Assembly: GCA_026399075.1 (NCBI GenBank)
Contig: JAPLRR010000026.1
Location: 1 to 64,000 of the forward strand
Source: Methylococcales bacterium
Lineage (GTDB): Bacteria; Pseudomonadota; Gammaproteobacteria; Methylococcales; Methylomonadaceae
Length of the DNA: 64,000 bases
Direction of reading: 5' to 3'
The translations under genes were made by a program, and so were the position numbers. Below, in pieces: positions 1-64,000 of this stretch. Position 1 is the stretch's first letter; each line of letters begins with the position of its first letter. The notes under the pieces are model-generated. The model was given only the letters and a program-made list of their open reading frames with translations. It did no database searches and had not been told where the DNA came from.

Positions 1-315
1 GTTTGGAAACTCACGACACCGTGTTACCACGATGCCGCTTCCTCATACTACCAAGGCGTACGGACAATTCCTTGGACGGGACTTTAACCCGCTAGATTTA
101 TTGCTGTTACTGCGAACGGTCAGGCCTTACAATTTACACTCATATTGCTAGAAAATAGATTAAAATGTAAAGCCTGACCCTCTGCTTCGTTTGACCCTCT
201 GCTTCGTTCCCACGCTCCATGTCACTGCCATTGCGTTAATCTTTTTTCTGAAAACACCATCAGATAATCAGCCAAGGGCGGGTAGGCTTTTTTGCCCACA
301 GGCTATTGCACTTTA

Positions 316-1152
316 TCAATTAGAGCCATTAATCGGCATAAACACCGCCGTACAGTTGTGGTTGCCAAGTTGGGGGTTAATGGCCAGCACTGTTTTAAGC
401 CCTTTGCAATCGCCGCTCCAGCCGGTAAACACGGCTCCATTGGCGGGTTTGGCTGTTAGTTTGATGGGTTTGCCCAGCGCCTTGGCAGTCGTGCACACTG
501 AACCGCAGTTAATGCCGCTAGGGGTGCTGACCACACGCCCCGGCCCCTGGATAAGAACCCGGATGTTGGCAACAGAAGGCTGGACAAGGTCTGTTTTATA
601 AACGGCCTCAACATAAATAAGGCCAGCGGCCTTAGTGATAGGCAATTCATTGTAGGAGCCAAGATTTTCAATCTGCCCTGCAACCTCCATGCCTTTGGTG
701 ACCGTGCCGAAAACCGCATAGCCTGCCGAAGTGGCGGAATAATCTAAAAATGTATTGTCAGCAAGATTGATAAAGAACTGGCTGGTCGCGGAATTTGGGT
801 CACTGGTGCGCGCCATAGCCACGGTGCCGCGAAGGTTGCTTAAGCCATTGTTGGCCTCATTGGCAATCGGGGCCAAGGTGCTTTTGAGCTTCCCGGTGAC
901 TTTATCAAATCCCCCTCCCTGTAGAACAAAGCCTTTTTTGACCCGGTGCATTAAGGTGTTGGCATAAAAACCACTATCGGCATAGGCCATAAAATTTTTT
1001 GTGCTGATGGGCGCGGCCGCATAATTAAGCTGTATGGCAATTGTGCCCAAGTTGGTTTGCAATTCCACCAAATCGGGTGAGGATGCGGAAAAAGCTGATG
1101 GCGATTGCCCGAATAAGGCTAGAGCAGTGAGTAATAAGCCACGTCTAAACAT
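316..1152 (-). CDS. Exported cyclophilin-type peptidyl-prolyl isomerase with InlB-B-repeat-like tail
   Basis: This is a periplasmic proline isomerase candidate. I start it at the ATG at 1150-1152 because GGAGG sits at 1160-1164 and the N-terminus is then a signal peptide (MFRRGLLLTALALFG...). The reading frame stays open further upstream to 1296 without such a site. The cyclophilin domain covers about residues 25-190 and shows the active-site-like stretches FYANTLMHRVKKGFVLQGG and SQFFINLADN. The last ~85 residues do not belong to cyclophilins. They carry paired cysteines (GINCGSVC and GDCKG...HNC) and the GW pattern VFTGWSG typical of divergent InlB B-repeats. The isomerase call is secure, and the tail identity is inferred from pattern. 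Confidence 0.88.
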   Translation of the reverse strand: MFRRGLLLTALALFGQSPSAFSASSPDLVELQTNLGTIAIQLNYAAAPISTKNFMAYADSGFYANTLMHRVKKGFVLQGGGFDKVTGKLKSTLAPIANEANNGLSNLRGTVAMARTSDPNSATSQFFINLADNTFLDYSATSAGYAVFGTVTKGMEVAGQIENLGSYNELPITKAAGLIYVEAVYKTDLVQPSVANIRVLIQGPGRVVSTPSGINCGSVCTTAKALGKPIKLTAKPANGAVFTGWSGDCKGLKTVLAINPQLGNHNCTAVFMPINGSN

Positions 1153-1355
1153 AAATAAACCTCCGGGAAATAACCAAGGGTGGGCAGCGCGATAAGGTGC
1201 GCTAACTATAGCATGAAGCGCAACTATCGGGTTTATGGGGAAGCTATTGTTTACAGTGATGCGCCTCTTTCGTCTGCACATTATTAGCTTCGGCAAAAGT
1301 TGGCGGAGAGCTTGCGAGGGGGCTGAATGCTTACACGCTTTTCAGTTACAAAAGC

Positions 1356-2033
1356 CTAGCAAATTTCAATTTTATAGCCCATGCCATAAACGGATGTGAT
1401 GACTTCTTTTTTACCGCTGGCATCTTGAATTTTGCGGCGCAAGTTTTTGATGTGGGTATCAATAGCGCGGTCTAGCACGTCGTGATCGTCTTCGTACAAG
1501 CAATCCATCAAGGCTGCCCGTGAATAGACTTTGCCGGGCTTGTCCAGCAACACCGCCAACACCCGGAACTCCTTAGGTGTCAGCTCCAATAAGTGGTTTT
1601 CGTAGTGCGCTTCCAGCCGTTCTTTATTTAAACTGAATCCCGCTATGCTGGGCAGTTGCGCAGAAAAGCCATTAACGCGCCGGAACAGGGCTTTGATACG
1701 CGCCACCACTTCTTTGGGGCTGTAAGGCTTGCAAATATAATCATCGGCACCGATTTCCAAGCCGTGCAAGCGGTCAGATTCGGCAATGCGGGCGGTAATC
1801 AAAAACAAGGGCACCGCCGAAAACTCGCGGATTTCACGGCATAATGCCAAACCGTCGCGGCCAGGTAACATGACATCCATTAAAATTAAGTCTGGCGCGT
1901 GTTTTTTTACCCAATCCACCACGCCCAAGCCATCTGCCAGACAATGGCTGTCAAAGCCATCATGCGCCAAATAATCCACCAATAAGGCGGCTAATTTAGG
2001 TTCGTCTTCGACAATTAAGATCGTTTTACCCAT
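1356..2033 (-). CDS. baeR: BaeR-like response regulator (OmpR family)
   Basis: This is a two-component DNA-binding response regulator. The receiver domain (residues 1-120) has the acidic pocket (VEDE near residue 9), the phospho-acceptor D53 in LILMDVMLPG and the conserved K102 in ICKPYSP. A winged-helix OmpR/PhoB domain fills the C-terminal half, ending in VYGMGYKI. The stretches CREIREFS and EIGADDYICKPYSPKEVVAR match BaeR better than other OmpR-family members. The gene lies 14 nt downstream of its cognate kinase on the same strand, so the two are co-transcribed. BaeR proteins usually respond to envelope stress and switch on efflux genes. No efflux genes are adjacent here, so the regulon is unknown. 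Confidence 0.88.
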   Translation of the reverse strand: MGKTILIVEDEPKLAALLVDYLAHDGFDSHCLADGLGVVDWVKKHAPDLILMDVMLPGRDGLALCREIREFSAVPLFLITARIAESDRLHGLEIGADDYICKPYSPKEVVARIKALFRRVNGFSAQLPSIAGFSLNKERLEAHYENHLLELTPKEFRVLAVLLDKPGKVYSRAALMDCLYEDDHDVLDRAIDTHIKNLRRKIQDASGKKEVITSVYGMGYKIEIC

Positions 2034-2047
2034 GGGCTTGTTCCTCT

Positions 2048-3532
2048 TTACATTAATCTGGCCAGTATCACCGATATACAGACACCACCCAAAGCTGATG
2101 CGGTCGCGTTGATACTGCCATTATGTGCGTCGGCGATATTACGGCAAATTGCCAAGCCTAAGCCAGCACCGCCCAATTGCCGCTGGCGCGAACGGTCGGT
2201 ACGGTGGAAGCGATCAAACAGCAAGGGCAGCTCAGCCTCTGCCACACCCGGCGCACTATCTTCGATACGGATGAGGGCTGTGCCTTGCTGTTGGCTTAAG
2301 GTCACTTGGCAACTGCCGCCCGCATCGGTGTAGCGAAAACTATTTTCCAGCAAATTGTTGATCAATTGTGCCAAGCGCATGGTGTCGCCGTTGATCATCA
2401 CTGCCGCAGGGGGATAGTTTAGGCTAAGCCGGATGTTTTTGCCGTTAAACCGGGCTTGGAAAGTCCCGATAATGTGTGTCAGCAATTGCCCCAGTTCAAG
2501 CCGCTCAAATTGATAATCCAATGCGCCCAAGTCGGATAGCGATAATTGGTATAAGTCATCAACCAAACGCGTTAGCCCCATCACTTCCTGATGCAGGGAG
2601 TTTATCCGTTCGGGTGTGGGGGTGCGGATACCATCCACCAAGGCTTCCAATTCGCCGCGCAATACGGCCAAGGGGGTGCGTAATTCATGGGAAATATCGG
2701 CTAACCATTGCTGCCGGGTGTGTTCACTGTGCGCCAAGGTGCGGCCCAAGAAATTAAAGTCTTGGGCCAAGGCAGCCAGTTCGTCATGCCCCCGGTCGGG
2801 AATTTGGGTGCTATAGCGACCTGCCGCCAACGCTTGCATGCCTTTGGTTACGCGCCGTAATGGCCGTAAAATTTGCCGCGCCATCAACACAGCCATTAAA
2901 ATCGAAAACAGCAAGGCAAAGCCCAAACGCCACAAATTGCCGTTTAGTTGCTGGTGCATGAATTCTGTCACCAGATGGTCGGTAATCAGGGTATTGGGCG
3001 TCACCAACAACAAGCCGATAGTTTGTCCTTGGCTTTGTATCGGCAAAGTTAAATCACCCTCGGACTCTTGCGGTATAAAGGGTGGGCCGTTTATCTTTTG
3101 GCCATCTTGGTCAAAAATAAATAAGCGGTCTATATCCAATAGATACGCATCCTTGTGGGGCCGATGGTGTCTAGGGGGAGGCCGATGACGGTTCCCGGGC
3201 AGGGGGCCGTCATCGGCAAAAGGTGGCTGATCGCCAAGTGAGGGTGGGGGTTGTAGCTCGGCTGCCAGTGGGTATTTGGCAACCGCAGAATGTGCCAACC
3301 ATTGAAACCAGGCACGGGGGTTGTTTTGCAGGCCGTCCCAACTGCCGTGTTGCCCGTAATAATCACCTAACTGTACGACCAGTTGCTCTAATTTTTCCTG
3401 TTCGCTGTTTTGCAAATAGGTGGCTAGCCCCTGTTTGAAGTTCAAATGCAAGGTTAACACCGTTGAACTCAGCAATAACAGCATCCCTAAAAACAGCAAC
3501 AAAAACAGTTTGGCAAATAATTTTAGTTTCAC
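2048..3532 (-). CDS. baeS: BaeS-like membrane sensor histidine kinase
   Basis: This is the partner kinase of the BaeR-like regulator. Residues 8-30 and about 202-220 form two membrane helices that frame a periplasmic sensor loop of ~170 residues. They are followed by HAMP (about 220-272), the phospho-acceptor H282 in ADISHELRTPLAV, and an ATPase domain with N, G1 (DSAPGVAEAE) and GLGLAI motifs. The kinase core is BaeS-like. The sensor loop carries a proline/histidine-rich stretch (about residues 100-128, with many P, H and R), which could bind a metal. That last point is only a guess from composition. A Shine-Dalgarno site is not obvious, and the start is the first ATG of the frame. Confidence 0.87.
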   Translation of the reverse strand: MKLKLFAKLFLLLFLGMLLLLSSTVLTLHLNFKQGLATYLQNSEQEKLEQLVVQLGDYYGQHGSWDGLQNNPRAWFQWLAHSAVAKYPLAAELQPPPSLGDQPPFADDGPLPGNRHRPPPRHHRPHKDAYLLDIDRLFIFDQDGQKINGPPFIPQESEGDLTLPIQSQGQTIGLLLVTPNTLITDHLVTEFMHQQLNGNLWRLGFALLFSILMAVLMARQILRPLRRVTKGMQALAAGRYSTQIPDRGHDELAALAQDFNFLGRTLAHSEHTRQQWLADISHELRTPLAVLRGELEALVDGIRTPTPERINSLHQEVMGLTRLVDDLYQLSLSDLGALDYQFERLELGQLLTHIIGTFQARFNGKNIRLSLNYPPAAVMINGDTMRLAQLINNLLENSFRYTDAGGSCQVTLSQQQGTALIRIEDSAPGVAEAELPLLFDRFHRTDRSRQRQLGGAGLGLAICRNIADAHNGSINATASALGGVCISVILARLM

Positions 3533-3597
3533 GGCACCAAGGCGAGGGTCAGGGCTTAAAAGGCCAATTTAACACGCCGCTTGGCATGTGGCTATGG

Positions 3598-4170
3598 TTA
3601 GCGGCGGGGCTTACCCTTACCGCTAGATTTACCAGTGGCTGCGGGTTTTGCCAGCTTCAATTTTTTAGGTGGGGCCAAGAACTCATCTTTGGAAATGACA
3701 TCATTGCTGTCTTGATCCAACATCGCAAAATGATGGATGGTGGCATTGGCACCAGGGGCTAAGGCGGTAAATTCAGCAATGCTCAGGCTGCTGCTGGCAT
3801 CCTTATCCGCCAACTTGAATACGCGGCTTGCCATGGCAGCGTGTTTATCCGTTTTAGTGCCGACAAATTCCGTTAACGATAATTCACCGCTGACATCAGT
3901 ATCCAGTTTTGCGAAATGGTCTGTGATGCGTTTGGCATCGCCTGCTTCCAACTCAACCAAGGTCAAATCACCGCTATTGTCTGTATCGAGTGCGGTAAAT
4001 TCGGTGGTGCGGGCTGCTGTCCATTCGTCCAAAGATATTTTGCCGTCACCATTGGTGTCTATGGCTGCCAAATCCATCGGCGGTTCGCCAAAGTGGGGTG
4101 GCTTTGCATAAGCGGCGCTAAGGCTTGATAAGGCTAAAATTAAACTAGAAAATAATAGTTTACGGTTCAT
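3598..4170 (-). CDS. Exported EF-hand calcium-binding protein
   Basis: A signal peptide (MNRKLLFSSLILALSSLSAAYA) precedes five EF-hand-type loops: DTNGDGKISLDE, DTDNSGDLTLVE, DTDVSGELSLTE, DKDASSSLSIAE and DQDSNDVISKDE. The first three keep the usual ligands at positions 1, 3, 5 and 12. The last two have serine or asparagine substitutions and may bind weakly. The C-terminus is basic and lysine-rich. The protein is expected in the periplasm, where it may buffer or sense calcium. It shares its strand with the baeRS pair, lying 65 nt upstream of baeS, so it could be read with it, but the link is not proven. Confidence 0.85.
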   Translation of the reverse strand: MNRKLLFSSLILALSSLSAAYAKPPHFGEPPMDLAAIDTNGDGKISLDEWTAARTTEFTALDTDNSGDLTLVELEAGDAKRITDHFAKLDTDVSGELSLTEFVGTKTDKHAAMASRVFKLADKDASSSLSIAEFTALAPGANATIHHFAMLDQDSNDVISKDEFLAPPKKLKLAKPAATGKSSGKGKPRR

Positions 4171-4494
4171 TGTGTTTACTCCAATGGGGTGGTTAAGGGT
4201 TGGTCTATCGCCTTCTTTAGGAAGGCTTGTGATAAATCTTAACTGGCGAATGTGGAGGAATTATGTGTTTTTATCGATTTTTTGTGCGGCAAAATTAAAT
4301 GCGGCGGGATGTCCTACTGCACTTAGTACCAGATTAGCCCTAAGCATCGCAATAAAAACGGGTACAACTTAGCCACACACCTAAGCAAAACTTGTCGTGG
4401 AGCAAGGAAAGTTCCATGAACCGATAATGCGCTTTACGCAAAAATTTAAAACACCGATAATGGGCTTCAGTATAAAAATTGGAGTGTCTGATCC
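4171..4494. other. Intergenic region with a 12-codon reading frame
   Basis: This divergent region separates the EF-hand gene from the PAS/GGDEF/EAL gene. It holds a very short frame at 4263-4298 on the + strand (MCFYRFFVRQN) preceded by GGAGG at 4254-4258 with ideal spacing. There is no other support for it. I see no riboswitch, repeat or clear sigma70 promoter. Confidence 0.3.
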
Positions 4495-7400
4495 GTGCCA
4501 TCCAACGACCACAATAGGGACGATTGCCTGTCAACATTTGCTGGAGCCCTAGCTGGACAGCCAGCAAAACAGGTGGCGGCGGCAGACAATATCCCATCGC
4601 CACCGATTTTGGCCGGGCTGTGTACCGTCCTCGACCAAACCGGTCTGTTTATCTATATCAAAGATACGGCGGGGCGTTACACGTATGTCAACCAAAAAGT
4701 CCAAGACCTCTTTGCCGCACCCTTAGCCGACATCCTTGGCCAAGATGACACCCGCTTTTTTGATTTGGCGGTTGCCAATGGGCTACGCCTAAATGACCGC
4801 CGCGTTATCGACAATGGCGAAACCATTGAGCAGGAAGAGCACAATGTGGTAAAGGCGACGGGCGAGACACGGATTTACTGGACAACCAAAACCCCGCTTT
4901 ATGATGGGCAAGGCCAAATCATTGGCTTATCAGGCATTTCCGCCGACATCACCGAGCGCAAGCAAATGGAAGCGGCGCTGCACCGCTCCGAGGCCCGCTT
5001 CCGCTCGTTTTATAATTCGACCAGCACGGCGATGATGCTATTGGACGAGAAGGGCTTTTTCGATTGCAACACGGCTACTTTAGGCTTATTTGGTTGCGCG
5101 AACATGGACGAATTTTGCGCCTGCCAACCCCATGATTTGTCGCCACCCATCCAACCCTGTGGCACCGATTCCAAAACTTTGGCCAATGGGCATGTCAATA
5201 CCGCAATGCGGCAAGGCAATTGCCGCTTTGAGTGGGTGCATAAACGGCTAGACACCAACGAAAACTTTATGGCTGAAGTCCAGCTTTGTGCGATCGAATT
5301 AGATGGCAGGACGATAATTCAGGCCAGTGTCTATGACATCACTGAACGTGAACAGACCAAATCCCAACTCATCAAGTCTTTATCCTTACTAAGTGCCACG
5401 CTGGATTCCACTAATGATGCCATTTTGGTGGTTGACCTAAACAATACTTGGGTTTTGCACAACCAACAATTTATTGATTTGTGGGACATACCCGAATCGA
5501 TCATCGCCGGTAATGACGACCATGCGGCACTGTTTCATGCCTTGACCCAATTAGTGGACCCGAACGCTTTTTTGGCGAAGGTGACTGAACTTTATGCGGC
5601 GCCGGAAGCCAGCTCTTTTGATATGCTTAACTTTAAAAACGGGCAAATCATAGAGCGTTATTCAATACCCCAACGCATAGACAATAAAGTTGTCGGTAGG
5701 GTGTGGAGCTTTCGTGATGTCACCGCACGCGAATTAGCCGGGCAGGCCTTGAAAAGGGAAAGCGAAAAAAACCGCGCCCTTTTGCGTAATGCCAGCGACG
5801 GTATCCATATCCTCGATTACGATGGCAATATCATTGAGGTCAGTGACTCATTCTGTGCCATGCTGGGCTATCGCTGGGAAGACATGATCGGTATGAATGT
5901 TGCCGAGTGGGATGCCCTGGCCACTGGTAGCGAGTTGATCCGCCTGGTTAGGGAGCAGTTCAAACACCCAATCCGCTCCCAGTTCGAATCTTTGCACAGG
6001 CGCAAAGACGGCAGTATTTTTGACGTGGAAATCAGTGGCTTTCCACTGGAATTGGACGGCAGGCCGGTATTGTTCAATTCTTCACGCGATATTAGCCAAC
6101 GCAAGCAAGCGGAAAAACGCTTGCTGGAGAGCGAAAATAAATACCGCTTGCTGATTGAGTCGGCTAAAGATGCGATATTTTTAGCTGATACCCGTACCGG
6201 TATTATTATTGATTGCAACCAGAGTGCAACGCAGTTAATTGGACGGCCTAAGGACGAGCTTATTGGCCTGCACCAATCAGGATTGCATCCCTCAGATACA
6301 GCCCAATTTTATAAGGAAATATTCAAAACCCATATTGAAACGGGAAGTGCGATTGCAGAAAACGTGTTTGTGGTGCACAAGGACGGCCACAGCATCCCCG
6401 TGGATATTAATGCCAATGTGATTGAATTGAACGGCAACCCAATCGTGTTTGGTGTGTTTCGTGACATTACCAGCCGCAAACAGGCGGAGACGGAGCTGCG
6501 TATTGCCGCCACCGCGTTTGAGTTACAAGAAGGCATATTAATCACCGATGCCGATAACGTCATTCTTCGGGTGAACAGGGCTTTTACCGAAATCACGGGC
6601 TATAGCGCCGAAGAAGTTATCGGCAAAAATCCACGGATACTTAAGTCATTCCGCCATGACAGTGACTATTATGCGGCAATGTGGGAAAGCATTAACACTA
6701 CGGGGGTTTGGGAAGGCGAGATTTGGAATCGGCGCAAGAATGGTGAGATCTACCCCGAAAACCAAACCATCACCGCCGTCAGGGCCCCTGATGGCAGCAT
6801 CACCAATTACGTGGCCGCTTTGTCTGACATCTCGCTGCGTAAGGCGGCGGAGGACAAAATCCACAGTTTGGCTTTTTATGATCCTCTGACGGGCTTGCCC
6901 AATCGGCGGCTGTTGCTGGACAGGCTCAGGCAGGCCTTAATCGCCTGTACCCGCAAAGACCAAATTGGCGCATTATTGTTCCTTGACTTGGATCATTTTA
7001 AAGTCATCAACGATACCTTGGGCCATGACGTTGGCGATATGCTCTTGCAACAGACCGCCCGTCGGCTGACTAATTGTGTACGGGCTGGTGACACCGTTGC
7101 CCGGCTAGGCGGGGACGAGTTTGTGGTAATGCTGGAAAACCTGGGCAAGCAGCCGATTGAAGCCGTTGCCCTAGCGGAAGCTATCGCCCAAAAAATTCTG
7201 GACACCCTCAACCAGCCCCACCAATTAGGGGTACATCACTATACCATCACCAGCAGCATCGGCCTATGTCACTTCAACCACCAAGAGCAGTTGCCGGAAA
7301 TGCTGTTAAAACATGCCGACATTGCCATGTACCAAGCCAAGAATGCAGGCAGGAACACCTTACGTTGCTTTGACCCACAAATGCAGGCCACGATTATTGC

Positions 7401-8178
7401 CCGTGCATTATTGGAAAATGACTTGCGCAGAGTTATTGATATGCAAGAACTCCAGCTCCATTACCAAGTCCAGGTTGACAGTGCGGACGAGCCAGTAGGT
7501 GCCGAGGCATTGGTGCGTTGGCATAATCCAGAACGCGGTCTGGTATCGCCTGCACACTTTATTTCACTGGCGGAAGAAACCGGACTAATCCTGCCCATCG
7601 GGCAATGGGTTTTGGAAACTGCTTGCGCCCAACTCAAAGCCTGGGAGGCAAATGAGCTAACCTGTAATCTGATGTTGTCTGTGAATGTCAGCGCCAAACA
7701 ATTTCGCCAAACAGGCTTTGTGTTACAACTGTTAGCCTTGATCAAGCGTCATGGCATTAACCCCAAACGGCTTAAGTTGGAATTGACGGAAAGCATGTTA
7801 TTACACGATATAGAGGAAACAATAAGCGCCATGAAGGTATTGGGGGAAATTGGCGTCCAGTTTTCATTGGACGATTTCGGCACAGGCTATTCGTCATTAC
7901 AATACCTCAAACGCTTGCCCTTGTTCCAGCTTAAGATAGACCAATCGTTTGTCCGTGACATCGCCTTCGATTTGCATGACCGCTCCATAGTCACCACCAT
8001 TATTGCCATGGCAAAAAGCCTGGATCTGGAGGTTATCGCCGAAGGAGTGGAGACCCAAGAACAGCGGCGCATTTTGTTGCTTAAAGGGTGCACTCATTTT
8101 CAAGGCTATTTGTTTGGTAAGCCTATGCCAATAGATGAATTTGAAAAAATGCTGGTCAAGGGGTTTTATCTTTCGTAA
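4495..8178 (+). CDS. Six-PAS diguanylate cyclase/phosphodiesterase (GGDEF-EAL)
   Basis: This is a soluble c-di-GMP turnover protein of 1227 residues with no membrane segment. Six PAS-type sensor modules occupy about residues 40-780, each closed by a linker of the DITERKQ or DISQRKQ kind. The GGDEF domain starts near residue 791 (FYDPLTGLPNRR) and has an intact RLGGDEF at about 870-876. The product-inhibition motif RAGD lies five residues before GGDEF. The EAL domain has intact GAEALVRW (about 1001) and DDFGTGYSS (about 1126), so both activities look possible. The start is a GTG at 4495 with GGAG at 4481-4484. The gene stands alone. The ligand of the PAS modules cannot be read from sequence. 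Confidence 0.9.
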   Translation: MPSNDHNRDDCLSTFAGALAGQPAKQVAAADNIPSPPILAGLCTVLDQTGLFIYIKDTAGRYTYVNQKVQDLFAAPLADILGQDDTRFFDLAVANGLRLNDRRVIDNGETIEQEEHNVVKATGETRIYWTTKTPLYDGQGQIIGLSGISADITERKQMEAALHRSEARFRSFYNSTSTAMMLLDEKGFFDCNTATLGLFGCANMDEFCACQPHDLSPPIQPCGTDSKTLANGHVNTAMRQGNCRFEWVHKRLDTNENFMAEVQLCAIELDGRTIIQASVYDITEREQTKSQLIKSLSLLSATLDSTNDAILVVDLNNTWVLHNQQFIDLWDIPESIIAGNDDHAALFHALTQLVDPNAFLAKVTELYAAPEASSFDMLNFKNGQIIERYSIPQRIDNKVVGRVWSFRDVTARELAGQALKRESEKNRALLRNASDGIHILDYDGNIIEVSDSFCAMLGYRWEDMIGMNVAEWDALATGSELIRLVREQFKHPIRSQFESLHRRKDGSIFDVEISGFPLELDGRPVLFNSSRDISQRKQAEKRLLESENKYRLLIESAKDAIFLADTRTGIIIDCNQSATQLIGRPKDELIGLHQSGLHPSDTAQFYKEIFKTHIETGSAIAENVFVVHKDGHSIPVDINANVIELNGNPIVFGVFRDITSRKQAETELRIAATAFELQEGILITDADNVILRVNRAFTEITGYSAEEVIGKNPRILKSFRHDSDYYAAMWESINTTGVWEGEIWNRRKNGEIYPENQTITAVRAPDGSITNYVAALSDISLRKAAEDKIHSLAFYDPLTGLPNRRLLLDRLRQALIACTRKDQIGALLFLDLDHFKVINDTLGHDVGDMLLQQTARRLTNCVRAGDTVARLGGDEFVVMLENLGKQPIEAVALAEAIAQKILDTLNQPHQLGVHHYTITSSIGLCHFNHQEQLPEMLLKHADIAMYQAKNAGRNTLRCFDPQMQATIIARALLENDLRRVIDMQELQLHYQVQVDSADEPVGAEALVRWHNPERGLVSPAHFISLAEETGLILPIGQWVLETACAQLKAWEANELTCNLMLSVNVSAKQFRQTGFVLQLLALIKRHGINPKRLKLELTESMLLHDIEETISAMKVLGEIGVQFSLDDFGTGYSSLQYLKRLPLFQLKIDQSFVRDIAFDLHDRSIVTTIIAMAKSLDLEVIAEGVETQEQRRILLLKGCTHFQGYLFGKPMPIDEFEKMLVKGFYLS

Positions 8179-8267
8179 GCAATTCAGCCTAAGGACGCTA
8201 TAATAAACAAATGATAGTCCACCTAGTGGGGACTGGCTATTGCGGCTTATCCGCCGATGCGTGGCAC

Positions 8268-8374
8268 TAATTTCGTAACGTCTCAGTAGTGGCCGGATAA
8301 CGACCTGCGAGGTTTATAAAACCTCGCAGGTCTGTCACTATTGCCTACAACTAATGAGAACTTACCTAATTTCC
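8268..8374. repeat. Palindromic repeat unit 1, upstream of hisE
   Basis: The core is a perfect 14-bp stem with a 3-nt loop at 8302-8332 (GACCTGCGAGGTTT, then its complement). Outside the core the sequence is also roughly symmetric over about 105 bp. CTATTGCCTACAACTAATG and the bases after it (8338-8360) match exactly, in inverted orientation, bases 8748-8770 beyond hisE. The flanking sequence around GTAACGTCTC also resembles the other copy. This looks like a small MITE or REP-type element. Confidence 0.8.
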
Positions 8375-8417
8375 CTTCAACCCCCTGATTAATGGCGACA
8401 ACGGGTAACCTAATAAA

Positions 8418-8735
8418 ATGAGTGAAGTATTACAACAACTGGCGCACATCCTAGAACAACGTAAACAAGAATCTGCCGACAAGTCTTATGTTGCCAGCCT
8501 GTATGCCAAAGGCATGGACACCATCTTAAAAAAAATCGGCGAAGAGGCGACAGAAACCGTAATAGCCGCCAAAAATGGCGACAAGCAACAAATCATCTAC
8601 GAAACCGCTGATTTGTGGTTCCATTGCATGGTGTTGCTGGCTGACCAAGGCCTAGGGCCAGACGACGTTCTGCAAGAACTGCAACGGCGTTTTGGCTTGT
8701 CAGGGCTGGATGAAAAAGCCCAGCGCAGCAAATAA
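8418..8735 (+). CDS. hisE: Phosphoribosyl-ATP pyrophosphatase
   Basis: HisE hydrolyses phosphoribosyl-ATP to phosphoribosyl-AMP, the second step of histidine synthesis. The 105-residue protein is a stand-alone HisE, not fused to HisI. It has the MazG-like metal-binding helices with [15 protein letters not shown] and [14 protein letters not shown]. The usual neighbour hisI is not next to it, but tatABC follows, an order common in gammaproteobacteria. The gene is isolated between two inverted palindromic repeats (8268-8374 and 8737-8842). The downstream one ends in a T tract and probably terminates transcription, separating hisE from tatA. No strong Shine-Dalgarno site is visible before the ATG. 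Confidence 0.93.
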
Positions 8736-8736
8736 G

Positions 8737-8842
8737 CAATTTAGTCTTCTCATTAGTTGTAGGCAATAGCGGCAGACCTACGAGGTTTTATAAACCTCGT
8801 AGGTCTTTTTCCCGCGACTAGTGAGGAGTTACGCAATTTAGG
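8737..8842. repeat. Palindromic repeat unit 2, downstream of hisE
   Basis: This is the inverted partner of the element at 8268-8374. Its core (8776-8806) is again a perfect 14-bp stem with a 3-nt loop. It differs from unit 1 by G to A in one arm and the matching C to T in the other, so pairing is kept. On the + strand the stem is followed by five T residues (8807-8811), so it can act as the hisE terminator. Confidence 0.8.
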
Positions 8843-8980
8843 GATAACGTAATCTAATAATATTGCTTTATTGGATAAGGCAAGCCTCGTAGACTAGCTG
8901 CTTGGGTAAGCGCTTAGCAACGCTTTAGTTGCCTTAAAGGCAAATCAGACGATAAACAGATCAATCACCGGAGTTAAAAA

Positions 8981-9196
8981 ATGGGCATAGGCATTAAAGA
9001 ATTATTGGTTGTATTAGTGATTGCCATGGTGGTTTTTGGCACCAAAAAATTGGGCAATGTGGGCGCGGATTTAGGCAAAGCCATTAAAGGCTTTCGCTCC
9101 GCCATCAAAGACGGCGAAGCAGACAACAAAGCGCCTGAGGCTGAAGACGAGCCATTAGAAGGTGTTGTCACCTCCAAGAAAAACGAAAAGCTCTAA
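8981..9196 (+). CDS. tatA: Sec-independent translocase subunit TatA
   Basis: TatA forms the variable pore of the twin-arginine pathway, which exports folded and cofactor-loaded proteins. The 71-residue protein has the expected N-terminal membrane helix ([20 protein letters not shown]), the FG hinge and an amphipathic helix ([20 protein letters not shown]), then a charged tail. Upstream CCGGAG at 8969-8974 gives a good ribosome binding site. It is first in a tatABC operon, with tatB starting one base after its stop codon. Confidence 0.93.
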
Positions 9197-9197
9197 T

Positions 9198-9524
9198 ATG
9201 TTTGACATCGGATTTTCTGAGCTGCTCATGGTTGGCTTAGTGACTTTATTGGTCATAGGCCCAGAACGCCTGCCAAAAGTGGCGAGGCTGGCGGGTTTTT
9301 GGATAGGCAAATCCCGGTCTATGGTGGCGGCCGTAAAAGCGGAAATCAAGCAAGAGCTACAGGCCGAAGAACTACGCCAAATCTTTAACGAACAGGCGGA
9401 ATTACAAGAATTTCACGCGGCACTCAATGAATCCAAAGAAGCTGTCAACTCCATCAAGTCCTCGCTGGCTGACGTGCCAGAAGAGGCCCTAAGCGGCACA
9501 TCCCCAGACCATGAGCCAAAATAG
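9198..9524 (+). CDS. tatB: Sec-independent translocase subunit TatB
   Basis: TatB works with TatC as the twin-arginine signal receptor. The protein begins MFDIGFSELLMVGLVTLLV, with the GPERLP hinge near residue 21 and a long amphipathic and coiled helix after it. That signature separates TatB from TatA and fixes the start at 9198, although the frame is open upstream within tatA. The gene follows tatA by one base and overlaps tatC by 14 nt, so the three are translationally coupled. The length of 108 residues is normal for short TatB proteins. Confidence 0.93.
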   Translation: MFDIGFSELLMVGLVTLLVIGPERLPKVARLAGFWIGKSRSMVAAVKAEIKQELQAEELRQIFNEQAELQEFHAALNESKEAVNSIKSSLADVPEEALSGTSPDHEPK

Positions 9525-10317
9525 TTTTGAAGAGGCCGCGCAGCCTTTTATCAGCCATCTGATTGAATTGCGCAACCGCCTGCTCAAGGTGGTCTTATGT
9601 GTATTGGTGGTGTTTTTAGGGCTGTCAGTTTACGCCAACCAACTCTACAGCCTGATGGCCGGGCCGTTGTTAAAACACATGCCCAAAAATAGCACCATGA
9701 TTGCTATTGATGTGGCCTCGCCTTTTTTAACCCCGTTCAAATTGGCTTTAGTGGCGGCGGTTTTTATCTGCGTGCCCTTTATTTTGTACCAGTTTTGGGC
9801 CTTTGTGGCCCCTGGCTTATACCGGCGTGAAAAGCGGATGCTGTTTCCTTTGCTGATAGCCAGCACAGGGCTGTTTTATCTAGGCGTGGCGTTCGCCTAT
9901 TTTGTCGTTTTTCCGCTGGTGTTTGGCTTTTTGACGGCGGCAGCCCCCGAAGGGGTTGCGGTGATGACCGACATCAGTAAATACCTGGACTTTGCATTGA
10001 CGATGTTTTTTGCCTTCGGTGTGTGCTTTGAAGTGCCCATCTTCACCATCGTATTAGTTTGGACTGGCTTGGTCACCCCCGCCTCATTGGCCGAAGCCCG
10101 GCCTTATGTCATTGTCGGTGCCTTTGTTATCGGCATGGTGCTAACCCCGCCCGATGCCATTTCCCAAACCATGCTGGCCGTACCCATGTGGATGCTCTTT
10201 GAAGCCGGCCTGTTATTCTCTCGGCTGTTTTTCCACAACAAATCCAGTGACGATCAATACCCTAGCGAAACCGACCCAGAAACTGGCCTGGATAGTATTG
10301 GCCACGACGACGATTAA
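9511..10317 (+). CDS. tatC: Sec-independent translocase subunit TatC
   Basis: TatC is the polytopic receptor that binds twin-arginine signal peptides. The 268-residue protein has six predicted membrane spans and the conserved cytoplasmic N-terminal stretch PFISHLIELRNRLLKV, whose glutamate and arginines contact the signal peptide. FWAFVAPGLYRREKR in the first cytoplasmic loop is also typical. The C-terminal tail is acidic. It closes the tatABC operon, and its start overlaps tatB. Tat substrates in such organisms often include haem, molybdenum and iron-sulfur enzymes. Confidence 0.95.
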   Translation: MSQNSFEEAAQPFISHLIELRNRLLKVVLCVLVVFLGLSVYANQLYSLMAGPLLKHMPKNSTMIAIDVASPFLTPFKLALVAAVFICVPFILYQFWAFVAPGLYRREKRMLFPLLIASTGLFYLGVAFAYFVVFPLVFGFLTAAAPEGVAVMTDISKYLDFALTMFFAFGVCFEVPIFTIVLVWTGLVTPASLAEARPYVIVGAFVIGMVLTPPDAISQTMLAVPMWMLFEAGLLFSRLFFHNKSSDDQYPSETDPETGLDSIGHDDD

Positions 10318-10427
10318 GAACCGTAGGAAGTGGTGGAAGGCGTGCAGCGGCGTAAGGCAGCTTGAAAAAGCCACAACCTTCCCTTTCCCGTTATTTAACG
10401 ATTACATTTTCTGGGGGAATGTAAGCC

Positions 10428-11204
10428 ATGAATAAAATCTTCATCGCTATTTTAGTTTTTCTACTGGCTGGCCCAGCTGTTGCAGAAGACTGGGAAATGG
10501 CCAGGCTTTTCGCCCGGCAAGGTATTGTAGGGACTATGGTGATTTCCTCGCTATACAACAGCAAAACATTCATCCACAACACTCCCCGCGCAAACCAACG
10601 GTTTGCGACCGCCTCCACATTCAAGATAATCAATACGCTGATCTCACTCGAAGAAAAAGCGGTTTCTGGAAAAGACGACGTGCTGAAATGGGATGGGCAA
10701 CGCTACGATTTCCCTGATTGGAACCGTGACCAGACACTGGAAAGTGCGTTCAAGGTCTCTTGTGTCTGGTGTTATCAAGCGCTTGCCCGCCGGGTCGGCG
10801 CGGACAAGTATCGTGATTATTTACACCGGTCAGTTTACGGCGAATTACACGAGCCTTTTGACGAAACAACATTCTGGCTTGATGGTTCGCTGCAAATTAG
10901 CGCAGTTGAACAAGTGAGTTTCCTGAAAAGACTTTACCTACACACCCTCCCCTTCAGCGCATCAACCTACGAAACCTTACGGCAAATCATGCTTGCCGAG
11001 CAAACGCCAGATTTTTCACTATGGGCAAAAACGGGCTGGGCAACCCGGCTAAAGCCACAAGTTGGCTGGTATGTGGGCTATGTCGAAACGCCTAAGGATG
11101 TCTGGTTCTTTGCCACCAATATTGAAGTCCGGGACGAAAAGGACTTACCCCTACGCCAAAAACTGACGCGAAAAGCATTGCAAATGAAGGGGATTATCCA
11201 GTAA
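10428..11204 (+). CDS. Class D (OXA-type) beta-lactamase
   Basis: This is a periplasmic serine beta-lactamase. A signal peptide ends near residue 19 (GPAVA). The active-site motifs are S63-T-F-K66, S111-C-V113, Y137-G-E139 and K201-T-G203 followed by W204. The third motif is normally YGN, so a glutamate replaces the asparagine. The lysine of STFK is the one carboxylated in class D enzymes. DFPDWNRDQTLESAFK is a family hallmark. The 258 residues fit the family. The gene is 110 nt downstream of tatC on the same strand, but the gap and gene content suggest a separate unit. No regulator or mobile gene adjoins it directly, so it may be intrinsic. Substrate range cannot be read from sequence. Confidence 0.9.
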   Translation: MNKIFIAILVFLLAGPAVAEDWEMARLFARQGIVGTMVISSLYNSKTFIHNTPRANQRFATASTFKIINTLISLEEKAVSGKDDVLKWDGQRYDFPDWNRDQTLESAFKVSCVWCYQALARRVGADKYRDYLHRSVYGELHEPFDETTFWLDGSLQISAVEQVSFLKRLYLHTLPFSASTYETLRQIMLAEQTPDFSLWAKTGWATRLKPQVGWYVGYVETPKDVWFFATNIEVRDEKDLPLRQKLTRKALQMKGIIQ

Positions 11205-11643
11205 AACAGGCAGGGCGATCAAAAGTACGGCAAGTATTAGGACAATCTGCCCAATGTAACAGACGCAACTGTTGTCGCTTAACCTATTCTTTCGCTTAAG
11301 CTAGGCAAACTGATTCTGTCCGCCTCAATGGACGTGATTCTAAACCGCTGTTAAATAATCCGATTCCAATCTCCGCTTTCCTTGAAATTATCCCAATTTG
11401 AACTACACTTAATGATAATGGAGCAGTGTTTTTTTCATTAAGTAAACTTAATTTGAAGCCTTTCGTAGTGTGGGCAATATGGCAATTGCGTTCAAACGAT
11501 CTTATTATGACCTACAACTGAGCTTTATCGCTTAAAAGCATAAAAAGCCGGTCAAAGCGACGCGCCGCCCGTTGGCGGTTTTGAAGTTCATTTTTTTCTC
11601 AAGGTTCGGTGGTTTTCGTTATCGTAGCCCCCCTTACCATAAC
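11205..11643. other. Intergenic stretch after the beta-lactamase
   Basis: I find no gene in these 439 bp. The part before the cassette-like box is GC-rich with short inverted segments (CGCCGCCCGTTGGCGG near 11563-11578). It could be the remains of another recombination site. The part at 11341-11470 is AT-rich and shows nothing I can name. Confidence 0.3.
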
Positions 11644-12086
11644 GTTAGAACTCAGGAGATACTCTGCATGAATGACATTTTGACTTGGGCCGGTGTTCTG
11701 GTCGGGATCATTGGTTTGGCCTACGCGGTCTATGAAGGCTACCAGAGAAAAAAACTCGGCACCCACATCCGTGCGCATAATTGGTTAATTTATCAACGCA
11801 TCAACAATGCGACCGGATATGCTCAGAGGGCGCTAGCCGAGTACAAGCGAGTTATTCCTCAAAATACGAACACGAACACAGATCTATTAGAGCTTATGAT
11901 TCGGTCAGATGAAAGCAACCAGGAGGTCTTGAGAGAAATAATTCGTCAAATTCAAGAATTTGAACCTTCATTTTCGGAAACTGATTTTGAACATTGGATG
12001 AAGGAGGGCAAACTCACCGAGGATAAGGTAAAATTGTTTCGTCAGTTTAGCGTTAGTACGGGCTTCGCTAAGCCATGAGTTCTAAC
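11644..12086 (+). mobile_element. Integron gene-cassette-like unit (no integrase)
   Basis: The CDS at 11668-12078 is framed by exact 10-bp inverted sequences, GTTAGAACTC at 11644-11653 and GAGTTCTAAC at 12077-12086. These look like the R-prime (GTTRRRY) and R-double-prime (RYYYAAC) boxes of an integron attC site. The downstream stretch TTCTAACCTATCGTTCAAC resembles the left half of known attC sites. A complete right half could not be found within the next ~190 bp, and no intI lies in the window. A truncated cassette is the best reading, with chance or another element the alternative. Confidence 0.35.
11668..12078 (+). CDS. Membrane-anchored protein of unknown function
   Basis: I do not recognise this 136-residue protein. 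One N-terminal membrane helix (TWAGVLVGIIGLAYAVYEGY) is followed by a charged, mostly helical cytoplasmic region with no cysteines and no catalytic motif. The start at 11668 is chosen over the upstream in-frame ATG because CAGGAGAT lies at 11653-11660. The gene fits exactly between two inverted boxes that resemble integron attC half-sites. Its stop codon overlaps the second box, as is usual for cassette genes. It may therefore be horizontally acquired. Confidence 0.6.
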   Translation: MNDILTWAGVLVGIIGLAYAVYEGYQRKKLGTHIRAHNWLIYQRINNATGYAQRALAEYKRVIPQNTNTNTDLLELMIRSDESNQEVLREIIRQIQEFEPSFSETDFEHWMKEGKLTEDKVKLFRQFSVSTGFAKP

Positions 12087-12171
12087 CTATCGTTCAACTC
12101 AACGCATTGCGACAAGATGATAAACCCGTAAGGCGGGTATAAAATAAGTGTGGTCAGAGAAAACTTAAATA

Positions 12172-12263
12172 CCTAGCCAAGGGGGGTGCAGACGACTTTA
12201 TCGTCTATCTACGTGGACAATGGCACTAAATTTGGCTGAACGGTGGGCAACTAAAAGACGTTG
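12172..12263 (+). repeat. Structured direct repeat, copy A (upstream of PIN gene)
   Basis: This ~92-nt sequence is about three-quarters identical to bases 12968-13057. The two copies bracket the PIN toxin/antitoxin pair in the same orientation. Both can fold into a three-way structure: an outer stem AGCCAA with TTGGCT, a hairpin closed around CTTTA, and a second hairpin around ACAATG. The stem arms differ between the copies partly in matched pairs, while the loops are constant. Confidence 0.65.
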
Positions 12264-12318
12264 TTTAACAACAGCTCTGTGAACCTCGAGAATAGTAAAA
12301 AACTTTAAGGGGCAATTC

Positions 12319-12792
12319 TTGAAACCAACGGTTTATATAGAAACATCAATTATCAGCTATCTAACATCAAGGCCAAGCAATGACATACGTGTCGCTGCAA
12401 ACCAAAATGCAACTATTGAATGGTGGGAAACCCGTCGCCCTGCCTTCGATTTGTATGTTTCTGAATTTGTCTTGACCGAGGCGGGTTTCGGCCACCCGGA
12501 CGCTGCAAGCCGTCGCATAACCGTTCTTAAAGCTATTCCAGAACTTACTACCGTCGAAGACGTTAGGGTTCTGGGCAAGGCATTAATTGCCAAGGGTTCG
12601 TTGCCTGTAAAGGCAGAAATTGACGCTTACCATATTGCTGTTGCGGCAGTGCATGGGATCGAATATCTGCTTACTTGGAATTGCACTCACATTGCTAATG
12701 CTAGTATGCGGCCAAAAATCGAATCCCTGTGTAGGGAATTCGGCTATGAACCGCCAATAATTTGTACACCTCAAGAACTTATGGAGGGCTAA
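12319..12792 (+). CDS. PIN-domain (VapC-type) toxin
   Basis: This is a predicted metal-dependent endoribonuclease. It opens with VYIETSIISYLTSRPSND, in which glutamate takes the place of the first PIN aspartate. An acidic residue follows in EAGFG, and the C-terminal DAYHIAVAAVHGIEYLLTWN holds the next acidic ligand. The length of 157 residues is usual. The start is a TTG at 12319 with AAGGGG at 12307-12312. A 58-residue partner follows after 3 nt. PIN toxins of this kind usually cleave tRNA or rRNA, though the target here is unknown. The pair is framed by two copies of a structured repeat, so it may have moved as a unit. Confidence 0.8.
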   Translation: MKPTVYIETSIISYLTSRPSNDIRVAANQNATIEWWETRRPAFDLYVSEFVLTEAGFGHPDAASRRITVLKAIPELTTVEDVRVLGKALIAKGSLPVKAEIDAYHIAVAAVHGIEYLLTWNCTHIANASMRPKIESLCREFGYEPPIICTPQELMEG

Positions 12793-12795
12793 TCC

Positions 12796-12972
12796 ATGTG
12801 GCAAGACCCAATTGTAAAAGAAACTCGTGAGCTTCGGGAAGAATACGCGGAAAAGTTTAACCATGACCCCGACGCTATCTTTGATGATATTCTTAAACGT
12901 CAGAGCCAACCTGATAAAAAACTAGTCTCCTTACCCCCACGAAAACCCCAATTTACACCCAAAGCAGCCTAG
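12796..12972 (+). CDS. Small antitoxin-like partner of the PIN protein
   Basis: This 58-residue frame starts with an ATG 3 nt after the toxin stop, with GGAGG at 12783-12787 inside the end of the toxin gene. It reads MWQDPIVKETRELREEYAEK, then FNHDPDAIFDDILKRQ and a proline-rich end. Short proteins with this start are regularly found next to PIN toxins and are taken as antitoxins. The toxin-first order is less usual than antitoxin-first. Its last residue and stop codon (TAG at 12970-12972) are supplied by the first bases of the repeat at 12968-13057. Confidence 0.7.
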   Translation: MWQDPIVKETRELREEYAEKFNHDPDAIFDDILKRQSQPDKKLVSLPPRKPQFTPKAA

Positions 12973-13057
12973 CCAAGTATGGGCAGACAGCTTTATCGCC
13001 TGCCCACGCGGACAATGCCGCGAAGTTTGGCTGAATAGTGGGTGCAAAAAAACGTTG
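12968..13057 (+). repeat. Structured direct repeat, copy B (downstream of antitoxin)
   Basis: This is the second copy of the element at 12172-12263. Its stems are more perfect here: GGGCAG with CTGCCC, CGCGG with CCGCG around the ACAATG loop, and AGCCAA with TTGGCT outside. GTGGG and CCCAC (13038-13062) add a further stem. It provides the stop codon of the antitoxin gene and ends 8 nt before the stop of the convergent hydroxylase gene. Confidence 0.65.
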
Positions 13058-13065
13058 CCCACCAC

Positions 13066-13887
13066 TTATGGCCTGCCAAACAACACCAAAAACCGTTGTT
13101 TGATACCGCTAGCGGCTTGCAGGTCATGGCCTATCCTGCGCCATTCATGGAATACCACTGTGATGGGGTTGTAGCTCACTACCGCAGGCAACACGCCATA
13201 CTGGCTAATAGGCCGCTTGTTGTCCTCGGCCTTATAGGTGCCGAAGCAATGGTCAAACACCATTAATACGCCGCCAAAGTTTTTATCCAAATAGGGCCCT
13301 AGACTGGCATGATGGACACGGTGGTTGGCGGGCGAATTAAAAAATCGGTCAAAACGACCCAACTGACCTATCAATTCTGTGTGCAGCCAATATTGGTAAA
13401 GCAAATTGATGCCCAGCACTACAAACACGGATTCTGGTTTGAAGCCCAACAAAAATAAGGGCGAGAAAAATAGGAAGCCGCCTGTTATAGGCCCGGTCCA
13501 ACCTAGCCGATAAGCGCCGGACAGATAAAAATGGTTGGGGCTATGGTGTACGGCGTGAGTGGCCCAAAACCAGCGGCAAGTGTGACTGAAACGGTGAAAC
13601 CAGTAATAACAAAATTCTTCCAAAATGAATAAGGCAGGCCAGTAGCCTGTTTGTTGCGTCGATAAGGTCAACAATCGGTGCTGCCATGCCTGCTGTGCAA
13701 ATACGGCGACGATGCCAACGGTCACCAATCTAAGTACATGCCCGCCTAGCGCAACACCCAAGGAAGTAAGGCTTTCGCGCCAGTCATACGGGTGTTTTTT
13801 GATAACCCGCAAGTACACGGCTTCTAATAAGGCCATCAGCACTAATACTGGCAAAGCCATTAGTAAAGTTTCACGGTTGAGTTCCAT
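13066..13887 (-). CDS. Sterol desaturase/fatty acid hydroxylase family membrane di-iron enzyme
   Basis: The protein has four or five membrane helices and the three histidine boxes of the family: HRFSH (98-102), HAVHH (111-115) and HRVHH (189-193). These bind two irons and use oxygen to desaturate or hydroxylate a lipid. The length of 273 residues is normal. Family members act on sterols, carotenoids, fatty acids or alkyl lipids, and the substrate here cannot be decided. No lipid gene is adjacent. The start is the ATG at 13885-13887 and no strong Shine-Dalgarno site is visible. The 3' end lies 8 nt from the repeat that brackets the toxin/antitoxin pair. Confidence 0.85.
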   Translation of the reverse strand: MELNRETLLMALPVLVLMALLEAVYLRVIKKHPYDWRESLTSLGVALGGHVLRLVTVGIVAVFAQQAWQHRLLTLSTQQTGYWPALFILEEFCYYWFHRFSHTCRWFWATHAVHHSPNHFYLSGAYRLGWTGPITGGFLFFSPLFLLGFKPESVFVVLGINLLYQYWLHTELIGQLGRFDRFFNSPANHRVHHASLGPYLDKNFGGVLMVFDHCFGTYKAEDNKRPISQYGVLPAVVSYNPITVVFHEWRRIGHDLQAASGIKQRFLVLFGRP

Positions 13888-13985
13888 TATGGCGGGCCTC
13901 TTGGTTATGGTAGAAAAAAGGGACGGGCGGCGACCGTTGTTCGGTGGCCACCCGACACGGGTAAGCGCTGTTGGGTGTTCAGGAT

Positions 13986-14534
13986 TTAATGGCTAGGGCA
14001 AACCACGACAGCACCACTGGCATCTGTGCATGTCGCCGTATGGGTCACGCCTTCGCTACCAGAATAGGTGGTACTGGTGTTGGCGGTCATACCGGTTTGG
14101 GCGTTGGTGGCTTGGGAACTGCGGTCGGCTGTCAGTTCGCCTTCGGCATTTTTGCTGGCATTGCCTGCACTGGAAACTTCACCTTGTTGGCCACTGGCTG
14201 AAGCGCTGCTTTGATGGTTGGCTGTGCCGTCAGCTGAGCGGTTAAAGTTGCCTTGGCGTTTAACAAGACCACCATTAGCCGTTGTGCCTGTTGCACCACT
14301 AACCCCAGTTGCATTGCCTGCCCCATCAGTCCTAACCAGATGGCTGTTGGCAAAACCACCTTTTGCGCCTTGAAACGCGTGGCCAGCACCGCTAGTTAAA
14401 CCGCCCGCTGGATTTTGTAGGTGGAATCTGCCGCCGCCAGCCAAGGCATTGGACGAACCCCCAACCAGTGCCAAAATAAATGCGGCAAGTAACAGGAGGC
14501 AAGCGGCGATAAGTGTTCTGTTAAAGTAAGTCAT
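13986..14534 (-). CDS. Exported low-complexity Gly/Ala/Ser/Thr-rich protein
   Basis: I do not recognise this 182-residue protein. A long signal peptide or anchor (TLIAACLLLLAAFILALVGG) is followed by about 145 residues made mostly of G, A, S, T, N and Q. The end is THTATCTDASGAVVVCPSH with two cysteines that could form a disulfide. It should be secreted and largely disordered. Upstream CGAGGAAC (about 14541-14548, minus strand) is a good ribosome site. It is followed on the same strand, after a gap, by other exported proteins of unknown role. It may be a surface or matrix component, but that is only a guess. Confidence 0.65.
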   Translation of the reverse strand: MTYFNRTLIAACLLLLAAFILALVGGSSNALAGGGRFHLQNPAGGLTSGAGHAFQGAKGGFANSHLVRTDGAGNATGVSGATGTTANGGLVKRQGNFNRSADGTANHQSSASASGQQGEVSSAGNASKNAEGELTADRSSQATNAQTGMTANTSTTYSGSEGVTHTATCTDASGAVVVCPSH

Positions 14535-14680
14535 GATGTGTTCCTCGGTTGTGTCATAGGTATCTAAATGCTTTGCAATAAGTCGTCATGTATACCATCT
14601 TATTTTGATGTTGTATTTTCTGTAATTGGTAGAGAAAAATACATGCTAACTTTTTGCAATTCGCTTATACAAGTCATGAA

Positions 14681-14776
14681 GCCCCTTCTGCCGCTGGGAG
14701 AAGGTTGGGATGAGGGAATTTAACTAGTTGATTTATATCTCCCTCACCCCAGCCCTCTCCCTAAGGGAGAGGGAGC
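14681..14776. repeat. Imperfect inverted repeat of the CCCTCTCCC type
   Basis: GGGAGAAGGTTGGGATGAGG (from 14697) pairs with CCTCACCCCAGCCCTCTCCC (to 14761) with three mismatches. A nested GGGAGAGGG hairpin follows at 14765-14773. Elements with this wording are widespread intergenic repeats in proteobacterial genomes. Confidence 0.65.
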
Positions 14777-14823
14777 TATGCGCACTGTATGTAGTGTTTG
14801 GATGTTGTCGCTGGTATCAATAA

Positions 14824-14858
14824 CCCGAATGACTGGCCTTGTAGGCCAGCCATTCGGG
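14824..14858 (-). terminator. Hairpin downstream of the exported-protein gene
   Basis: CCCGAATG and CATTCGGG enclose CTGGCC and GGCCAG, giving a stem of about 14 bp with one mismatch and a TTGTA loop. It lies 16 bases beyond the stop of the gene at 14875-15564. There is no strong T tract, so it may stabilise the 3' end rather than terminate well. Confidence 0.55.
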
Positions 14859-14874
14859 GATGTATCGATTGGGC

Positions 14875-15564
14875 TTAGAATTCACCGGATTTGGGTGTTA
14901 CTGCATAAATCTTGTCCATCGTAAATTTTTTGACTGTTTTGCCAATAATTAGATTGGCATTGGCGTTGTTGGTAGAAGTAAACACTAAGTTTAAAAGGCT
15001 AGTGCCTGTGTAAGAAAGGCCGGAATAAGTGATGTTGCCTTTAACATCGGTGCTGGCAGGTGCGCCGATAAACATGTCGTAATCAATCGCGCCAGTGCTG
15101 TCGATAGTAAAGAAAGGCACTAACGTGGTAGCTACGCCTTTTAGTTTTAAGGAAGCGTACAGCGCGTATTGTTCAACATCAGGTGTTTTCCATACCCCGT
15201 CATAATTGCTACCTTTATAGGCAAAATATAAGCTTGCGGTGATGTCCTGCGGGCCTGTTGCATCCGTCACCACACCCGCCAAAGCTTCACCAGTGACCGT
15301 GGCAACCAAACTTGTTGAGTGGTCGGCAGTGCTTACGTCGAGTTTGTCACCTGACATAGTGCCCGTAAACACATAGCGCAAAGTTTTGGTGTCCGTGACA
15401 TCCATCACCACCACTTTGCCTTTGGTGGACTTGACAATAAACAAAATATCGCCGTTATCGGCCAGCCAGCCGCCATTGACAGACGCCGCGTGGGCAGTTG
15501 TAAAAGCAGTGGCGATAAAGAATACCAATCCTAAAAGGCTGGATTTTACAATTTGATTTAACAT
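14875..15564 (-). CDS. Exported protein of unknown function
   Basis: I do not recognise this 229-residue protein. It begins with a clear signal peptide cleaved after TTAHA, preceded by GGAG in the leader (about 15573-15576, minus strand). The mature part is rich in threonine, glycine and valine and looks beta-stranded, with repeated GT, YF and LKGV patterns and no cysteine. It starts NGGWLADNGDILFIVKS, which recalls small beta-barrel exported proteins. It is probably periplasmic or secreted. It lies downstream of the von Willebrand D-like gene on the same strand with a 104-bp gap, so the two may be expressed together. Confidence 0.7.
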   Translation of the reverse strand: MLNQIVKSSLLGLVFFIATAFTTAHAASVNGGWLADNGDILFIVKSTKGKVVVMDVTDTKTLRYVFTGTMSGDKLDVSTADHSTSLVATVTGEALAGVVTDATGPQDITASLYFAYKGSNYDGVWKTPDVEQYALYASLKLKGVATTLVPFFTIDSTGAIDYDMFIGAPASTDVKGNITYSGLSYTGTSLLNLVFTSTNNANANLIIGKTVKKFTMDKIYAVTPKSGEF

Positions 15565-15668
15565 GGGATTTCTCCAAAAAAATAATAGTTTGTTTGGCTA
15601 GGCTTAGCGCAGCGCCAAGCCTTCGCTTTGTTGGGTATCGATCTTGTTAGTTATATGCTTATCCGTTC

Positions 15669-16646
15669 TCAGTTGGCCACCTCCATACGTTGCGAGTAGG
15701 CTTGGTAATGGCGTACTGAGCTGACAAACTTCATGCCGCCAAAACCCAAGTCATACAAACAGTTGTAGTTGTTAAAGCTGTCTGGGAACACTTGGGCAAA
15801 AATGTCGCACTGTAGTTTTGCCTTCTTCATCTTTTTGCTGCCCAAATCCGACAGGGTGTAGATTTTGGCGTTGTAATTGGGGGTTTGTGGCAAATTACTG
15901 GAGGTAAAGACATTGGCATCCGCTATCCGCCAGCTGTCTACAAAGTTGACAAAATCAGCGCGGCTTACCTTGCCCAGTTCAGGGTCGCTGCCATCAGCCG
16001 ACACCGATAGTTCAACCCCATTACGGTCAAGCAATTGCATAGCCTTAGGGTCGCCTAACAATCCCCGGCTATCAATTTGTGAGGGCACAGTAACCTGAAT
16101 GTCCAAATAAAAGCTGTTGGCATAAACCACGGTCGCTATATCGGACACGGTATTGGCGATAAAATAGGTTTTGTCTTTGCGGAGGATATAACCGACATCG
16201 CCGATTTTGATGGTGTTCTTGTTTTTCAGCTGGGTGACTTTGCCGTCAACAACAATAACGGTTTGATCGGCACGATGGATTTCAACGCTATGTTCGGGCC
16301 ATTGTAATTTCACGGCTTTGGCGATGGTGTAAGCGCCAGCTTTGTCGCCTTTATCAGCGACAAACCGTCCGACTAATGAAAACCCACTGCCATCTTGCAT
16401 ATCCAACAAAGTGTAATCACCAGGAAAATTATGGTCATAAGCCACACCGCCAAATGTGGTGATATGTGGGTCGGCTGATGAAGAACCTTGTTTGCAGTTC
16501 TGGAAGGCATTCATTGAACTGCCACCTAAATATAAAGCGCCCGCTGCTGCTTGTACGCAGATTTGGTTAGAATTTTCTGCTTGTGCGCCGTTCATTAACC
16601 CAGCCAATAACAGGCCTGACACGATGAGTTTGTTAGTTGTTTTCAT
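15669..16646 (-). CDS. Exported protein with von Willebrand factor type D-like domain
   Basis: A signal peptide (KLIVSGLLLAGLMNGAQA) precedes a region starting SSSADPHITTFGGVAYDHN (about 55-73). This is the classical opening of a VWD domain, which continues with YTLLDMQDGSGFSLVGRF and covers about residues 58-230. The GLLGDP element near residue 195 is the second VWD signature. The last 90 residues, with FPDSFNNYNCLYDLGFGG, are unassigned. VWD domains bind calcium and mediate adhesion or multimer formation, and they are not common in bacteria. The protein should be secreted or on the surface. Confidence 0.75.
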   Translation of the reverse strand: MKTTNKLIVSGLLLAGLMNGAQAENSNQICVQAAAGALYLGGSSMNAFQNCKQGSSSADPHITTFGGVAYDHNFPGDYTLLDMQDGSGFSLVGRFVADKGDKAGAYTIAKAVKLQWPEHSVEIHRADQTVIVVDGKVTQLKNKNTIKIGDVGYILRKDKTYFIANTVSDIATVVYANSFYLDIQVTVPSQIDSRGLLGDPKAMQLLDRNGVELSVSADGSDPELGKVSRADFVNFVDSWRIADANVFTSSNLPQTPNYNAKIYTLSDLGSKKMKKAKLQCDIFAQVFPDSFNNYNCLYDLGFGGMKFVSSVRHYQAYSQRMEVAN

Positions 16647-16947
16647 GACGTTCCCCTAAAATAATAATGTTGATAAGTTCAAAAAAGTTTTATCCAGTAG
16701 CAATCCGCTAATGTCCCAGACTACCCATCCCAATGTCGGAAGGCAGTTATGAAAACAGGATGTTGTGTGCTTTGTTTTCATGGTTCTAGTATGGTGGTAA
16801 GTTATGTCTAAAGAATGAGCAAATCTGGGGCTTTTATGACCAAATGTTACCAATTCCCCGGCTTGTCATAATTTGTAACAAGTTCACCCCAAGACGGTTT
16901 ATTTAGCTGTTAAGCTGCGCACAACCTAACCCAACCCCCTAATTTAT
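16647..16947. other. Divergent intergenic region before the ompR-like gene
   Basis: These 301 bp separate the exported VWD protein (minus strand) from the ompR-like gene (plus strand). It is AT-rich near 16650-16880 and contains TTGTAACA/TGTTACAAG-like half sites at about 16842-16880 (TGTTACC, TTGTAAC) that resemble OmpR-type direct repeats. That resemblance is weak. No gene or repeat is seen. Confidence 0.3.
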
Positions 16948-17661
16948 ATGGCTGACCGAATTTTAATTGTTGATGACGACTTGGAAATACGTACCCTGCT
17001 CACGCGTTATTTGACCGAACAAGGCTTGACAGTGCGGGCGGTGGAAAATGGCACCGCGCTATGGCGGCTAATTGGCAGGGAAACGTTTGATGTGCTGATA
17101 CTGGATATTATGTTGCCGGGTGACGATGGCTTAAGCTTGTGCGCCAAGCTACGCGCCGACGGCTACTATTTGCCTATCCTGATGCTGACCGCCAAAGGCC
17201 AGGACATAGACCGCATTATTGGCATTGAAGTGGGCGCGGATGATTATTTGTCCAAACCGTTTAACCCGCGTGAATTGTATGCCCGCATCAAAAGCCTATT
17301 GCGCAGGCAAGCGTATTCAAAAATACCAGGTAGCCCAGAAATGTCCGAACACCTAGTCATTGGCGGCTTTCTGCTCGATTGCCAGCAACGCGCCCTAATT
17401 AAAGACGGACAAGCCACCGCCCTGAGCACAGGCGAATTTGCCTTGCTGCATGCCTTGGCCAGCCATCCGCTAAGGCCGCAATCGCGCGAACGTTTGCTGG
17501 AACTTTCGCGCAGCCGTGACAGCGAAGTTTCAGACCGTAGCATTGATGTGCAAATCCGGCGCTTGCGGAAAATTCTCGAAGAAAACCCCGCCGACCCGAA
17601 GCTTATCCAAACGGTGTGGGGCTTGGGTTATGTGTTTGTGCCTACCGGGGAAAAGCGATGA
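16948..17661 (+). CDS. ompR: OmpR-like response regulator
   Basis: This is a DNA-binding response regulator. The receiver has LIVDDD, the phospho-acceptor D53 in LILDIMLPGDDG and the conserved lysine in LSKPFNPREL. The stretches RYLTEQG, LTAKGQDIDRIIGIE and FNPREL match OmpR closely. The C-terminal winged helix ends TVWGLGYVFVP, and DRSIDVQIRRLRKILEENP covers the recognition helix. The 237 residues match OmpR length. The next gene starts within its stop codon (ATGA), so it is coupled to an EnvZ-like kinase. OmpR/EnvZ pairs respond to osmolarity or envelope conditions. No porin gene is nearby. Confidence 0.88.
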   Translation: MADRILIVDDDLEIRTLLTRYLTEQGLTVRAVENGTALWRLIGRETFDVLILDIMLPGDDGLSLCAKLRADGYYLPILMLTAKGQDIDRIIGIEVGADDYLSKPFNPRELYARIKSLLRRQAYSKIPGSPEMSEHLVIGGFLLDCQQRALIKDGQATALSTGEFALLHALASHPLRPQSRERLLELSRSRDSEVSDRSIDVQIRRLRKILEENPADPKLIQTVWGLGYVFVPTGEKR

Positions 17662-18974
17662 AACGCCCACCGAATTCATTGTTCACCAGAAGCGCCCTGC
17701 TGATTGCCGCCTTAATCATCACCTCGCAGCTCATCAGCGCCGCCTTGTTTATGTACTGGGTGCAACGCCCACGCTTATTTATGATGGTAGATTTAGCCGA
17801 AAGCCATTTATATGGTGTACGCACGGCCATCGCTCTAATGCCGGAAGCCCAACGCCGCCTTTATTTGCAACAGATGAGCCAAATTAAGGGCCTGCATATA
17901 CAAGATCATGCGCCCGTATTGGCCGATGGCGACACTAGCGATTCCTTGGTGATCAACAAATTTTTGGAATTGATCGGGCAAAAACTTCCCGCAAATGAAC
18001 GGGTTTTTTATCAGGCCACACCAGACCAAGCCATCTGGGTGCAAATTGATGTCGGCCATAAGCCGTATTGGGTGATGTATTCTATTGCCGCTTTTAGCAC
18101 CGACCTCAGCAAGCATTGGCTGGACTTTGTCAGCGTGATGGTTCTATTGGCAATCCTTGGCGGCTTAATTATCCACCGCACCTTAAATCGCCCTTTGCAA
18201 CAGCTATCAACCGCCGTCAACCAAATCGGCGCAGGGCAGCGCACCGAGCCAATTAAAGAAGAAGGCCCCACAGAAATCGTCGCGTTTATCCGCGCCCTCA
18301 ACCGCATGAATACCGACCTCAAACAAATGGAGGCCGACCGTACCCTGATGTTGGCGGGGATTTCCCACGACTTACGCACACCTATCACCCGCATCCAACT
18401 GGCATTGGAACTGATAGGCGGTGATTTTGATGTGGGCTTAAAAAACCGGGTGCTGGCCAACCTTGCCGAAATAGAGGGCGGCCTTAAACAATGCCTGGAC
18501 TTTGCTTGCGATTCCGCGGACGAACCCCTGCAACTGGCCGACCTGAACGATCTGGCCCGGCAATGTGCCGCCAATTATGCTGAAAATGGCTATCCGGTCG
18601 GCTTGGATTTATGCGAAGAAGCGGAGGCGCTAGTACGCCCGTTCGCCATAGAAAGGCTAGTCAAAAACTTGCTGGACAATGCGATTAAATACGCCAACAA
18701 AGACATCCGCATCGCCACTGCCCGCCAAGGCCAGCAACTTTATCTCAGCGTTTTGGATAGGGGCGCAGGCATAGCCGATGCAGACCTAGACACCCTACGC
18801 CGTCCATTCGCCAGGGCGGAAGTGTCACGCGGCGGTTCGGTAGGCTATGGTTTAGGCTTGGCCATCGTCGATAACATCGTCGAAGCCCACCAAGCCACCA
18901 TTAACTTTATACAACGTGAGGGCGGTGGCTTGGAAGTGCGGGTTACGTTTCCTGGGGTGGATGGGGAGGAGTAG
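17658..18974 (+). CDS. envZ: EnvZ-like sensor histidine kinase
   Basis: The start at 17658 is chosen because it overlaps the ompR stop by 4 nt (ATGA) and gives MKRPPNSLFTRSALL, an EnvZ-like N-terminus. A frame open from 17616 would run into ompR. Membrane helices lie at about 12-34 and 156-172, with a periplasmic loop between. HAMP follows, then the phospho-acceptor H237 in AGISHDLRTPITRI, exactly the EnvZ form. The ATPase domain has the N box (NLLDNAIKYA), G1 (DRGAGI) and GYGLGLAIV. The protein of 438 residues should phosphorylate and dephosphorylate the OmpR-like regulator. The histidine motif and pairing support the call. Confidence 0.87.
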   Translation: MKRPPNSLFTRSALLIAALIITSQLISAALFMYWVQRPRLFMMVDLAESHLYGVRTAIALMPEAQRRLYLQQMSQIKGLHIQDHAPVLADGDTSDSLVINKFLELIGQKLPANERVFYQATPDQAIWVQIDVGHKPYWVMYSIAAFSTDLSKHWLDFVSVMVLLAILGGLIIHRTLNRPLQQLSTAVNQIGAGQRTEPIKEEGPTEIVAFIRALNRMNTDLKQMEADRTLMLAGISHDLRTPITRIQLALELIGGDFDVGLKNRVLANLAEIEGGLKQCLDFACDSADEPLQLADLNDLARQCAANYAENGYPVGLDLCEEAEALVRPFAIERLVKNLLDNAIKYANKDIRIATARQGQQLYLSVLDRGAGIADADLDTLRRPFARAEVSRGGSVGYGLGLAIVDNIVEAHQATINFIQREGGGLEVRVTFPGVDGEE

Positions 18975-19105
18975 ATTTAACATGGACATAAAATTACATA
19001 GTTTGGGTGGGGGCGGCAACATTGACTCCCACGGACTACCCAAGCGGAAAACTCCAAAATCTATAAAATAGGAACATTACCGCATCCCAACTTAGGAGAC
19101 ATCAA

Positions 19106-19420
19106 ATGCGTTATCCTGTAATTATTGAAAAATCAGGCGAATCTAGTTTTTTTGTCAGTTTCCCCGATATTCCAGAAGCTTTAACACAAGGCGAAACCTT
19201 AGAAGAAGCGTTAGCAATGGGAAAGGATGCCTTAGAAACAGCGCTAGAATTTTATTTTGAAGATGAACGTACAGTGCCATTGCCATCCAAACCAAAACAC
19301 GACCAGCTTGTAGTCGAGTTAAGCCCATCACTTTGGGCTAAGGTTCTTTTACTAAATGAAATGGTTTTGCAAACTATGCGTCCAGCTGATCTTACGCGTA
19401 AATTATCTGTTCGCCCGTAG
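19106..19420 (+). CDS. HicB-family antitoxin, without an adjacent HicA
   Basis: The N-terminal half has the partial RNase H fold of HicB: MRYPVIIEKSGESSFFVSFP, then DIPEALTQGETLEEALAMGK and DALETALEFYFED. The C-terminal part (SPSLWAKVLLLNEMVLQTM) could be a short DNA-binding or dimerisation end. AGGAGAC at 19096-19102 is a good ribosome site. HicB proteins neutralise a small double-stranded-RNA-binding-type toxin HicA. I looked for HicA on both strands within 130 bp upstream and 170 bp downstream and found none, so this is an orphan or has another partner. Confidence 0.8.
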   Translation: MRYPVIIEKSGESSFFVSFPDIPEALTQGETLEEALAMGKDALETALEFYFEDERTVPLPSKPKHDQLVVELSPSLWAKVLLLNEMVLQTMRPADLTRKLSVRP

Positions 19421-19558
19421 GAAATCACCAGACTGATGAACCTTAAACACGCAACAAAAATAGATACTATTTCCAGTGCCTTTAATGCAATGGGTAAAAC
19501 GCTGGCGTTGTTGTGGCAAGTAACCACGCATGAAATATATCTCGTTCCCAAGATTTTT

Positions 19559-19587
19559 GTCGGATTAGGCGGTAGCCCTAACCCGAC
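19559..19587. repeat. REP-like palindrome GTCGGATTAGG / CCTAACCCGAC
   Basis: An 11-bp stem with one mismatch encloses a 7-nt loop. It is preceded by CTCGTTCCCA, a sequence often linked to such palindromes. It sits 4 bases beyond the stop of the convergent XRE gene and could help to end that transcript. Confidence 0.6.
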
Positions 19588-19591
19588 ATGG

Positions 19592-19990
19592 CTATCCGGC
19601 TTCTCTTTTCATCAAAGCAATAATTTCTTTTAAATAAGCAATTTCTTGAGTCTGTTGTTCAATGATGAGTTTTTGGTTTTCAAGTACAAATTGTAGTTGT
19701 AATGATTCACTTGAATCCGGGGTAATGGTGCAATGATTATGTGTTCCTATACTACCTGTGTTTTGCGAATCCAAAATATTAAAAACGTTTTTCTCGTTTA
19801 GATCGATTAACTCTGATAATTCCATATCAAATAGTTGAGAAATTTGCACCAGTCTGGATAAATTAACATCAGTCGCACCGCGTTCAATATCCCCATAACC
19901 ATTTGTAGACATGCCTAATTGATGTGCTACTTCCTCCAAAGTCAAACCTTTGGCTTTTCTGATAATGCGGATTTTTTCGTGTACTGACAT
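19592..19990 (-). CDS. XRE-family transcriptional regulator with C-terminal coiled coil
   Basis: The helix-turn-helix of the Cro/C1 type covers about residues 5-62: IRIIRKAKGLTLEEVAHQLG, then STNGYGDIERGATDVNLSRL and VQISQLFD. A linker of ~30 residues rich in S, T and N is followed by a heptad helix (LQLQFVLENQKLIIEQQTQE, then IAYLKEIIALMKR) that should dimerise the protein. It is a stand-alone regulator of 132 residues. It is divergent from the PEP-CTERM protein gene at 20173, so that gene is a possible target, but no operator was identified. GGAGTTTG on the minus strand (about 19995-20002) is the likely ribosome site. Confidence 0.82.
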   Translation of the reverse strand: MSVHEKIRIIRKAKGLTLEEVAHQLGMSTNGYGDIERGATDVNLSRLVQISQLFDMELSELIDLNEKNVFNILDSQNTGSIGTHNHCTITPDSSESLQLQFVLENQKLIIEQQTQEIAYLKEIIALMKREAG

Positions 19991-20172
19991 ACCTACAAAC
20001 TCCTACCGATAAAAAAACAAGTGCTGCCTGATGGTAAAAACAACATAACTACTTTAGCATCACATTAAACCCGTTATCAAGTATGTAAATAATGAGGCCA
20101 AGAACAACTTGGGAGATATTTTTGAGTACCCAAAGTTTTTTCCAAAATATATCAATTTTGATGAGGTGAAAT

Positions 20173-21024
20173 ATGAAAAGAATTATTACTGCGCACCTAA
20201 AAAGGTGTTTACATGTTATAGCTGAGTACCTGTGTTCATTCCCTCTAGCTTTTAAGCACCGTGGAGATATGTTCACGAAACCGAAATTTATAGCTGTTAG
20301 CTTGGTTTTTGTTGCTTCGTTTCTAACCACTAGTGTCGGTTATGCTATAACAATATATGATCTTAAAAACGACTTTAGCATTGCTTCAAATCCAAATAGT
20401 CAGTGGTCTTACGTTTGGAATTCCACTGTTATCACACGATCAGACTCTTATCAATCTCTTTGGAGGGAATGGGGATATACTGTGCCACATGACGGTTCAA
20501 TCATGCAATGGAACTGGACTACACCGGGCACACCATTGTCAGGTTGGCACGATTATCAAGGCGGAGATATTGCTATCCACACGCTGTCTGTTCCTTATGG
20601 CGGTGGAAGTACTAATGTTGGATTTTCTTGGACTAGCCTAAACGACGGTTACATCTCTATTAGTGGCATGGCATGGGATGCTGCATTTAGCTCTGGAAGA
20701 AATGCAAATTGGACTCTCTCAGTCGGGGGAGCTTTAGTTGCGCAACATACTGGGGTATATGGGTTATACCGCAATGATTTGGGTGCGCAATTTGATAATA
20801 ATTTACTTAGTGGCGCAAGTTTGACTTCGCTTCCAATCTTAGCTGGAGAAAAAGTTACTTTCCTGACACAGACGACTTCCTCCTATGGACATTTCATGGG
20901 GGTTGATATGTCAGTTACTTTTTCTTCTAGCCCACTTAATGGCGTGCCAGAACCCTCTAGTTTTACCATTTCCTCTTTAGGAATAATGCTTCTTCTCAAG
21001 AGAAAGCTCCATAGGTTTCGGTGA
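20173..21024 (+). CDS. PEP-CTERM exported protein
   Basis: The C-terminus (VPEPSS, then a hydrophobic stretch FTISSLGIMLLL and the basic end KRKLHRFR) is a PEP-CTERM sorting signal, processed by an exosortase during export to the surface or matrix. The body (about residues 60-250) is rich in W, S, G and N and looks beta-structured with no known domain. Two starts are possible. ATG 20173 has GAGG seven bases upstream but puts 32 extra residues before the signal. ATG 20269 gives a textbook signal peptide (MFTKPKFIAVSLVFVASFLT...) but its GGAG is only 2 nt away. I list the longer form. No exosortase gene is in the window. Confidence 0.8.
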   Translation: MKRIITAHLKRCLHVIAEYLCSFPLAFKHRGDMFTKPKFIAVSLVFVASFLTTSVGYAITIYDLKNDFSIASNPNSQWSYVWNSTVITRSDSYQSLWREWGYTVPHDGSIMQWNWTTPGTPLSGWHDYQGGDIAIHTLSVPYGGGSTNVGFSWTSLNDGYISISGMAWDAAFSSGRNANWTLSVGGALVAQHTGVYGLYRNDLGAQFDNNLLSGASLTSLPILAGEKVTFLTQTTSSYGHFMGVDMSVTFSSSPLNGVPEPSSFTISSLGIMLLLKRKLHRFR

Positions 21025-21355
21025 AAATACCCTGAGCGGGAGGCTAGCAATAACCTGCCCCTAAACAGGCCATAAAAAAGCACTTAGAATGCGGTGAGTA
21101 ACGAACCGCATCAACTGCGTATACGGTTCACTATGTTCACCACCACCTACGTGCTAAAGACTAAGCCGGTGCGCATCGCGCACCTATAACCTTCGATATG
21201 TAAGGGTTTAATTTATGCTGCAATTTACGATGGCTTGCTCTTGTTTTCCACCTGCGGTTCAATGGGTTTCCTGTCCACAGTTAATGGTGCGCGATGCACA
21301 TAACGTGAATTAATGGGAGCAGTCTAGTTGAAAAAATGATTTTAGGAGACTAACC
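21025..21355. other. Intergenic region after the PEP-CTERM gene
   Basis: These 331 bp contain no gene I can support. GGTGCGCATCGCGCACC (21171-21187) is a short perfect palindrome, and TGGTGCGCGATGCACAT near 21288 resembles it. Both could be regulator sites or repeat debris. Confidence 0.3.
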
Positions 21356-21574
21356 ATGCAAGTACAAAACGTAAACACAGCACAAAGCTTATATGCGCTT
21401 TACGAAACATTATCAAATGAAACCCAGCAGCAATTTTTGCAGGAGCTGATGCAAAAACAAGCGGATAAATTGGAAACACTTGCCTTATATATCGCTTGTC
21501 AGGAAGCGAAAGGTGAAAACGAATTTTTAAGCGATGATGAAGCAACTGAGTTTATTAACAGCTTGCCACAATGA
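21356..21574 (+). CDS. Small antitoxin-like protein
   Basis: This 72-residue protein has no recognised domain. It is helical and acidic (LYETLSNETQQQFLQELMQK, then ACQEAKGENEFLSDDEATEF), as are many antitoxins that lack a DNA-binding domain. AGGAGAC at 21344-21350 is a good ribosome site. Its stop codon overlaps, in the ATGA arrangement, the start of a RelE/ParE-like toxin frame that is broken by a single extra base. The position and coupling make it the antitoxin of that pair. Confidence 0.7.
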   Translation: MQVQNVNTAQSLYALYETLSNETQQQFLQELMQKQADKLETLALYIACQEAKGENEFLSDDEATEFINSLPQ

Positions 21575-21814
21575 AAATAAAAATCATGCAAACGCTTTGT
21601 TAAAGCCACACAAAATATAGCCGACCAACGCATTTTGGAAAAAATACGAAAAATAATGGTTGAAGCACAAGCCGTTGATTCGGTTTATGAGTTATCACAT
21701 ATTACAGCGTTATCAGGATACCCTTGTTTTTACCGTATCAAATTCGATTACCGTTACCGCATGGGGCTTTATTCAGACGGTGAACACTTAGAATATTTAA
21801 AAAAGTTTCCTTAA
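21571..21814 (+). pseudogene. RelE/ParE-like toxin, frameshifted
   Basis: The ATG overlaps the antitoxin stop. The frame reads MKIKIMQTLC and then stops. Removing one base (most simply C21589) gives MKIKIMKRFVKATQNIADQR, which runs on through a normal toxin sequence (SGYPCFYRIKFDYRYRMGLY) to the stop at 21812-21814, about 80 residues in all. The pattern KFDYRYRMGLY is typical of the RelE/ParE fold. The rest of the gene shows no other damage, so the break is recent or a sequencing error. Confidence 0.75.
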
Positions 21815-21822
21815 TCCCATAG

Positions 21823-21990
21823 ACCTTACCCACCCAAGATAAAACCTTACAACAGCTAGCGGCAGCCGTGCTGGCTCAAGCCAAGTTGCAAATTGAACGT
21901 ATGATTTTAGGGGTAACCCATGACGTAAAAAAACAAGCCATTGTTGAAATAGAAGAAATTGACAAGCCCATCACGATTTCATGCAGTTAA
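21823..21990 (+). pseudogene. Decayed coding fragment of unknown origin
   Basis: A frame open from 21823 to the stop at 21988-21990 reads DKTLQQLAAAVLAQAKLQIE, followed by RMILGVTHDVKKQAIVEIEE. The wording looks protein-like, but there is no good start codon and no recognised domain. It lies directly after the broken toxin, so it may be the tail of a neighbouring lost gene. Confidence 0.25.
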
Positions 21991-22068
21991 TCAAGAAAAA
22001 CGCTGATAAGCCGTTCCGCTGGTTGCCTTAATGATGCCGGTGCCACATGTAAATCCTGCTAAAGGCAA

Positions 22069-22518
22069 TCATTGCTCGCCCTGACTGAGGTTGTTCTGCT
22101 GGCCAATCGCTTCGGTTAAGTTATACCCTTCGTCATTGTATAAATCGCCCGTAAAAAATAAGCGCATATCGATAATCCACGCAATCTTTTTCTGCTGGTT
22201 GCTTGCTATGATGATGGTTGAAAGCTTAGGGTTGTTGTCAACGACCTGTTCCACAATGGTTGTCGGGTTAGTCGGATCTTCTTTTAGCGCACCGGACACA
22301 ATACGCTGGGCAGAGGCCATGGTCAGTACGGGATGGGCTATCGGTAGACCGGTATTTTTTTCATCTTCCAGCGACTGCGCGTCGAAATAACCTATGTCAT
22401 AGACAATCTTAAAGGTCAGGACAATCAAAATCGCACCCCCAAAAACTGAGAGCCCGATTTTTAACCGCCTTCTAACGCGGGGATTTTTTAATCTTTTTAT
22501 AATAACGTTGATTTTCAT
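22069..22518 (-). CDS. Single-pass membrane protein of unknown function
   Basis: I do not recognise this 149-residue protein. The N-terminus is basic (RLKNPRVRRRLKIGLSV) and is followed by a membrane helix (GGAILIVLTFKIVYDIGYF). The periplasmic part is polar, with STIIIASNQQKKIAWIIDMR as its most distinctive stretch and a glutamine-rich end. I prefer the ATG at 22518 to the upstream one at 22602 because it gives a normal membrane anchor. No strong ribosome site supports either. It stands alone between decayed genes and the MOSC gene. Confidence 0.6.
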   Translation of the reverse strand: MKINVIIKRLKNPRVRRRLKIGLSVFGGAILIVLTFKIVYDIGYFDAQSLEDEKNTGLPIAHPVLTMASAQRIVSGALKEDPTNPTTIVEQVVDNNPKLSTIIIASNQQKKIAWIIDMRLFFTGDLYNDEGYNLTEAIGQQNNLSQGEQ

Positions 22519-22703
22519 GTTGCCATTATCGCATGACCGACTGGATTTCACATAGGGTCTGTTGGGCGCAATGGTGATTTTTGCTGGGCATTTGCCAAAC
22601 ACTGTATTGCCAGTTACGTTTGATTGGCAAAAGTAGGATGGAAATAATCCCGGTTACCTGCGTTAAAATACAAGATTCCTAACAATCTTAAAGGCTATTC
22701 CTA

Positions 22704-23531
22704 ATGACCTCTCCTGTATTGGGCGCAATCACGGTCTATCCCGTAAAATCATTGGCCGGCATTAACGTCAGCTGTTGGCCGGTCACTAAAACAGGTTTGC
22801 AGTACGATAGAAAATGGATGCTGGTAGATGGTGACGGCCAGTTTTTAAGCCAGCGGCAACTGCCAAAAATGGCCTTGATTAAAACCGCGCTGACCGACAC
22901 GCATTTAGTGCTTGCTGCGCCAGCGATGCCCGATTTGTTGGTGCCATTGGTTCCGCCAGCAGCCAGTGATTTGATTAGCTGCACAATATGGCACGACCAA
23001 TGTGGTGCGCTGGGTGTTTCTATTGAGGCTGACCAGTGGCTAGGGCAATTTTTACAGCACGATTGCCGTTTGGTTTATCAGGCCGATGACAATAACCGCA
23101 AAGTTGACCCGCTTTATAGCGTGGATGCTGACCGTACGGCCTTTTCTGATGGCTTCCCTTTTTTGCTGATAGCCGACAATTCTTTGGCGCTATTAAACCA
23201 ACAGATGCAGCTTAATTTGTCTATGGCGCGTTTTAGGCCAAATCTTGTCGTTTCGGGCTGTCCTGCTTACGCCGAAGACAGCTGGCGCGAAATCAACATT
23301 GGGGCTATCGGTTTCCGGCTACCAAAGCCGTGCTCGCGTTGCGCTATCCCTACGCTAGACCCTGAAACGGCTCTAGGGGGCAAAGAGCCGCTGGCGACAC
23401 TGAACCGGACAAGAAAATGGCAAAATAGTGTGTATTTTGGCCAGAATGCTTTGCATAACCAAACCGGCGTGTTATCGGTCGGGGATGTGGTGGAAGTAAC
23501 GGTTATCGGGGAAAATCAACCACCGATTTAG
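22704..23531 (+). CDS. MOSC domain protein (YcbX-like)
   Basis: The N-terminal beta-barrel (ITVYPVKSLAGINV and GLQYDRKWMLVDGDGQFLSQ) and the C-terminal MOSC domain are both present. The conserved cysteine lies in KPCSRCAIPTLDPETALG, and RFRPNLVVSG is another family signature. MOSC proteins carry molybdenum cofactor or handle sulfur, and YcbX-type proteins reduce N-hydroxylated compounds with an electron-donor partner. Unlike YcbX, this protein has no C-terminal ferredoxin domain (275 residues against ~370), so it would need a separate donor. It is followed by a candidate sigma54-dependent small RNA. Confidence 0.85.
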   Translation: MTSPVLGAITVYPVKSLAGINVSCWPVTKTGLQYDRKWMLVDGDGQFLSQRQLPKMALIKTALTDTHLVLAAPAMPDLLVPLVPPAASDLISCTIWHDQCGALGVSIEADQWLGQFLQHDCRLVYQADDNNRKVDPLYSVDADRTAFSDGFPFLLIADNSLALLNQQMQLNLSMARFRPNLVVSGCPAYAEDSWREINIGAIGFRLPKPCSRCAIPTLDPETALGGKEPLATLNRTRKWQNSVYFGQNALHNQTGVLSVGDVVEVTVIGENQPPI

Positions 23532-23546
23532 CTAAGCGCTTATTCC

Positions 23547-23600
23547 CTAAGCACTTAACCCCGCACCAACTTGGTAAATAATTGGCGTATTAAGTGCTTT
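23547..23600 (+). promoter_or_regulatory. Possible activator site upstream of the small RNA
   Basis: GCACC-N5-GGT at 23563-23575 matches most of an NtrC half-palindrome (GCACC-N5-GGTGC) and lies ~140 bp before the predicted start. It is flanked by an inverted pair, TAAGCACTTAA (23547-23557) and TTAAGTGCTTTA (23589-23600). No TGT-N10-ACA NifA site was found here. Confidence 0.4.
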
Positions 23601-23682
23601 ACAACAGGGCAAAAAATCGCATCGTCAATAAAAAAATCGATCAAACTGGGCTATAACCCTTATCTGGCGGGCTTTTCGTATA

Positions 23683-23699
23683 TTGGCACGGCATCTGCT
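23683..23699 (+). promoter_or_regulatory. Sigma54 -24/-12 promoter of candidate small RNA
   Basis: TTGGCACGGCATCTGCT fits YTGGCACGrNNNTTGCW with one mismatch in the -12 element. GG (23685-23686) and GC (23697-23698) are exactly ten bases apart. The predicted start is near 23710. Confidence 0.7.
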
Positions 23700-23709
23700 T
23701 GCTATATTA

Positions 23710-23769
23710 CAAACGCTTGTTCTCTCCTGTGTTATCACTCAAAGGCACTGACTTCAGTGCCTTTTTTTT
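23710..23769 (+). ncRNA. Candidate sigma54-dependent small RNA A
   Basis: The predicted transcript of ~60 nt runs from the sigma54 promoter to a perfect terminator: AAAGGCACTGA, a CT loop, TCAGTGCCTTT (23741-23764), then T residues to 23769. Its 5' half is unstructured and holds TTGTTCTCTCCTGTG, complementary to an AGGAG-type ribosome site. CTCTCCTGTG recurs exactly in the second candidate upstream of nafY, which also has a sigma54 promoter and T8 terminator. There is no open reading frame. The downstream gene, rmuC, is convergent, so this is not an mRNA leader. Confidence 0.6.
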
Positions 23770-23775
23770 GCCCTT

Positions 23776-25104
23776 TTATTCAAGCGGATCATGGTCGCTG
23801 ATACCGGCTTGTTCAGCCAAACTTTTGGGGATGGTTTTTTTAACTTTAACCCCTAGCTCAACAAAACTGTTGGCTTGGCGGATCAAGTTGCCTTGGCCTA
23901 GGGTGAGTTTGTTCATCACGCCGTCATAGGTACTATGGACGGTGCTTAGTTGCTTACCGAGTTTTTCTAGCTCTTCGACAAAACCGCGTAGCTTGTCGTA
24001 AACCACGCTGGCTTTTTCGGCGATGGCTTTGGCGTTTTCGTTTTGGCGCTCGTAGCGCCAGATATTTTCTATGGTGCGTAGCGTGGCAAGTAATGTGGTG
24101 GGGGTCACGACAATGATATGGTGCTCAAAAGCGTCGGTAAACAAGCGCTCATCCGCCTGAAAGGCTGCGATAAACGCCGATTCTATGGGGATGAACAACA
24201 AAACAAAATCAATGGTGCGCAAGCCTTTGAGGTTGGGGTAGTCTTTGCCGCTTAAGGTTTTAATGTGGCTACGCACGGCTTCGGTGTGTTGCTTTAGGGA
24301 AAGCGCCCGTTCCTTGTCATCATCACTCGCACAATAGTGTTCGTAGGCGACCAAGGACACTTTGGAATCGATGATGATGTCTTTGTTTTCTGGCAAACGG
24401 ACGATCACATCGGGCTTGAACAGTTTGTTGTCCGCATCCCTAAATGCCCCTTGGGTTTCGTATTCTATGCCTTTGCGCAAGCCCGATTTTTCCAGCACGG
24501 TTTCTAAGATCATCTCGCCCCAGTTGCCTTGGGTTTTTTTGTCGCCTTTCAGGGCACGGGTCAGGTTTAGGGCTTCTTCGTTCATTTTTGCCGTATCGCG
24601 CCTGAGCGAAATAATTTCTTCGCGCAGTGAGATGCGGTCTTTGTTCTCATTGTCGTAAACGGTTTCCACACGGCGCTTGAATTCACCCAGTTGTTCGCGC
24701 AAAGGGCTTACGATATGGTCTAGGCTGGTTTTATTGTGCTCAACAAATTGCTGGTTGCGCTCTTCAAAAATCTTGCTGGCCAGGTTTTCAAATTGCTGGC
24801 TTAGGCGGGTTTCGGCATCTTGCAATAAGCTGAGTTTTTCTTCAGTGTTTTTGGCTTGTTCACTTAGCCGGGTTTGTAACTCAACATTATGGGTTTTCGT
24901 TTCATGATAGTGTTGTTGCAACTGCTTGAATTCTGCTGCTAACTGCTGTTGGGCCTGTAACCTTTCGGTGGCAATGACAAGTTTAGTGCTTAATTGGCTC
25001 AATTGTGCCTTATCTTTTTGGGCAAGTAGGCGCGTGATTAACGCGCCTACCACTAACCCAATTAACCCCCAAACCCAAGGTGGCAAGTGGATAACTGCAT
25101 CCAT
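23776..25104 (-). CDS. rmuC: DNA recombination protein RmuC
   Basis: RmuC limits recombination at inverted repeats and has a restriction-endonuclease-like core. The 442-residue protein has an N-terminal membrane helix (VWGLIGLVVGALITRLLA), a long coiled coil (about 30-190) and the nuclease-like domain with GNWGEMILETVLEKSGL, KPDVIVRLP and IIDSKVSLVAYE. FVLLFIPIESAFIAAF is a family hallmark. Its start overlaps the hemL stop by one base (TAATG), so both are translated from one message. The end is convergent with the small RNA at 23710-23769. Confidence 0.92.
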   Translation of the reverse strand: MDAVIHLPPWVWGLIGLVVGALITRLLAQKDKAQLSQLSTKLVIATERLQAQQQLAAEFKQLQQHYHETKTHNVELQTRLSEQAKNTEEKLSLLQDAETRLSQQFENLASKIFEERNQQFVEHNKTSLDHIVSPLREQLGEFKRRVETVYDNENKDRISLREEIISLRRDTAKMNEEALNLTRALKGDKKTQGNWGEMILETVLEKSGLRKGIEYETQGAFRDADNKLFKPDVIVRLPENKDIIIDSKVSLVAYEHYCASDDDKERALSLKQHTEAVRSHIKTLSGKDYPNLKGLRTIDFVLLFIPIESAFIAAFQADERLFTDAFEHHIIVVTPTTLLATLRTIENIWRYERQNENAKAIAEKASVVYDKLRGFVEELEKLGKQLSTVHSTYDGVMNKLTLGQGNLIRQANSFVELGVKVKKTIPKSLAEQAGISDHDPLE

Positions 25105-26390
25105 TAAGGCTTTAAGCCTTTGAAGACTGCTGCTGCGGTGCTTAGTGTTTTATCCAAGTCATCTGCGCTATGCGCAGCAGACACAAAACCCGCTTCAAAT
25201 GCTGACGGGGCCAAATAAACCCCCCCATCCAACATGGCATGGAAGAACCGTTTAAATAAGGCTTGGTCACATTGCATGACCTCTGCATAAGACGTGATAC
25301 GTGGCAAATCGCTAAAAAACAGCCCAAACATACCACCGACGCTGTTGGTGGTGAAAGCGATACCAGCGGCTTGTGCTTGTTCTTTTAAACCTGTGGTTAA
25401 CTTGGCTGTTTTTGCCGCCAAGGCGTCATAAAACCCCGGTTCGGCAATCAGTTCCAAGGTTTTAAGCCCCGCCGCCATGGCCACTGGATTGCCCGATAAA
25501 GTCCCGGCCTGATAAACCGGACCTAAAGGCGCCAGGCAGTCCATGATTTTGCGTTGCCCGCCAAATGCGCCGACTGGCATACCGCCACCGATGATTTTAC
25601 CCAAGGTAGTCAAGTCGGGTTTGATGTTATAAAGCCCTTGCGCACTGTGCAAGCCTACCCGAAAGCCCGTCATCACTTCATCAAAAATCAACACACTTTG
25701 GTATTGGTCACAGACTGCGCGTAGGGTCTCTAAAAAACCAGGTTCAGGCGGGATGCAGTTCATATTGCCAGCGACCGGCTCGACAATAATACAGGCGATT
25801 TGTTCGCCTAGCTGGGCAAATAGTTCGCGTACACCGTCGCTATCGTTGTAGGTTAAGGTCAGAGTGTCAGCAGCAACCGATGCGGGGACACCTGGTGAAC
25901 TGGGCACACCAAAAGTCAATGCCCCTGAGCCTGCTTTGACCAATAAAGAATCGGAATGTCCGTGGTAGCAGCCTTCAAATTTGACGATTTTATCGCGCCC
26001 TGTATAACCCCGGGCTAAGCGTATCGCGCTCATGGTGGCTTCTGTGCCAGAGCTGACCATACGCACCATATCGCAGGAAGGCACCAGTTCGCACACTCGT
26101 GCCGCCATTAGTGTTTCAATTTCAGTGGGGGCGCCAAAACTCAGGCCTTTGGCGGCGGCGGCCTGCACTGCAGCGATAACTTCTGGGTGTGCGTGGCCTA
26201 AAATCATCGGCCCCCAAGAGCCGACATAATCGATATAGGCTTTGCCCGCACTATCATAAATTGTTGCGCCGCTGGCATGGTCGATGAAAACCGGTGTACC
26301 TCCTACGCCGCTAAAAGAGCGCACTGGGGAATTTACACCACCTGGGATAACGTGTTTGGCGTCTGAAAATAATACAGTTGCTTCGGTCAT
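25104..26390 (-). CDS. hemL: Glutamate-1-semialdehyde 2,1-aminomutase
   Basis: HemL is a PLP enzyme that makes 5-aminolevulinate from glutamate semialdehyde in tetrapyrrole synthesis. The fold-type I aminotransferase sequence is complete: [11 protein letters not shown] near the start, [14 protein letters not shown], the PLP-binding [11 protein letters not shown] and the Schiff-base lysine in [18 protein letters not shown] use the start at 26390 ([12 protein letters not shown]), which matches the family. The frame extends 16 codons upstream. A possible leader peptide and terminator lie between 26465 and 26540 on the same strand. rmuC follows with a one-base overlap. Confidence 0.95.
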
Positions 26391-26464
26391 AATGTCTTTT
26401 TTAAGGTTACAATGAAAGCTATAAAGGATAGGGCACAATTGCAGTGATTGAAAGTGGTCATTAT

Positions 26465-26540
26465 CAAAAAAGCCCTAGTCCGCGATTTAAAGTTAGGGCT
26501 GGCAATTGTGGCCTACACACAGAAATGCGGTGTTTTTCAT
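26465..26540 (-). promoter_or_regulatory. Possible leader peptide and attenuator upstream of hemL
   Basis: On the minus strand a 15-codon frame (MKNTAFLCVGHNCQP, 26493-26540) ends exactly where a terminator begins: AGCCCTA, loop, TAGGGCT (26471-26500), then six T residues. The position ahead of hemL suggests attenuation, but the frame has no good ribosome site and the hairpin may simply end an unrelated transcript. Confidence 0.35.
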
Positions 26541-26581
26541 ACCGATGATTTTACCTTATTTAGATTCTAACGGAAGGGCTG

Positions 26582-27118
26582 ATGAAATCCAGAGATAGGC
26601 GGCGGGGATTGGTTGTGGTGAATACTGGTGAAGGCAAGGGTAAATCATCCAGCGCCTTAGGCATGGTTTTCCGTGCAGCAGGTTGGGATATGAAAGTGTG
26701 TGTTATCCAATATATCAAGGGGCAATGGCAAACTGGCGAACAAAAAGCCGCCCAGCGGTTTGACAATATTGAATGGCACGCCTTGGGCGACGGCTTTACG
26801 TGGGACACTAAAAATCCTGAACAAGACATTAAAACCAGCCGTGAAATATGGGAGCTGAGCAAACAAAAAATGCTTTCTGAAGCGTTTGATGTGGTTTTGT
26901 TGGACGAAATTAATTATTGCTGCGGTTACCAGTGGATTTCTGGGCAGGAAATTGCCGATTTTCTCCGTGACCAAAAGCCGCCTTGGTTACACGTCATCCT
27001 AACTGGCCGCGATGCCGCCCCGGAAGTGATCGCCATTGCGGATACGGTGACTGAAATGACCATGGTCAAACATGCTTTTTCACAGGGCATCAAAGCGGAA
27101 CAGGGCATAGAGTTTTGA
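26582..27118 (+). CDS. cobO: Cob(I)yrinic acid a,c-diamide adenosyltransferase
   Basis: CobO (BtuR/CobA type) moves the adenosyl group of ATP to the cobalt of corrinoids during cobalamin synthesis or salvage. The P-loop is GEGKGKSSSALG (about residues 17-28). VVLLDEINYCCGY and HVILTGRDAAPEVI are family hallmarks. The length of 178 residues is normal. The gene stands alone here, divergent from hemL. I looked for a cobalamin riboswitch in the 190-bp gap and saw none, so it may be constitutive or for salvage. Confidence 0.93.
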   Translation: MKSRDRRRGLVVVNTGEGKGKSSSALGMVFRAAGWDMKVCVIQYIKGQWQTGEQKAAQRFDNIEWHALGDGFTWDTKNPEQDIKTSREIWELSKQKMLSEAFDVVLLDEINYCCGYQWISGQEIADFLRDQKPPWLHVILTGRDAAPEVIAIADTVTEMTMVKHAFSQGIKAEQGIEF

Positions 27119-27252
27119 GATTTTCCTGTCATGCCTGATTGGGCATTCGGTTTGGCTATGGGCTTGCCATCCTGCAATAATTAGATTGCCAATTATTAGA
27201 ACAACTTGCCCAACAGATTATAATACTGTCACTTTTTTTGAGGAACACGCTT

Positions 27253-28953
27253 ATGGAAACCTATTTACCGATTATTCAAACCACCCTTGCCGAATGGCTA
27301 CAGTTGGCTATCAGCAATCCTTGGTATGCGGGGGCAATAGCAATCACGGTGTTTTTGCTGACGGCAACGCTGTATAGTTTTAAGGTCGGTTCATTAAAGG
27401 CAGACAACCTTGCCAGTGAAAAAGCCCATGCCGAAAGGGAAGCCATGCTTAATGGTGAGATCAGTAGCGCCCACCAGGTCGTAAAGGACACCCAGCAGCA
27501 AATAGAAAAAATACAAGAAGAGCTGGCCGAAATTACCTTGCAAATGCAAAAAGATCAAAGTTTGGCCCAAAATGAAGCCCAGCGGGCAGCAAAATTTGAA
27601 GCCCAACTCACCCAGCGTAACCAACAAATTGCCGCCACCATCCAAACCTTGGCCACCAGCTTTGATCTGGGTGAACGCCCATTGCCATTAATGGGCGATA
27701 TTAAGGCGGAAGGCTTATGGCAACAACATGATAGGGTCATCACACTGCTGTCCACCCGTTTACGCAGTGAACAAACGGCCAAAGGTCAATTGCAAGAATC
27801 TTATCAGGCAGAAGTGAAAAAGCGTACTGAACAAGAAGCCTTGTTGGAAATATTGCAAACCAGCCTAAATGCTCAAACCGAACAAATTGCCCAACATGAA
27901 CAGGCGCTTGCTGCGCAAACATCACTGATGCAACAGCAACAAGCCCAAGTCCAGCTGGAGTTGTCCCAAGCCCAGGAAAAACAGGGCAGCTTATTGGTAC
28001 GGATTGCAGAGCTTGAGCAACAAGCGCTGGGGGCTGGGCATAACCAGCAAGCCATAGCTGAATTGCAAGCCTCATTAAAGGCTAAAGATGCCTTGATTAG
28101 CCAATTGGAAAAAACTGGCCATAAGCAGCCAAGCCCACAGCCAGTGCTTGCGCAATCGCCTGCCATTGAGCCAGTTGCATTAGCCCAAGCAGTCGATACG
28201 ATTTCCCTGGAAATCCCCGCTGATGAAACATTGCCACAAACTTCCGCTAAAGAACCAAAGCAAGGCGTTGCTGGAAAATTAAAAAACCTGTTTGGAAAAG
28301 CCAAACCACTAACTGACAGCACGGAGCCAGAAAGCTATGGGCTTATAACGGAGCCAGTCGTGCCTGCAGTTGAACCAACGATAGAGCCCGTGGTGGAGAG
28401 CCAAGTAACTGAAGGCGCGGCACAAGAACACAAGGCAGGTATTGTCGGTAAGGTCAAAAATCTATTTGGCAAAGCACAGCAAGAGGCTATCGCTGTAGAA
28501 CAAATAGCTGTTGAAGAAGTGGCGGAAGTGCTGGAAGAAATACAAGAAGCGGCGGCTGTACCACCGGTAAGCACCGGCAAAAGCACATTCGGCAAACTCA
28601 AAAACCTAATGGGCTCAAAGTCAGCCGAAGTGGAAGAAGTGCTGGAAGAAATCCAAGAAGCGGTTGTACCACCGGTAAGCACCAGCAAAAGCACATTCGG
28701 CAAGCTCAAAAACCTGTTAGGCTCCAAGACAGCCGAGGTGGAAGACGTGCTGGAAGAAATACAAGAAGCGGTGGTTGTGCCGCCCGTAAGCCCAGACAAA
28801 GGCACATTTGGCAAGCTTAAAAACCTGTTCGGTTCAAAGGCAGCCGACGTGGAAGAAGTGCTGGAAGAAATACAAGAAGCAGTGGATGTTCCGCCCGCTA
28901 GCACAGGCAAAGGTGCAATAGGGAAAATTAAGGGGTTGTTTGGCAAATCTTAA
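27253..28953 (+). CDS. Membrane-anchored coiled-coil protein with GKLKNLFG repeats
   Basis: I do not recognise this 566-residue protein. An N-terminal membrane helix (WYAGAIAITVFLLTATLYSF) is followed by a long coiled coil (about 55-290) rich in Q, E, A and L. The C-terminal half repeats one motif six times: GKLKNLFGKAK, GKVKNLFGKAQ, GKLKNLMGSKS, GKLKNLLGSKT, GKLKNLFGSKA and GKIKGLFGKS. The later copies are joined by acidic linkers of the form EVLEEIQEAV...PP. The unit is ~108-111 bp at DNA level (28570-28950). The basic amphipathic motif could touch membrane or nucleic acid. The start at 27253 has GAGGAAC before it. Confidence 0.7.
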   Translation: METYLPIIQTTLAEWLQLAISNPWYAGAIAITVFLLTATLYSFKVGSLKADNLASEKAHAEREAMLNGEISSAHQVVKDTQQQIEKIQEELAEITLQMQKDQSLAQNEAQRAAKFEAQLTQRNQQIAATIQTLATSFDLGERPLPLMGDIKAEGLWQQHDRVITLLSTRLRSEQTAKGQLQESYQAEVKKRTEQEALLEILQTSLNAQTEQIAQHEQALAAQTSLMQQQQAQVQLELSQAQEKQGSLLVRIAELEQQALGAGHNQQAIAELQASLKAKDALISQLEKTGHKQPSPQPVLAQSPAIEPVALAQAVDTISLEIPADETLPQTSAKEPKQGVAGKLKNLFGKAKPLTDSTEPESYGLITEPVVPAVEPTIEPVVESQVTEGAAQEHKAGIVGKVKNLFGKAQQEAIAVEQIAVEEVAEVLEEIQEAAAVPPVSTGKSTFGKLKNLMGSKSAEVEEVLEEIQEAVVPPVSTSKSTFGKLKNLLGSKTAEVEDVLEEIQEAVVVPPVSPDKGTFGKLKNLFGSKAADVEEVLEEIQEAVDVPPASTGKGAIGKIKGLFGKS

Positions 28954-28959
28954 TCATAG

Positions 28960-28996
28960 TGTGTGATATGCCGCAGCTAATGCGACATATCACACA
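28960..28996 (+). terminator. Hairpin downstream of the coiled-coil gene
   Basis: TGTGTGATATG (28960-28970) and CATATCACACA (28986-28996) form a perfect 11-bp stem, followed by GAGTTTTC. It is seven bases beyond the stop codon and is a plausible intrinsic terminator with a weak T tract. Confidence 0.55.
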
Positions 28997-29145
28997 GAGT
29001 TTTCAGGGTTACTTAGCTTGATAGATTGTTCTATAACTTAATAAAGCGTTATCCCCTTGATAAGTAGCCACTTTAAGAATAAGGCGTAATTTTTGCATAG
29101 CTTTAGGGTTTTGGATATTGAACCGTGGAGTGCGAAAAAATTAAT

Positions 29146-31722
29146 ATGCCAAAACTTAACATCCCGTGCTTTTATTTTCTGTGGCTATGTTTAAGCCTTT
29201 GTGGGATTGATGCCTATGCGGCAAGTGATACTAGCCCTGACCAATTTACTTTTACCGATAAAACGAATGTAGCCTTAAAAACGGCAATCCAGTCCAATGC
29301 AATTACCGTTAAAGGCATAGATGCGCCAGTACCCCTGTTTGTAACAGGCGGCCAATTTTCCATCAACGGCGGCGCTTACAAATCGGGTAGCGCCATCGTC
29401 ACCAAGGGCAAAACGGTACGCCTAAAACAAACCTCAGCGACGACCAACAGCACCACCACCGATACAGTACTCACCATTGGCGGGGTGAGTGACACGTTTA
29501 GCGTCACTACCCTACCCGCACCAGACACCGCACCAGATGCATTTAGCTTTAAAGCGTTGCGCAATGTGCCATTGTCCACCCTGCTTAAGTCAGAGACCAT
29601 TACCGTCACAGGCCTAGGTGCCAAAGCCCCAATCAGCATAAGCGGAGGAAAATTTTCCATCAATGGCGGTGCATTTAGGACTGCAAGCACCACCATTAGC
29701 AACGGCAAAACCGTTCGGGTACAGCTATTGTCGGCGGCCACAAACTATACGGACAGCCAAGCGGTGCTGGCCATCGGAGGTGTTAGCGGTGTTTTTAGCG
29801 CCACAACACTAGAAGGCACAGACAGAACCCCAAATCCCTTTAGCTTCATAGACCAAACCAAGCAGCCATTAAATTCAGAGGTGACATCCAATACCGTGAC
29901 CATTTCTGGTATTGATGCGCCAACCCCTATCAGTGTGATTGGCGGCACCTACTCTGTTAATGGCGGCCCTTTTACATCCACACCCAGCACCCTGACAAAC
30001 GGCAATAGTGTTGCCGTACGCTTAACCACAGCGGCGATCCACGCGGCTTTTAGCCATGCCACCTTAATTATTGGCGGGGTCAGTGACACTTTTAGCACCA
30101 GCACAGCGGCTATCAGCGACAAGTTTTTTTCACCAGCGGCTTCCGGGGGCGACCCGCTATTTCAATCCGAACATTTTTGGGGCTCGGCCAATTGCGCGGT
30201 ATGCCATAACGGTCTAGGGGATAATAAAAATCAAGATGTATCGATTGAAACAGACTGGTCTTCAACGATGATGGCCAATGCTAGCCGGGATCCATTCTGG
30301 CGGGCCAAAGTGCGCAGCGAACTAAAGCGCAACCCAAATTTGGCGGCGGTTATCGGCGACAAATGCACCCGCTGCCATGCGCCTATGGCCAATTTTGAAG
30401 CGAAAAGTTTTGGCGAAGACAAGGCTATTTTAGATGGCGGTTTTTTAAGCGCCAACCATGCCCGCCACAATGAGGCCTTAAACGGCGTTAGCTGTACGGT
30501 ATGCCACCAAATCCAAGATGCACCAAGCTTAGGGACATTAAACGGCTTCTCTGGCCAATATGAAATTGCGGTAGCAAACACCAACATCGACACTAACCCA
30601 AAGCCCCGGTTAATTTATGGGCCTTTTGACAATCTGTTTCCGAACCCGATGGTGGTTGCAACTGGCTACGAACCTAGCTATAGCCCACACATTAAATCCT
30701 CGAAGTTGTGTGCGACTTGCCATAACTTAAAAACCCCTTTTGTCGACCAATTTGGCAAGGTGTTAAGCACTACGCCTGACAGCGAATTTCCTGAGCAGAT
30801 GGTTTACAGTGAATGGGAATACAGCAACTACGCCACCAACAATATAAAAACTTGCCAAAGCTGCCACATGTCCCGCGCCAATGGCGTGGCGATTTCTAAT
30901 CGCCCCTCATCAATTCCTTTGCGTGATGGTTTTGCCATGCACGAATTTGTCGGCGCCAACAAATTGATGCTGGATATTTTTGACAATAACAAACCGCAAC
31001 TGGGGGTGCTGGCAAACAATTTTGCTGAGACCATCGGCAAAACCCAAGCAATGCTGGCCTCGGCGGCGACAGTCACGCCGCTCACCAGCCATTTGGGGAG
31101 TGACAATGTTCTGGACTTCACCTTAATGGTTAAGAGTGATACCGGGCATAAACTGCCCACCTCATACCCATCACGGCGGGTTATCCTGCATGTCAAGGTA
31201 ACAGATGCAAACAACCACACCGTCTTTGAAACGGGCAAAATAAATGCCAATGGCAGCGTGGTGGGTTTGGATTCAGATGAAAATGGTGCCCGCTTTGAAC
31301 CACACTATGATTTGATCACCAAGCCAGACCAAGTACAAGCTTACGAGGCGATCATGGGCGATAACGAAAATCACGTCACTTACACCTTATTACGGGGCAT
31401 GGTTTATCTAAAAGATAATCGCTTATTGCCACAAGGTTTTGATAAAAATACCGCACCTTCTGACATTCAAGTGGTTGGCGAAGCTTTAGCGGATGCCAAT
31501 TTCGTCGGCGGTAGCGACCAAATTAACTACCGGATAAGCGGCTTGGACGGCAGCGGATATACGGTTGAAGCCGAATTACTCCACCAACCGATCGCGTATT
31601 CATTTTCTGTCGATTTGTTTAAGGAGCCGGACAATGAAGTGGAAGATTTTAAACTGATGTTTGAAGCATCCACTGCCAAATCGAACCGTATTGCTTACCA
31701 TCGCTTTACTGTCGCACGCTAG
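29146..31722 (+). CDS. Exported pentahaem cytochrome c-like protein with three N-terminal repeats
   Basis: A signal peptide (PCFYFLWLCLSLCGIDAYA) leads to three ~90-residue repeats (about residues 25-320). Each carries TVxGxxAPxPISxxGGxFSxNGG and ends in IGGVSDTFS. The cytochrome part holds five CXXCH haem sites: CAVCH (~350), CTRCH (~406), CTVCH (~448), CATCH (~522) and CQSCH (~570). Spacings of 40-75 residues and intervening histidines (HNEALN, HMSRANG) fit multihaem oxidoreductases. The last ~230 residues are a beta-type domain. It should be periplasmic or on the surface and move electrons. The start is the ATG at 29146; a GTG at 29125 is the alternative. Confidence 0.85.
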   Translation: MPKLNIPCFYFLWLCLSLCGIDAYAASDTSPDQFTFTDKTNVALKTAIQSNAITVKGIDAPVPLFVTGGQFSINGGAYKSGSAIVTKGKTVRLKQTSATTNSTTTDTVLTIGGVSDTFSVTTLPAPDTAPDAFSFKALRNVPLSTLLKSETITVTGLGAKAPISISGGKFSINGGAFRTASTTISNGKTVRVQLLSAATNYTDSQAVLAIGGVSGVFSATTLEGTDRTPNPFSFIDQTKQPLNSEVTSNTVTISGIDAPTPISVIGGTYSVNGGPFTSTPSTLTNGNSVAVRLTTAAIHAAFSHATLIIGGVSDTFSTSTAAISDKFFSPAASGGDPLFQSEHFWGSANCAVCHNGLGDNKNQDVSIETDWSSTMMANASRDPFWRAKVRSELKRNPNLAAVIGDKCTRCHAPMANFEAKSFGEDKAILDGGFLSANHARHNEALNGVSCTVCHQIQDAPSLGTLNGFSGQYEIAVANTNIDTNPKPRLIYGPFDNLFPNPMVVATGYEPSYSPHIKSSKLCATCHNLKTPFVDQFGKVLSTTPDSEFPEQMVYSEWEYSNYATNNIKTCQSCHMSRANGVAISNRPSSIPLRDGFAMHEFVGANKLMLDIFDNNKPQLGVLANNFAETIGKTQAMLASAATVTPLTSHLGSDNVLDFTLMVKSDTGHKLPTSYPSRRVILHVKVTDANNHTVFETGKINANGSVVGLDSDENGARFEPHYDLITKPDQVQAYEAIMGDNENHVTYTLLRGMVYLKDNRLLPQGFDKNTAPSDIQVVGEALADANFVGGSDQINYRISGLDGSGYTVEAELLHQPIAYSFSVDLFKEPDNEVEDFKLMFEASTAKSNRIAYHRFTVAR

Positions 31723-31751
31723 CCCCAATACTGAACTGGCTATTGCTGTCT

Positions 31752-31777
31752 GTGGGCGCGAGTTAAGCCGCGCCCAC
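31752..31777 (+). terminator. Strong hairpin after the cytochrome gene
   Basis: GTGGGCGCG (31752-31760) pairs perfectly with CGCGCCCAC (31769-31777) around an 8-nt loop, 29 bases after the stop codon. It is followed by AAAAATTCATTTTT, so the T tract is delayed. It probably ends the cytochrome transcript. Confidence 0.55.
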
Positions 31778-32147
31778 AAAAATTCATTTTTAAATTCTTA
31801 AAAAGAAATCTTATCCGAGCCCATAGTGTTTGCCATTTATAATTAAATATATTCAATAGCTTATTGCAAACCTAACACACTGACCTCCTCAAAAAGGGGG
31901 GGTTAGCACAAAAAATAATTCGCTAAATTAGCCGCTTTGCCAAAAACTTTTTCGATATTGAACTATACTTTCTACGTTTAGATAGTCCATAACTATTGTG
32001 GTATTTTATCTTGGTTACGGGGATAATTTTCATGGTATAGTTTTAGGTAAAATTACGCTTCACCCGCCAGTAATAACACTTTAAATAATATGGGTTTTGG
32101 AGCACTTTAGGGATTTAACCTTATCAAAATGTACAGACTAAAAACCT
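31778..32147. other. AT-rich intergenic region upstream of the GTPase operon
   Basis: This 370-bp stretch contains no gene. It must hold the promoter of the operon that begins at 32148. I could not assign a sigma70 or sigma54 promoter with confidence. CCTCCTCAAAAAGGGGGGGT (31883-31902) is a short G/C-run hairpin. Confidence 0.35.
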
Positions 32148-33302
32148 ATGGAATATGATTTTGACAGCAATGTGGTAACGCTAAGGTTGCTAGGCTTTAG
32201 TGACCCTGAAAAGGCGCGTTTTTCATCGATACTAACCTTAGCTGAGCGTGGCCTTAAAAAGAAATGGACTGTAATTAGCCATATTAATGCTGATTTTTTC
32301 TTGATCAAAGAACATCTCATTGCACAAATGGATGTACATGAGGTGCTCAAAAGCTTGCCCCGCCAGCGTTGCATCTTTATCCGGCATAAGCACGATAACC
32401 TTGATATAGGTGGGCACCAGATCCATTGGGGCGAAGGCGAAGTGCCTTCTTTAAGGATGCTGGTCGAATTTTTAAACCAAACGGGTGAAACCAAATCAAA
32501 TCCGGCTAACGCACAAAGCCAAGCTGTACCACTTAGCGAACCGCAGCCGACAACCCCACCTAGCACATCCAGTTATGCCCAACCTGTTCCACAAGCCGCC
32601 CCAGCCGCCCCCAAACAAACGTTTAGCTATAACCAGTCCGCAGCAGCCGTTAGTGATAACCAGGCTAAGCCTATCATTATAGTATCTGCAGCAACTGAGT
32701 TTTTTGATCCAGAGCAAGGGTTTTTAGGACATTTATTGGCGCAAGCAAATTCCCCACGCGCTTTTAAATTAGCCAATCAACATGCAGACCTCGTCCTTTA
32801 TGTTGATTCAGCACAAAACCGCTATTACAGCAATGTCAAACTCGAACAGTTAAAACCTTTTTGCTTGGCGGGGACTGAATTACAAATAACGGCGCTGATG
32901 ACACAACAATTGCAAACAATCATTGCGGAACAAGCTTTAAAACCACACCCAATGAGCAACTTGCTTTGGTATGCGACATTTACCAGTTCACGTGGCCGGG
33001 TCATTAAAGGCTACCAAAAAGGCGATATAGTCCACTTAAAGCGTTGGCCAGATGTTAATTTGCCAGGCTGTAGACAACTTATCCGCTTGGCGGCTTATAT
33101 GCAGAGCAACGCCGTTGACCTCGATACCGTCCATGCCAATACCAAGATACCCATTAACCAAATCTATGATTTTTACAATGCTTGTAAAATCATCCAATTA
33201 ATTGGCCATAGCCAGACCAAGGATGTCCACGAAAAAGAATTGGATACCGAACAAAAACAGCTGTATGCCAGGATTGGCAGACGGCTGGGTAACCCTAGTT
33301 AA
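32148..33302 (+). CDS. Unknown signalling protein, paralogue 1 of the GTPase operon
   Basis: I do not recognise the family. The protein has three parts: an N-terminal ~100-residue alpha/beta domain (LRLLGFSDPEKARFSSILTL), a ~70-residue linker rich in P, Q, S and A, and a C-terminal domain with VLYVDSAQNRYYSNV, LLWYATFTSSRGRVIKGYQK and the closing QIYDFYNACKIIQLI. The same three parts recur in the gene at 36009, with LGF..., LLVYAILKAAGGRLLEG and VFDFYNICSVMGYLE. The end looks like a winged helix. It may be an adaptor or effector of the GTPase encoded next. The start is the first ATG and no strong ribosome site is seen. Confidence 0.7.
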   Translation: MEYDFDSNVVTLRLLGFSDPEKARFSSILTLAERGLKKKWTVISHINADFFLIKEHLIAQMDVHEVLKSLPRQRCIFIRHKHDNLDIGGHQIHWGEGEVPSLRMLVEFLNQTGETKSNPANAQSQAVPLSEPQPTTPPSTSSYAQPVPQAAPAAPKQTFSYNQSAAAVSDNQAKPIIIVSAATEFFDPEQGFLGHLLAQANSPRAFKLANQHADLVLYVDSAQNRYYSNVKLEQLKPFCLAGTELQITALMTQQLQTIIAEQALKPHPMSNLLWYATFTSSRGRVIKGYQKGDIVHLKRWPDVNLPGCRQLIRLAAYMQSNAVDLDTVHANTKIPINQIYDFYNACKIIQLIGHSQTKDVHEKELDTEQKQLYARIGRRLGNPS

Positions 33303-33319
33303 TTAAAGGTGCAACAACA

Positions 33320-33859
33320 ATGATCAAGGATCCTAAAATTAAATTTGTCTTTACGGGCTGTGTAGGTGCCGGTAAAACAACTGCGATTGCGGCGATTAGT
33401 GAGGTTGTGCCTGTATCTACGGAAGTCAAGCCCAGCGAAGAAAGCGTCATAAAAAGAAAAAGCTCGACCACTGTCGCGATGGACTACGGTGAGCTGACAT
33501 TAGATGACGGTGAAAAAGTTTACCTTTATGGCACACCCGGCCAGCGGCGCTTCGACTTTATGTCGTCGATATTGACCAAAGGCGCATTGGGTTTGATTGT
33601 ATTGATTGATAACACCCATGAAAATCCTTTGGATGAATTGGATTATTTTTTGAATTTGAATGCCGTATTTTTACAAAACCATGCTGCCGTTATCGGCATC
33701 AGCCATTTTGATGAATGTACGGTGCCTTCTATTGATGACTATTATCAGGTGCTTGAACAGCGCGGCGACCCTTGGCCAGTCATGCACATCGATGCGCGTA
33801 ACCCTGAAGATGTCATCATATTACTGAATACTTTACTGGCGAGCCTTGAATATTTGTAA
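33320..33859 (+). CDS. MglA/COG2229-like small GTPase
   Basis: This is a Ras-like bacterial GTPase. The P-loop is GCVGAGKTT (residues 13-21), the switch I threonine lies in SSTTVAMDYG and the G3 element is GTPGQ (71-75), with proline in place of alanine or glycine. The G4 position reads SHFD (128-131) in place of NKxD, which suggests relaxed base specificity. The 179 residues match the family. It lies between a paralogue-type unknown protein and a roadblock protein, the usual partners of MglA-type GTPases, whose GTPase activity roadblock proteins stimulate. The ribosome site is weak and the gap to the previous gene is 17 nt. Confidence 0.85.
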   Translation: MIKDPKIKFVFTGCVGAGKTTAIAAISEVVPVSTEVKPSEESVIKRKSSTTVAMDYGELTLDDGEKVYLYGTPGQRRFDFMSSILTKGALGLIVLIDNTHENPLDELDYFLNLNAVFLQNHAAVIGISHFDECTVPSIDDYYQVLEQRGDPWPVMHIDARNPEDVIILLNTLLASLEYL

Positions 33860-33915
33860 TGGGTTTGGCAGCGTAGGTATAACCCTGAAATTTTAATAAT
33901 ACTAGGAGAAATAGC

Positions 33916-34323
33916 ATGGCAAAAATAGATGAAGTTTTACAAGCTGTTGTATCAAATGTAGATGGTGCTTTAGGTTGTGCAGTGGTTGACTTAAACTCAG
34001 GTTTGTTGATGGGTGCTGCCCATAACGTACCTTATTTTACGTCTTCTTACCTGGAAGCGGTGGCAGCGGCGGCTGTTGACATGCTGCGCGGTAAGAATGT
34101 CCGCGCTGTGGAGTCATTATTGTCCACCCAACGCGGCAAAACCGTAGAAAAAACTATACAAGAAATTCAAATGACCACAGAAAAAACCTTGCATTTTATG
34201 GCTGTGGTTAAAGATAAGCCCGATTATGTTATTGTGTTGATCACCAGCAAAGCGACTAACTTGGGCATGGGATGGGCGGCGGTGCGCAACAATATGCCTA
34301 AAATTTCTCCGCTCTGCCCCTAA
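33916..34323 (+). CDS. Roadblock/LC7 domain protein
   Basis: The 135-residue protein is a single roadblock fold: IDEVLQAVVSNVDGALGCAV, VDLNSGLLMG, and later LHFMAVVKDKPDYVIVLITS. Roadblock proteins dimerise and act as GTPase-activating partners of MglA-type GTPases in polarity, motility and conservon systems. Its place directly after the GTPase is the classical arrangement. AGGAGAAA at 33903-33910 is a good ribosome site. A GC-rich hairpin at 34350-34380 follows and could end part of the transcripts before the next gene. Confidence 0.82.
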   Translation: MAKIDEVLQAVVSNVDGALGCAVVDLNSGLLMGAAHNVPYFTSSYLEAVAAAAVDMLRGKNVRAVESLLSTQRGKTVEKTIQEIQMTTEKTLHFMAVVKDKPDYVIVLITSKATNLGMGWAAVRNNMPKISPLCP

Positions 34324-34349
34324 TTAAGAGCGCGATAAATCAAGCATCA

Positions 34350-34380
34350 GGCCGGGTTGCAGCCCCCACGCAACCCGGCC
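34350..34380 (+). terminator. Hairpin inside the GTPase operon
   Basis: GGCCGGGTTGC and GCAACCCGGCC form a perfect 11-bp stem around a 9-nt loop, followed by GTACTGTTTT. It lies between the roadblock gene and the phosphoesterase gene and could reduce read-through, splitting the operon into three plus two genes. Confidence 0.55.
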
Positions 34381-34428
34381 GTACTGTTTTCCTATGCCGA
34401 AATAAGATACCACTGAGTTTTATGTTTT

Positions 34429-36006
34429 ATGCCCACAACACTGTCTACAATCGAACTCATCGGTGCCATTGATGGACACCACCATTATCAAGCAGGCGAT
34501 ATTTCAGCCTTGTTATTGGTTGAGCAGCAGACATTAACGGTAGGAACTGCTTTTACTGGTAGACCCGGCACACGGATTTTTGCCAACGACCTGAATGTTG
34601 TTAAAATTCGCGCCGAACTTGATTTGGGTATCGTAAAAGCGCGGCTTTGGGCCGACAATATGTTGCAACAAGAGCGGCAATTGGCAGTACATCACCCCCA
34701 CAAAACTTGGTTTATAGTCAACGACCCCCAGCAATCCCTTGTTCTGGTGGGTAGCATTACCCCACGCCTTAAGCCATTAAATATTGAATTAAAATCAGCA
34801 CCCCAATCCAGCAAAGAGCGCCAGCGCTATCTCGCGTTTCTGGCTGAAATGTTCAGGCAATACTTGCAGTTGGCAAAAAGCACGGATCATAAGCTAGATG
34901 AGGGCTTATCCAATTTTGCACTCGACGGACAAGGGCATGTTTATTATCTAGATGATGAATATTATACGTGGGATAGTTTTGCCACGTTTTCAGTGATGTT
35001 GGGGGTTTTTATCCGCAACTACGACTGGTTGACCAAACCTTTTGTGGCGCGTCTGGCCAGGCAGCTAGGCCAACTAATCGACGAAATTTTTATAGACCCA
35101 CACTATCGGATTGTTGTGTGCACACAGCTACAGTCCTTGTTTATGCCATCAGAACATAAAGAGCAGCTGTTGCGATGCCTGATCGCCAGTTTGTCCAGGC
35201 CATCAGTTGTTGCCGCCGTCCACCCCGCCAACAAAAAAAACCTCAATGCCCGCAAAAACAATAGCAACCGTTATTACGCAATCATGGCTGACATCCACGC
35301 CAACGATGCGGCACTGGAGTGTGTGCTCGACTTTTATCGTGAGAACCATATTACCCAAGGCATAGTTCTGGGTGATATTGTCGGCTATGGGCCGGAGCCA
35401 CAACGTTGCATAGAGCTGTTGCAGGCCTCTAGCTTTGAAATTATCAAAGGTAACCATGACCATGCGGTGGCGACCAATAATACTGGGCGTGGATTTTCCA
35501 GCAACGCCAAAATTGTGATTGATTGGACTATCGGCCAGTTATCCGCCGAACACAAGCACTGGCTCAATAGCTTGCCGGCCTTTTCCCACAATCGGCACTG
35601 GTTGGCTGTGCATGGTGCACCGATAGACCCAGGTTTTTTTTACGGCTATGTTTACCAGCTTACCGCCGAAGAAAACTTGGATTATTTGCAACAAAAAAAC
35701 ATTGGATTATGTTTCCATGGCCATAGCCACATGCCAGGCATCTTTGCCCGGGATGTGCACCATCGTGACCACCACCTCACTAATCCCATTGTTGACCTTA
35801 ACAATTACGACCACCTCTTGGTTTGTCCCGGATCAGTTGGGCAACCTAGAAATAACGTGCCTAGAGCCCAATGCGCGATTTATGACCGTGAAAAACGTGT
35901 CATCGAATTCATTAACCTAGCCTATCCGCTGGATGCAGTGGTCGAAAAAATGCAGCGCCACGGCTTACCAGACACTCTTTGGCAACGCCTGCTGACAGGA
36001 AAGTAA
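34429..36006 (+). CDS. Calcineurin-like phosphoesterase with a kinase-like N-terminal half
   Basis: The C-terminal half (about 283-525) is a metallophosphoesterase with all motifs: MADIHAND, LGDIVGYGPEP, IKGNHDHAV, VHGAPIDP and FHGHSHMPG. The N-terminal ~270 residues are not of that family. They contain FALDGQGHVYYLDDEYYTWD, which recalls the catalytic to metal loop of lipopolysaccharide-type kinases, but without a clear lysine site. A protein kinase-like plus phosphatase fusion would suit a GTPase signalling operon, but the kinase idea is only an inference. A short gap follows the roadblock gene, and the next gene starts 2 nt after its stop. The start may be GTG or ATG near 34429, without a strong ribosome site. 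Confidence 0.7.
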   Translation: MPTTLSTIELIGAIDGHHHYQAGDISALLLVEQQTLTVGTAFTGRPGTRIFANDLNVVKIRAELDLGIVKARLWADNMLQQERQLAVHHPHKTWFIVNDPQQSLVLVGSITPRLKPLNIELKSAPQSSKERQRYLAFLAEMFRQYLQLAKSTDHKLDEGLSNFALDGQGHVYYLDDEYYTWDSFATFSVMLGVFIRNYDWLTKPFVARLARQLGQLIDEIFIDPHYRIVVCTQLQSLFMPSEHKEQLLRCLIASLSRPSVVAAVHPANKKNLNARKNNSNRYYAIMADIHANDAALECVLDFYRENHITQGIVLGDIVGYGPEPQRCIELLQASSFEIIKGNHDHAVATNNTGRGFSSNAKIVIDWTIGQLSAEHKHWLNSLPAFSHNRHWLAVHGAPIDPGFFYGYVYQLTAEENLDYLQQKNIGLCFHGHSHMPGIFARDVHHRDHHLTNPIVDLNNYDHLLVCPGSVGQPRNNVPRAQCAIYDREKRVIEFINLAYPLDAVVEKMQRHGLPDTLWQRLLTGK

Positions 36007-36008
36007 AC

Positions 36009-37271
36009 ATGCCCCGCTACACATTTCAATATCTTGGTTTTACCGATCAACAACAAGAAGCCATCAGTGCGATTCTGGATTTGGCCGATTCGGCCTTGAC
36101 CTGTGACTGGAACGTTATAGACCATAAAGACAGTGATGTCATTATGGTCAACCTTGATTCCGATGAGGGCTTGCAGCTTTATCAGGCTGAACTTCTAAAC
36201 CGCCCTATTTACCGGATTATCGCCGTCTCTGAAGAACCGACAAAAGCCAAGCAAGACGGTTGGTTTTTGGGTAAAAAGACCCACGCCCCCCCCAGTTTAA
36301 AAGAATTGGCTTTTTTGTTGAATGAAGTGGCTGTTGTGTTGCTGGAGGCCGACAAGAGAGCTGCCGAACAAGTTGTAGAGGATGTGGGAACTCCTGTCGA
36401 AATTGAGCCAGTTACTGAACCAGAGATTGCTGAGGAAGTGGAATCTGCCAGTGAAGCGGAAAACAGTACAGAAGTGGCACCGGCTAGTGAAGTTGAAACC
36501 AGCACGGAAGTGGCGCCAGTTAGTGAAGTGGAAAGCAGCACGGAAGCTGCGCCTGTTAATGTAGTTGGGGAAATCGCTAGCCAACCTGAACCGCCCGCAG
36601 AACCGGTGGCCAACAAAACCCCAGAGAAGCCCGCAGAAAATATCACAGAGCCTGAACCTGTCTTAACGAGGCCTTTAGCGGCAGACAATTATCTTTTTGG
36701 GATGCTATTGCAAGCCAAGCAAGACAGCAGCCGACGCATGTTTAAGCTAAATGGTCTGGCACCACTTTACATTTCACCGCTAGAAAACTGCTATTATTTT
36801 GATGGCCCAGAAGTTGATTTGTTACGGTACTGCACACTGCCACCGCAAGCCATGACGGCAACCATCATCACCAAGGCCAGGCTTAATAAGGCTATAAAAA
36901 ACCATAAGCTAGAAGAATTGTCATTTGATAACTTACTGGTTTACGCCATCCTTAAAGCCGCTGGTGGACGTTTGCTGGAGGGCCATCAATCCGACCGTAA
37001 AGTTAAGCTCAAACAATTGCCTGACAGCACCAAAATTCCTTTGGTGGCGAAATATCGGAACATTGCGCAATTACTCTACAAACAGCCTGAGTCCTTATTT
37101 GATGTTGCCGAAGTTTTGCAAGTCCCAGTGTCCCATGTTTTTGATTTTTACAATATCTGTTCTGTCATGGGATATCTGGAAACAACCACACCAGGCAAAC
37201 CAGCCCATTCAGCCGAGGAACAAAAGCCCAGTGCATTAAGCCATTTTTTGAAGGCTTTTTTTGGCAAGTGA
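36009..37271 (+). CDS. Unknown signalling protein, paralogue 2 of the GTPase operon
   Basis: This protein is related to the one at 32148-33302. It has the N-terminal domain (QYLGFTDQQQEAISAILDLA), a linker of ~90 residues made of repeated acidic blocks (about 125-215, EVAPxSEVExST repeated), and the C-terminal domain with LAPLYISPLENCYYFDGP, LLVYAILKAAGGRLLEG and PVSHVFDFYNICSV. The start at 36009 has AGGAAAG before it, 2 nt after the phosphoesterase stop, so the two are coupled. The function is unknown. Two diverged copies on either side of a GTPase, roadblock and phosphatase suggest a heteromeric or alternative output component. Confidence 0.7.
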   Translation: MPRYTFQYLGFTDQQQEAISAILDLADSALTCDWNVIDHKDSDVIMVNLDSDEGLQLYQAELLNRPIYRIIAVSEEPTKAKQDGWFLGKKTHAPPSLKELAFLLNEVAVVLLEADKRAAEQVVEDVGTPVEIEPVTEPEIAEEVESASEAENSTEVAPASEVETSTEVAPVSEVESSTEAAPVNVVGEIASQPEPPAEPVANKTPEKPAENITEPEPVLTRPLAADNYLFGMLLQAKQDSSRRMFKLNGLAPLYISPLENCYYFDGPEVDLLRYCTLPPQAMTATIITKARLNKAIKNHKLEELSFDNLLVYAILKAAGGRLLEGHQSDRKVKLKQLPDSTKIPLVAKYRNIAQLLYKQPESLFDVAEVLQVPVSHVFDFYNICSVMGYLETTTPGKPAHSAEEQKPSALSHFLKAFFGK

Positions 37272-37399
37272 GAAAATCCCCCTTTGCCAATAATTGGTTG
37301 TTTTAACGATGATAACGAACCACCACAAAACCTTTGTCCGCGAGGCATTTTTATGGACTTATCAATAATACCTATAGCCGCTATTTGTTTGGGATACAG

Positions 37400-37867
37400 A
37401 TGAACTATTGGCTAATGAAATCTGAGCCCGAGGTGTTTGGTATTAATGACCTTTATCAAAAACCCGGGCAAACTGAGCATTGGGATGGGGTGCGCAATTA
37501 CCAAGCCAGAAATATGCTTAGGGATGCGATGAAATTGGGGGATAGGGTGTTTTTTTATCATTCCAATTGCGACTTACCCGGCATAGTCGGAATCATGGAA
37601 GTGGTTAAGGAAGGCTATCCCGACGATACCGCTTTTGATCCCGACAACATCCATTTCGACCCCAAAAGCGATCCTGAAAATCCACGCTGGATGATGGTGG
37701 ATGTTAAATATGTCAGAACATTATCACGCACAATTTCGCTTAAAGAATTAAAGCTCCACCCCGAATTGGCTGATATGGCGTTGTTAAGGCGCGGCAACCG
37801 TTTATCGATAATGCCCGTCAGTGTAGCTGAATGGGATTTTATCTTGGGCTTGGAACTTGCCGTTTAA
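37400..37867 (+). CDS. EVE domain protein
   Basis: EVE proteins share the PUA-like fold and bind modified bases. This 155-residue protein matches the family from MNYWLMKSEPEVFGINDL and WDGVRNYQARNMLRDAM, through DRVFFYHSNCDLPGIVGIME, to RGNRLSIMPVSVAEW. These are the ligand-pocket stretches and are conserved. The start at 37400 matches family members; the frame upstream is open but has no family support. It follows the GTPase operon after ~130 bp and probably has its own promoter. It is a small housekeeping-type gene in many proteobacteria. Confidence 0.9.
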   Translation: MNYWLMKSEPEVFGINDLYQKPGQTEHWDGVRNYQARNMLRDAMKLGDRVFFYHSNCDLPGIVGIMEVVKEGYPDDTAFDPDNIHFDPKSDPENPRWMMVDVKYVRTLSRTISLKELKLHPELADMALLRRGNRLSIMPVSVAEWDFILGLELAV

Positions 37868-37902
37868 GCGCTAACGAATAACCCCCCTTTTCTTAAGTGG
37901 GC

Positions 37903-38181
37903 TTAAAAGTCACCCGCCTCATCACAATCTGGCGCGGCAAAACATTCCGCCCACCGCACCCTGCCAATTTTAGCGCCATCAGCGCCATCTTCCTTAGCAT
38001 CTAAGGCTACGCAATCTTCCAGTTTCACAACAGAACGGGTCAAGGGTTGTTGAGTTTTAAGCCATTCACCGATGAAACCAGACTTGTCTGCAACTGTGAC
38101 GCAATTCACGTAACCTGACTTTTGACAGGCCGCCATTGTGGACAGCAACAACATCAAAACACAAAAGCGTATGTTAAACAT
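37903..38181 (-). CDS. Small lipoprotein of unknown function
   Basis: The 92-residue frame begins with a lipoprotein signal (MFNIRFCVLMLLLSTMAACQ) whose cysteine at residue 19 would be lipidated. The mature part has four more cysteines (NCVT, DCVAL, ECFA, PDCDEAGD) and an acidic end, so it may be folded by disulfides. It is convergent with the EVE gene and lies downstream of the UPF0182 gene on the same strand, separated by a strong hairpin. Confidence 0.6.
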   Translation of the reverse strand: MFNIRFCVLMLLLSTMAACQKSGYVNCVTVADKSGFIGEWLKTQQPLTRSVVKLEDCVALDAKEDGADGAKIGRVRWAECFAAPDCDEAGDF

Positions 38182-38213
38182 AGTATTAATCTAGAATGGG
38201 GCCAAACCCTAGT

Positions 38214-38260
38214 CCCTTCAAAATCAGGCCGGGATCTAAATCCGGCCTAATTTTGAAGGG
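38214..38260 (-). terminator. Strong hairpin downstream of the UPF0182 gene
   Basis: CCCTTCAAAAT (38214-38224) pairs with ATTTTGAAGGG (38250-38260), and AGGCCGG with CCGGCCT inside. This gives an almost perfect stem of ~19 bp with a single-base mismatch. It lies just past the stop of the gene at 38274. The + strand is followed by CTTTTAG and the minus strand by few T residues. Confidence 0.65.
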
Positions 38261-38273
38261 CTTTTAGACCACA

Positions 38274-40931
38274 CTAATTGGCACTGGGGTTATAAATCGC
38301 TTTATTGGTTTGTCCGTCGCTATTATCTGCTGCACCCTTAATGTAGATTTGCTTCAATCGTTGAAAAGCCGACCATAAGGTTTTATCCATAACCACCTCA
38401 TTACCGATGGAAACGATCACCCGTGCCAATTGGGGAATTTGGGTTTGGGTGGACATCATATAGACCGGTTGTACATAGAGTATCGAATGCCCAATAGGCA
38501 ATATGACCATGCGCCCCATTTTAATCTGCGAACCTTTTTGATCCCATAGGCTAAATTGCTCGGAAATGACAGGGTCTTGGTTAATCAAGGCTTCAACTTG
38601 GGCCGGGCCATTTACCTGCACGTCCTTACCAAATTTATAAATGGTGATAAGGGGTTTGTAATCGGCACTGCAACTGGTGTTATCCCGGATGCCCGCGATC
38701 CCAATCATACTAAGGTTGTCCCGATTGACCGGCGTCATAGGATTGATCATGACAAACTCTTCGTTGTTATTACAGTTGCCAAAATCCATGGTTTGATAAT
38801 ACGGTAATAAATCTTGGCCACGCACATTGGCTTGCGCCCATGTTTCCGCTTGCTCATAGAACAAAGCCGGACTACGTTGGTGGTATTTGGCGTATAACTT
38901 CATTTGCATAAGGTATAGGTCACGTGGATAACGCAAATGTGCCCGTAATTCTGCTGGCATTTCATCCAGATTTTTGAACAGGCCCGGATAAGCGCTGGCA
39001 TAAGCACGGATCAGGGGGTCTGATGGGTCAGAAATATAATAATCCACTGTACCGTCATAGGCATCTACAACGACTTTAACAGCATTGCGGATGTAGTTGA
39101 AATTATGATGCCCTTCCAAAAAATCATCAGCGGCAGGCTTAGCAACTGGATAACGGTCAGATAGGGTGTAAGCATCCAGTATCCAGTAAAACCGATCCCT
39201 ACCAATCACCAAGTATGGGGATTTGTCCAAGTGCAAAAAAGGTGTCAGCGTACTTACCCGCTCAGAAATATTCCGGCGTATCTTAAGCTTGCTTTGGGTG
39301 TTGATGGCCCTTGAAAAAAATATTTTTTCATCCTGCAAATACAAGGCAAACAGCACTTTTTTAAATAGCGAGGAAATGGCGATGCCACCTTGCCCCGCAT
39401 AATCTTTTTCAATGCTGGTATCCGTACGATCCAAGCCCTCAACCTGCAAGGTGTTTGGCACGACAGCATAGCCGTAATCCCCTTCGCCATAGTAAATGTC
39501 AGGGTTTTTAACGCTGAAACCCACTTTAGGGTCGCTATACAAGTTTAAATCCCGCAAATACCAAATAAGTGGTTTGTCGGCATCTTGTGCTGCTGGGGTG
39601 ACAACCGCACCATAGCCATGGGTGTAACGCAGATGGGTATTTTCCCAATTTTGCGCTTCAACTGGCAATTTGGAAATATTGACTTCCCGTGCCGCCAGAT
39701 TGACTTGGCGGATGAGGCCTTGTATGGAATAACGATCTTCATCAACAGACAAAAATTTGTAGTACGGTCTTATTTCTTGTAATTGCTTATAACTGTCAAG
39801 GATATATTCCCTATCCCAAACTGGAATGTTCTCAAAATGCCGCTGGGTACCCCATGAGTCTATATCAGCAGTGGCATCCAGTTTAATGGCAAGATCAATG
39901 GTCTTGATATTTTTTAAGTCATAAGCATCAAGCGTTGCATCAATATTTTGTTGTATGAAGGCCCCATCTGATTTTACCGGATTAGGATGGACAACAAACT
40001 TTTGCAGCATGTTTGGAATGAACTGGAAATTCGGCAGCACTAAGGCAAGTAAAAAAGCGCTAACTGAGATAAAAAACGGCGTTTTAATGCGATGTTTTTC
40101 TGAAAAAATAAACAAAATGGCTGATAAGGCTGTCGCCAGGAAGGTAATGATCCCTAACCAAATCAACGGTAACTGGTAGCGTATCTCGACAAAACCCGGG
40201 CCATAAAACACCGGCTCGTGTGTGCTGGTATAGAGCAGTGAATAACGCTGCAACATGAAACCCCAGACCACAAAGCCGACGACAAAGCCGATCAACACCG
40301 TCAAATGGACTTTTGCACCCAAATGGTATTCCTTGTTTTGATGGGGCACAAAAACATGTTCCAGCCAATACAAAATGCCCACCATGGAAAAAATCAACAC
40401 GGCGGTTGTCAGCAGTTCTTTTTGGACGAGTAAGTAAATGGGGTAGGACAGCATATAGAAGCTGACATCATGGCCATAAATTGACTCGGTCACTCCTGAA
40501 TTGCTGCCAAAAAAGAACAGTAAGGACGTTTCCCACTGATTATAAAAAGGGATGGCGATGAACACGGCCAATGCTAAAGAAATGGGGGTATAAATTTTAG
40601 CCGACCCATTCATAAACACATCGGCAAAACGTTGGAAACGCCGACGTTTATCCAAGTTGTTAAGGACTTCATCAGGCGGGTTTAAGCCCAAATAGCGTGA
40701 GGCAATCCAGAAGTGAAAAAAGAAAATGGCAAAAAAGGCCAATGTCACGCCACCGGAAAGAAAAAACTTGTAAAGCAACCTCAGCCAAAAATAAGATTCC
40801 AGCTTAAGTGACCGAAACCACCAAAGGTTGACTAAATGTTCAAGAAAGATGAAGTGGAAGGCAACAAATAAAATGCCAGCGATGACAAGTGCCGTACCAA
40901 TTATCGCGGGTACAAACTTCAGATTCCGCAT
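38274..40931 (-). CDS. UPF0182 family integral membrane protein
   Basis: This 885-residue protein belongs to the COG1615/UPF0182 family of unknown function. The N-terminal ~330 residues hold about seven membrane helices (LVIAGILFVAFHFIF, LAFFAIFFFHFWIASRYLGL and later spans). The remaining large soluble part has the family patterns YTHGYGAVVTPA, PDIYYGEGDYGYAV and FLHLDKSPYLVI. The length is normal. It stands alone, with the start at the ATG at 40929-40931 and AGAGGAC upstream on the minus strand. Nothing in the context indicates a role. Confidence 0.9.
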   Translation of the reverse strand: MRNLKFVPAIIGTALVIAGILFVAFHFIFLEHLVNLWWFRSLKLESYFWLRLLYKFFLSGGVTLAFFAIFFFHFWIASRYLGLNPPDEVLNNLDKRRRFQRFADVFMNGSAKIYTPISLALAVFIAIPFYNQWETSLLFFFGSNSGVTESIYGHDVSFYMLSYPIYLLVQKELLTTAVLIFSMVGILYWLEHVFVPHQNKEYHLGAKVHLTVLIGFVVGFVVWGFMLQRYSLLYTSTHEPVFYGPGFVEIRYQLPLIWLGIITFLATALSAILFIFSEKHRIKTPFFISVSAFLLALVLPNFQFIPNMLQKFVVHPNPVKSDGAFIQQNIDATLDAYDLKNIKTIDLAIKLDATADIDSWGTQRHFENIPVWDREYILDSYKQLQEIRPYYKFLSVDEDRYSIQGLIRQVNLAAREVNISKLPVEAQNWENTHLRYTHGYGAVVTPAAQDADKPLIWYLRDLNLYSDPKVGFSVKNPDIYYGEGDYGYAVVPNTLQVEGLDRTDTSIEKDYAGQGGIAISSLFKKVLFALYLQDEKIFFSRAINTQSKLKIRRNISERVSTLTPFLHLDKSPYLVIGRDRFYWILDAYTLSDRYPVAKPAADDFLEGHHNFNYIRNAVKVVVDAYDGTVDYYISDPSDPLIRAYASAYPGLFKNLDEMPAELRAHLRYPRDLYLMQMKLYAKYHQRSPALFYEQAETWAQANVRGQDLLPYYQTMDFGNCNNNEEFVMINPMTPVNRDNLSMIGIAGIRDNTSCSADYKPLITIYKFGKDVQVNGPAQVEALINQDPVISEQFSLWDQKGSQIKMGRMVILPIGHSILYVQPVYMMSTQTQIPQLARVIVSIGNEVVMDKTLWSAFQRLKQIYIKGAADNSDGQTNKAIYNPSAN

Positions 40932-40977
40932 AATGTCCTCTTAAAATAGGTGAGTGTTAATAATGCCCAACTCACCT

Positions 40978-41172
40978 TCATTGTGAAGGGGGCTGTGCAT
41001 CTAAATCCAGCAGTTCCTTTAATGTTTGTATTCTAACACCCAATAGCCTGTTAGTAATGATTTTGACACTAGGGATGGGAGAATCATCAAGTGGATAATT
41101 TACGCGAAAAGCTACAGTGCCTAAGGGCATCACAATGCCTAGCTTGCACTCAAATGGTGCTGCACCAAGCAT
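40978..41172 (-). CDS. Short hypothetical frame
   Basis: A 64-residue frame with GGAATC seven bases before the ATG. The C-terminal VKIITNRLLGVRIQTLKELL looks helical and protein-like, but no domain is recognised and the upstream sequence gives no operon context. It may be a small gene or the decayed end of a larger one. The upstream 230 bp contain no clear extension of the frame. Confidence 0.3.
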   Translation of the reverse strand: MLGAAPFECKLGIVMPLGTVAFRVNYPLDDSPIPSVKIITNRLLGVRIQTLKELLDLDAQPPSQ

Positions 41173-41401
41173 TTTAGATTCCGAACGTAAAGTATCACAC
41201 GAAAAGTTTCAGTTGATGGTGATTTTCAGGATGGACAAACCTAAAATTAAAAAGCAATGTAACCTTGTCCACCCGAAAATCAAACAAGCAAATAGTATCG
41301 CATCGAAACCATGATATATTATGGTGCACATAAAACTTAATCGCCTCAATTTAGTGCGGGCTTGGCGGTTATAATTTTATGACTATTTAGCATCACTTCA
41401 C

Positions 41402-41950
41402 ATGCGCATACCTGCGGCTTTTAAATTACATGGCGGCAAATCAAGCGGGCCTTTGGTGGCGCTGTTGTTTTTATTTTCTAGCATACCCGTGTCATGGATT
41501 GCCCAAACTCAAGTGACCTAGGATTCTGCGGTGCAAAGTTGCCGCTATTTGGCCAATATAGAAAGTGCTTCAGGCTATGGTAAGAAGATAGATTGGCGAA
41601 GTCTAGCCAAACATTCCGCACTCAACTACGCGGAAAAGATAAGCGCCAGCCATGTTGTTTGGGTACAGTTTTACACGGTTGGCGCTTATAATGGCGCCGC
41701 TGTGTCTAAGGCGTATCATTGCAAGCCATTGTACGCTTGGCTAAAAAGCACATTGAAGGGATCGAAAGGTGACTTAAAGCTTACTATATGGCAGAGGTTG
41801 CACGTTAGTGTGGTGGCAGCGTACAATTTTGACGTACATAAAGCGATTATTAAAGGCTATCCAAGAACAAATCTGACATATAATCGCCTTTCTTTAAGCC
41901 CTGCCCATACGAATAAACTATGCGTATCCTCTCATTTTTCTTTCTTTTGA
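41402..41950 (+). pseudogene. Small exported protein gene with in-frame TAG
   Basis: From the ATG at 41402 the frame gives a signal-peptide-like start (SSGPLVALLFLFSSIPVSWI) and then an amber codon TAG at 41519-41521. The same frame reads on after it as DSAVQSCRYLANIESASGYG, then LAKHSALNYAEKISASHVVW and GAAVSKAYHC. This is the pattern of small exported proteins with ATHVVW and a C-terminal AYRC. Past the cysteine the sequence runs on without family support to 41950. It is either a recent pseudogene or a TAG that is read through. A GTG at 41531 could restart a signal-less protein. Confidence 0.55.
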
Positions 41951-42069
41951 TTATTACAATCATTGAGGTCGGCCCAATTCCTGTCACCCCAATAGTGCTA
42001 ATTTGGGTCGTGCTATTTAGGCCAGCGTGGTTTTATGAATGGGTACTTAAGGTCTATCACAAAAATTAA
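41920..42069 (+). CDS. 49-residue membrane protein
   Basis: The frame reads MRILSFFFLLIITIIEVGPI, then PVTPIVLIWVVLFRPAWFYE and a basic end WVLKVYHKN. It has two hydrophobic segments broken by GPIPVTP. Very small proteins of this kind occur in other proteobacteria and remain unstudied. It overlaps the doubtful 3' end of the preceding decayed frame, which supports ending that gene earlier. There is no strong ribosome site. Confidence 0.5.
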   Translation: MRILSFFFLLIITIIEVGPIPVTPIVLIWVVLFRPAWFYEWVLKVYHKN

Positions 42070-42329
42070 AGCCAGTGCGTCATTCGGGCAACAAGCCGCC
42101 TCGGTGGATTAAGCCTGCAAAACATCGCCATTCCTCGTCCAGCTATCACGCCGCTGTGGGTCGGTAACCCCGACGTTTCATGGCTTACCCCCAAAATATA
42201 ACCATTTTTATCTTGCTAACTTTAATCCAGCCAGTTCAGCCCCATTAGCCAGCCTATTATGGTGCAAGCATTTTTGGATATAGGCAATAAAATGCGGCTT
42301 GATAAACTTTGCCCCATGCCTCATGGGTT
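42070..42329. other. Intergenic region upstream of ntrB
   Basis: No gene is seen. The region contains GGTGCA at 42259-42264 (in TATGGTGCAAG), which matches the inner half of an NtrC site and would be ~95 bp before the predicted sigma54 start. A full palindrome is not present. Confidence 0.3.
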
Positions 42330-42346
42330 CTGGCCTGTAAATTGCT
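42330..42346 (+). promoter_or_regulatory. Sigma54 -24/-12 promoter of ntrBC
   Basis: CTGGCCTGTAAATTGCT has GG and GC ten bases apart, a good CTGGC at -24 and a perfect TTGCT at -12. It deviates at two -24 positions. The predicted start is near 42357, 30 bases before ntrB. It suggests autoregulation by NtrC with RpoN. Confidence 0.6.
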
Positions 42347-42386
42347 TTATCTTATACAAAGCAATCAAGTGTCTGATTAACAAATT

Positions 42387-43436
42387 ATGTATAAACGTAT
42401 CCTGGACCATCTAAATACCGCCATTTTATTATTTGACCGTGAATTAATACTCACCTTTATTAACACGACAGGCGAGATTTTGTTGGCTGACAGCTCACAT
42501 CATTTGGTTGGGCATAGTGCAGATGAATTGTTCAAGTCATCTGACCCCGCCTTATTGGTTAATTTAAAACAATCTTTAGCGATGGCGGAACCATTGGTTG
42601 ACCGTGCCTTAATACTAAGCCGCATGACCCACAACGTCACCATAAATTTTAGTGCGACCCCTTTGTTAGTTGATGAACAAGTCAATGAAATATTAGTTGA
42701 ACTGCAACAGGTCGATAACCATTTGCGCATCTCCAAGGAAGAGCAATTACTAACGCAGCAAAATACGGCAAGGTTATTGGTTAGGGGATTGGCCCATGAA
42801 ATAAAAAATCCTTTAGGTGGCTTACGGGGTGCTGCACAGCTATTGGATTTGGAGCTGGAGGATCCAGAGCTTAAAGAATACACCCAAATTATTATCGCCG
42901 AGTCAGATCGTCTACAAGGCTTGATGGACAAAATGCTGGGGCCTAACAAGTTGCCGAACAAAAAGGCACTTAACATCCATGAAGTCTTGGAACGGGTAAG
43001 GCAGTTGGTCCAAGCCGAATCCAGCGGCAGCATCACCATCAAAAATGACTACGACCCCAGTATCCCTGATATTTATGCGGATAAAGACCAACTGATCCAA
43101 GCCATTTTGAATATCGCCAGAAATGCCGTGCAAGCAATGGAAGGAAAAGGCCCCATTATATTTAAAACCCGCATCCATCGGCACATGAGTGTAGGACGCA
43201 AACGGTATAAATTGGCGGTCAAATGCGACATTATTGACAGCGGGCCAGGCATTGATGCCAACATGATGAGCCAGATATTTTACCCGATGATTACCGGCAG
43301 GGCTGAAGGCACTGGGCTAGGTTTGTCGATTGCCCAAGCGCTGATTAATCAGCACAATGGCTTGATCGAATGCAATAGTGAACCGGGGAAAACGGTATTT
43401 TCAATATTTTTACCTATGGAGACTGGCAATGACTAA
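42387..43436 (+). CDS. ntrB: Nitrogen regulation sensor kinase NtrB
   Basis: NtrB (GlnL, NRII) phosphorylates or dephosphorylates NtrC depending on nitrogen status relayed by PII. The 349-residue soluble protein has an N-terminal PAS domain (YKRILDHLNTAILLFDRELI), the phospho-acceptor histidine in GLAHEIKNPLGGLRGAAQLL, the N box (LNIARNAVQAME), G1 (DSGPGIDAN) and GTGLGLSIAQ. These are all NtrB signatures, with IKNPLGG the best. A sigma54-like promoter lies 41-57 bases upstream, and ntrC starts 8 nt before its stop. The pair lies next to nafY and the nif regulators. Confidence 0.94.
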   Translation: MYKRILDHLNTAILLFDRELILTFINTTGEILLADSSHHLVGHSADELFKSSDPALLVNLKQSLAMAEPLVDRALILSRMTHNVTINFSATPLLVDEQVNEILVELQQVDNHLRISKEEQLLTQQNTARLLVRGLAHEIKNPLGGLRGAAQLLDLELEDPELKEYTQIIIAESDRLQGLMDKMLGPNKLPNKKALNIHEVLERVRQLVQAESSGSITIKNDYDPSIPDIYADKDQLIQAILNIARNAVQAMEGKGPIIFKTRIHRHMSVGRKRYKLAVKCDIIDSGPGIDANMMSQIFYPMITGRAEGTGLGLSIAQALINQHNGLIECNSEPGKTVFSIFLPMETGND

Positions 43437-44844
43437 GTCCGATACGGTTTGGGTCGTTGATGACGACAAATCTATACGCTGGGTGGTTGAAAAGGCTTTG
43501 CAAAAGGCCGGAATTATTACACGCAGCTTCTCCACCGGCAAGGAACTGTTGGTGGCACTACAAGATGGCTTACCGGATGCCCTGATAACAGATATACGGA
43601 TGCCTGGAATGGACGGCTTGGAGCTGTTGGACAGGGTTCAACGCAGCCACCCCGCCTTGCCTGTCATTGTTATGACCGCACACTCTGATTTGGAAAGTGC
43701 TGTTTCGGCATTCCATGGTGGGGCTTTTGAGTATTTGCCTAAACCGTTTGATATTAAAGAAGTTGTCAATTTGGCGCAACGGGCTTGTATCCATGGGCGG
43801 CAACAGCAAGATGACGCCCACCGCGCGGCTTCTACAACGCTTGAGCCGACACCAGAAATTATTGGTGAAGCACCGGCAATGCAAGAGGTTTTTAGGGCCA
43901 TAGGTCGGTTGGCGCGATCACACATCACTGTGCTTATCAATGGTGAGTCCGGGACAGGCAAGGAATTGGTGGCTAAAGCCCTACATCGGCACAGCCCAAG
44001 GGCTAAAAACCCGTTCATTGCATTGAACATGGCGGCCATCCCAAAAGACCTGATGGAATCCGAACTGTTCGGTCATGAAAAAGGTGCTTTTACCGGCGCA
44101 CAAACACGCCGTGCAGGACGCTTTGAACAAGCCAATGGCGGCACATTGTTTCTTGATGAAATCGGGGACATGCCTGCAGAATTGCAAACCCGATTGCTGC
44201 GGGTGTTGGCTGATGGCGAGTTTTATCCGGTTGGGGCGCACTTGGCTGTCAAAGTTGATGTGCGGATTATTGCCGCAACGCATCAGGATCTTGAAACCTT
44301 GGTAAACCAAGGCCGTTTTAGGGAGGATTTGTTCCATCGCTTAAACGTGATCCGTATCCACATTCCGGCCTTGCGCGAGCGCAAGCAAGACATTCCTTTG
44401 CTCCTGCGCCATTTCTTACAACAGGCCGCTTCTGAACTTGGCGTGGAAATGAAAATCCTTCGGCCTGAAGCGGAAGCATTTCTCAGTACGCTAGAGTGGC
44501 CGGGTAATGTCCGGCAATTGGAAAATAGTTGTCGTTGGTTGACAGTGATGGCATCAAGCAGGGAAATTCATTTGCATGACCTACCCCCTGAATTACTGAG
44601 TTCTTCACCGGAAAAAGAAGTGGTTGTAACAGGCTGGGAAACGATGTTGAGAAGCTGGGTAGACCAGCAATTAACGGCCAAGTCCGCAGAAGTTGCCAAA
44701 CAGACCATTCCAGCCGTTGAAGCGATTTTAATTAAGGCGGCCTTAAGCCATACCCACGGCAAGCGTCATGAGGCAGCCATTTTGTTGGGCTATGGACGAA
44801 ACACCCTGACCCGTAAAATAAAAGAGCTGGGTATAGAAGACTAA
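43429..44844 (+). CDS. ntrC: Nitrogen regulation response regulator NtrC
   Basis: NtrC is the sigma54 enhancer-binding activator for nitrogen-limited growth. The start at 43429 overlaps ntrB by 8 nt and gives [20 protein letters not shown], as in the family. The receiver has the phospho-acceptor in [15 protein letters not shown] and the lysine in YLPKPFD. The AAA domain has Walker A (GESGTGKE), GAFTGA for sigma54 contact and FLDEIGDMP. The C-terminal Fis-type helix-turn-helix is [20 protein letters not shown]. The length of 471 residues is normal. It likely controls ntrBC itself and possibly the small RNA at 23.7 kb. Confidence 0.95.
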
Positions 44845-44873
44845 CGTGAAGGTTTACTTAGCGGCGGGTTAGT

Positions 44874-44897
44874 AAGGGGCGACATAGGGCGCCCCTT
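44874..44897 (+). terminator. Bidirectional hairpin between ntrC and nafY
   Basis: AAGGGGCG (44874-44881) pairs with CGCCCCTT (44890-44897), followed by GCTTTTGGG. It lies in the 94-bp gap between the convergent ntrC and nafY genes and can serve both, with the better T tract for ntrC. Confidence 0.65.
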
Positions 44898-44938
44898 GCT
44901 TTTGGGCTTTGTTTGTTAAACTCGGGTGCGCCAATTGG

Positions 44939-45652
44939 CTAACAGCCTTCATCATGGGTAAACCGCACACGTTCCTCAGCCGAGCGGCCTAGGGCTTTGG
45001 CAAACCATGGCGGTGGCGCTAAAAACACTTTTTGGAATTCCTGTAAGTGCTCAGTCGCCTCAGCAACGTCAGGTATCTTGATCGGATAAATATCAGCACG
45101 TATCACCTTGGCCGCCGCTGGCCCACCAATAGATTGCACAAACAAGACGTGGCAGTCTTTTATCAAGTTTGCCCGGAACAAGTTCCTGTCATCGCTGCTG
45201 TCAGCTTCAATGGTAGAACGTATGTCAATCAACCGATAATCATCCTGCGTCAATTGATAAACTAAGAAACGGATACAAGAGCCAAAGTGCCCGTTAATCA
45301 ATGCGCCGCTGTTTGAGCCGATGGCGACGCGGATTGAGTCCTGCATATCGCCCTCTTTATAAGGCAGTATTTCCGGCAGATCTTCATCTTCGGCTTCATC
45401 GCCCCATAGATAACGCACGGCCAATTTTATATTGGCAAGGCCGATACCAATGTCCTCGCCATCTTCCTCGCCATCCAGGCTGCCTAGCCCGGTTTTCAGA
45501 TTGGTGACGGTGATGGCTTTCAGTTTTTCATCATCCAAGGGTGAGCCTACCCGCTCATGTAAAATGCCAAGTAGCCTAGGGATGTCAATGCCGGGTAAGA
45601 TACGCGAAGCCAAGGCTATGCGCAGGGCTAGTTCACGGGGTAAGGCTTCCAT
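44939..45652 (-). CDS. nafY: Nitrogenase cofactor-binding protein NafY
   Basis: NafY (the gamma protein) binds the iron-molybdenum cofactor and apo-dinitrogenase during nitrogenase maturation. The 237-residue protein has both NafY parts. The N-terminal helical domain carries LALRIALASRILPGIDIPRL and LAVRYLWGDEAED. The C-terminal NifX/NifB-like domain carries INGHFGSCIRFLVYQ, whose H122 corresponds to the cofactor-binding histidine, and VQSIGGPAAAKVIRA. CCAGGAGAAT before the ATG is a strong ribosome site. Upstream lies a sigma54 promoter and a hairpin-terminated leader, so it is expected to be expressed with nif genes. Confidence 0.93.
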   Translation of the reverse strand: MEALPRELALRIALASRILPGIDIPRLLGILHERVGSPLDDEKLKAITVTNLKTGLGSLDGEEDGEDIGIGLANIKLAVRYLWGDEAEDEDLPEILPYKEGDMQDSIRVAIGSNSGALINGHFGSCIRFLVYQLTQDDYRLIDIRSTIEADSSDDRNLFRANLIKDCHVLFVQSIGGPAAAKVIRADIYPIKIPDVAEATEHLQEFQKVFLAPPPWFAKALGRSAEERVRFTHDEGC

Positions 45653-45871
45653 TTTATTCTCCTGGTAGGGACGGGTTATCTTTACTTTTCAATTACCATT
45701 CTGGTGGATAATCAGCTGGTTTTTATCAAAAATTAGGTGGGCTCTTGACAGTAATGCTGTTGGCTTAACCGTTCGGACAACACGCTTATGATGTGACTTC
45801 GCTTCGGCTAAGCCTCCAACGGTTGCGCTTGCCAACAACCTTGCTACCAGGCGAACCGCACATAAGTTGGC
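45653..45871 (-). other. Untranslated region between small RNA B and nafY
   Basis: No gene is seen in these 219 bp. On the minus strand AACCGTT and AACGGTT (45823-45829 and 45766-45772) could pair at long range. No second sigma54 promoter was found here, so nafY may depend on read-through of the upstream terminator or on an unseen sigma70 promoter. Confidence 0.35.
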
Positions 45872-45951
45872 AAAAAAAAGCGCCCTAGCCGAGAAATTAG
45901 GGCGCCAAAGGTACCAACCACAGGAGAGCAACATAAGATAAAAGGGTTACA
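45872..45951 (-). ncRNA. Candidate sigma54-dependent small RNA B or nafY leader
   Basis: From the predicted start near 45951 the minus-strand transcript runs ~80 nt to a terminator: GCGCCCTA, loop, TAGGGCGC (45880-45905), then T8 (45872-45879). Its single-stranded part carries GTTGCTCTCCTGTGGTTGG. CTCTCCTGTG also occurs in small RNA A at 23722-23731 in the same position, ahead of a terminator with T8. The motif pairs with AGGAG sites, including the nafY ribosome site CAGGAGA about 215 nt downstream. It may be free or an attenuated leader of nafY. Confidence 0.6.
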
Positions 45952-45961
45952 ATAATTTATA

Positions 45962-45978
45962 AGCATTATCAGTGCCAT
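45962..45978 (-). promoter_or_regulatory. Sigma54 -24/-12 promoter upstream of nafY
   Basis: On the minus strand ATGGCACTGATAATGCT has GG (45976-45975) and GC (45964-45963) ten bases apart, with TGGCAC at -24 and TGCT at -12. The predicted start is near 45951. Confidence 0.7.
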
Positions 45979-46081
45979 AAATAAATATATTTGTTAAACA
46001 ACCAGTTATCATGTTTAATCGCTTTAAATTGTAGGGAAACGCACCAAGGATAACCACTACTTGCAAAAGGCGTCCTACATT

Positions 46082-46097
46082 TGTGCGATTTCCTACA
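46082..46097. promoter_or_regulatory. NifA upstream activator site (TGT-N10-ACA)
   Basis: TGTGCGATTTCCTACA matches TGT-N10-ACA exactly. It is centred ~139 bp upstream of the predicted start at 45951, inside the usual range for NifA-activated promoters. It overlaps the short gap after the gene at 46112. Confidence 0.65.
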
Positions 46098-46111
46098 ATG
46101 TTGCGTGATTG

Positions 46112-46681
46112 CTAAATCGCACCGACAGCGGCTTCTTTAACAACCACAAAAGTATAGGTTTCCGCCTCAGCAAATGTTGCTGGGGTTGCTTTTGCATCAT
46201 AAGATTTTGCAGCCTCGTAAGCGATGGCCACTTTATCTTCAGGGGATTTACCTTTGAGTTCACTTTTTTCGATATACAACTCTTCCAGCAACTCATTCCA
46301 AACCAACCCTTGTTTGAAGGGAAGCAATTTATAAGTCACACCTTCCAGTTCAATTTGCAGCCTTTTGGAAATATTTTCGATATAAAGTAACGCGATACAG
46401 TCAGCGGCAATGTCGGCTTTATATTTGTCCACCAAAACAGGCAACAGATCTAGCGTTGGCAACAGACCGTTAAGAAATTTAATTTTGTCGTTTTCTATGA
46501 TTAGTGCGGAATGGATCAATAGGGATTCGGGTGGTTTGCGGTCAGTAGTCGAACCTTCGCGCAGGGCACCTTCTTTTAACACCAAATCGCCACGGTACGC
46601 ATAGATGCCTTGGTCGCTAGTTTGGCCATTCACCAAAGTGACTGTCAGTAAGCCTTTGTCTTGATATGTTTCTAGTAGCAT
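46112..46681 (-). CDS. nif-coregulated protein of unknown function
   Basis: I do not recognise this 189-residue protein. It starts MLLETYQDKGLLTVTLVNGQ and has no signal peptide, membrane span or cysteine cluster (one cysteine in AADCIALLYIENIS). The end is alanine-rich. GGAG in the leader (CTGGAGAATC, minus strand) is a good ribosome site. A strong sigma54 promoter lies 100 bp upstream with two NifA-type sites beyond it, which ties it to nitrogen fixation. It stands between nafY and the nifA gene. A role in nitrogenase maturation, protection or electron supply is an inference from position and promoter only. Confidence 0.7.
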   Translation of the reverse strand: MLLETYQDKGLLTVTLVNGQTSDQGIYAYRGDLVLKEGALREGSTTDRKPPESLLIHSALIIENDKIKFLNGLLPTLDLLPVLVDKYKADIAADCIALLYIENISKRLQIELEGVTYKLLPFKQGLVWNELLEELYIEKSELKGKSPEDKVAIAYEAAKSYDAKATPATFAEAETYTFVVVKEAAVGAI

Positions 46682-46791
46682 TGTTTGATTCTCCAGATGA
46701 GTTGTAAGTAAAAAATTATCGATGGTCGACGTGTTGCAAATTATATAAAGGCAGCATTATCGTTAGATTACCTTGATTTTATAATGGTTAA

Positions 46792-46808
46792 AGCAAAACA
46801 CTTGCCAA
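46792..46808 (-). promoter_or_regulatory. Sigma54 -24/-12 promoter of the unknown nif-linked gene
   Basis: On the minus strand TTGGCAAGTGTTTTGCT has GG and GC ten bases apart, TTGGCA at -24 and a perfect TTGCT at -12. The predicted start is near 46781, 100 bases before the gene at 46112-46681. Confidence 0.75.
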
Positions 46809-46958
46809 CTGGCAAATTTGGTAACAATGACAATAAGTTTTAGCAACCAAAACAGCTTTATATTTTTATTTAATTGAAATTAATGGTTATTTTTAATATT
46901 AATGACGAGCGGGATGGGCTTGTAAGTGGACGATTGAGGTAGGTTTTGCAAAAATGGC

Positions 46959-46974
46959 TGTTGCAAAACTGACA
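46959..46974. promoter_or_regulatory. NifA upstream activator site 1
   Basis: TGTTGCAAAACTGACA matches TGT-N10-ACA exactly and is centred ~186 bp upstream of the predicted start at 46781. A second site follows 30 bp further up, almost three helical turns away. Confidence 0.6.
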
Positions 46975-46988
46975 TGGACGCTACGGGC

Positions 46989-47004
46989 TGTGTTAAAAGC
47001 AACA
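46989..47004. promoter_or_regulatory. NifA upstream activator site 2
   Basis: TGTGTTAAAAGCAACA matches TGT-N10-ACA exactly and is centred ~216 bp upstream of the predicted start at 46781. Confidence 0.6.
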
Positions 47005-47122
47005 ACACAATGCGAGCTGGAGGTTGTTGCTAGGGGTGTTGGCAAAAGCGCGGGATTATGCCCCGGGTAGCGGGGCTTAAAGAGCTGGCTAGGATGATGG
47101 AATGGGCTGGCTAAGAACCGGG

Positions 47123-47383
47123 TTAGGCAACGTCAAAATACCAGTCCAAAAGCTCTTCCCCACCCCAATTTTCAGCCTCTTCAGGGATGGTTTCCGCCGT
47201 TTCATAGAGGGTCATTTGTCCAGGGGACGGCGATGTTACCAATAAGCTTTCGGCATAACTGACCGAGCAGCCTTGCTTGCCAGTGCCATCTTTTAGCCAT
47301 TGTGCTGCCATAGCGATCGCAGCTTGCCGGGTTTCCCCGAAACCGAAAACGGCATAATCCTGTTGTACATATAAAATAGTCAT
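47123..47383 (-). CDS. Small protein of unknown function downstream of nifA
   Basis: I do not recognise this 86-residue protein. It starts MTILYVQQDYAVFGFGETRQ and contains AAIAMAAQWLKDGTGKQGCS and a tryptophan-rich acidic end (ENWGGEELLDWYFDVA). It lies 15 nt after nifA on the same strand, preceded by CTGGAGCAACC, so it is very likely in the nifLA operon. The AIAMAAQWL helix recalls short nif-cluster proteins, but no match can be named. Confidence 0.65.
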   Translation of the reverse strand: MTILYVQQDYAVFGFGETRQAAIAMAAQWLKDGTGKQGCSVSYAESLLVTSPSPGQMTLYETAETIPEEAENWGGEELLDWYFDVA

Positions 47384-47398
47384 GGTTGCTCCAGCGGG

Positions 47399-48946
47399 TT
47401 AAATTTGTTTCATGGTAATGTCCAAGGTCATAATGCGGTAGGCGATTTGCCTAGGGGTCATATTCAACAAACGGGCGGCCTTGGCTTGTACCCAACCGCT
47501 TTGCTCCAAGGCGGCAATTACCCGTTCACGGTCATCCAAGTTTTCGTCATTAAAATCGATTGCTGGCACTTTTGCAGGTTTATGGCTGATGCCTGCGCCG
47601 ATTTCATCTTCCAGTCCCGTGCTAACCATGACATCGCGGTCAATGATGCCATTAGGACTCATGATGGCGGCACGCTCCAAGCGGTTGGCCAGTTCCCTGA
47701 CATTGCCGGGCCAATCATGTTTCATCAATATCCGTATGGCGCTTTCTTTGATTTCCAGCGGCCGCCCACCTTGCTGGGCTGAAATTCTGCCGAGCAAAAA
47801 TTCCGCCAGCTGGGGAATATCCTCAGTCCGCTCCCGCAGGGTGGGCATTTGGATAGGCATGACATTGAGCCGGTAATATAAATCTTCCCTAAACTTGCCT
47901 TCGGTGACTTCCTCTTCAAGGTTGCGGTTGGTCGCGGCAATGATCCGCACATTCACTTTTATCGTGTTGGTTCCACCGACCCGCTCAAACTCACCTTCTT
48001 GCAAAACCCGTAACAGCTTGGCTTGAAATGATGCGGAAATCTCACCAATTTCATCGAGGAACAAAGTGCCGTTATCGGCAAGTTCAAAGCGGCCTTTGCG
48101 TTGGCTGACGGCACCGCTAAACGCACCTTTTTCATGGCCGAACAACTCTGATTCCAATAAGGTGTCGGGCAAGGCGGCACAATTGAGCTTTAAAAAAGGC
48201 CCACTGGCACAACCGGAATTAAAGTGGATGGCATTGGCCACAACTTCCTTACCAGTACCTGACTCGCCCCGTATCAAGACCGTAGTATTCCATTTTGCCA
48301 CTTGGCGGATAAGGTCAAACACCTTGAGCATGGGCGATGAGTGGCCGATAATGTTTTCAAAGCTGTAGTTTTTAATTAGCGCTTGCTTCAGTTGGTCGCG
48401 TTCATTTTGCAAATGGCGCTGTTTGCGCTCTATAAGCCGCAACATTTTGACGCTTTGCGCAATCAAATTGGCGATCATTTCCATAAACCGGGCACGTTCG
48501 CCCAGAAACTGGCTACTGTCAGGTTGGGCGGCCAACACGCCAATGGTGTCGCCTTTTTCAATATGGATCGGTGAACCAATAAATGGCAATTCCGGGTCAT
48601 AGAGACCCAGACGACCTAAAAACCGCGGCTCTTCCGATACTTTTTCAACCACAATGGTGCTGCCTTCATCCAAGATGGCCCCCATCAAGCCTTCTCCGGG
48701 TTGGTATCTAACCGGTTCTGCCAATTTATCGGTACCGTTGCCATTGGTATGGACGACACTGACAATCAGGCTGTTACTTTCAATTTCACGCAGTGTTATC
48801 ATCCCTGAGCGCATACCTGACCTTTTATGCAGTATCTCTAAAACCGCCTGTAGTTTTGCGTGCAGATCATGGGTGCTGTTTAACACTTGGCTGATGAGGT
48901 ACAAAGTATCCAGTTCGGCTTCGATGAGTTGGATTCGCTCAGGCAT
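47399..48946 (-). CDS. nifA: Nif-specific transcription activator NifA
   Basis: NifA drives sigma54 promoters of nitrogen fixation genes. The 515-residue protein has an N-terminal GAF domain (about 20-170), a sigma54-activation AAA domain with Walker A (GESGTGKE), GAFSGA in place of GAFTGA, and FLDEIGEIS, and a C-terminal Fis-type helix-turn-helix (QAKAARLLNMTPRQIAYRIM). It lacks the cysteine-rich linker of oxygen-sensitive alphaproteobacterial NifA, which fits control by NifL. Its start overlaps the nifL stop (TAATG), so the pair is coupled. Confidence 0.95.
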   Translation of the reverse strand: MPERIQLIEAELDTLYLISQVLNSTHDLHAKLQAVLEILHKRSGMRSGMITLREIESNSLIVSVVHTNGNGTDKLAEPVRYQPGEGLMGAILDEGSTIVVEKVSEEPRFLGRLGLYDPELPFIGSPIHIEKGDTIGVLAAQPDSSQFLGERARFMEMIANLIAQSVKMLRLIERKQRHLQNERDQLKQALIKNYSFENIIGHSSPMLKVFDLIRQVAKWNTTVLIRGESGTGKEVVANAIHFNSGCASGPFLKLNCAALPDTLLESELFGHEKGAFSGAVSQRKGRFELADNGTLFLDEIGEISASFQAKLLRVLQEGEFERVGGTNTIKVNVRIIAATNRNLEEEVTEGKFREDLYYRLNVMPIQMPTLRERTEDIPQLAEFLLGRISAQQGGRPLEIKESAIRILMKHDWPGNVRELANRLERAAIMSPNGIIDRDVMVSTGLEDEIGAGISHKPAKVPAIDFNDENLDDRERVIAALEQSGWVQAKAARLLNMTPRQIAYRIMTLDITMKQI

Positions 48947-50553
48947 TAGATTCCCCTTTTAGCGGTCTGCTTGTGCAATGGAAAGCTTATTTTTACCCGG
49001 CAACCCTGATCGTAATCAGGGTCTATTTCAATAAAACCTTGGTGCTGGTTAATAATCTCCTTGGCCATAACCAGGCCCATGCCAGCTTGGTTGCCGCCCA
49101 TGGGGCGTGTGGTGTAAAAAGGCTCAAACACTTTGGCGCGTTTTTCCAGCGGGATGCCAGGGCCGCTATCCTCAATACAAACATAGACCAATTCGGAATC
49201 TGTTTCGGTGGCTATTTTAAGCCGCTGTTCACCACTCTCATTGGTGCTTAGCGCATCAATGGCATTGTCTATCAATTGCTTAAATAAAATGCGCAAGCGA
49301 TTTTCTGAGCCCAGCATGGTCGGCAATTCGGGTAGCGGGCACCAATGCACTTCAATGTCTAAACTTAATAATTTTTGTTCGCTGAGCAATAGCACTTCGT
49401 GCAGCAATTGGTTTAGGTTGACGGGAATAACCGCTGTTTGCAGTATCTCAGGAATGCAGTTTTGCATGGTGCTTATTGCGGCTTCCCCTGATTGCTGGAT
49501 TTGTTGCAAACTATCCAGCAGGCCTGTGTGTTGTGCTTCGCCTTTGTGCTTCAATAATTGCTCGGCCGCCCTAATTTGGTTCATTGGCATTTGGATTTGG
49601 TGCATGGCACCCAGCAAGGTTTCCCGGATGCTGCGCACCCGTTCGTCTTCAGCCATCGTGGTTTTTAATGACTGGATATGGAGTTCCTCCATCTGCCTGC
49701 GTTGCCGGGTGATGTCGGTTATAGTCAGGATGAGGTACTGTTTGGAAGTGTTCTCAAAAAAAGCGTCGGCATTAACTTCGTTCTCAACAAACCAGTTGCC
49801 CGCACAGGAAAACCAGCGGGTTTTCCGTCTGCCCTTACCTTCTAATTTGAACTCCCGGTTGTTAAAACCCTGACCGTTCTCTTGGGTAAGTTGCCATAAA
49901 GGGCCCATTTCATCGCGCAATAGCTGCAAAAAATAGCCTGCAGGCTCCCCCCTATCCAAATCACTGACCAAGGCTTTATAGTTGTGGTTATCTAAAATAA
50001 CCCTATCTTTGTCATCAATAACGACCATGGCAATAGGCGAGGAATTGATAACCGATTCAATCAGCAGTTTTTGGTTAATAACCCTTTTTTCAGACTCATA
50101 GGCCTGGGTAATATCCCTGTGCATACCGATGTAATGGGTGATTGCGCCTTGGTCATTGAGCATAGGGGCTATTGTCAGCTCTGACAGATAGCGTTGTCCC
50201 GACTTATGGCGATTGCACAATTTGCCATGCCATATCTTTTTTGCACTTATGGTGTACCACAAATCGTAGTAAACGGATCGCGGGGTGCGTTTATCCGATA
50301 AGATGGATTCGTTCTCACCCAATATATCAGCAGGCTGGTAGCCTGTGACCTTGGAAAAGGCTTCATTGACGTAAAGGATATTGGCCTTTTTGTCGGTGAT
50401 TGATATGGCTATTGGCACTTGCTCAACCGCTTCAACAAACAAGTTGTAAGGTATTTTGTTGAACCCTTCCCCAAATAAATCAGGAGCCATTTCATCAATA
50501 ACGTTCGCGAGGTTAGTATGCGACTGTAAAAAGTGTAATGAAGTTTTTTTCAT
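48946..50553 (-). CDS. nifL: Nitrogen fixation regulator NifL
   Basis: NifL is the redox- and nitrogen-responsive antiactivator of NifA. The 535-residue protein has PAS1 (about 35-150, AISITDKKANILYVNEAFSK), which binds FAD in the family, PAS2 (about 165-290) and a C-terminal histidine-kinase-like domain (GAMHQIQMPMNQIRAAEQL, DNAIDALS, DSGPGIP and GMGLVMAKEI). GENESILSDKRTPRSVYYDL and WYTISAKKIWHGKLCNRHKS match the NifL/Aer PAS type. It shares its operon with nifA and is divergent from rnfA, with a common regulatory region. Confidence 0.94.
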   Translation of the reverse strand: MKKTSLHFLQSHTNLANVIDEMAPDLFGEGFNKIPYNLFVEAVEQVPIAISITDKKANILYVNEAFSKVTGYQPADILGENESILSDKRTPRSVYYDLWYTISAKKIWHGKLCNRHKSGQRYLSELTIAPMLNDQGAITHYIGMHRDITQAYESEKRVINQKLLIESVINSSPIAMVVIDDKDRVILDNHNYKALVSDLDRGEPAGYFLQLLRDEMGPLWQLTQENGQGFNNREFKLEGKGRRKTRWFSCAGNWFVENEVNADAFFENTSKQYLILTITDITRQRRQMEELHIQSLKTTMAEDERVRSIRETLLGAMHQIQMPMNQIRAAEQLLKHKGEAQHTGLLDSLQQIQQSGEAAISTMQNCIPEILQTAVIPVNLNQLLHEVLLLSEQKLLSLDIEVHWCPLPELPTMLGSENRLRILFKQLIDNAIDALSTNESGEQRLKIATETDSELVYVCIEDSGPGIPLEKRAKVFEPFYTTRPMGGNQAGMGLVMAKEIINQHQGFIEIDPDYDQGCRVKISFPLHKQTAKRGI

Positions 50554-50594
50554 AAGTGAGGGGGCAGGTGTAAATGATGTCTACCAAACTAACT

Positions 50595-50611
50595 AGCAAA
50601 TATTCTGCCAG
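50595..50611 (-). promoter_or_regulatory. Sigma54 -24/-12 promoter of nifLA
   Basis: On the minus strand CTGGCAGAATATTTGCT has GG and GC ten bases apart, CTGGCA at -24 and a perfect TTGCT at -12. The predicted start is near 50584, 31 bases before nifL. Confidence 0.75.
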
Positions 50612-50685
50612 ATGCAACTAAGCAATGTCTAACCTTAACCCGTGGCAAATAAGAGGGGTAAGCCGTCTTAGGGCGCCTATTATCT

Positions 50686-50701
50686 TGTAAGGTTTACGAC
50701 A
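50686..50701. promoter_or_regulatory. NifA activator site, nifL-rnf region, 1
   Basis: TGTAAGGTTTACGACA matches TGT-N10-ACA exactly. It is centred ~110 bp from the nifL start and ~129 bp from the rnf start, so it can serve both. Confidence 0.7.
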
Positions 50702-50725
50702 CAGCCATTTTGCTGGATGTCAGTA

Positions 50726-50741
50726 TGTATCACTTACAACA
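50726..50741. promoter_or_regulatory. NifA activator site, nifL-rnf region, 2
   Basis: TGTATCACTTACAACA matches TGT-N10-ACA exactly. It lies 40 bp from the other site, about four helical turns, and ~89 bp upstream of the predicted rnf start. Confidence 0.7.
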
Positions 50742-50795
50742 GGTTTGGGCCGCAGAATTTTGCTTGAGCCCCCGTAATGCCTAGCAATTTTAAAA

Positions 50796-50812
50796 TTGGC
50801 ATAATTGCTGCT
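50796..50812 (+). promoter_or_regulatory. Sigma54 -24/-12 promoter of the rnf operon
   Basis: TTGGCATAATTGCTGCT has GG (50798-50799) and GC (50810-50811) ten bases apart, TTGGCA at -24 and CTGCT at -12. The predicted start is near 50823, 31 bases before rnfA. Confidence 0.7.
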
Positions 50813-50853
50813 TTAGTGATTTTGAAAGTCCTTAAAACAGCCTGGAAAAAACA

Positions 50854-51438
50854 GTGAGCGAATATCTATTACTTTTATTAGGCACGGCCCTGGTCAATAA
50901 CGTGGTCTTGGTTAAGTTTTTGGGGCTATGCCCGTTTATGGGTGTATCCAAGAAACTCGATTCAGCGTTAAGCATGGGTTTGGCGACCACTTTCGTATTG
51001 ACATTGGCGGCAATGACCAGTTGGCTGCTGGAGCACTTCATTCTAGCCCCTTTTCATATCCAGTTCTTACGCATTTTGGCTTTTATTTTAGTCATTGCGG
51101 CTGTGGTGCAGTTCACTGAAATGGTAGTGCATAAAACCAGCCCCGTCCTTTACCAAATTCTGGGGATATTTTTGCCGCTCATCACCACCAATTGCGCCGT
51201 TTTGGGTGTGGCCTTATTAAATGTCCAAGAACAATATGGTTTTATGGATAGCATGATTTTTGGTTTTGGTTCGGCAGTGGGTTTTACCTTGGTAATGGTT
51301 TTGTTTGCCGGCTTACGTGAGCGCTTGGCGTTGATGGCGGTTCCGGCCTTGTTTGCAGGGACGCCGATTGCCTTTATTACGGCGGGTATTTTATCGCTGG
51401 CATTTATGGGTTTTGCCGGCCTTAACAGCAAAATGTAA
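50854..51438 (+). CDS. rnfA: Rnf electron transport complex subunit A
   Basis: RnfA is a six-helix membrane subunit of the ion-driven ferredoxin:NAD oxidoreductase. The 194-residue protein has the family opening [20 protein letters not shown] and [20 protein letters not shown], with [17 protein letters not shown] in the second half. The start is a GTG at 50854 with a weak GGAA. It is first in rnfABCDGEH and directly downstream of a sigma54 promoter with two NifA-type sites, so here Rnf is nif-controlled and most likely supplies reduced ferredoxin or flavodoxin to nitrogenase. Confidence 0.95.
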
Positions 51439-51451
51439 CAGGAAGACAGCC

Positions 51452-52006
51452 ATGTATGTGTTATCCGCGATTATCAGTTTGACCTTGTTGGGCTTATTTT
51501 TGGGCTTATTGCTGGGCATAGCGGCCAAATATTTAAAGGTCGAAAGCAGCCCGATAGTCGATGAGCTAGAGGCGTTGTTACCGGGTTCGCAATGTGGGCA
51601 ATGCGGTTTTCCGGGTTGTCGTCCAGCCGCCGAAGCTTTGGCCGAAGGTAAGGCCGCTGCGACGATGTGCCCGCCAGGCGGCAGCGCCCTCGCTGAACAA
51701 ATCGCTGCCTTATTGGGTTTGGATTTGGATTTGACCGAGGTCAAGGAGCCCGAGCTATTAGTTGCCAGGGTCAGTGAAGCAACCTGTACTGGCTGTACCC
51801 GTTGTTTTAAAGTCTGCCCCACCGATGCCATTGTTGGCGCACCTAAGCAGATCCATGCGGTGGTGGCTGATGCCTGCATAGGTTGCAAAAAATGTGTGGA
51901 CGTATGCCCGACCGAATGTTTGCAAATGCACCCCATTGAAGTCACTTTGCGTAACTGGCGTTGGGCCAAGCCTGTTTTGCCCGAAATGAGTAACTCCTTA
52001 TGTTAA
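51452..52006 (+). CDS. rnfB: Rnf complex iron-sulfur subunit B
   Basis: RnfB carries the [4Fe-4S] clusters that pass electrons to or from ferredoxin. An N-terminal membrane helix (YVLSAIISLTLLGLFLGLLL) precedes the cluster motif CGQCGFPGC with a more distal cysteine (MCPPGG) and two ferredoxin-type motifs, CTGCTRCFKVCP and CIGCKKCVDVCP. I start it at 51452 because AGGAAGA lies just before it and the sequence then matches family starts; the frame is open inside rnfA. It has 184 residues and overlaps rnfC by 7 nt. Confidence 0.95.
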   Translation: MYVLSAIISLTLLGLFLGLLLGIAAKYLKVESSPIVDELEALLPGSQCGQCGFPGCRPAAEALAEGKAAATMCPPGGSALAEQIAALLGLDLDLTEVKEPELLVARVSEATCTGCTRCFKVCPTDAIVGAPKQIHAVVADACIGCKKCVDVCPTECLQMHPIEVTLRNWRWAKPVLPEMSNSLC

Positions 52007-53487
52007 GTTTTTTCTCTAAACCGCGTATCCAAGGCGGTATCCATGCGGAGGGGCACAAGGCCGCAACTGCCACACAGCCGATAGTGTATACCTTTCCGTT
52101 GCCGGAAAAATTGTATATCCCTTTGCAGCAACATGTGGGAAAACCGGCCGAACCGTTGATCCGCGTCGGTGACAAAGTGCTTAAGGGCCAGTTGCTGGCT
52201 TATAGCCAAGGGCTGATTTCAGCACCTGTCCATGCACCCAGTTCCGGCATTATCCTAGATGTGAACGACTATCCGGCCCCACATCCCTCGGCCTTGCCTA
52301 TCCGCATGATTGTGCTGGAAACCGATGGCAAAGACGAATGGATAGACACCCAGACGATTACCGACCCATTCCAACTACCCCCAGAAGACATCAGTTTGCG
52401 GGTAGGTGCGGCGGGCATTGTGGGCTTAGGTGGGGCGACTTTTCCTACCGCAGTTAAGCTCAATATGGGGCGTGAAAACCACATCGACATTTTGATCATT
52501 AATGGTGCGGAATGTGAACCTTATTTAAGTTGTGATGACCGCTTGATGCAAGAACGGGCTGAACAGATTATTGATGGCGTCCGCATCATGCTACATGGCA
52601 TGGACACTAAAAATGCCGTGGTGGCGATAGAAGATAATAAGCCCCTTGCTTTTAAGGCAATGCAAACGGCGGCTTTACCGTATCCCCAGATTAAAGTGAT
52701 GCAAATTCCCACCCGTTATCCCATGGGTTGGGATCGCCAATTAATCCGTTTTGTGACGGGCAGGGAAGTGCCCGTGGGTTGCCGTTCGTCAGAAATCGGC
52801 GTGACCATCCACAATGTCGGCACAGCCCATGCCGTGCACAAGGCAATTCGGTACGGCCAGCCTTTGGTGGCCCGCGTTATCACTGTCTCAGGCGGGGCAG
52901 TAAACCGTCCGATGAATGTGGAAGTACCTCTGGGCACATTAATCGCTGAGTTGTTCGCCTTTTGCCAAGTCGATGCAGAAAATACCGCGCGCATTATTAT
53001 GGGCGGGCCTATGATGGGTGATGCGTTACCACATACTGGCTTACCCACCGTCAAAGCCACTAGCGGCATTTTGGCGCTAACCCAAGATGAACTGAAAAAT
53101 ACCGATGAACAAGCCTGCATCCGTTGCGCCCGCTGTGTCAGCGTTTGCCCGGCGGGTTTGCGGCCGCTGGACATGGCGAACAACATCCGGATCAACCAAC
53201 TGGATGCTGCTGTAGATTTGGGTTTAAAAGATTGCATCAGTTGTGGTTGCTGCTCTTTTATTTGCCCGTCTAATATCCCCTTGGTGCAATATTTTAAATA
53301 TGCCTCAGGTGAAGTGGCGGCCAGGCAGCAAGCCCAGCACAAATCGGAACAAACCAAGCGCTTGATTGATGCCCGTAATGCCCGTATGGAACGCATTGCC
53401 CAACAGCAACTTGAAGAAGAGCAAGCCCGAATAGCGGCTAAACTGGAGCGGGAGCGCCTAAAAGCAGAACAGGAGGTGTCAGCATGA
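52000..53487 (+). CDS. rnfC: Rnf complex NADH-binding subunit C
   Basis: RnfC holds the flavin and NADH site and two [4Fe-4S] clusters. The protein has the N-terminal barrel (GGIHAEGHKAATATQPIVYT), the NADH/FMN region (VGAAGIVGLGGATFPTAVKL and NGAECEPYLSCDDRLMQE) and cluster motifs CIRCARCVSVCP and CISCGCCSFICP. The C-terminus is a charged helix (RIAQQQLEEEQARIAAKLER), shorter than the alanine-rich tails of enteric RnfC. It overlaps rnfB by 7 nt and rnfD by 4 nt. The 495 residues are normal for non-enteric members. Confidence 0.95.
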   Translation: MLSFFSKPRIQGGIHAEGHKAATATQPIVYTFPLPEKLYIPLQQHVGKPAEPLIRVGDKVLKGQLLAYSQGLISAPVHAPSSGIILDVNDYPAPHPSALPIRMIVLETDGKDEWIDTQTITDPFQLPPEDISLRVGAAGIVGLGGATFPTAVKLNMGRENHIDILIINGAECEPYLSCDDRLMQERAEQIIDGVRIMLHGMDTKNAVVAIEDNKPLAFKAMQTAALPYPQIKVMQIPTRYPMGWDRQLIRFVTGREVPVGCRSSEIGVTIHNVGTAHAVHKAIRYGQPLVARVITVSGGAVNRPMNVEVPLGTLIAELFAFCQVDAENTARIIMGGPMMGDALPHTGLPTVKATSGILALTQDELKNTDEQACIRCARCVSVCPAGLRPLDMANNIRINQLDAAVDLGLKDCISCGCCSFICPSNIPLVQYFKYASGEVAARQQAQHKSEQTKRLIDARNARMERIAQQQLEEEQARIAAKLERERLKAEQEVSA

Positions 53488-54554
53488 TTGTCCATAAAAA
53501 ACCGACAAGTGGGGCACATATTGGCGCTAAGGTAACGGTCAACCATATTATGTGGCAAGTCGTTTTGGCACTGGTGCCCGCCACTGCATTTGGGCTTTGG
53601 TGCTTCGGCTGGCCCGCCTTGAATCTGTTTGTCATTACGGTGGCATCCGCACTATTTTTTGAAGCCTTTTGCATACGCTTGAAAGGCAAACCCGCCAAGC
53701 CCGTGCTGATGGACGGTTCGGCGCTATTGACTGGCTGGTTATTGGCCATGACTTTGCCGCCTTGGGCTCCGTGGTGGATAGGTGTGGTCGGCGCAGGGTT
53801 GGCCATCATTTTAGGCAAACAAGTCTATGGCGGCTTGGGGCAGAACTTGTTCAACCCTGCGATGTTGGCAAGGGTGGCATTGCTGATTTCCTTCCCGATA
53901 GAAATGACCAGCTGGATAGATGTATCGCCTTTGTTTTTTTCCCAATCGCCTGGCTTGGTCGATAGTTGGCGAATCACCTTTGAAGGCATGGCTAGTTTTG
54001 ATGCGGCTACCGGGGCAACAACGCTAGGCTATATTAAAACCGAATTTTCGCAAAACCACCTGTTGTCCGAGATATTAAAAGATTATTCCGGCTTTTTAAA
54101 CTTTATCGGCTGGACACGCGGCAGTTTGGGGGAAACCTCAACTTTATTATTGCTTATCGGCGGCATTTGGTTAATCAAACAAGGCATCATTGACTGGTAT
54201 ATTCCCGGCTCATTATTGCTGACAGTGGCCTTGTTGGCGGCTGGCTTCCATGCCATAGACAGCCAGCATTATGTCAGCCCATTGCTGCATTTAAGCTCAG
54301 GCGGCTTAATGTGCGTGGCATTTTTCATCGCCACGGATTATGTCACCTCACCCAACACCAAACTCGGCCAGCTAGTTTTTGGCGGTGGTTGCGGTCTGTT
54401 GATTTTTGTCATACGGACATGGGGGGCTTATCCCGAAGGCTCGGGGTTTGCGGGATTGTTGATGAATGCAGCAACGCCCCTAATCGATTATTACATACGC
54501 CCCAGAATCTATGGACGTGACCGTCAAGGAAAACCCCTTGAAATTCCCAAATAA
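53484..54554 (+). CDS. rnfD: Rnf complex membrane subunit D
   Basis: RnfD is a polytopic subunit with a covalently bound FMN. The 356-residue protein has about nine membrane helices and HIGAKVTVNHIMWQVVLALV at the start. LMDGSALLTGWLLAMTLPPW and QNLFNPAMLARVALLISFP are family hallmarks. The FMN threonine is expected in ATGATTLGYIK, where the usual motif is SGATP. FFIATDYVTSPNT follows in the C-terminal half. The start overlaps the rnfC stop (ATGA). Confidence 0.94.
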   Translation: MIVHKKPTSGAHIGAKVTVNHIMWQVVLALVPATAFGLWCFGWPALNLFVITVASALFFEAFCIRLKGKPAKPVLMDGSALLTGWLLAMTLPPWAPWWIGVVGAGLAIILGKQVYGGLGQNLFNPAMLARVALLISFPIEMTSWIDVSPLFFSQSPGLVDSWRITFEGMASFDAATGATTLGYIKTEFSQNHLLSEILKDYSGFLNFIGWTRGSLGETSTLLLLIGGIWLIKQGIIDWYIPGSLLLTVALLAAGFHAIDSQHYVSPLLHLSSGGLMCVAFFIATDYVTSPNTKLGQLVFGGGCGLLIFVIRTWGAYPEGSGFAGLLMNAATPLIDYYIRPRIYGRDRQGKPLEIPK

Positions 54555-54571
54555 TCCCTTGAGCCTAAGCC

Positions 54572-55282
54572 ATGAAATTTGACCCGACTAACTTTTCGCA
54601 CTGGCAAGAAAAAATCGCCCTTGTTAAAGCCTTTTTAAAGGTTTGGCTAGAGCCATCGAATTTGGCCCGGCTACGGCCTACCTTGGAATTTCAGACCGGC
54701 GTGTTAGCAGGTTTTGCTTTGCTGGCCAGCGTTTTGCTGGGTGTCACCAATTGCAGTACCGAAAGCACGATTTTGCAACGGCTAAATGAGGATTTGGCCA
54801 AATCGCTGGAAGAAGTTGTCCCTAATGATCTCCATGATAATGACATGCTTCTGGACACCGTCACTATCCCCTCCGCTGACTACAATTTGGGGGCGGATGA
54901 AACAACCGTTTATTTGGCCAAAAAATCCGGCAAAGTGACTGCGGTTTGTTTTAAGTTTGTTGCGCCAGATGGCTATTCAGGCGCTATCAACATGATTATG
55001 GGCATAGACCGCGACGGCACTCTGTTAGGGGTGCGCGTCCTCAGCCATAAAGAAACCCCGGGGTTGGGGGATAAAATTGAGGTGGCAAAATCAGATTGGA
55101 TTTTAAGTTTTGTGGGCCGTTCTTTGGATAACCTGACCCAAGCACAATGGGCGGTAAAAAAAGATGGCGGCGTGTTTGATCAATTTAGCGGTGCCACCAT
55201 AACCCCGAGGAAGTCGGTGCAAGCAACTTACCGCGGCCTACAATTGTTTAAGGCGCACCAAGCGCAGCTCATTAACCCTTGA
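54572..55282 (+). CDS. rnfG: Rnf complex FMN subunit G
   Basis: RnfG is a single-pass subunit with a covalent FMN facing the periplasm. The FMN site is FSGATITPRKSV, where the threonine of SGAT carries the flavin. HKETPGLGDKIEVAKSDWIL is a family signature. The membrane helix is GVLAGFALLASVLLGVTN (about 46-63). Unusually, ~45 residues (KFDPTNFSHWQEKIALVKAF...) precede that helix, whereas most RnfG proteins start almost at it. The alternative is a downstream start, but no ribosome site supports one, and the gap to rnfD is only 17 nt. Confidence 0.93.
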   Translation: MKFDPTNFSHWQEKIALVKAFLKVWLEPSNLARLRPTLEFQTGVLAGFALLASVLLGVTNCSTESTILQRLNEDLAKSLEEVVPNDLHDNDMLLDTVTIPSADYNLGADETTVYLAKKSGKVTAVCFKFVAPDGYSGAINMIMGIDRDGTLLGVRVLSHKETPGLGDKIEVAKSDWILSFVGRSLDNLTQAQWAVKKDGGVFDQFSGATITPRKSVQATYRGLQLFKAHQAQLINP

Positions 55283-55292
55283 GGAAGTCGCC

Positions 55293-55982
55293 ATGATCTT
55301 ATCAGAAACCTACCGTAAAATCGCAGTTGACGGTATTTGGAACAATAACATCGTTTTCGGGCAAAATTTGGCACTGTGCCCTTTGCTGGCAGTCACCGGC
55401 ACAGCCACCAATGGTTTGGGCATGGGCTTGGCCACTTTGGTGGTCATTATCGCCTCCAATGGCCTTATCTCCGTTGCGCGGCATTTAATCCCCAGTGAAA
55501 TCCGCATCCCCATTTTTGTGCTACTGATTGCCGCATTGGTCACCTTAGTTGATATTTTAATGAATGCGTGGGCGCATGAACTATACAAAGTCTTGGGCTT
55601 GTTCATTGCCCTGATAGTCACCAACTGCGCCTTGTTGGGCAGGGCTGAAGCCTTTGCCTCCAAGCAGCCAGTCAGGGATGCTTTATGGGATGGCCTGATG
55701 ATGGGTTTGGGCTTTACTTTGGTATTGGTAGCACTGGGTGCGCTAAGGGAGATTAGTTCTGCTGGCACCCTATTTGCCAACGCCTCCTTGTTGTTGGGCG
55801 ATTCGTTTAAGTTTTTGGAAGTGACGGTTATCCCCAATTACAAAGGATTTTTACTGATGGCTTTACCGCCGGGCGGGTTTATTATGTTGGCGTTTTTGAT
55901 CGTTGGGAAGCGTCTCATAGACCAAAAACTTGTGCAAAGAAATACCCGCACTGTGCCATCAGGCGCAGTAGTGGCTGAATAA
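55293..55982 (+). CDS. rnfE: Rnf complex membrane subunit E
   Basis: RnfE is a six-helix membrane subunit related to RnfA, with which it forms the membrane core. The 229-residue protein opens GIWNNNIVFGQNLALCPLLA and has the RnfE signatures LGLFIALIVTNCALLGRAEA and DGLMMGLGFTLVLVALGALR, ending in ALPPGGFIMLAFLIVGKRL. TGAGGAAGT at 55280-55288 is a good ribosome site that overlaps the rnfG stop codon. Confidence 0.95.
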   Translation: MILSETYRKIAVDGIWNNNIVFGQNLALCPLLAVTGTATNGLGMGLATLVVIIASNGLISVARHLIPSEIRIPIFVLLIAALVTLVDILMNAWAHELYKVLGLFIALIVTNCALLGRAEAFASKQPVRDALWDGLMMGLGFTLVLVALGALREISSAGTLFANASLLLGDSFKFLEVTVIPNYKGFLLMALPPGGFIMLAFLIVGKRLIDQKLVQRNTRTVPSGAVVAE

Positions 55983-55998
55983 CTTCTGGAGCAGTCTT

Positions 55999-56259
55999 AT
56001 GAATGTTGGGGTTTGTTACGCGGAATTCGACAGGCAATTGTGGATGCGGCTGGAAGTGCCTGACAGCAGCACCATTGAGGAAATAATCGGACTGTCCGGC
56101 TTGTTAAAGACATTTCCTGAAATTAATTTGGCCAACCAAAAAGTCGGTATATTTGGCAAAATTGCCGCCTTGGATACGGCAGCTAAAGAGGGGGATAGGG
56201 TGGAGATTTATCGCCAGATTACCGTTGACCCACAAACCGTGCAACGGCGAAGGCGTTGA
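55999..56259 (+). CDS. rnfH: RnfH family protein
   Basis: RnfH is a small ubiquitin-like-fold protein often encoded at the end of rnf operons. The 86-residue protein has VGVCYAEFDRQLWMRLEVPD, VGIFGKIAALDTAAKEGDRV and EIYRQITVDPQTVQRRRR, all typical. Its function is not known. A role in assembling or stabilising Rnf is inferred from genetic context. CTGGAGCAG at 55985-55993 is the ribosome site, and it is the last gene of the operon. Confidence 0.9.
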   Translation: MNVGVCYAEFDRQLWMRLEVPDSSTIEEIIGLSGLLKTFPEINLANQKVGIFGKIAALDTAAKEGDRVEIYRQITVDPQTVQRRRR

Positions 56260-56271
56260 AACATACAGCGA

Positions 56272-57297
56272 TTAGCTATCCCCAATAATCTCCCGCAATA
56301 CGGACGTAGCATAACTTCCGGCAGGCAAGGTAAATTCCAGCATCAAGGTATTGGCGTCAATAAACTGCCAGTGTAAATCTGGCACATTGACCCGCAAAGC
56401 CCGCCGGTCAAGCTCAAGACCGCTGGCAACCAAACCTTGGGCCAGATCTGGGTACGTATCGATAACCGCTTGCTCAAGCGCCAAAGCATCTGCCGATACG
56501 CTGGACTGGCCCTTGCCCCACAACACACCGCTAGGATGGATAGTGTGGTCTGCCAGCCGCCTGAGGACATCAGCATCTGGCAACAGCGAATTGAAACAAC
56601 TATGCGATTGGTCAAACAGATAAGTGTCACCCGCTAGCGCTTGGTCCCACTGGTTTTGTCTTATGCGGCAAGCCAACACTTGGTTGAAAAGAAACGAGCG
56701 GGCCGCCGACAAATAGAGGCTACGTTGTTCACGCCCCACTTTTTTGCCTTGAAACATGGCCAGCGCCTTGTTGACATTTTGGCCTTCATTGCCAAACCGT
56801 TGCGGGCCGTAATAATTGGCTATGCCGCCAACTTTTATAGCTTCCAGTTGTTGCAGGGTTTTAGCTTGGTCGCCTTGCCAATCACGGATGCGCAGTTTAA
56901 AACGATTGCCGGACAACACCCCGCGCTTTAATTTTCGGGCATGGCGCACCGTATATAGCACTTTTATGCTGTCTGTTGCAAATGCCGCCCAATCAGGATC
57001 TTCTTTGCCGGGCAGCCACACGCTAAACCATTGGCGGGTAACGGCATGGCGATCTTTTAAACCCGCATAACTGACATCGCGTTGCCTGACATTAGCGAAC
57101 CGCGACAATTGCCGGGCGACATAATCCGTGTTTTCGCCAATTTTTTCTATCAGCAAAAACGTGTGCTCCCCTGATCCTGATGGTTCAAAGGCAAGATTTT
57201 CGATGACGATAAAATCTTCTGGGACACTGCGGATTTTACCAACGCCGCTGGGTTGCCCATAAACATAAGGCCAATCGGGGATTTCGTAGGATTGCAT
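56272..57297 (-). CDS. truD: tRNA pseudouridine(13) synthase
   Basis: TruD makes pseudouridine 13 in tRNA-Glu. The catalytic aspartate lies in SYAGLKDRHAVTRQWFSVWL. The N-terminal PEDFIVIENLAFEPSGSGEH and the internal NYYGPQRFG are family motifs. I start it at 57297 (MQSYEIPDWPYVYGQPSGVG) by alignment with known TruD; the frame continues to a GTG at 57348, 15 bases after the ispF stop. Neither has a clear ribosome site. It follows ispD and ispF on the same strand, as in many gammaproteobacteria, and is convergent with the rnf operon. Confidence 0.93.
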   Translation of the reverse strand: MQSYEIPDWPYVYGQPSGVGKIRSVPEDFIVIENLAFEPSGSGEHTFLLIEKIGENTDYVARQLSRFANVRQRDVSYAGLKDRHAVTRQWFSVWLPGKEDPDWAAFATDSIKVLYTVRHARKLKRGVLSGNRFKLRIRDWQGDQAKTLQQLEAIKVGGIANYYGPQRFGNEGQNVNKALAMFQGKKVGREQRSLYLSAARSFLFNQVLACRIRQNQWDQALAGDTYLFDQSHSCFNSLLPDADVLRRLADHTIHPSGVLWGKGQSSVSADALALEQAVIDTYPDLAQGLVASGLELDRRALRVNVPDLHWQFIDANTLMLEFTLPAGSYATSVLREIIGDS

Positions 57298-57363
57298 AAA
57301 GGCCACGTTGGCAAGATTTAGGGAGGCCGCAGTTTTTGCCACGCCCACTGGATTTTTAAGTGG

Positions 57364-57837
57364 CTATTTTTCGATCAGGACGATGGCCTGCACCGCAATG
57401 CCTTCTTTGCGGCCTTCAAACCCCAGTTTTTCCGTGGTGGTGGCTTTGACATTAATGGCATCAACCGCGACATTTAAGTCTTCGGCAATATTTTGGCACA
57501 TAGCCGCTATATGTGGCGCCATTTTTGGGGCTTGGGCAATAATTGTCATGTCGGCATTGACCAGCCGATAACCCAAATCTTGGACAATCTGGTAAACATG
57601 CCGCAATAACACCCGGCTGTCCGCACCTTTAAAGTTAGGGTCGGTGTCGGGGAAATGCTTGCCTATATCACCTAAAGCCGCCGCGCCCAGCAATGCGTCA
57701 CACAGCGCATGCAACACCACGTCGCCATCGGAATGCGCTTCCAAACCTCGTTCATAATCAATGCTGACACCCCCTAAAATAATCGAGTTGCCCTCGTTAA
57801 AACGGTGTACGTCATAGCCTTGCCCTACTCTAATCAT
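57364..57837 (-). CDS. ispF: 2-C-methyl-D-erythritol 2,4-cyclodiphosphate synthase
   Basis: IspF is the fifth enzyme of the MEP isoprenoid pathway. The 157-residue protein has the zinc ligands in GQGYDVHRF and the paired histidines and aspartates in [40 protein letters not shown] and [14 protein letters not shown] are further signatures. Its start overlaps the ispD stop by 8 nt, and truD follows after 66 nt (or 15 nt with the longer start). Confidence 0.95.
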
Positions 57838-58528
57838 GTTGCTGCCCCATATAAAATTGCGCTAATGCCAAGTCTTCAGGCCGGGTGATTTTAATATTGT
57901 CCGGGCGACCTTCGACGATTTTTGGTTGCAAGCCCTGTATTTCCAAAGCGCTGGCCTCATCGGTGATGGCGAGGTTTCCTTGCCCAGATTCAAGGGCATT
58001 TTTTAACATGCCATAGCGGAACATTTGTGGGGTAAGCGCCCGCCAGATATGGCTACGATCCAAGGTGCCAAGAATGGTCTGGCCTTGCACGTTTTTTAAG
58101 GTGTCGTGGGAAGATAAGGCCAAAATGCCGCCCACTTCATCGTTGACCAAGGTATTGATAAGAAGATGTATATCCGCAGCGGTAAGACAAGGCCGCGCGG
58201 CATCATGCACCAACACCCAATCCTCATCGGCGGCCACATCCCGTATAGCGCTGAGTGCAGAAAGTACGGAATCGGCCCGTTCCTTGCCCCCTGGGGCAGT
58301 GATGACTTGATGATGGCTGGACACTTCAAGCTCAGGCCAATAAGGGTCTTCTGAAGAAATGGCAACAGCAATGGCCGCAAAAACCTCGGCACTTAATAAG
58401 CGCAATAAGGTATGTTCAATAACCGTTTTTCCGGCAAGTTCAAGGTATTGTTTGGGGCGGTCGGCATTCATGCGCTTACCGACACCGGCAGCAGGGACAA
58501 CGGCCCAGAATTTAGTTGTTGGGGTCAT
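57830..58528 (-). CDS. ispD: 2-C-methyl-D-erythritol 4-phosphate cytidylyltransferase
   Basis: IspD is the third enzyme of the MEP pathway. It has the nucleotide-binding start [20 protein letters not shown] and the motifs [16 protein letters not shown] and [12 protein letters not shown], with ITDEASALE near the end. The 232 residues are normal. In many gammaproteobacteria ftsB lies directly upstream. Here a channel gene and a phosphoesterase gene intervene. No strong ribosome site is seen. Confidence 0.95.
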
Positions 58529-58596
58529 AAATAAAATAAAGCTACTGGGGTAGTCCAGCTGGCTGGTTGGCCAACGGAATAAAAAAACCTAGCCGG

Positions 58597-59088
58597 CTAT
58601 TGGCGTTCATTGTTGGCTAACGAAGACAATTGCATTTCCAACGCCGACATACGTTCATGCAGCCTTGCCAGTTCACGGAGAATTTGGCTCTCTTCTGTTT
58701 CGATGCGGCTGGTTTGTTGCTCGATCAGTTGCACATCACTACCCCAAGTATCCATGTTTTTGCCAATCAGCGTCACTGACAACAGGGCGGTGAACAATGA
58801 AAATACCGCCAAGCCGAACAAAATCAACGTAGCCGAAAGCAAGCGCCCCAAAAAAGAGGTGGGGACCACATCGCCAAACCCCACATGGGTCATAGTGACC
58901 CATGCAGACCATATCCCATCAATGAGTGAGGGAATATTGGGATCCAGCATATAAAGCAAAAAACCTGCCGCTATAGACACTGCAAATGCCAGGACTAACA
59001 AGTAAAGCAAGGCCCGTTTACCCCGAAGGTCAGTCAAAAGGTTATTAAACAGATGAAAAGCTTCGCTACGTGCCGCTAAAATATTCAT
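58597..59088 (-). CDS. Two-helix potassium-channel-like protein
   Basis: This 163-residue protein has an ion-channel pore domain: a first helix (RALLYLLVLAFAVSIAAGFL), a pore loop with filter THVGFGD (67-73) and a second helix (LLSATLILFGLAVFSLFTAL). A C-terminal coiled coil (about 118-155) could hold the tetramer together. The usual filter is TVGYGD. Here HVGFGD keeps the backbone pattern, so potassium selectivity is likely but not certain. There is no RCK domain. It lies between ispD and a metallophosphoesterase on the same strand. Confidence 0.85.
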   Translation of the reverse strand: MNILAARSEAFHLFNNLLTDLRGKRALLYLLVLAFAVSIAAGFLLYMLDPNIPSLIDGIWSAWVTMTHVGFGDVVPTSFLGRLLSATLILFGLAVFSLFTALLSVTLIGKNMDTWGSDVQLIEQQTSRIETEESQILRELARLHERMSALEMQLSSLANNERQ

Positions 59089-59168
59089 AATCGCCCCCTC
59101 ATTTTCGGATGCTGTTTGTTATTTTGATAAGGAATTATAGTCTTCTTTGCCGACTAGCGCTTGGGGGA

Positions 59169-60035
59169 TTAGTTTTTCGCACCCAGCACAACGACCGCTA
59201 TTTCTGGAGGGACCCTAAACCTCACAGGCAAAATGCTGGTGCCTATCCCCGTAGTGACAAACATCGTACGCCCGCCCTCAGTGATCGTTCCTATGGCAAA
59301 CTTTTCCCCATACCTCGAAGGCACTATTAATCGGCCCAATAAAGGTAAACTTACTTGTCCGCCATGCGTATGGCCCGCAAAGGTAATGGCGATATCTTCG
59401 GGCAATTCGTAAAAAATATCCGGGTTATGAGTGAAGGCAATAACCGTTGCGGCATTTGGAATAGCCTGCATTGCCCGCTTGGTATCGTAATGGCCACCCC
59501 AAAAATCACCGATGCCTGCAAGCCAAAAATCACAAGTACCGCTTTGTAAGTGTAAGGAATCATTTTCTAACAAACGAATACCATTATCATGGAACGCCGA
59601 TTTTACGCTAGCCGCGCTATACCACCAATCATGATTGCCTAGCACCGCATAAACGCCTAATTTTGCCGATAATTTTTTCAGTTCGCGGGCGATGGGCTCC
59701 GGCCTGACAAATGAGCCTCCTACCACTTCATGAATCACGTAATCACCCGCCAATAAAATTAAATCAGGGTGTAGCGCGTTGGTGGCTTCGACAACTTTGA
59801 CCAAATTGTCCAAATGGTTATGGGGGGAGCCGACATGTAAATCAGCAAGCACAACAATTTTTAGCCCATCACAGCTTGATGGCCATAATGGTAGTTTGAT
59901 GGTGGTTTGGGTGGTGATAAATCGTGATGGCTCGAACCAAAAGGCCCACAAGCCCAATACTGAAAATACAATCAATAACAATAGGGAGATAGGCTTTACT
60001 GTTGTTGCAAGATGGCTTTTCGCTGGATTGTGCAA
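59169..60035 (-). CDS. Membrane-anchored metallophosphoesterase (YkuE/YaeI-like)
   Basis: A membrane helix (ISLLLLIVFSVLGLWAFWFE) is followed by a calcineurin-like catalytic domain: LADLHVGSPHNHLD, LLAGDYVI, VLGNHDWW, AFTHNPDIF and FAGHTHGGQVSLPL. All metal ligands are present. Relatives such as YkuE and YaeI are metal-dependent and act on membrane lipids (for example UDP-diacylglucosamine-like or phospholipid substrates), but the substrate here is not known. The 288 residues are normal. It follows ftsB by 11 nt, inside the eno to ispD block. Confidence 0.85.
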   Translation of the reverse strand: MHNPAKSHLATTVKPISLLLLIVFSVLGLWAFWFEPSRFITTQTTIKLPLWPSSCDGLKIVVLADLHVGSPHNHLDNLVKVVEATNALHPDLILLAGDYVIHEVVGGSFVRPEPIARELKKLSAKLGVYAVLGNHDWWYSAASVKSAFHDNGIRLLENDSLHLQSGTCDFWLAGIGDFWGGHYDTKRAMQAIPNAATVIAFTHNPDIFYELPEDIAITFAGHTHGGQVSLPLLGRLIVPSRYGEKFAIGTITEGGRTMFVTTGIGTSILPVRFRVPPEIAVVVLGAKN

Positions 60036-60046
60036 GTTTACCCGCC

Positions 60047-60319
60047 CTATTTTTCAAGCACCTGAAAAAATGTCTCCCCTTCCCTCACCATACCAAGTTC
60101 ATCCCTGGCCCGCTCTTCCAAAGCGTCCTGGCCTTTCCTTAAATCTTCCACTTCGGCGTATAGCGCTTCATTGCGCTCTTTTTTTTCTTCCACTTGTCCG
60201 TTAAGCTCATTAAGCCGTTGTTGGTACGCTTTAATTTCTTCAACACTCCCATCACCATGCCATAAGCGGTATTGGAGCAGGCCAACCAATAGGATACTAA
60301 CTGCAAGCAGAACTTTCAT
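60047..60319 (-). CDS. ftsB: Cell division protein FtsB
   Basis: FtsB is a bitopic division protein that forms a coiled coil with FtsL and recruits FtsW/FtsI through FtsQ. The protein has the short N-terminal membrane helix (KVLLAVSILLVGLLQYRLW), a coiled coil and the signature GQDALEERARDELGMVREGE with FFQVLEK at the end. I choose the ATG at 60319, which matches known FtsB starts; an ATG at 60325 and a more distant one at 60376 are also in frame. It follows eno, as in most gammaproteobacteria, with a hairpin between them. Confidence 0.9.
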   Translation of the reverse strand: MKVLLAVSILLVGLLQYRLWHGDGSVEEIKAYQQRLNELNGQVEEKKERNEALYAEVEDLRKGQDALEERARDELGMVREGETFFQVLEK

Positions 60320-60341
60320 AGTCATAATAAAAACCAAGACT

Positions 60342-60368
60342 AAAGGCGCAAGCGGTGCTTGCGCCTTT
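60342..60368 (-). terminator. Hairpin between eno and ftsB
   Basis: AAAGGCGCAAGC and GCTTGCGCCTTT form a perfect 12-bp stem with a 3-nt loop. It lies 14 bases after the eno stop codon. The T tract is short, so it probably lowers ftsB expression relative to eno rather than stopping it completely. Confidence 0.6.
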
Positions 60369-60381
60369 ATGCCCAAATCAA

Positions 60382-61671
<1,290 letters not shown>

Positions 61672-61791
61672 TTACTCCGAAGGTTAATAATAAGGCAACG
61701 GTGTGTTGCATATAAGTTGAAAATCAAAGTTGATTTTAGGATAAAGGAAAATATTAAACTGTATCAAACGTCATCCTAAATGCAGGATTAA

Positions 61792-62400
61792 TCAAACGTC
61801 TTTAAACAATTCCTCCAAATCAATCGCCAAATCAGGAAATAAATGGGGTATCGCCACATCATCACCCGCGTAATTTTTGATCAGCTGGTAGTGTCCAGTT
61901 TCATCAGACAACACAAATTGGTTAATCACCTCTTCATAAGGGAATACCAACCAATACTCTTTTACACCGCTTTCGGCATAGAGTGCGTGTTTAGTTTGCA
62001 AGTCTTTTTTGGCGGTGCTTTTCGATAAGATTTCAATAATCCAATCGGGTGCGCCGTTGCAGCCTTGCTCATCCAATTTGCTGGAGTCGCAAATCACGCA
62101 GATGTCGGGTTGTACGACAGTCGACACTTCTTTGTTGGCGAGTAGCGATTTGCTGCGGTCGTATAAACGTACATCAAACGGCGCGGTAAAAGCGGCACAG
62201 GGTTTTTGATTAAAATAATTATACAACACCCCATTTAGCCGCCATGAAATGCGTTGATGCTTGACATTCGGCCCCGGACACATCAGGGAAATCTTGCCTT
62301 TAAGCAACTCCACCGCCCCATCAAACTGCCATGTCAAATAATCGGCGTAGCTGTAGCTGCCGTTAAGATCCAGTTGCGAGATATCAGTGATGGTGGGCAT
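61792..62400 (-). CDS. Uma2-family (DUF820) putative endonuclease
   Basis: The 202-residue protein has the PD-(D/E)XK-like pattern of Uma2: DGAVELLKGKISLMCPGPNV, VQPDICVICDSSKLDEQGCN, then GAPDWIIEILSKSTAKKDL and KHALYAESGVKEYWLVFPYE. The family is common in cyanobacteria and some proteobacteria, often in many copies, and may be linked to mobile DNA, though its role is unproven. Its place between kdsA and eno, where most relatives have no gene or only small ones, suggests insertion. There is a 129-bp gap to eno. Confidence 0.85.
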   Translation of the reverse strand: MPTITDISQLDLNGSYSYADYLTWQFDGAVELLKGKISLMCPGPNVKHQRISWRLNGVLYNYFNQKPCAAFTAPFDVRLYDRSKSLLANKEVSTVVQPDICVICDSSKLDEQGCNGAPDWIIEILSKSTAKKDLQTKHALYAESGVKEYWLVFPYEEVINQFVLSDETGHYQLIKNYAGDDVAIPHLFPDLAIDLEELFKDV

Positions 62401-62420
62401 GACAATTACGTTAGTACGAT

Positions 62421-63254
62421 TTACAAAGTCGTTTCAATCAACGGCTGGCTTTTAACGGCTTGGTCTAAAACCATTAAGGTTTCCAGCAATTCACGCATCC
62501 TGTGCAAAGGCCACGAGTTCGGGCCATCGCTTTTGGCTTCTGCGGGGTTGGGATGGGTTTCCATAAACAAGCCCGCCACGCCTACTGCGACGGCAGCGCG
62601 CGCCAATACGGGGACAAATTCGCGTTGTCCGCCTGAACAGCTGCCTTGTCCGCCGGGCAATTGCACGGAATGGGTGGCATCAAACACTACGGGGCAATCG
62701 GTATCGCGCATCACAGCCAACGAACGCATGTCAGACACTAGATTGTTGTAGCCAAACGATACGCCGCGCTCGCACACCATGATTTGCTGATTACCAGTGG
62801 CTTTGGCTTTTTTGGCGACATTCGCCATATCCCACGGCGCCAAAAATTGGCCTTTTTTGATGTTGACGGGGATGCCTTGGGCGGCCACGGCTTGAATAAA
62901 ATTGGTTTGCCGACACAAAAACGCGGGGGTTTGCATGACATCAACCACCGATGCCACTTCAGCTAAGGGTGTGTCTTCATGGACATCGGTCAGAACTGGC
63001 ACACCAATTTGCTGTTTGACTTTGGCCAATATTTCTAAACCGCGTTCAACGCCCAAACCACGAAAGGTTTCATGCGAAGAACGGTTGGCTTTGTCAAACG
63101 AAGATTTGTAAATAAACGGCATGTTGAGTTCTGCGGTCAATTCTTTTAAAAAGCCCGCCGTATCTAAAGCCAGCTGTTCACTTTCAATCACACAAGGGCC
63201 TGCGATCAAAAATATAGGTTGGTCTAAGGCGACGTTAAAGCCACATAGTTGCAT
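62421..63254 (-). CDS. kdsA: 3-deoxy-D-manno-octulosonate 8-phosphate synthase
   Basis: KdsA condenses arabinose 5-phosphate with phosphoenolpyruvate to make KDO-8-phosphate for lipopolysaccharide. The 277-residue protein has [68 protein letters not shown] and [15 protein letters not shown], all catalytic or substrate-binding stretches. A metal-type distinction cannot be made firmly. It lies on the same strand as eno, in the conserved kdsA to eno order. Confidence 0.96.
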
Positions 63255-63497
63255 AAGGAATCTCTTTTTGGATAAGCGGTAAAGTAATTATAACTTTATT
63301 TAGACAATATCAATGCGGGGATTTTTGGGCAGGGTGGCTCTTTTAGTCTGTTTATCTTCCAAAAGGCGGGTTTGCAAAACGAGGAATACCCAAAAAAAAT
63401 AGCGATAGTAGTTTTTGAGCGGCATTTTCCTGGTAAAAGTGCAATAACTTTGGCGGGTAGGGGCGTTGTAGTACAGCCCCTACCAGCAAGCTTCGGT
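63255..63497. other. Intergenic region with a palindromic repeat
   Basis: GTAGGGGC and GCCCCTAC (63457-63483) form a perfect 8-bp stem with an 11-nt loop, a form that is common as a repeat in intergenic regions. It lies 15 bases after the stop of the sufS-like gene. No gene is seen. Confidence 0.5.
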
Positions 63498-64000
63498 TTA
63501 CCCAAACACCGCAATCAGATCTTGAATTCCCTTCATCAACACGTCAACTTCCGCTTTTGTGTTGTACATGGCAAACGAAGCCCTAGCCGTTGCCGGGACT
63601 TGGTAGAAATCCATCACCGGCATCGCGCAATGGTGGCCTGCGCGTATGGCAATGCCTAGGCTGTCCAACATTGTACCTATATCGTGCGGATGGATTTTGT
63701 CCAGCACAAACGACAGGATTGCGCCTTTGTGTTGGGCTTCGCCAATAATTCGCAAGCCTTTGATGTGTTGGGCTTGTTCGGTTGCATAAGCCAACAGTTC
63801 AGCTTCATAGGCGGCAATGGCAGCCATGCCGATGGTATTCAAATAATCGATGGCCGCGCCTAAACCGATAACGTCGGCAATATTGGGTGTGCCAGCCTCA
63901 AATTTATAAGGCAAGCCATTGTATTCAGTTTCGGTGAACGTGACTTTGCGGATCATATCGCCACCGCCTTGGTAAGGCGGCATCGCTTCCAACAGGGCTT
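63498..64000 (-). CDS. sufS: SufS/CsdA-type cysteine desulfurase, C-terminal part (cut by window edge)
   Basis: Only the last ~165 residues are inside the window, and the gene continues past 64000. The visible part has GGGDMIRKVTFTETEYNG, PYKFEAGTPNIADVIGLGAA and the catalytic cysteine loop AGHHCAMPVM, where most group II desulfurases have AGHHCAQPLM. This PLP enzyme takes sulfur from cysteine for iron-sulfur cluster assembly. NifS-type enzymes have a different cysteine loop, so it is the SufS group. The suf genes are expected just outside the window. Confidence 0.9.
   Translation of the reverse strand, partial: ALLEAMPPYQGGGDMIRKVTFTETEYNGLPYKFEAGTPNIADVIGLGAAIDYLNTIGMAAIAAYEAELLAYATEQAQHIKGLRIIGEAQHKGAILSFVLDKIHPHDIGTMLDSLGIAIRAGHHCAMPVMDFYQVPATARASFAMYNTKAEVDVLMKGIQDLIAVFG

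Follow-up and report, generated by a model that had tools for sequence, protein, structure and literature searches.

What is encoded in the space between the genes for a MOSC-domain protein and rmuC? The question concerns a small part of a 64,000-nucleotide stretch of Methylococcales DNA (the window), where the first-pass annotation had seen a stand-alone sigma54-driven small RNA (sRNA). We consider it very probable that the locus is an NtrC- and sigma54-driven sRNA gene of about 60 nt, here called type A, which belongs to a family with a second copy, type B, and probably acts by pairing with ribosome-binding sites on target mRNAs. The features of the locus are as follows.

22704..23531 (+): upstream neighbour, MOSC-domain protein (Pfam PF03476, PF03473)
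23562..23578 (+): NtrC-like box 1, CGCACCAACTTGGTAAA, centre about -140 from the predicted start, 11/14 consensus letters
23595..23611 (+): NtrC-like box 2, weak, TGCTTTACAACAGGGCA (TGC-N11-GCA), centre about -107, 8/14 letters
23683..23699 (+): sigma54-type -24/-12 promoter, TTGGCAY-N6-TGCT in 14/14 aligned loci
23710..23769 (+): sRNA type A, conserved predicted transcript of 60 nt, from a start placed by rule to the T run
23722..23731 (+): candidate seed CTCTCCTGTG, complementary to the Shine-Dalgarno-like CACAGGAGAG
23741..23769 (+): intrinsic terminator, from its fold and from stem pairing across loci
23776..25104 (-): downstream neighbour rmuC, convergent (Pfam PF02646; synteny)

The sigma54 promoter consensus is TGGCAC-N5-TTGCW, from which TTGGCACGGCATCTGCT at 23683-23699 departs by a single mismatch (C for T); it fits TGGCAY-N5-YTGCW, the GG lying 10 nt from the GC. 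Position 23698 is the C of the -12 GC, so that the start, placed by rule 12 nt past the promoter GC, is predicted at 23710, which makes the transcript 60 nt long when counted to the last T (23769). The terminator, AAAGGCACTG-ACTT-CAGTGCCTTT, forms a stem of 10 perfect pairs with a T run behind it, eight consecutive Ts from 23762, stem-end Ts included. The -24/-12 element at 23683 and the unit of about 60 nt ending in a perfect eight-T terminator, both claimed in the first-pass annotation, thus stand. The predicted 60-mer folds at -18.3 kcal/mol (z -4.77), and single-sequence folds of type A, examined for a 5' hairpin, disagree among loci. By itself the promoter string is within chance for 64 kb, the window containing two matches to TTGGCAYN6TGCW (0.44 expected) and one to TGGCACN5YTGCW (0.30 expected); the type A promoter rises beyond chance because it is conserved in relatives. 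The second full TTGGCAYN6TGCW match, TTGGCATAATTGCTGCT at 50796-50812 (+), lies just ahead of an ORF at 50836-51438, divergent from nifL, and is perhaps a nif-type sigma54 promoter.

When 23600-23790 was used as a DNA query against 60 relatives, it matched 13, every one a member of the same genus, and ten of these matches start no more than 3 nt from the promoter and end no more than 7 nt from the last T. Alignment of the 14 loci shows that TTGGCAY-N6-TGCT and CTCCTGTG are common to all, that the flanks diverge, and that spacer lengths differ by single bases. A covariance model, R1, built from 11 of the 14 loci (three misaligned loci were left out), finds one place per genome in 32 of the 35 genomes of the genus, 21 of the 32, the three misaligned loci among them, being outside the model; the three genomes in which R1 found no match are assemblies of 480, 750 and 950 contigs. 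The terminator is kept with compensatory changes: the 11 loci have every stem cell paired (100%) and 3/10 pairs altered on both sides; the 32 loci, in an alignment fitted to the model, have 99.7% of cells paired and 4/10 pairs so altered.

The pattern TTGGCAYN6TGCTN{20,30}CTCCTGTG was also scanned over named public genomes and returned 57 records. R1 accepts 26 of them at E < 1e-4, all titled Methylococcales, Methylococcaceae or member genera (Methylobacter, including M. psychrophilus Z-0021 and sp. KS41; Methylovulum; Methylocucumis oryzae; Crenothrix). It rejects the remaining 31, which come from many phyla and are, by rough reckoning, about as many as chance would give. Lack of conservation of promoter, seed and terminator in relatives had been named beforehand as grounds for giving up the proposal, and conservation is what we find, both in 32/35 genomes of the genus and in these 26/57 public records.

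Across the family, R1 matches 50/237 genomes in 10/29 genera at E <= 0.001. Four of 20 fetched family loci were set aside by eye: L048 and L052, which come after an apparent pqqA, L055, and L049, which lies ahead of a molybdopterin oxidoreductase gene. Three more (L054, L059, L061) are doubtful, and E-values near 1e-4 from R1, or from a further model, R2, are therefore unsafe. For R2 the training loci were 21 of the 32 from the genus and 11 of the 20 fetched from elsewhere in the family. Over the order it matches 114/311 genomes at E <= 0.001, many of them weakly; a manual count of the table gives 61 genomes in 12 genera, all of family f1, with a best E <= 1e-6, of which 32 are of this genus and one (G167) is the L049 locus, and these counts are not independent because training loci are among them. 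L049 itself (3002-3104) has a sigma54-type promoter and a terminator followed by the oxidoreductase gene and is perhaps a separate nitrogen-controlled attenuator leader; the gene product is like formate dehydrogenase or assimilatory nitrate reductase but below every NCBIfam cut-off.

Within the genus, type A has its own promoter and terminator and no co-directional downstream gene in 29/29 loci, and is thus a stand-alone unit. The next known gene on its 3' side is rmuC in 19 loci and hemL (named by TIGR00713) in 10, convergent in every case; at the remaining three of the 32 loci the contig ends before the downstream gene. As rmuC and hemL are always convergent, type A is not a 5' leader in this genus, and the earlier argument from the opposite orientation of rmuC extends to all 29 visible cases. 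One locus (L128) has a doubtful 78-aa co-directional ORF between type A and its convergent gene. On the upstream side, the nearest ORF of at least 70 aa, some of these being doubtful, points away in 17 of 30 loci and in the same direction in 13, the present locus included (two genus loci show none), so that in about half of the loci type A cannot be a 3' UTR. The MOSC-domain neighbour is not kept beside type A in relatives, tblastn having matched only its own locus among those compared.

The presumed regulators are encoded in the same window:

42387..43436 (+): ntrB (NF008293, 364.5 bits, above cut-off)
43378..44844 (+): ntrC, presumed activator (TIGR01818, 739.6 bits, above cut-off)

The NtrC site consensus is TGCACCA-N3-TGGTGCA. 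The first-pass annotation had noted one NtrC-like box about 140 bp upstream, and the genus comparison goes beyond this by showing a second. Box 1 (at least 10/14 letters) is present in 29/32 genus loci at -126..-109, counted from the promoter's first T, against 0.12 in shuffles, and box 2 (at least 8/14 letters) at -93..-77 in 28/32 against 3.74, the thresholds and windows having been picked after the boxes of this locus had been seen; seven further windows placed elsewhere in this unshuffled upstream DNA give counts of only zero to one. The spacing in the 26 loci with both boxes is 31-34 bp in 18 and 41-43 bp in eight. Type A therefore has the paired upstream TGC-N11-GCA boxes at a set distance that characterize an NtrC-activated promoter, the sites being predicted, and box centres some 140 and 107 nt upstream of the predicted start correspond to the layout of E. 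coli glnAp2. The predicted control of type A by NtrC is better supported than was first claimed. The genome also encodes hfq (PF17209, 103.4 bits, above cut-off).

A second copy is found beside the nitrogen regulators themselves.

45872..45951 (-): sRNA type B, start placed by rule; R2 match at 45873-45978, 45.0 bits
45962..45978 (-): sigma54-type promoter of type B, ATGGCACTGATAATGCT, from sequence
46040..46056 (-): NtrC-like box of type B, weak, TGGTTATCCTTGGTGCG, 8/14 letters
46071..46087 (-): NtrC-like box of type B, weak, CGCACAAATGTAGGACG, 8/14 letters

R2 returns this match alongside 23683-23769 itself, with an E-value of 9.8e-8 in the genome and 5.1e-9 in a separate search. Types A and B are alike in promoter type, NtrC-like boxes and a CTCCTG core, type B carrying the core GCTCTCCTGTGGTTGGTACC and a long terminator. 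Boxes of at least 8 letters at about -110 and about -78 are both present in 14/21 B-type loci against 0.045 in shuffles. Type B sits between an ORF at 46112-46681 and a DIMCO/NifX-like gene (44939-45652), and one or both of these two neighbours are near in 10 of the 26 loci fetched, which include A-type, B-type and doubtful ones; ntrBC, nifA (47399-48946) and nifL (48946-50553) are close by. The 46112-46681 (-) ORF encodes a 189-aa protein that is kept beside type B in several genera and has no Pfam or NCBIfam match at E <= 0.001. Type B has a hairpin with the loop UCUCCU, in which 76.1% of cells are paired and 2/5 pairs show two-sided changes in an alignment of 15 of the 21 B-type loci; these figures are overstated, since some of the six omitted loci (L056, L057, L279, L284, L285, L286) fit less well. 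One genome (G069) has two type B-like RNAs in tandem (L280:2860-2963 and 3240-3347).

A more complex arrangement is seen in other genera. At nine loci there (L045, L046, L047, L050, L051, L053, L058, L273, L276) the type A unit is on the same strand as a gene for a circularly permuted ATP-grasp protein (CP-ATP-grasp, PF14403), usually followed by an Alpha-E gene (PF04168), and its terminator lies about 47-70 nt before the CP-ATP-grasp start codon; with a co-directional gene just downstream, it is placed there as an operon leader, as it is at none of the 29 visible loci of this genus. The core in these loci resembles TTCTC(A/C)TCGTGTGTTGTACCTT. No second sigma54 promoter was seen between unit and gene in the seven of these loci read by eye (L045, L046, L047, L050, L051, L053, L058). 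In L042 and L043 the operon follows further on, behind its own sigma54-like promoter, that of L043 being weaker (TGGCGT). The 0.77 kb or so that separates type A from this promoter in L042, after 3096, looks insertion-like by eye. In the present genus a CP-ATP-grasp relative (85-91% identity) is found at another place in 24/35 genomes, and all ten such genes read are immediately preceded by a TGGCAY-N6-TGC promoter. The type A unit thus occurs in two forms, free-standing in this genus and leader-like elsewhere.

How would such an RNA act? Types A and B share a pyrimidine-rich stretch with CUCC on the 5' side of the terminator that is complementary to the Shine-Dalgarno sequence, and anti-Shine-Dalgarno pairing is the likeliest action predicted for both; CTCCTGTG is absent or changed in six of the 32 genus loci (G002, G015, G017, G019, G025, G030). 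Scanning the genome with CACAGGAGN{3,13}ATG gave eight sites against four for the reversed pattern, none of them obviously of nitrogen metabolism. Duplex energies against the 57 ORF starts of the window rank an unnamed ORF (33889-34323) best for type A; the only nitrogen gene near the top is the NifX-like one, eighth for A and tied seventh to ninth for B, and no position in this ranking is significant by itself.

Two genes came out of scans across the 35 genus genomes. With CACAGGAGAN{2,12}ATG, an identical CACAGGAGACTGTATG is found before pntA in 26/35, the name pntA resting on one member above the TIGR00561 cut-off. The site does not qualify as a proven target, for CACAGGAGACTGT stays in the five seed-changed genomes read (G002, G015, G017, G019, G030), where 33, 21, 4, 4 and 36, respectively, of 38 background sites pair at least as well as pntA. 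The corresponding figure is 18/38 for the pntA site of the present genome, AACAGGAGACTGT, and only 1/38 in four genomes with an intact seed (G005, G013, G021, G032); the background is 38 sites from fetched loci rather than a genome, and the results range from 1 to 36 of 38. G003 was left out of this comparison, its gene not being pntA. The genus g2 genome (G035) has CCACAGGAGACCGT before pntA, and there R1 finds no element and R2 finds two; the g24 genomes read have GGAAA at the pntA site.

The second gene was hit by ACCAGGAGAN{2,12}ATG, a scan intended as a composition control, which matched the 5' end of a PQQ methanol/ethanol-type dehydrogenase gene, ACCAGGAGA, in 29/35 genomes. The 29 genes were recognised by their N-terminal peptide, with one member above the TIGR03075 cut-off, and we read the gene as xoxF. 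In G004 its AAGGTACC-AGGAGA mirrors UCUCCU...GGUACCUU, the core of type B; the present genome and many others have ATACC instead of AAGGTACC, and the 5' stretch is conserved also where R2 saw type A only (G005, G013, G021). Because the likeness to the B core was noticed afterwards, and because AAGGTACC/AAAATACC does not follow the RNA, the dehydrogenase is a lead only. Neither the pntA nor the dehydrogenase site co-varied with the seed in the genus genomes, and both matches may simply reflect slow-changing 5' ends of well-expressed genes. The 5' ends of pntA (L231-L256) and of the dehydrogenase gene (L287-L315) are strongly conserved throughout the genus for tens of nucleotides, including the Shine-Dalgarno region, and are evidently under some constraint.

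A plausible scenario for type A is that, in nitrogen shortage, phosphorylated NtrC would occupy the two boxes and drive sigma54 RNA polymerase from the -24/-12 promoter. The predicted transcript would start near 23710 and end at the terminator, whose hairpin is preceded by a mostly unpaired pyrimidine stretch, CUCUCCUGUG. With Hfq, which we infer to bind it, this stretch would most likely pair with the ribosome-binding sites of targets and reduce their translation, and type B would be a second member of the family beside the nif regulators.

Several other explanations deserve consideration. That type A acts not by base pairing but as a sponge for a protein, Hfq or another RNA-binding protein, in the manner of CrcZ, would suit its pyrimidine-rich core and long U tail and the candidate targets without seed co-variation; with only some 60 nt, a single core and no repeated motif seen by eye in the alignments, we think this unlikely. 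The leader-like loci suggest another history, in which type A was originally a cis-acting leader or attenuator of the CP-ATP-grasp/Alpha-E operon and the copy in this genus is an orphan with little residual action. The nine close pairings of unit and gene, the later position of the operon behind its own promoter in L042 and L043, and the separately promoted CP-ATP-grasp relatives in this genus all agree with such a history. An orphan leader should decay, however, whereas promoter, boxes, core and terminator persist in most of the genus, and none of the B-type loci showed a CP-ATP-grasp gene just downstream; we therefore regard an orphan as quite unlikely.

Convergent genes commonly share terminators, and the promoter string alone is within chance, so that one might see here a mere shared terminator with a fortuitous promoter match, the more so as the nearest upstream ORF is co-directional in 13 loci, this one among them. 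That the promoter is nevertheless present in every aligned locus, at a near-constant distance from the terminator while the flanks diverge, and that the nearest upstream ORF, by the count given above, points away in the other 17, make this highly improbable. The slightest chance of all is given to a tiny protein. A GTG inside the seed is the only start codon common to most predicted genus transcripts (26/32), an ATG occurs somewhere in 15/32, and some transcripts have frames opening with TTG or GTG that stay open to the end, over as many as 23 codons; but frames from the common GTG are between 1 and 16 codons long, the start, the frame and the length vary by locus, and spacer lengths shift by single bases between loci. 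The initial statement that the site has no reading frame is right in substance, although mechanically called ORFs do cross 23683-23769.

The base-pairing sRNA remains our preferred explanation, and it invites a tentative and rather unlikely extension: A and B may be sister RNAs, made only in nitrogen shortage, that link NtrC to methanotroph carbon metabolism by covering the ribosome-binding sites of central methanol and NADPH genes, the A unit having moved between the leader of an NtrC-regulated operon and a free sRNA gene. Candidate pairings would be AAGGUACC-AGGAGA of the PQQ methanol dehydrogenase gene with the B core UCUCCU...GGUACCUU, and CACAGGAGA of pntA with UCUCCUGUG.

Types A and B provide a locus, a promoter, a covariance model and a second copy for work on nitrogen-response sRNAs in named methanotroph strains, among them the cultured carrier Methylobacter psychrophilus Z-0021 and Methylocucumis oryzae Sn10-6, which carries a relative of the unit. 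Type A is kept by nearly all the close relatives examined and is probably induced by nitrogen shortage, and its occurrence as a leader in some genera and a free RNA in others offers a natural series for studying the origin or recruitment of sRNA genes.

As to known RNAs, Rfam 15 gave no family at gathering threshold over the window; the best sub-threshold match, STnc40 (25 against 45 bits), was rejected, as was membership of type B in the mmgR/suhB family RF00519 (18.8 bits, E 0.12, gathering 41 bits). No description of a nitrogen-response sRNA in gammaproteobacterial methanotrophs was found in the portion of the open-access literature consulted, and our best reading of the sequences is that types A and B would form a new family, of known kind, in the Methylococcales. 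The comparisons with that kind are by described features; a further paper treats GlnZ (PMC9731577). NrsZ of Pseudomonas aeruginosa is an NtrB/C- and RpoN-dependent sRNA induced by nitrogen limitation, a control that is here predicted from sequence, but it is processed, at least 226 nt long, located in the ntrC-PA5126 spacer and carries ACAGGCAG (PMC9308961), and is set apart by this from type A, with its 60 nt or so and CUCUCCUGUG. NfiR of Pseudomonas stutzeri A1501, which is nitrogen- and Hfq-linked and targets nifD, likewise has two TGC-N11-GCA NtrC sites and a predicted sigma54 site upstream, but starts 29 bp below the sigma54 site and depends only partially on RpoN (PMC6606865). NfeR1 of Sinorhizobium meliloti shares the anti-Shine-Dalgarno seeds and the tie to NtrBC, but is transcribed from a sigma70 promoter under repression by NtrC, and it silences ntrBC (PMC10746234), whereas type A is predicted to be activated by NtrC. 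CrcZ of Pseudomonas is also an RpoN-dependent sRNA under a two-component system, and differs from type A in being 407 nt long and a sponge for Hfq (PMC9308961).
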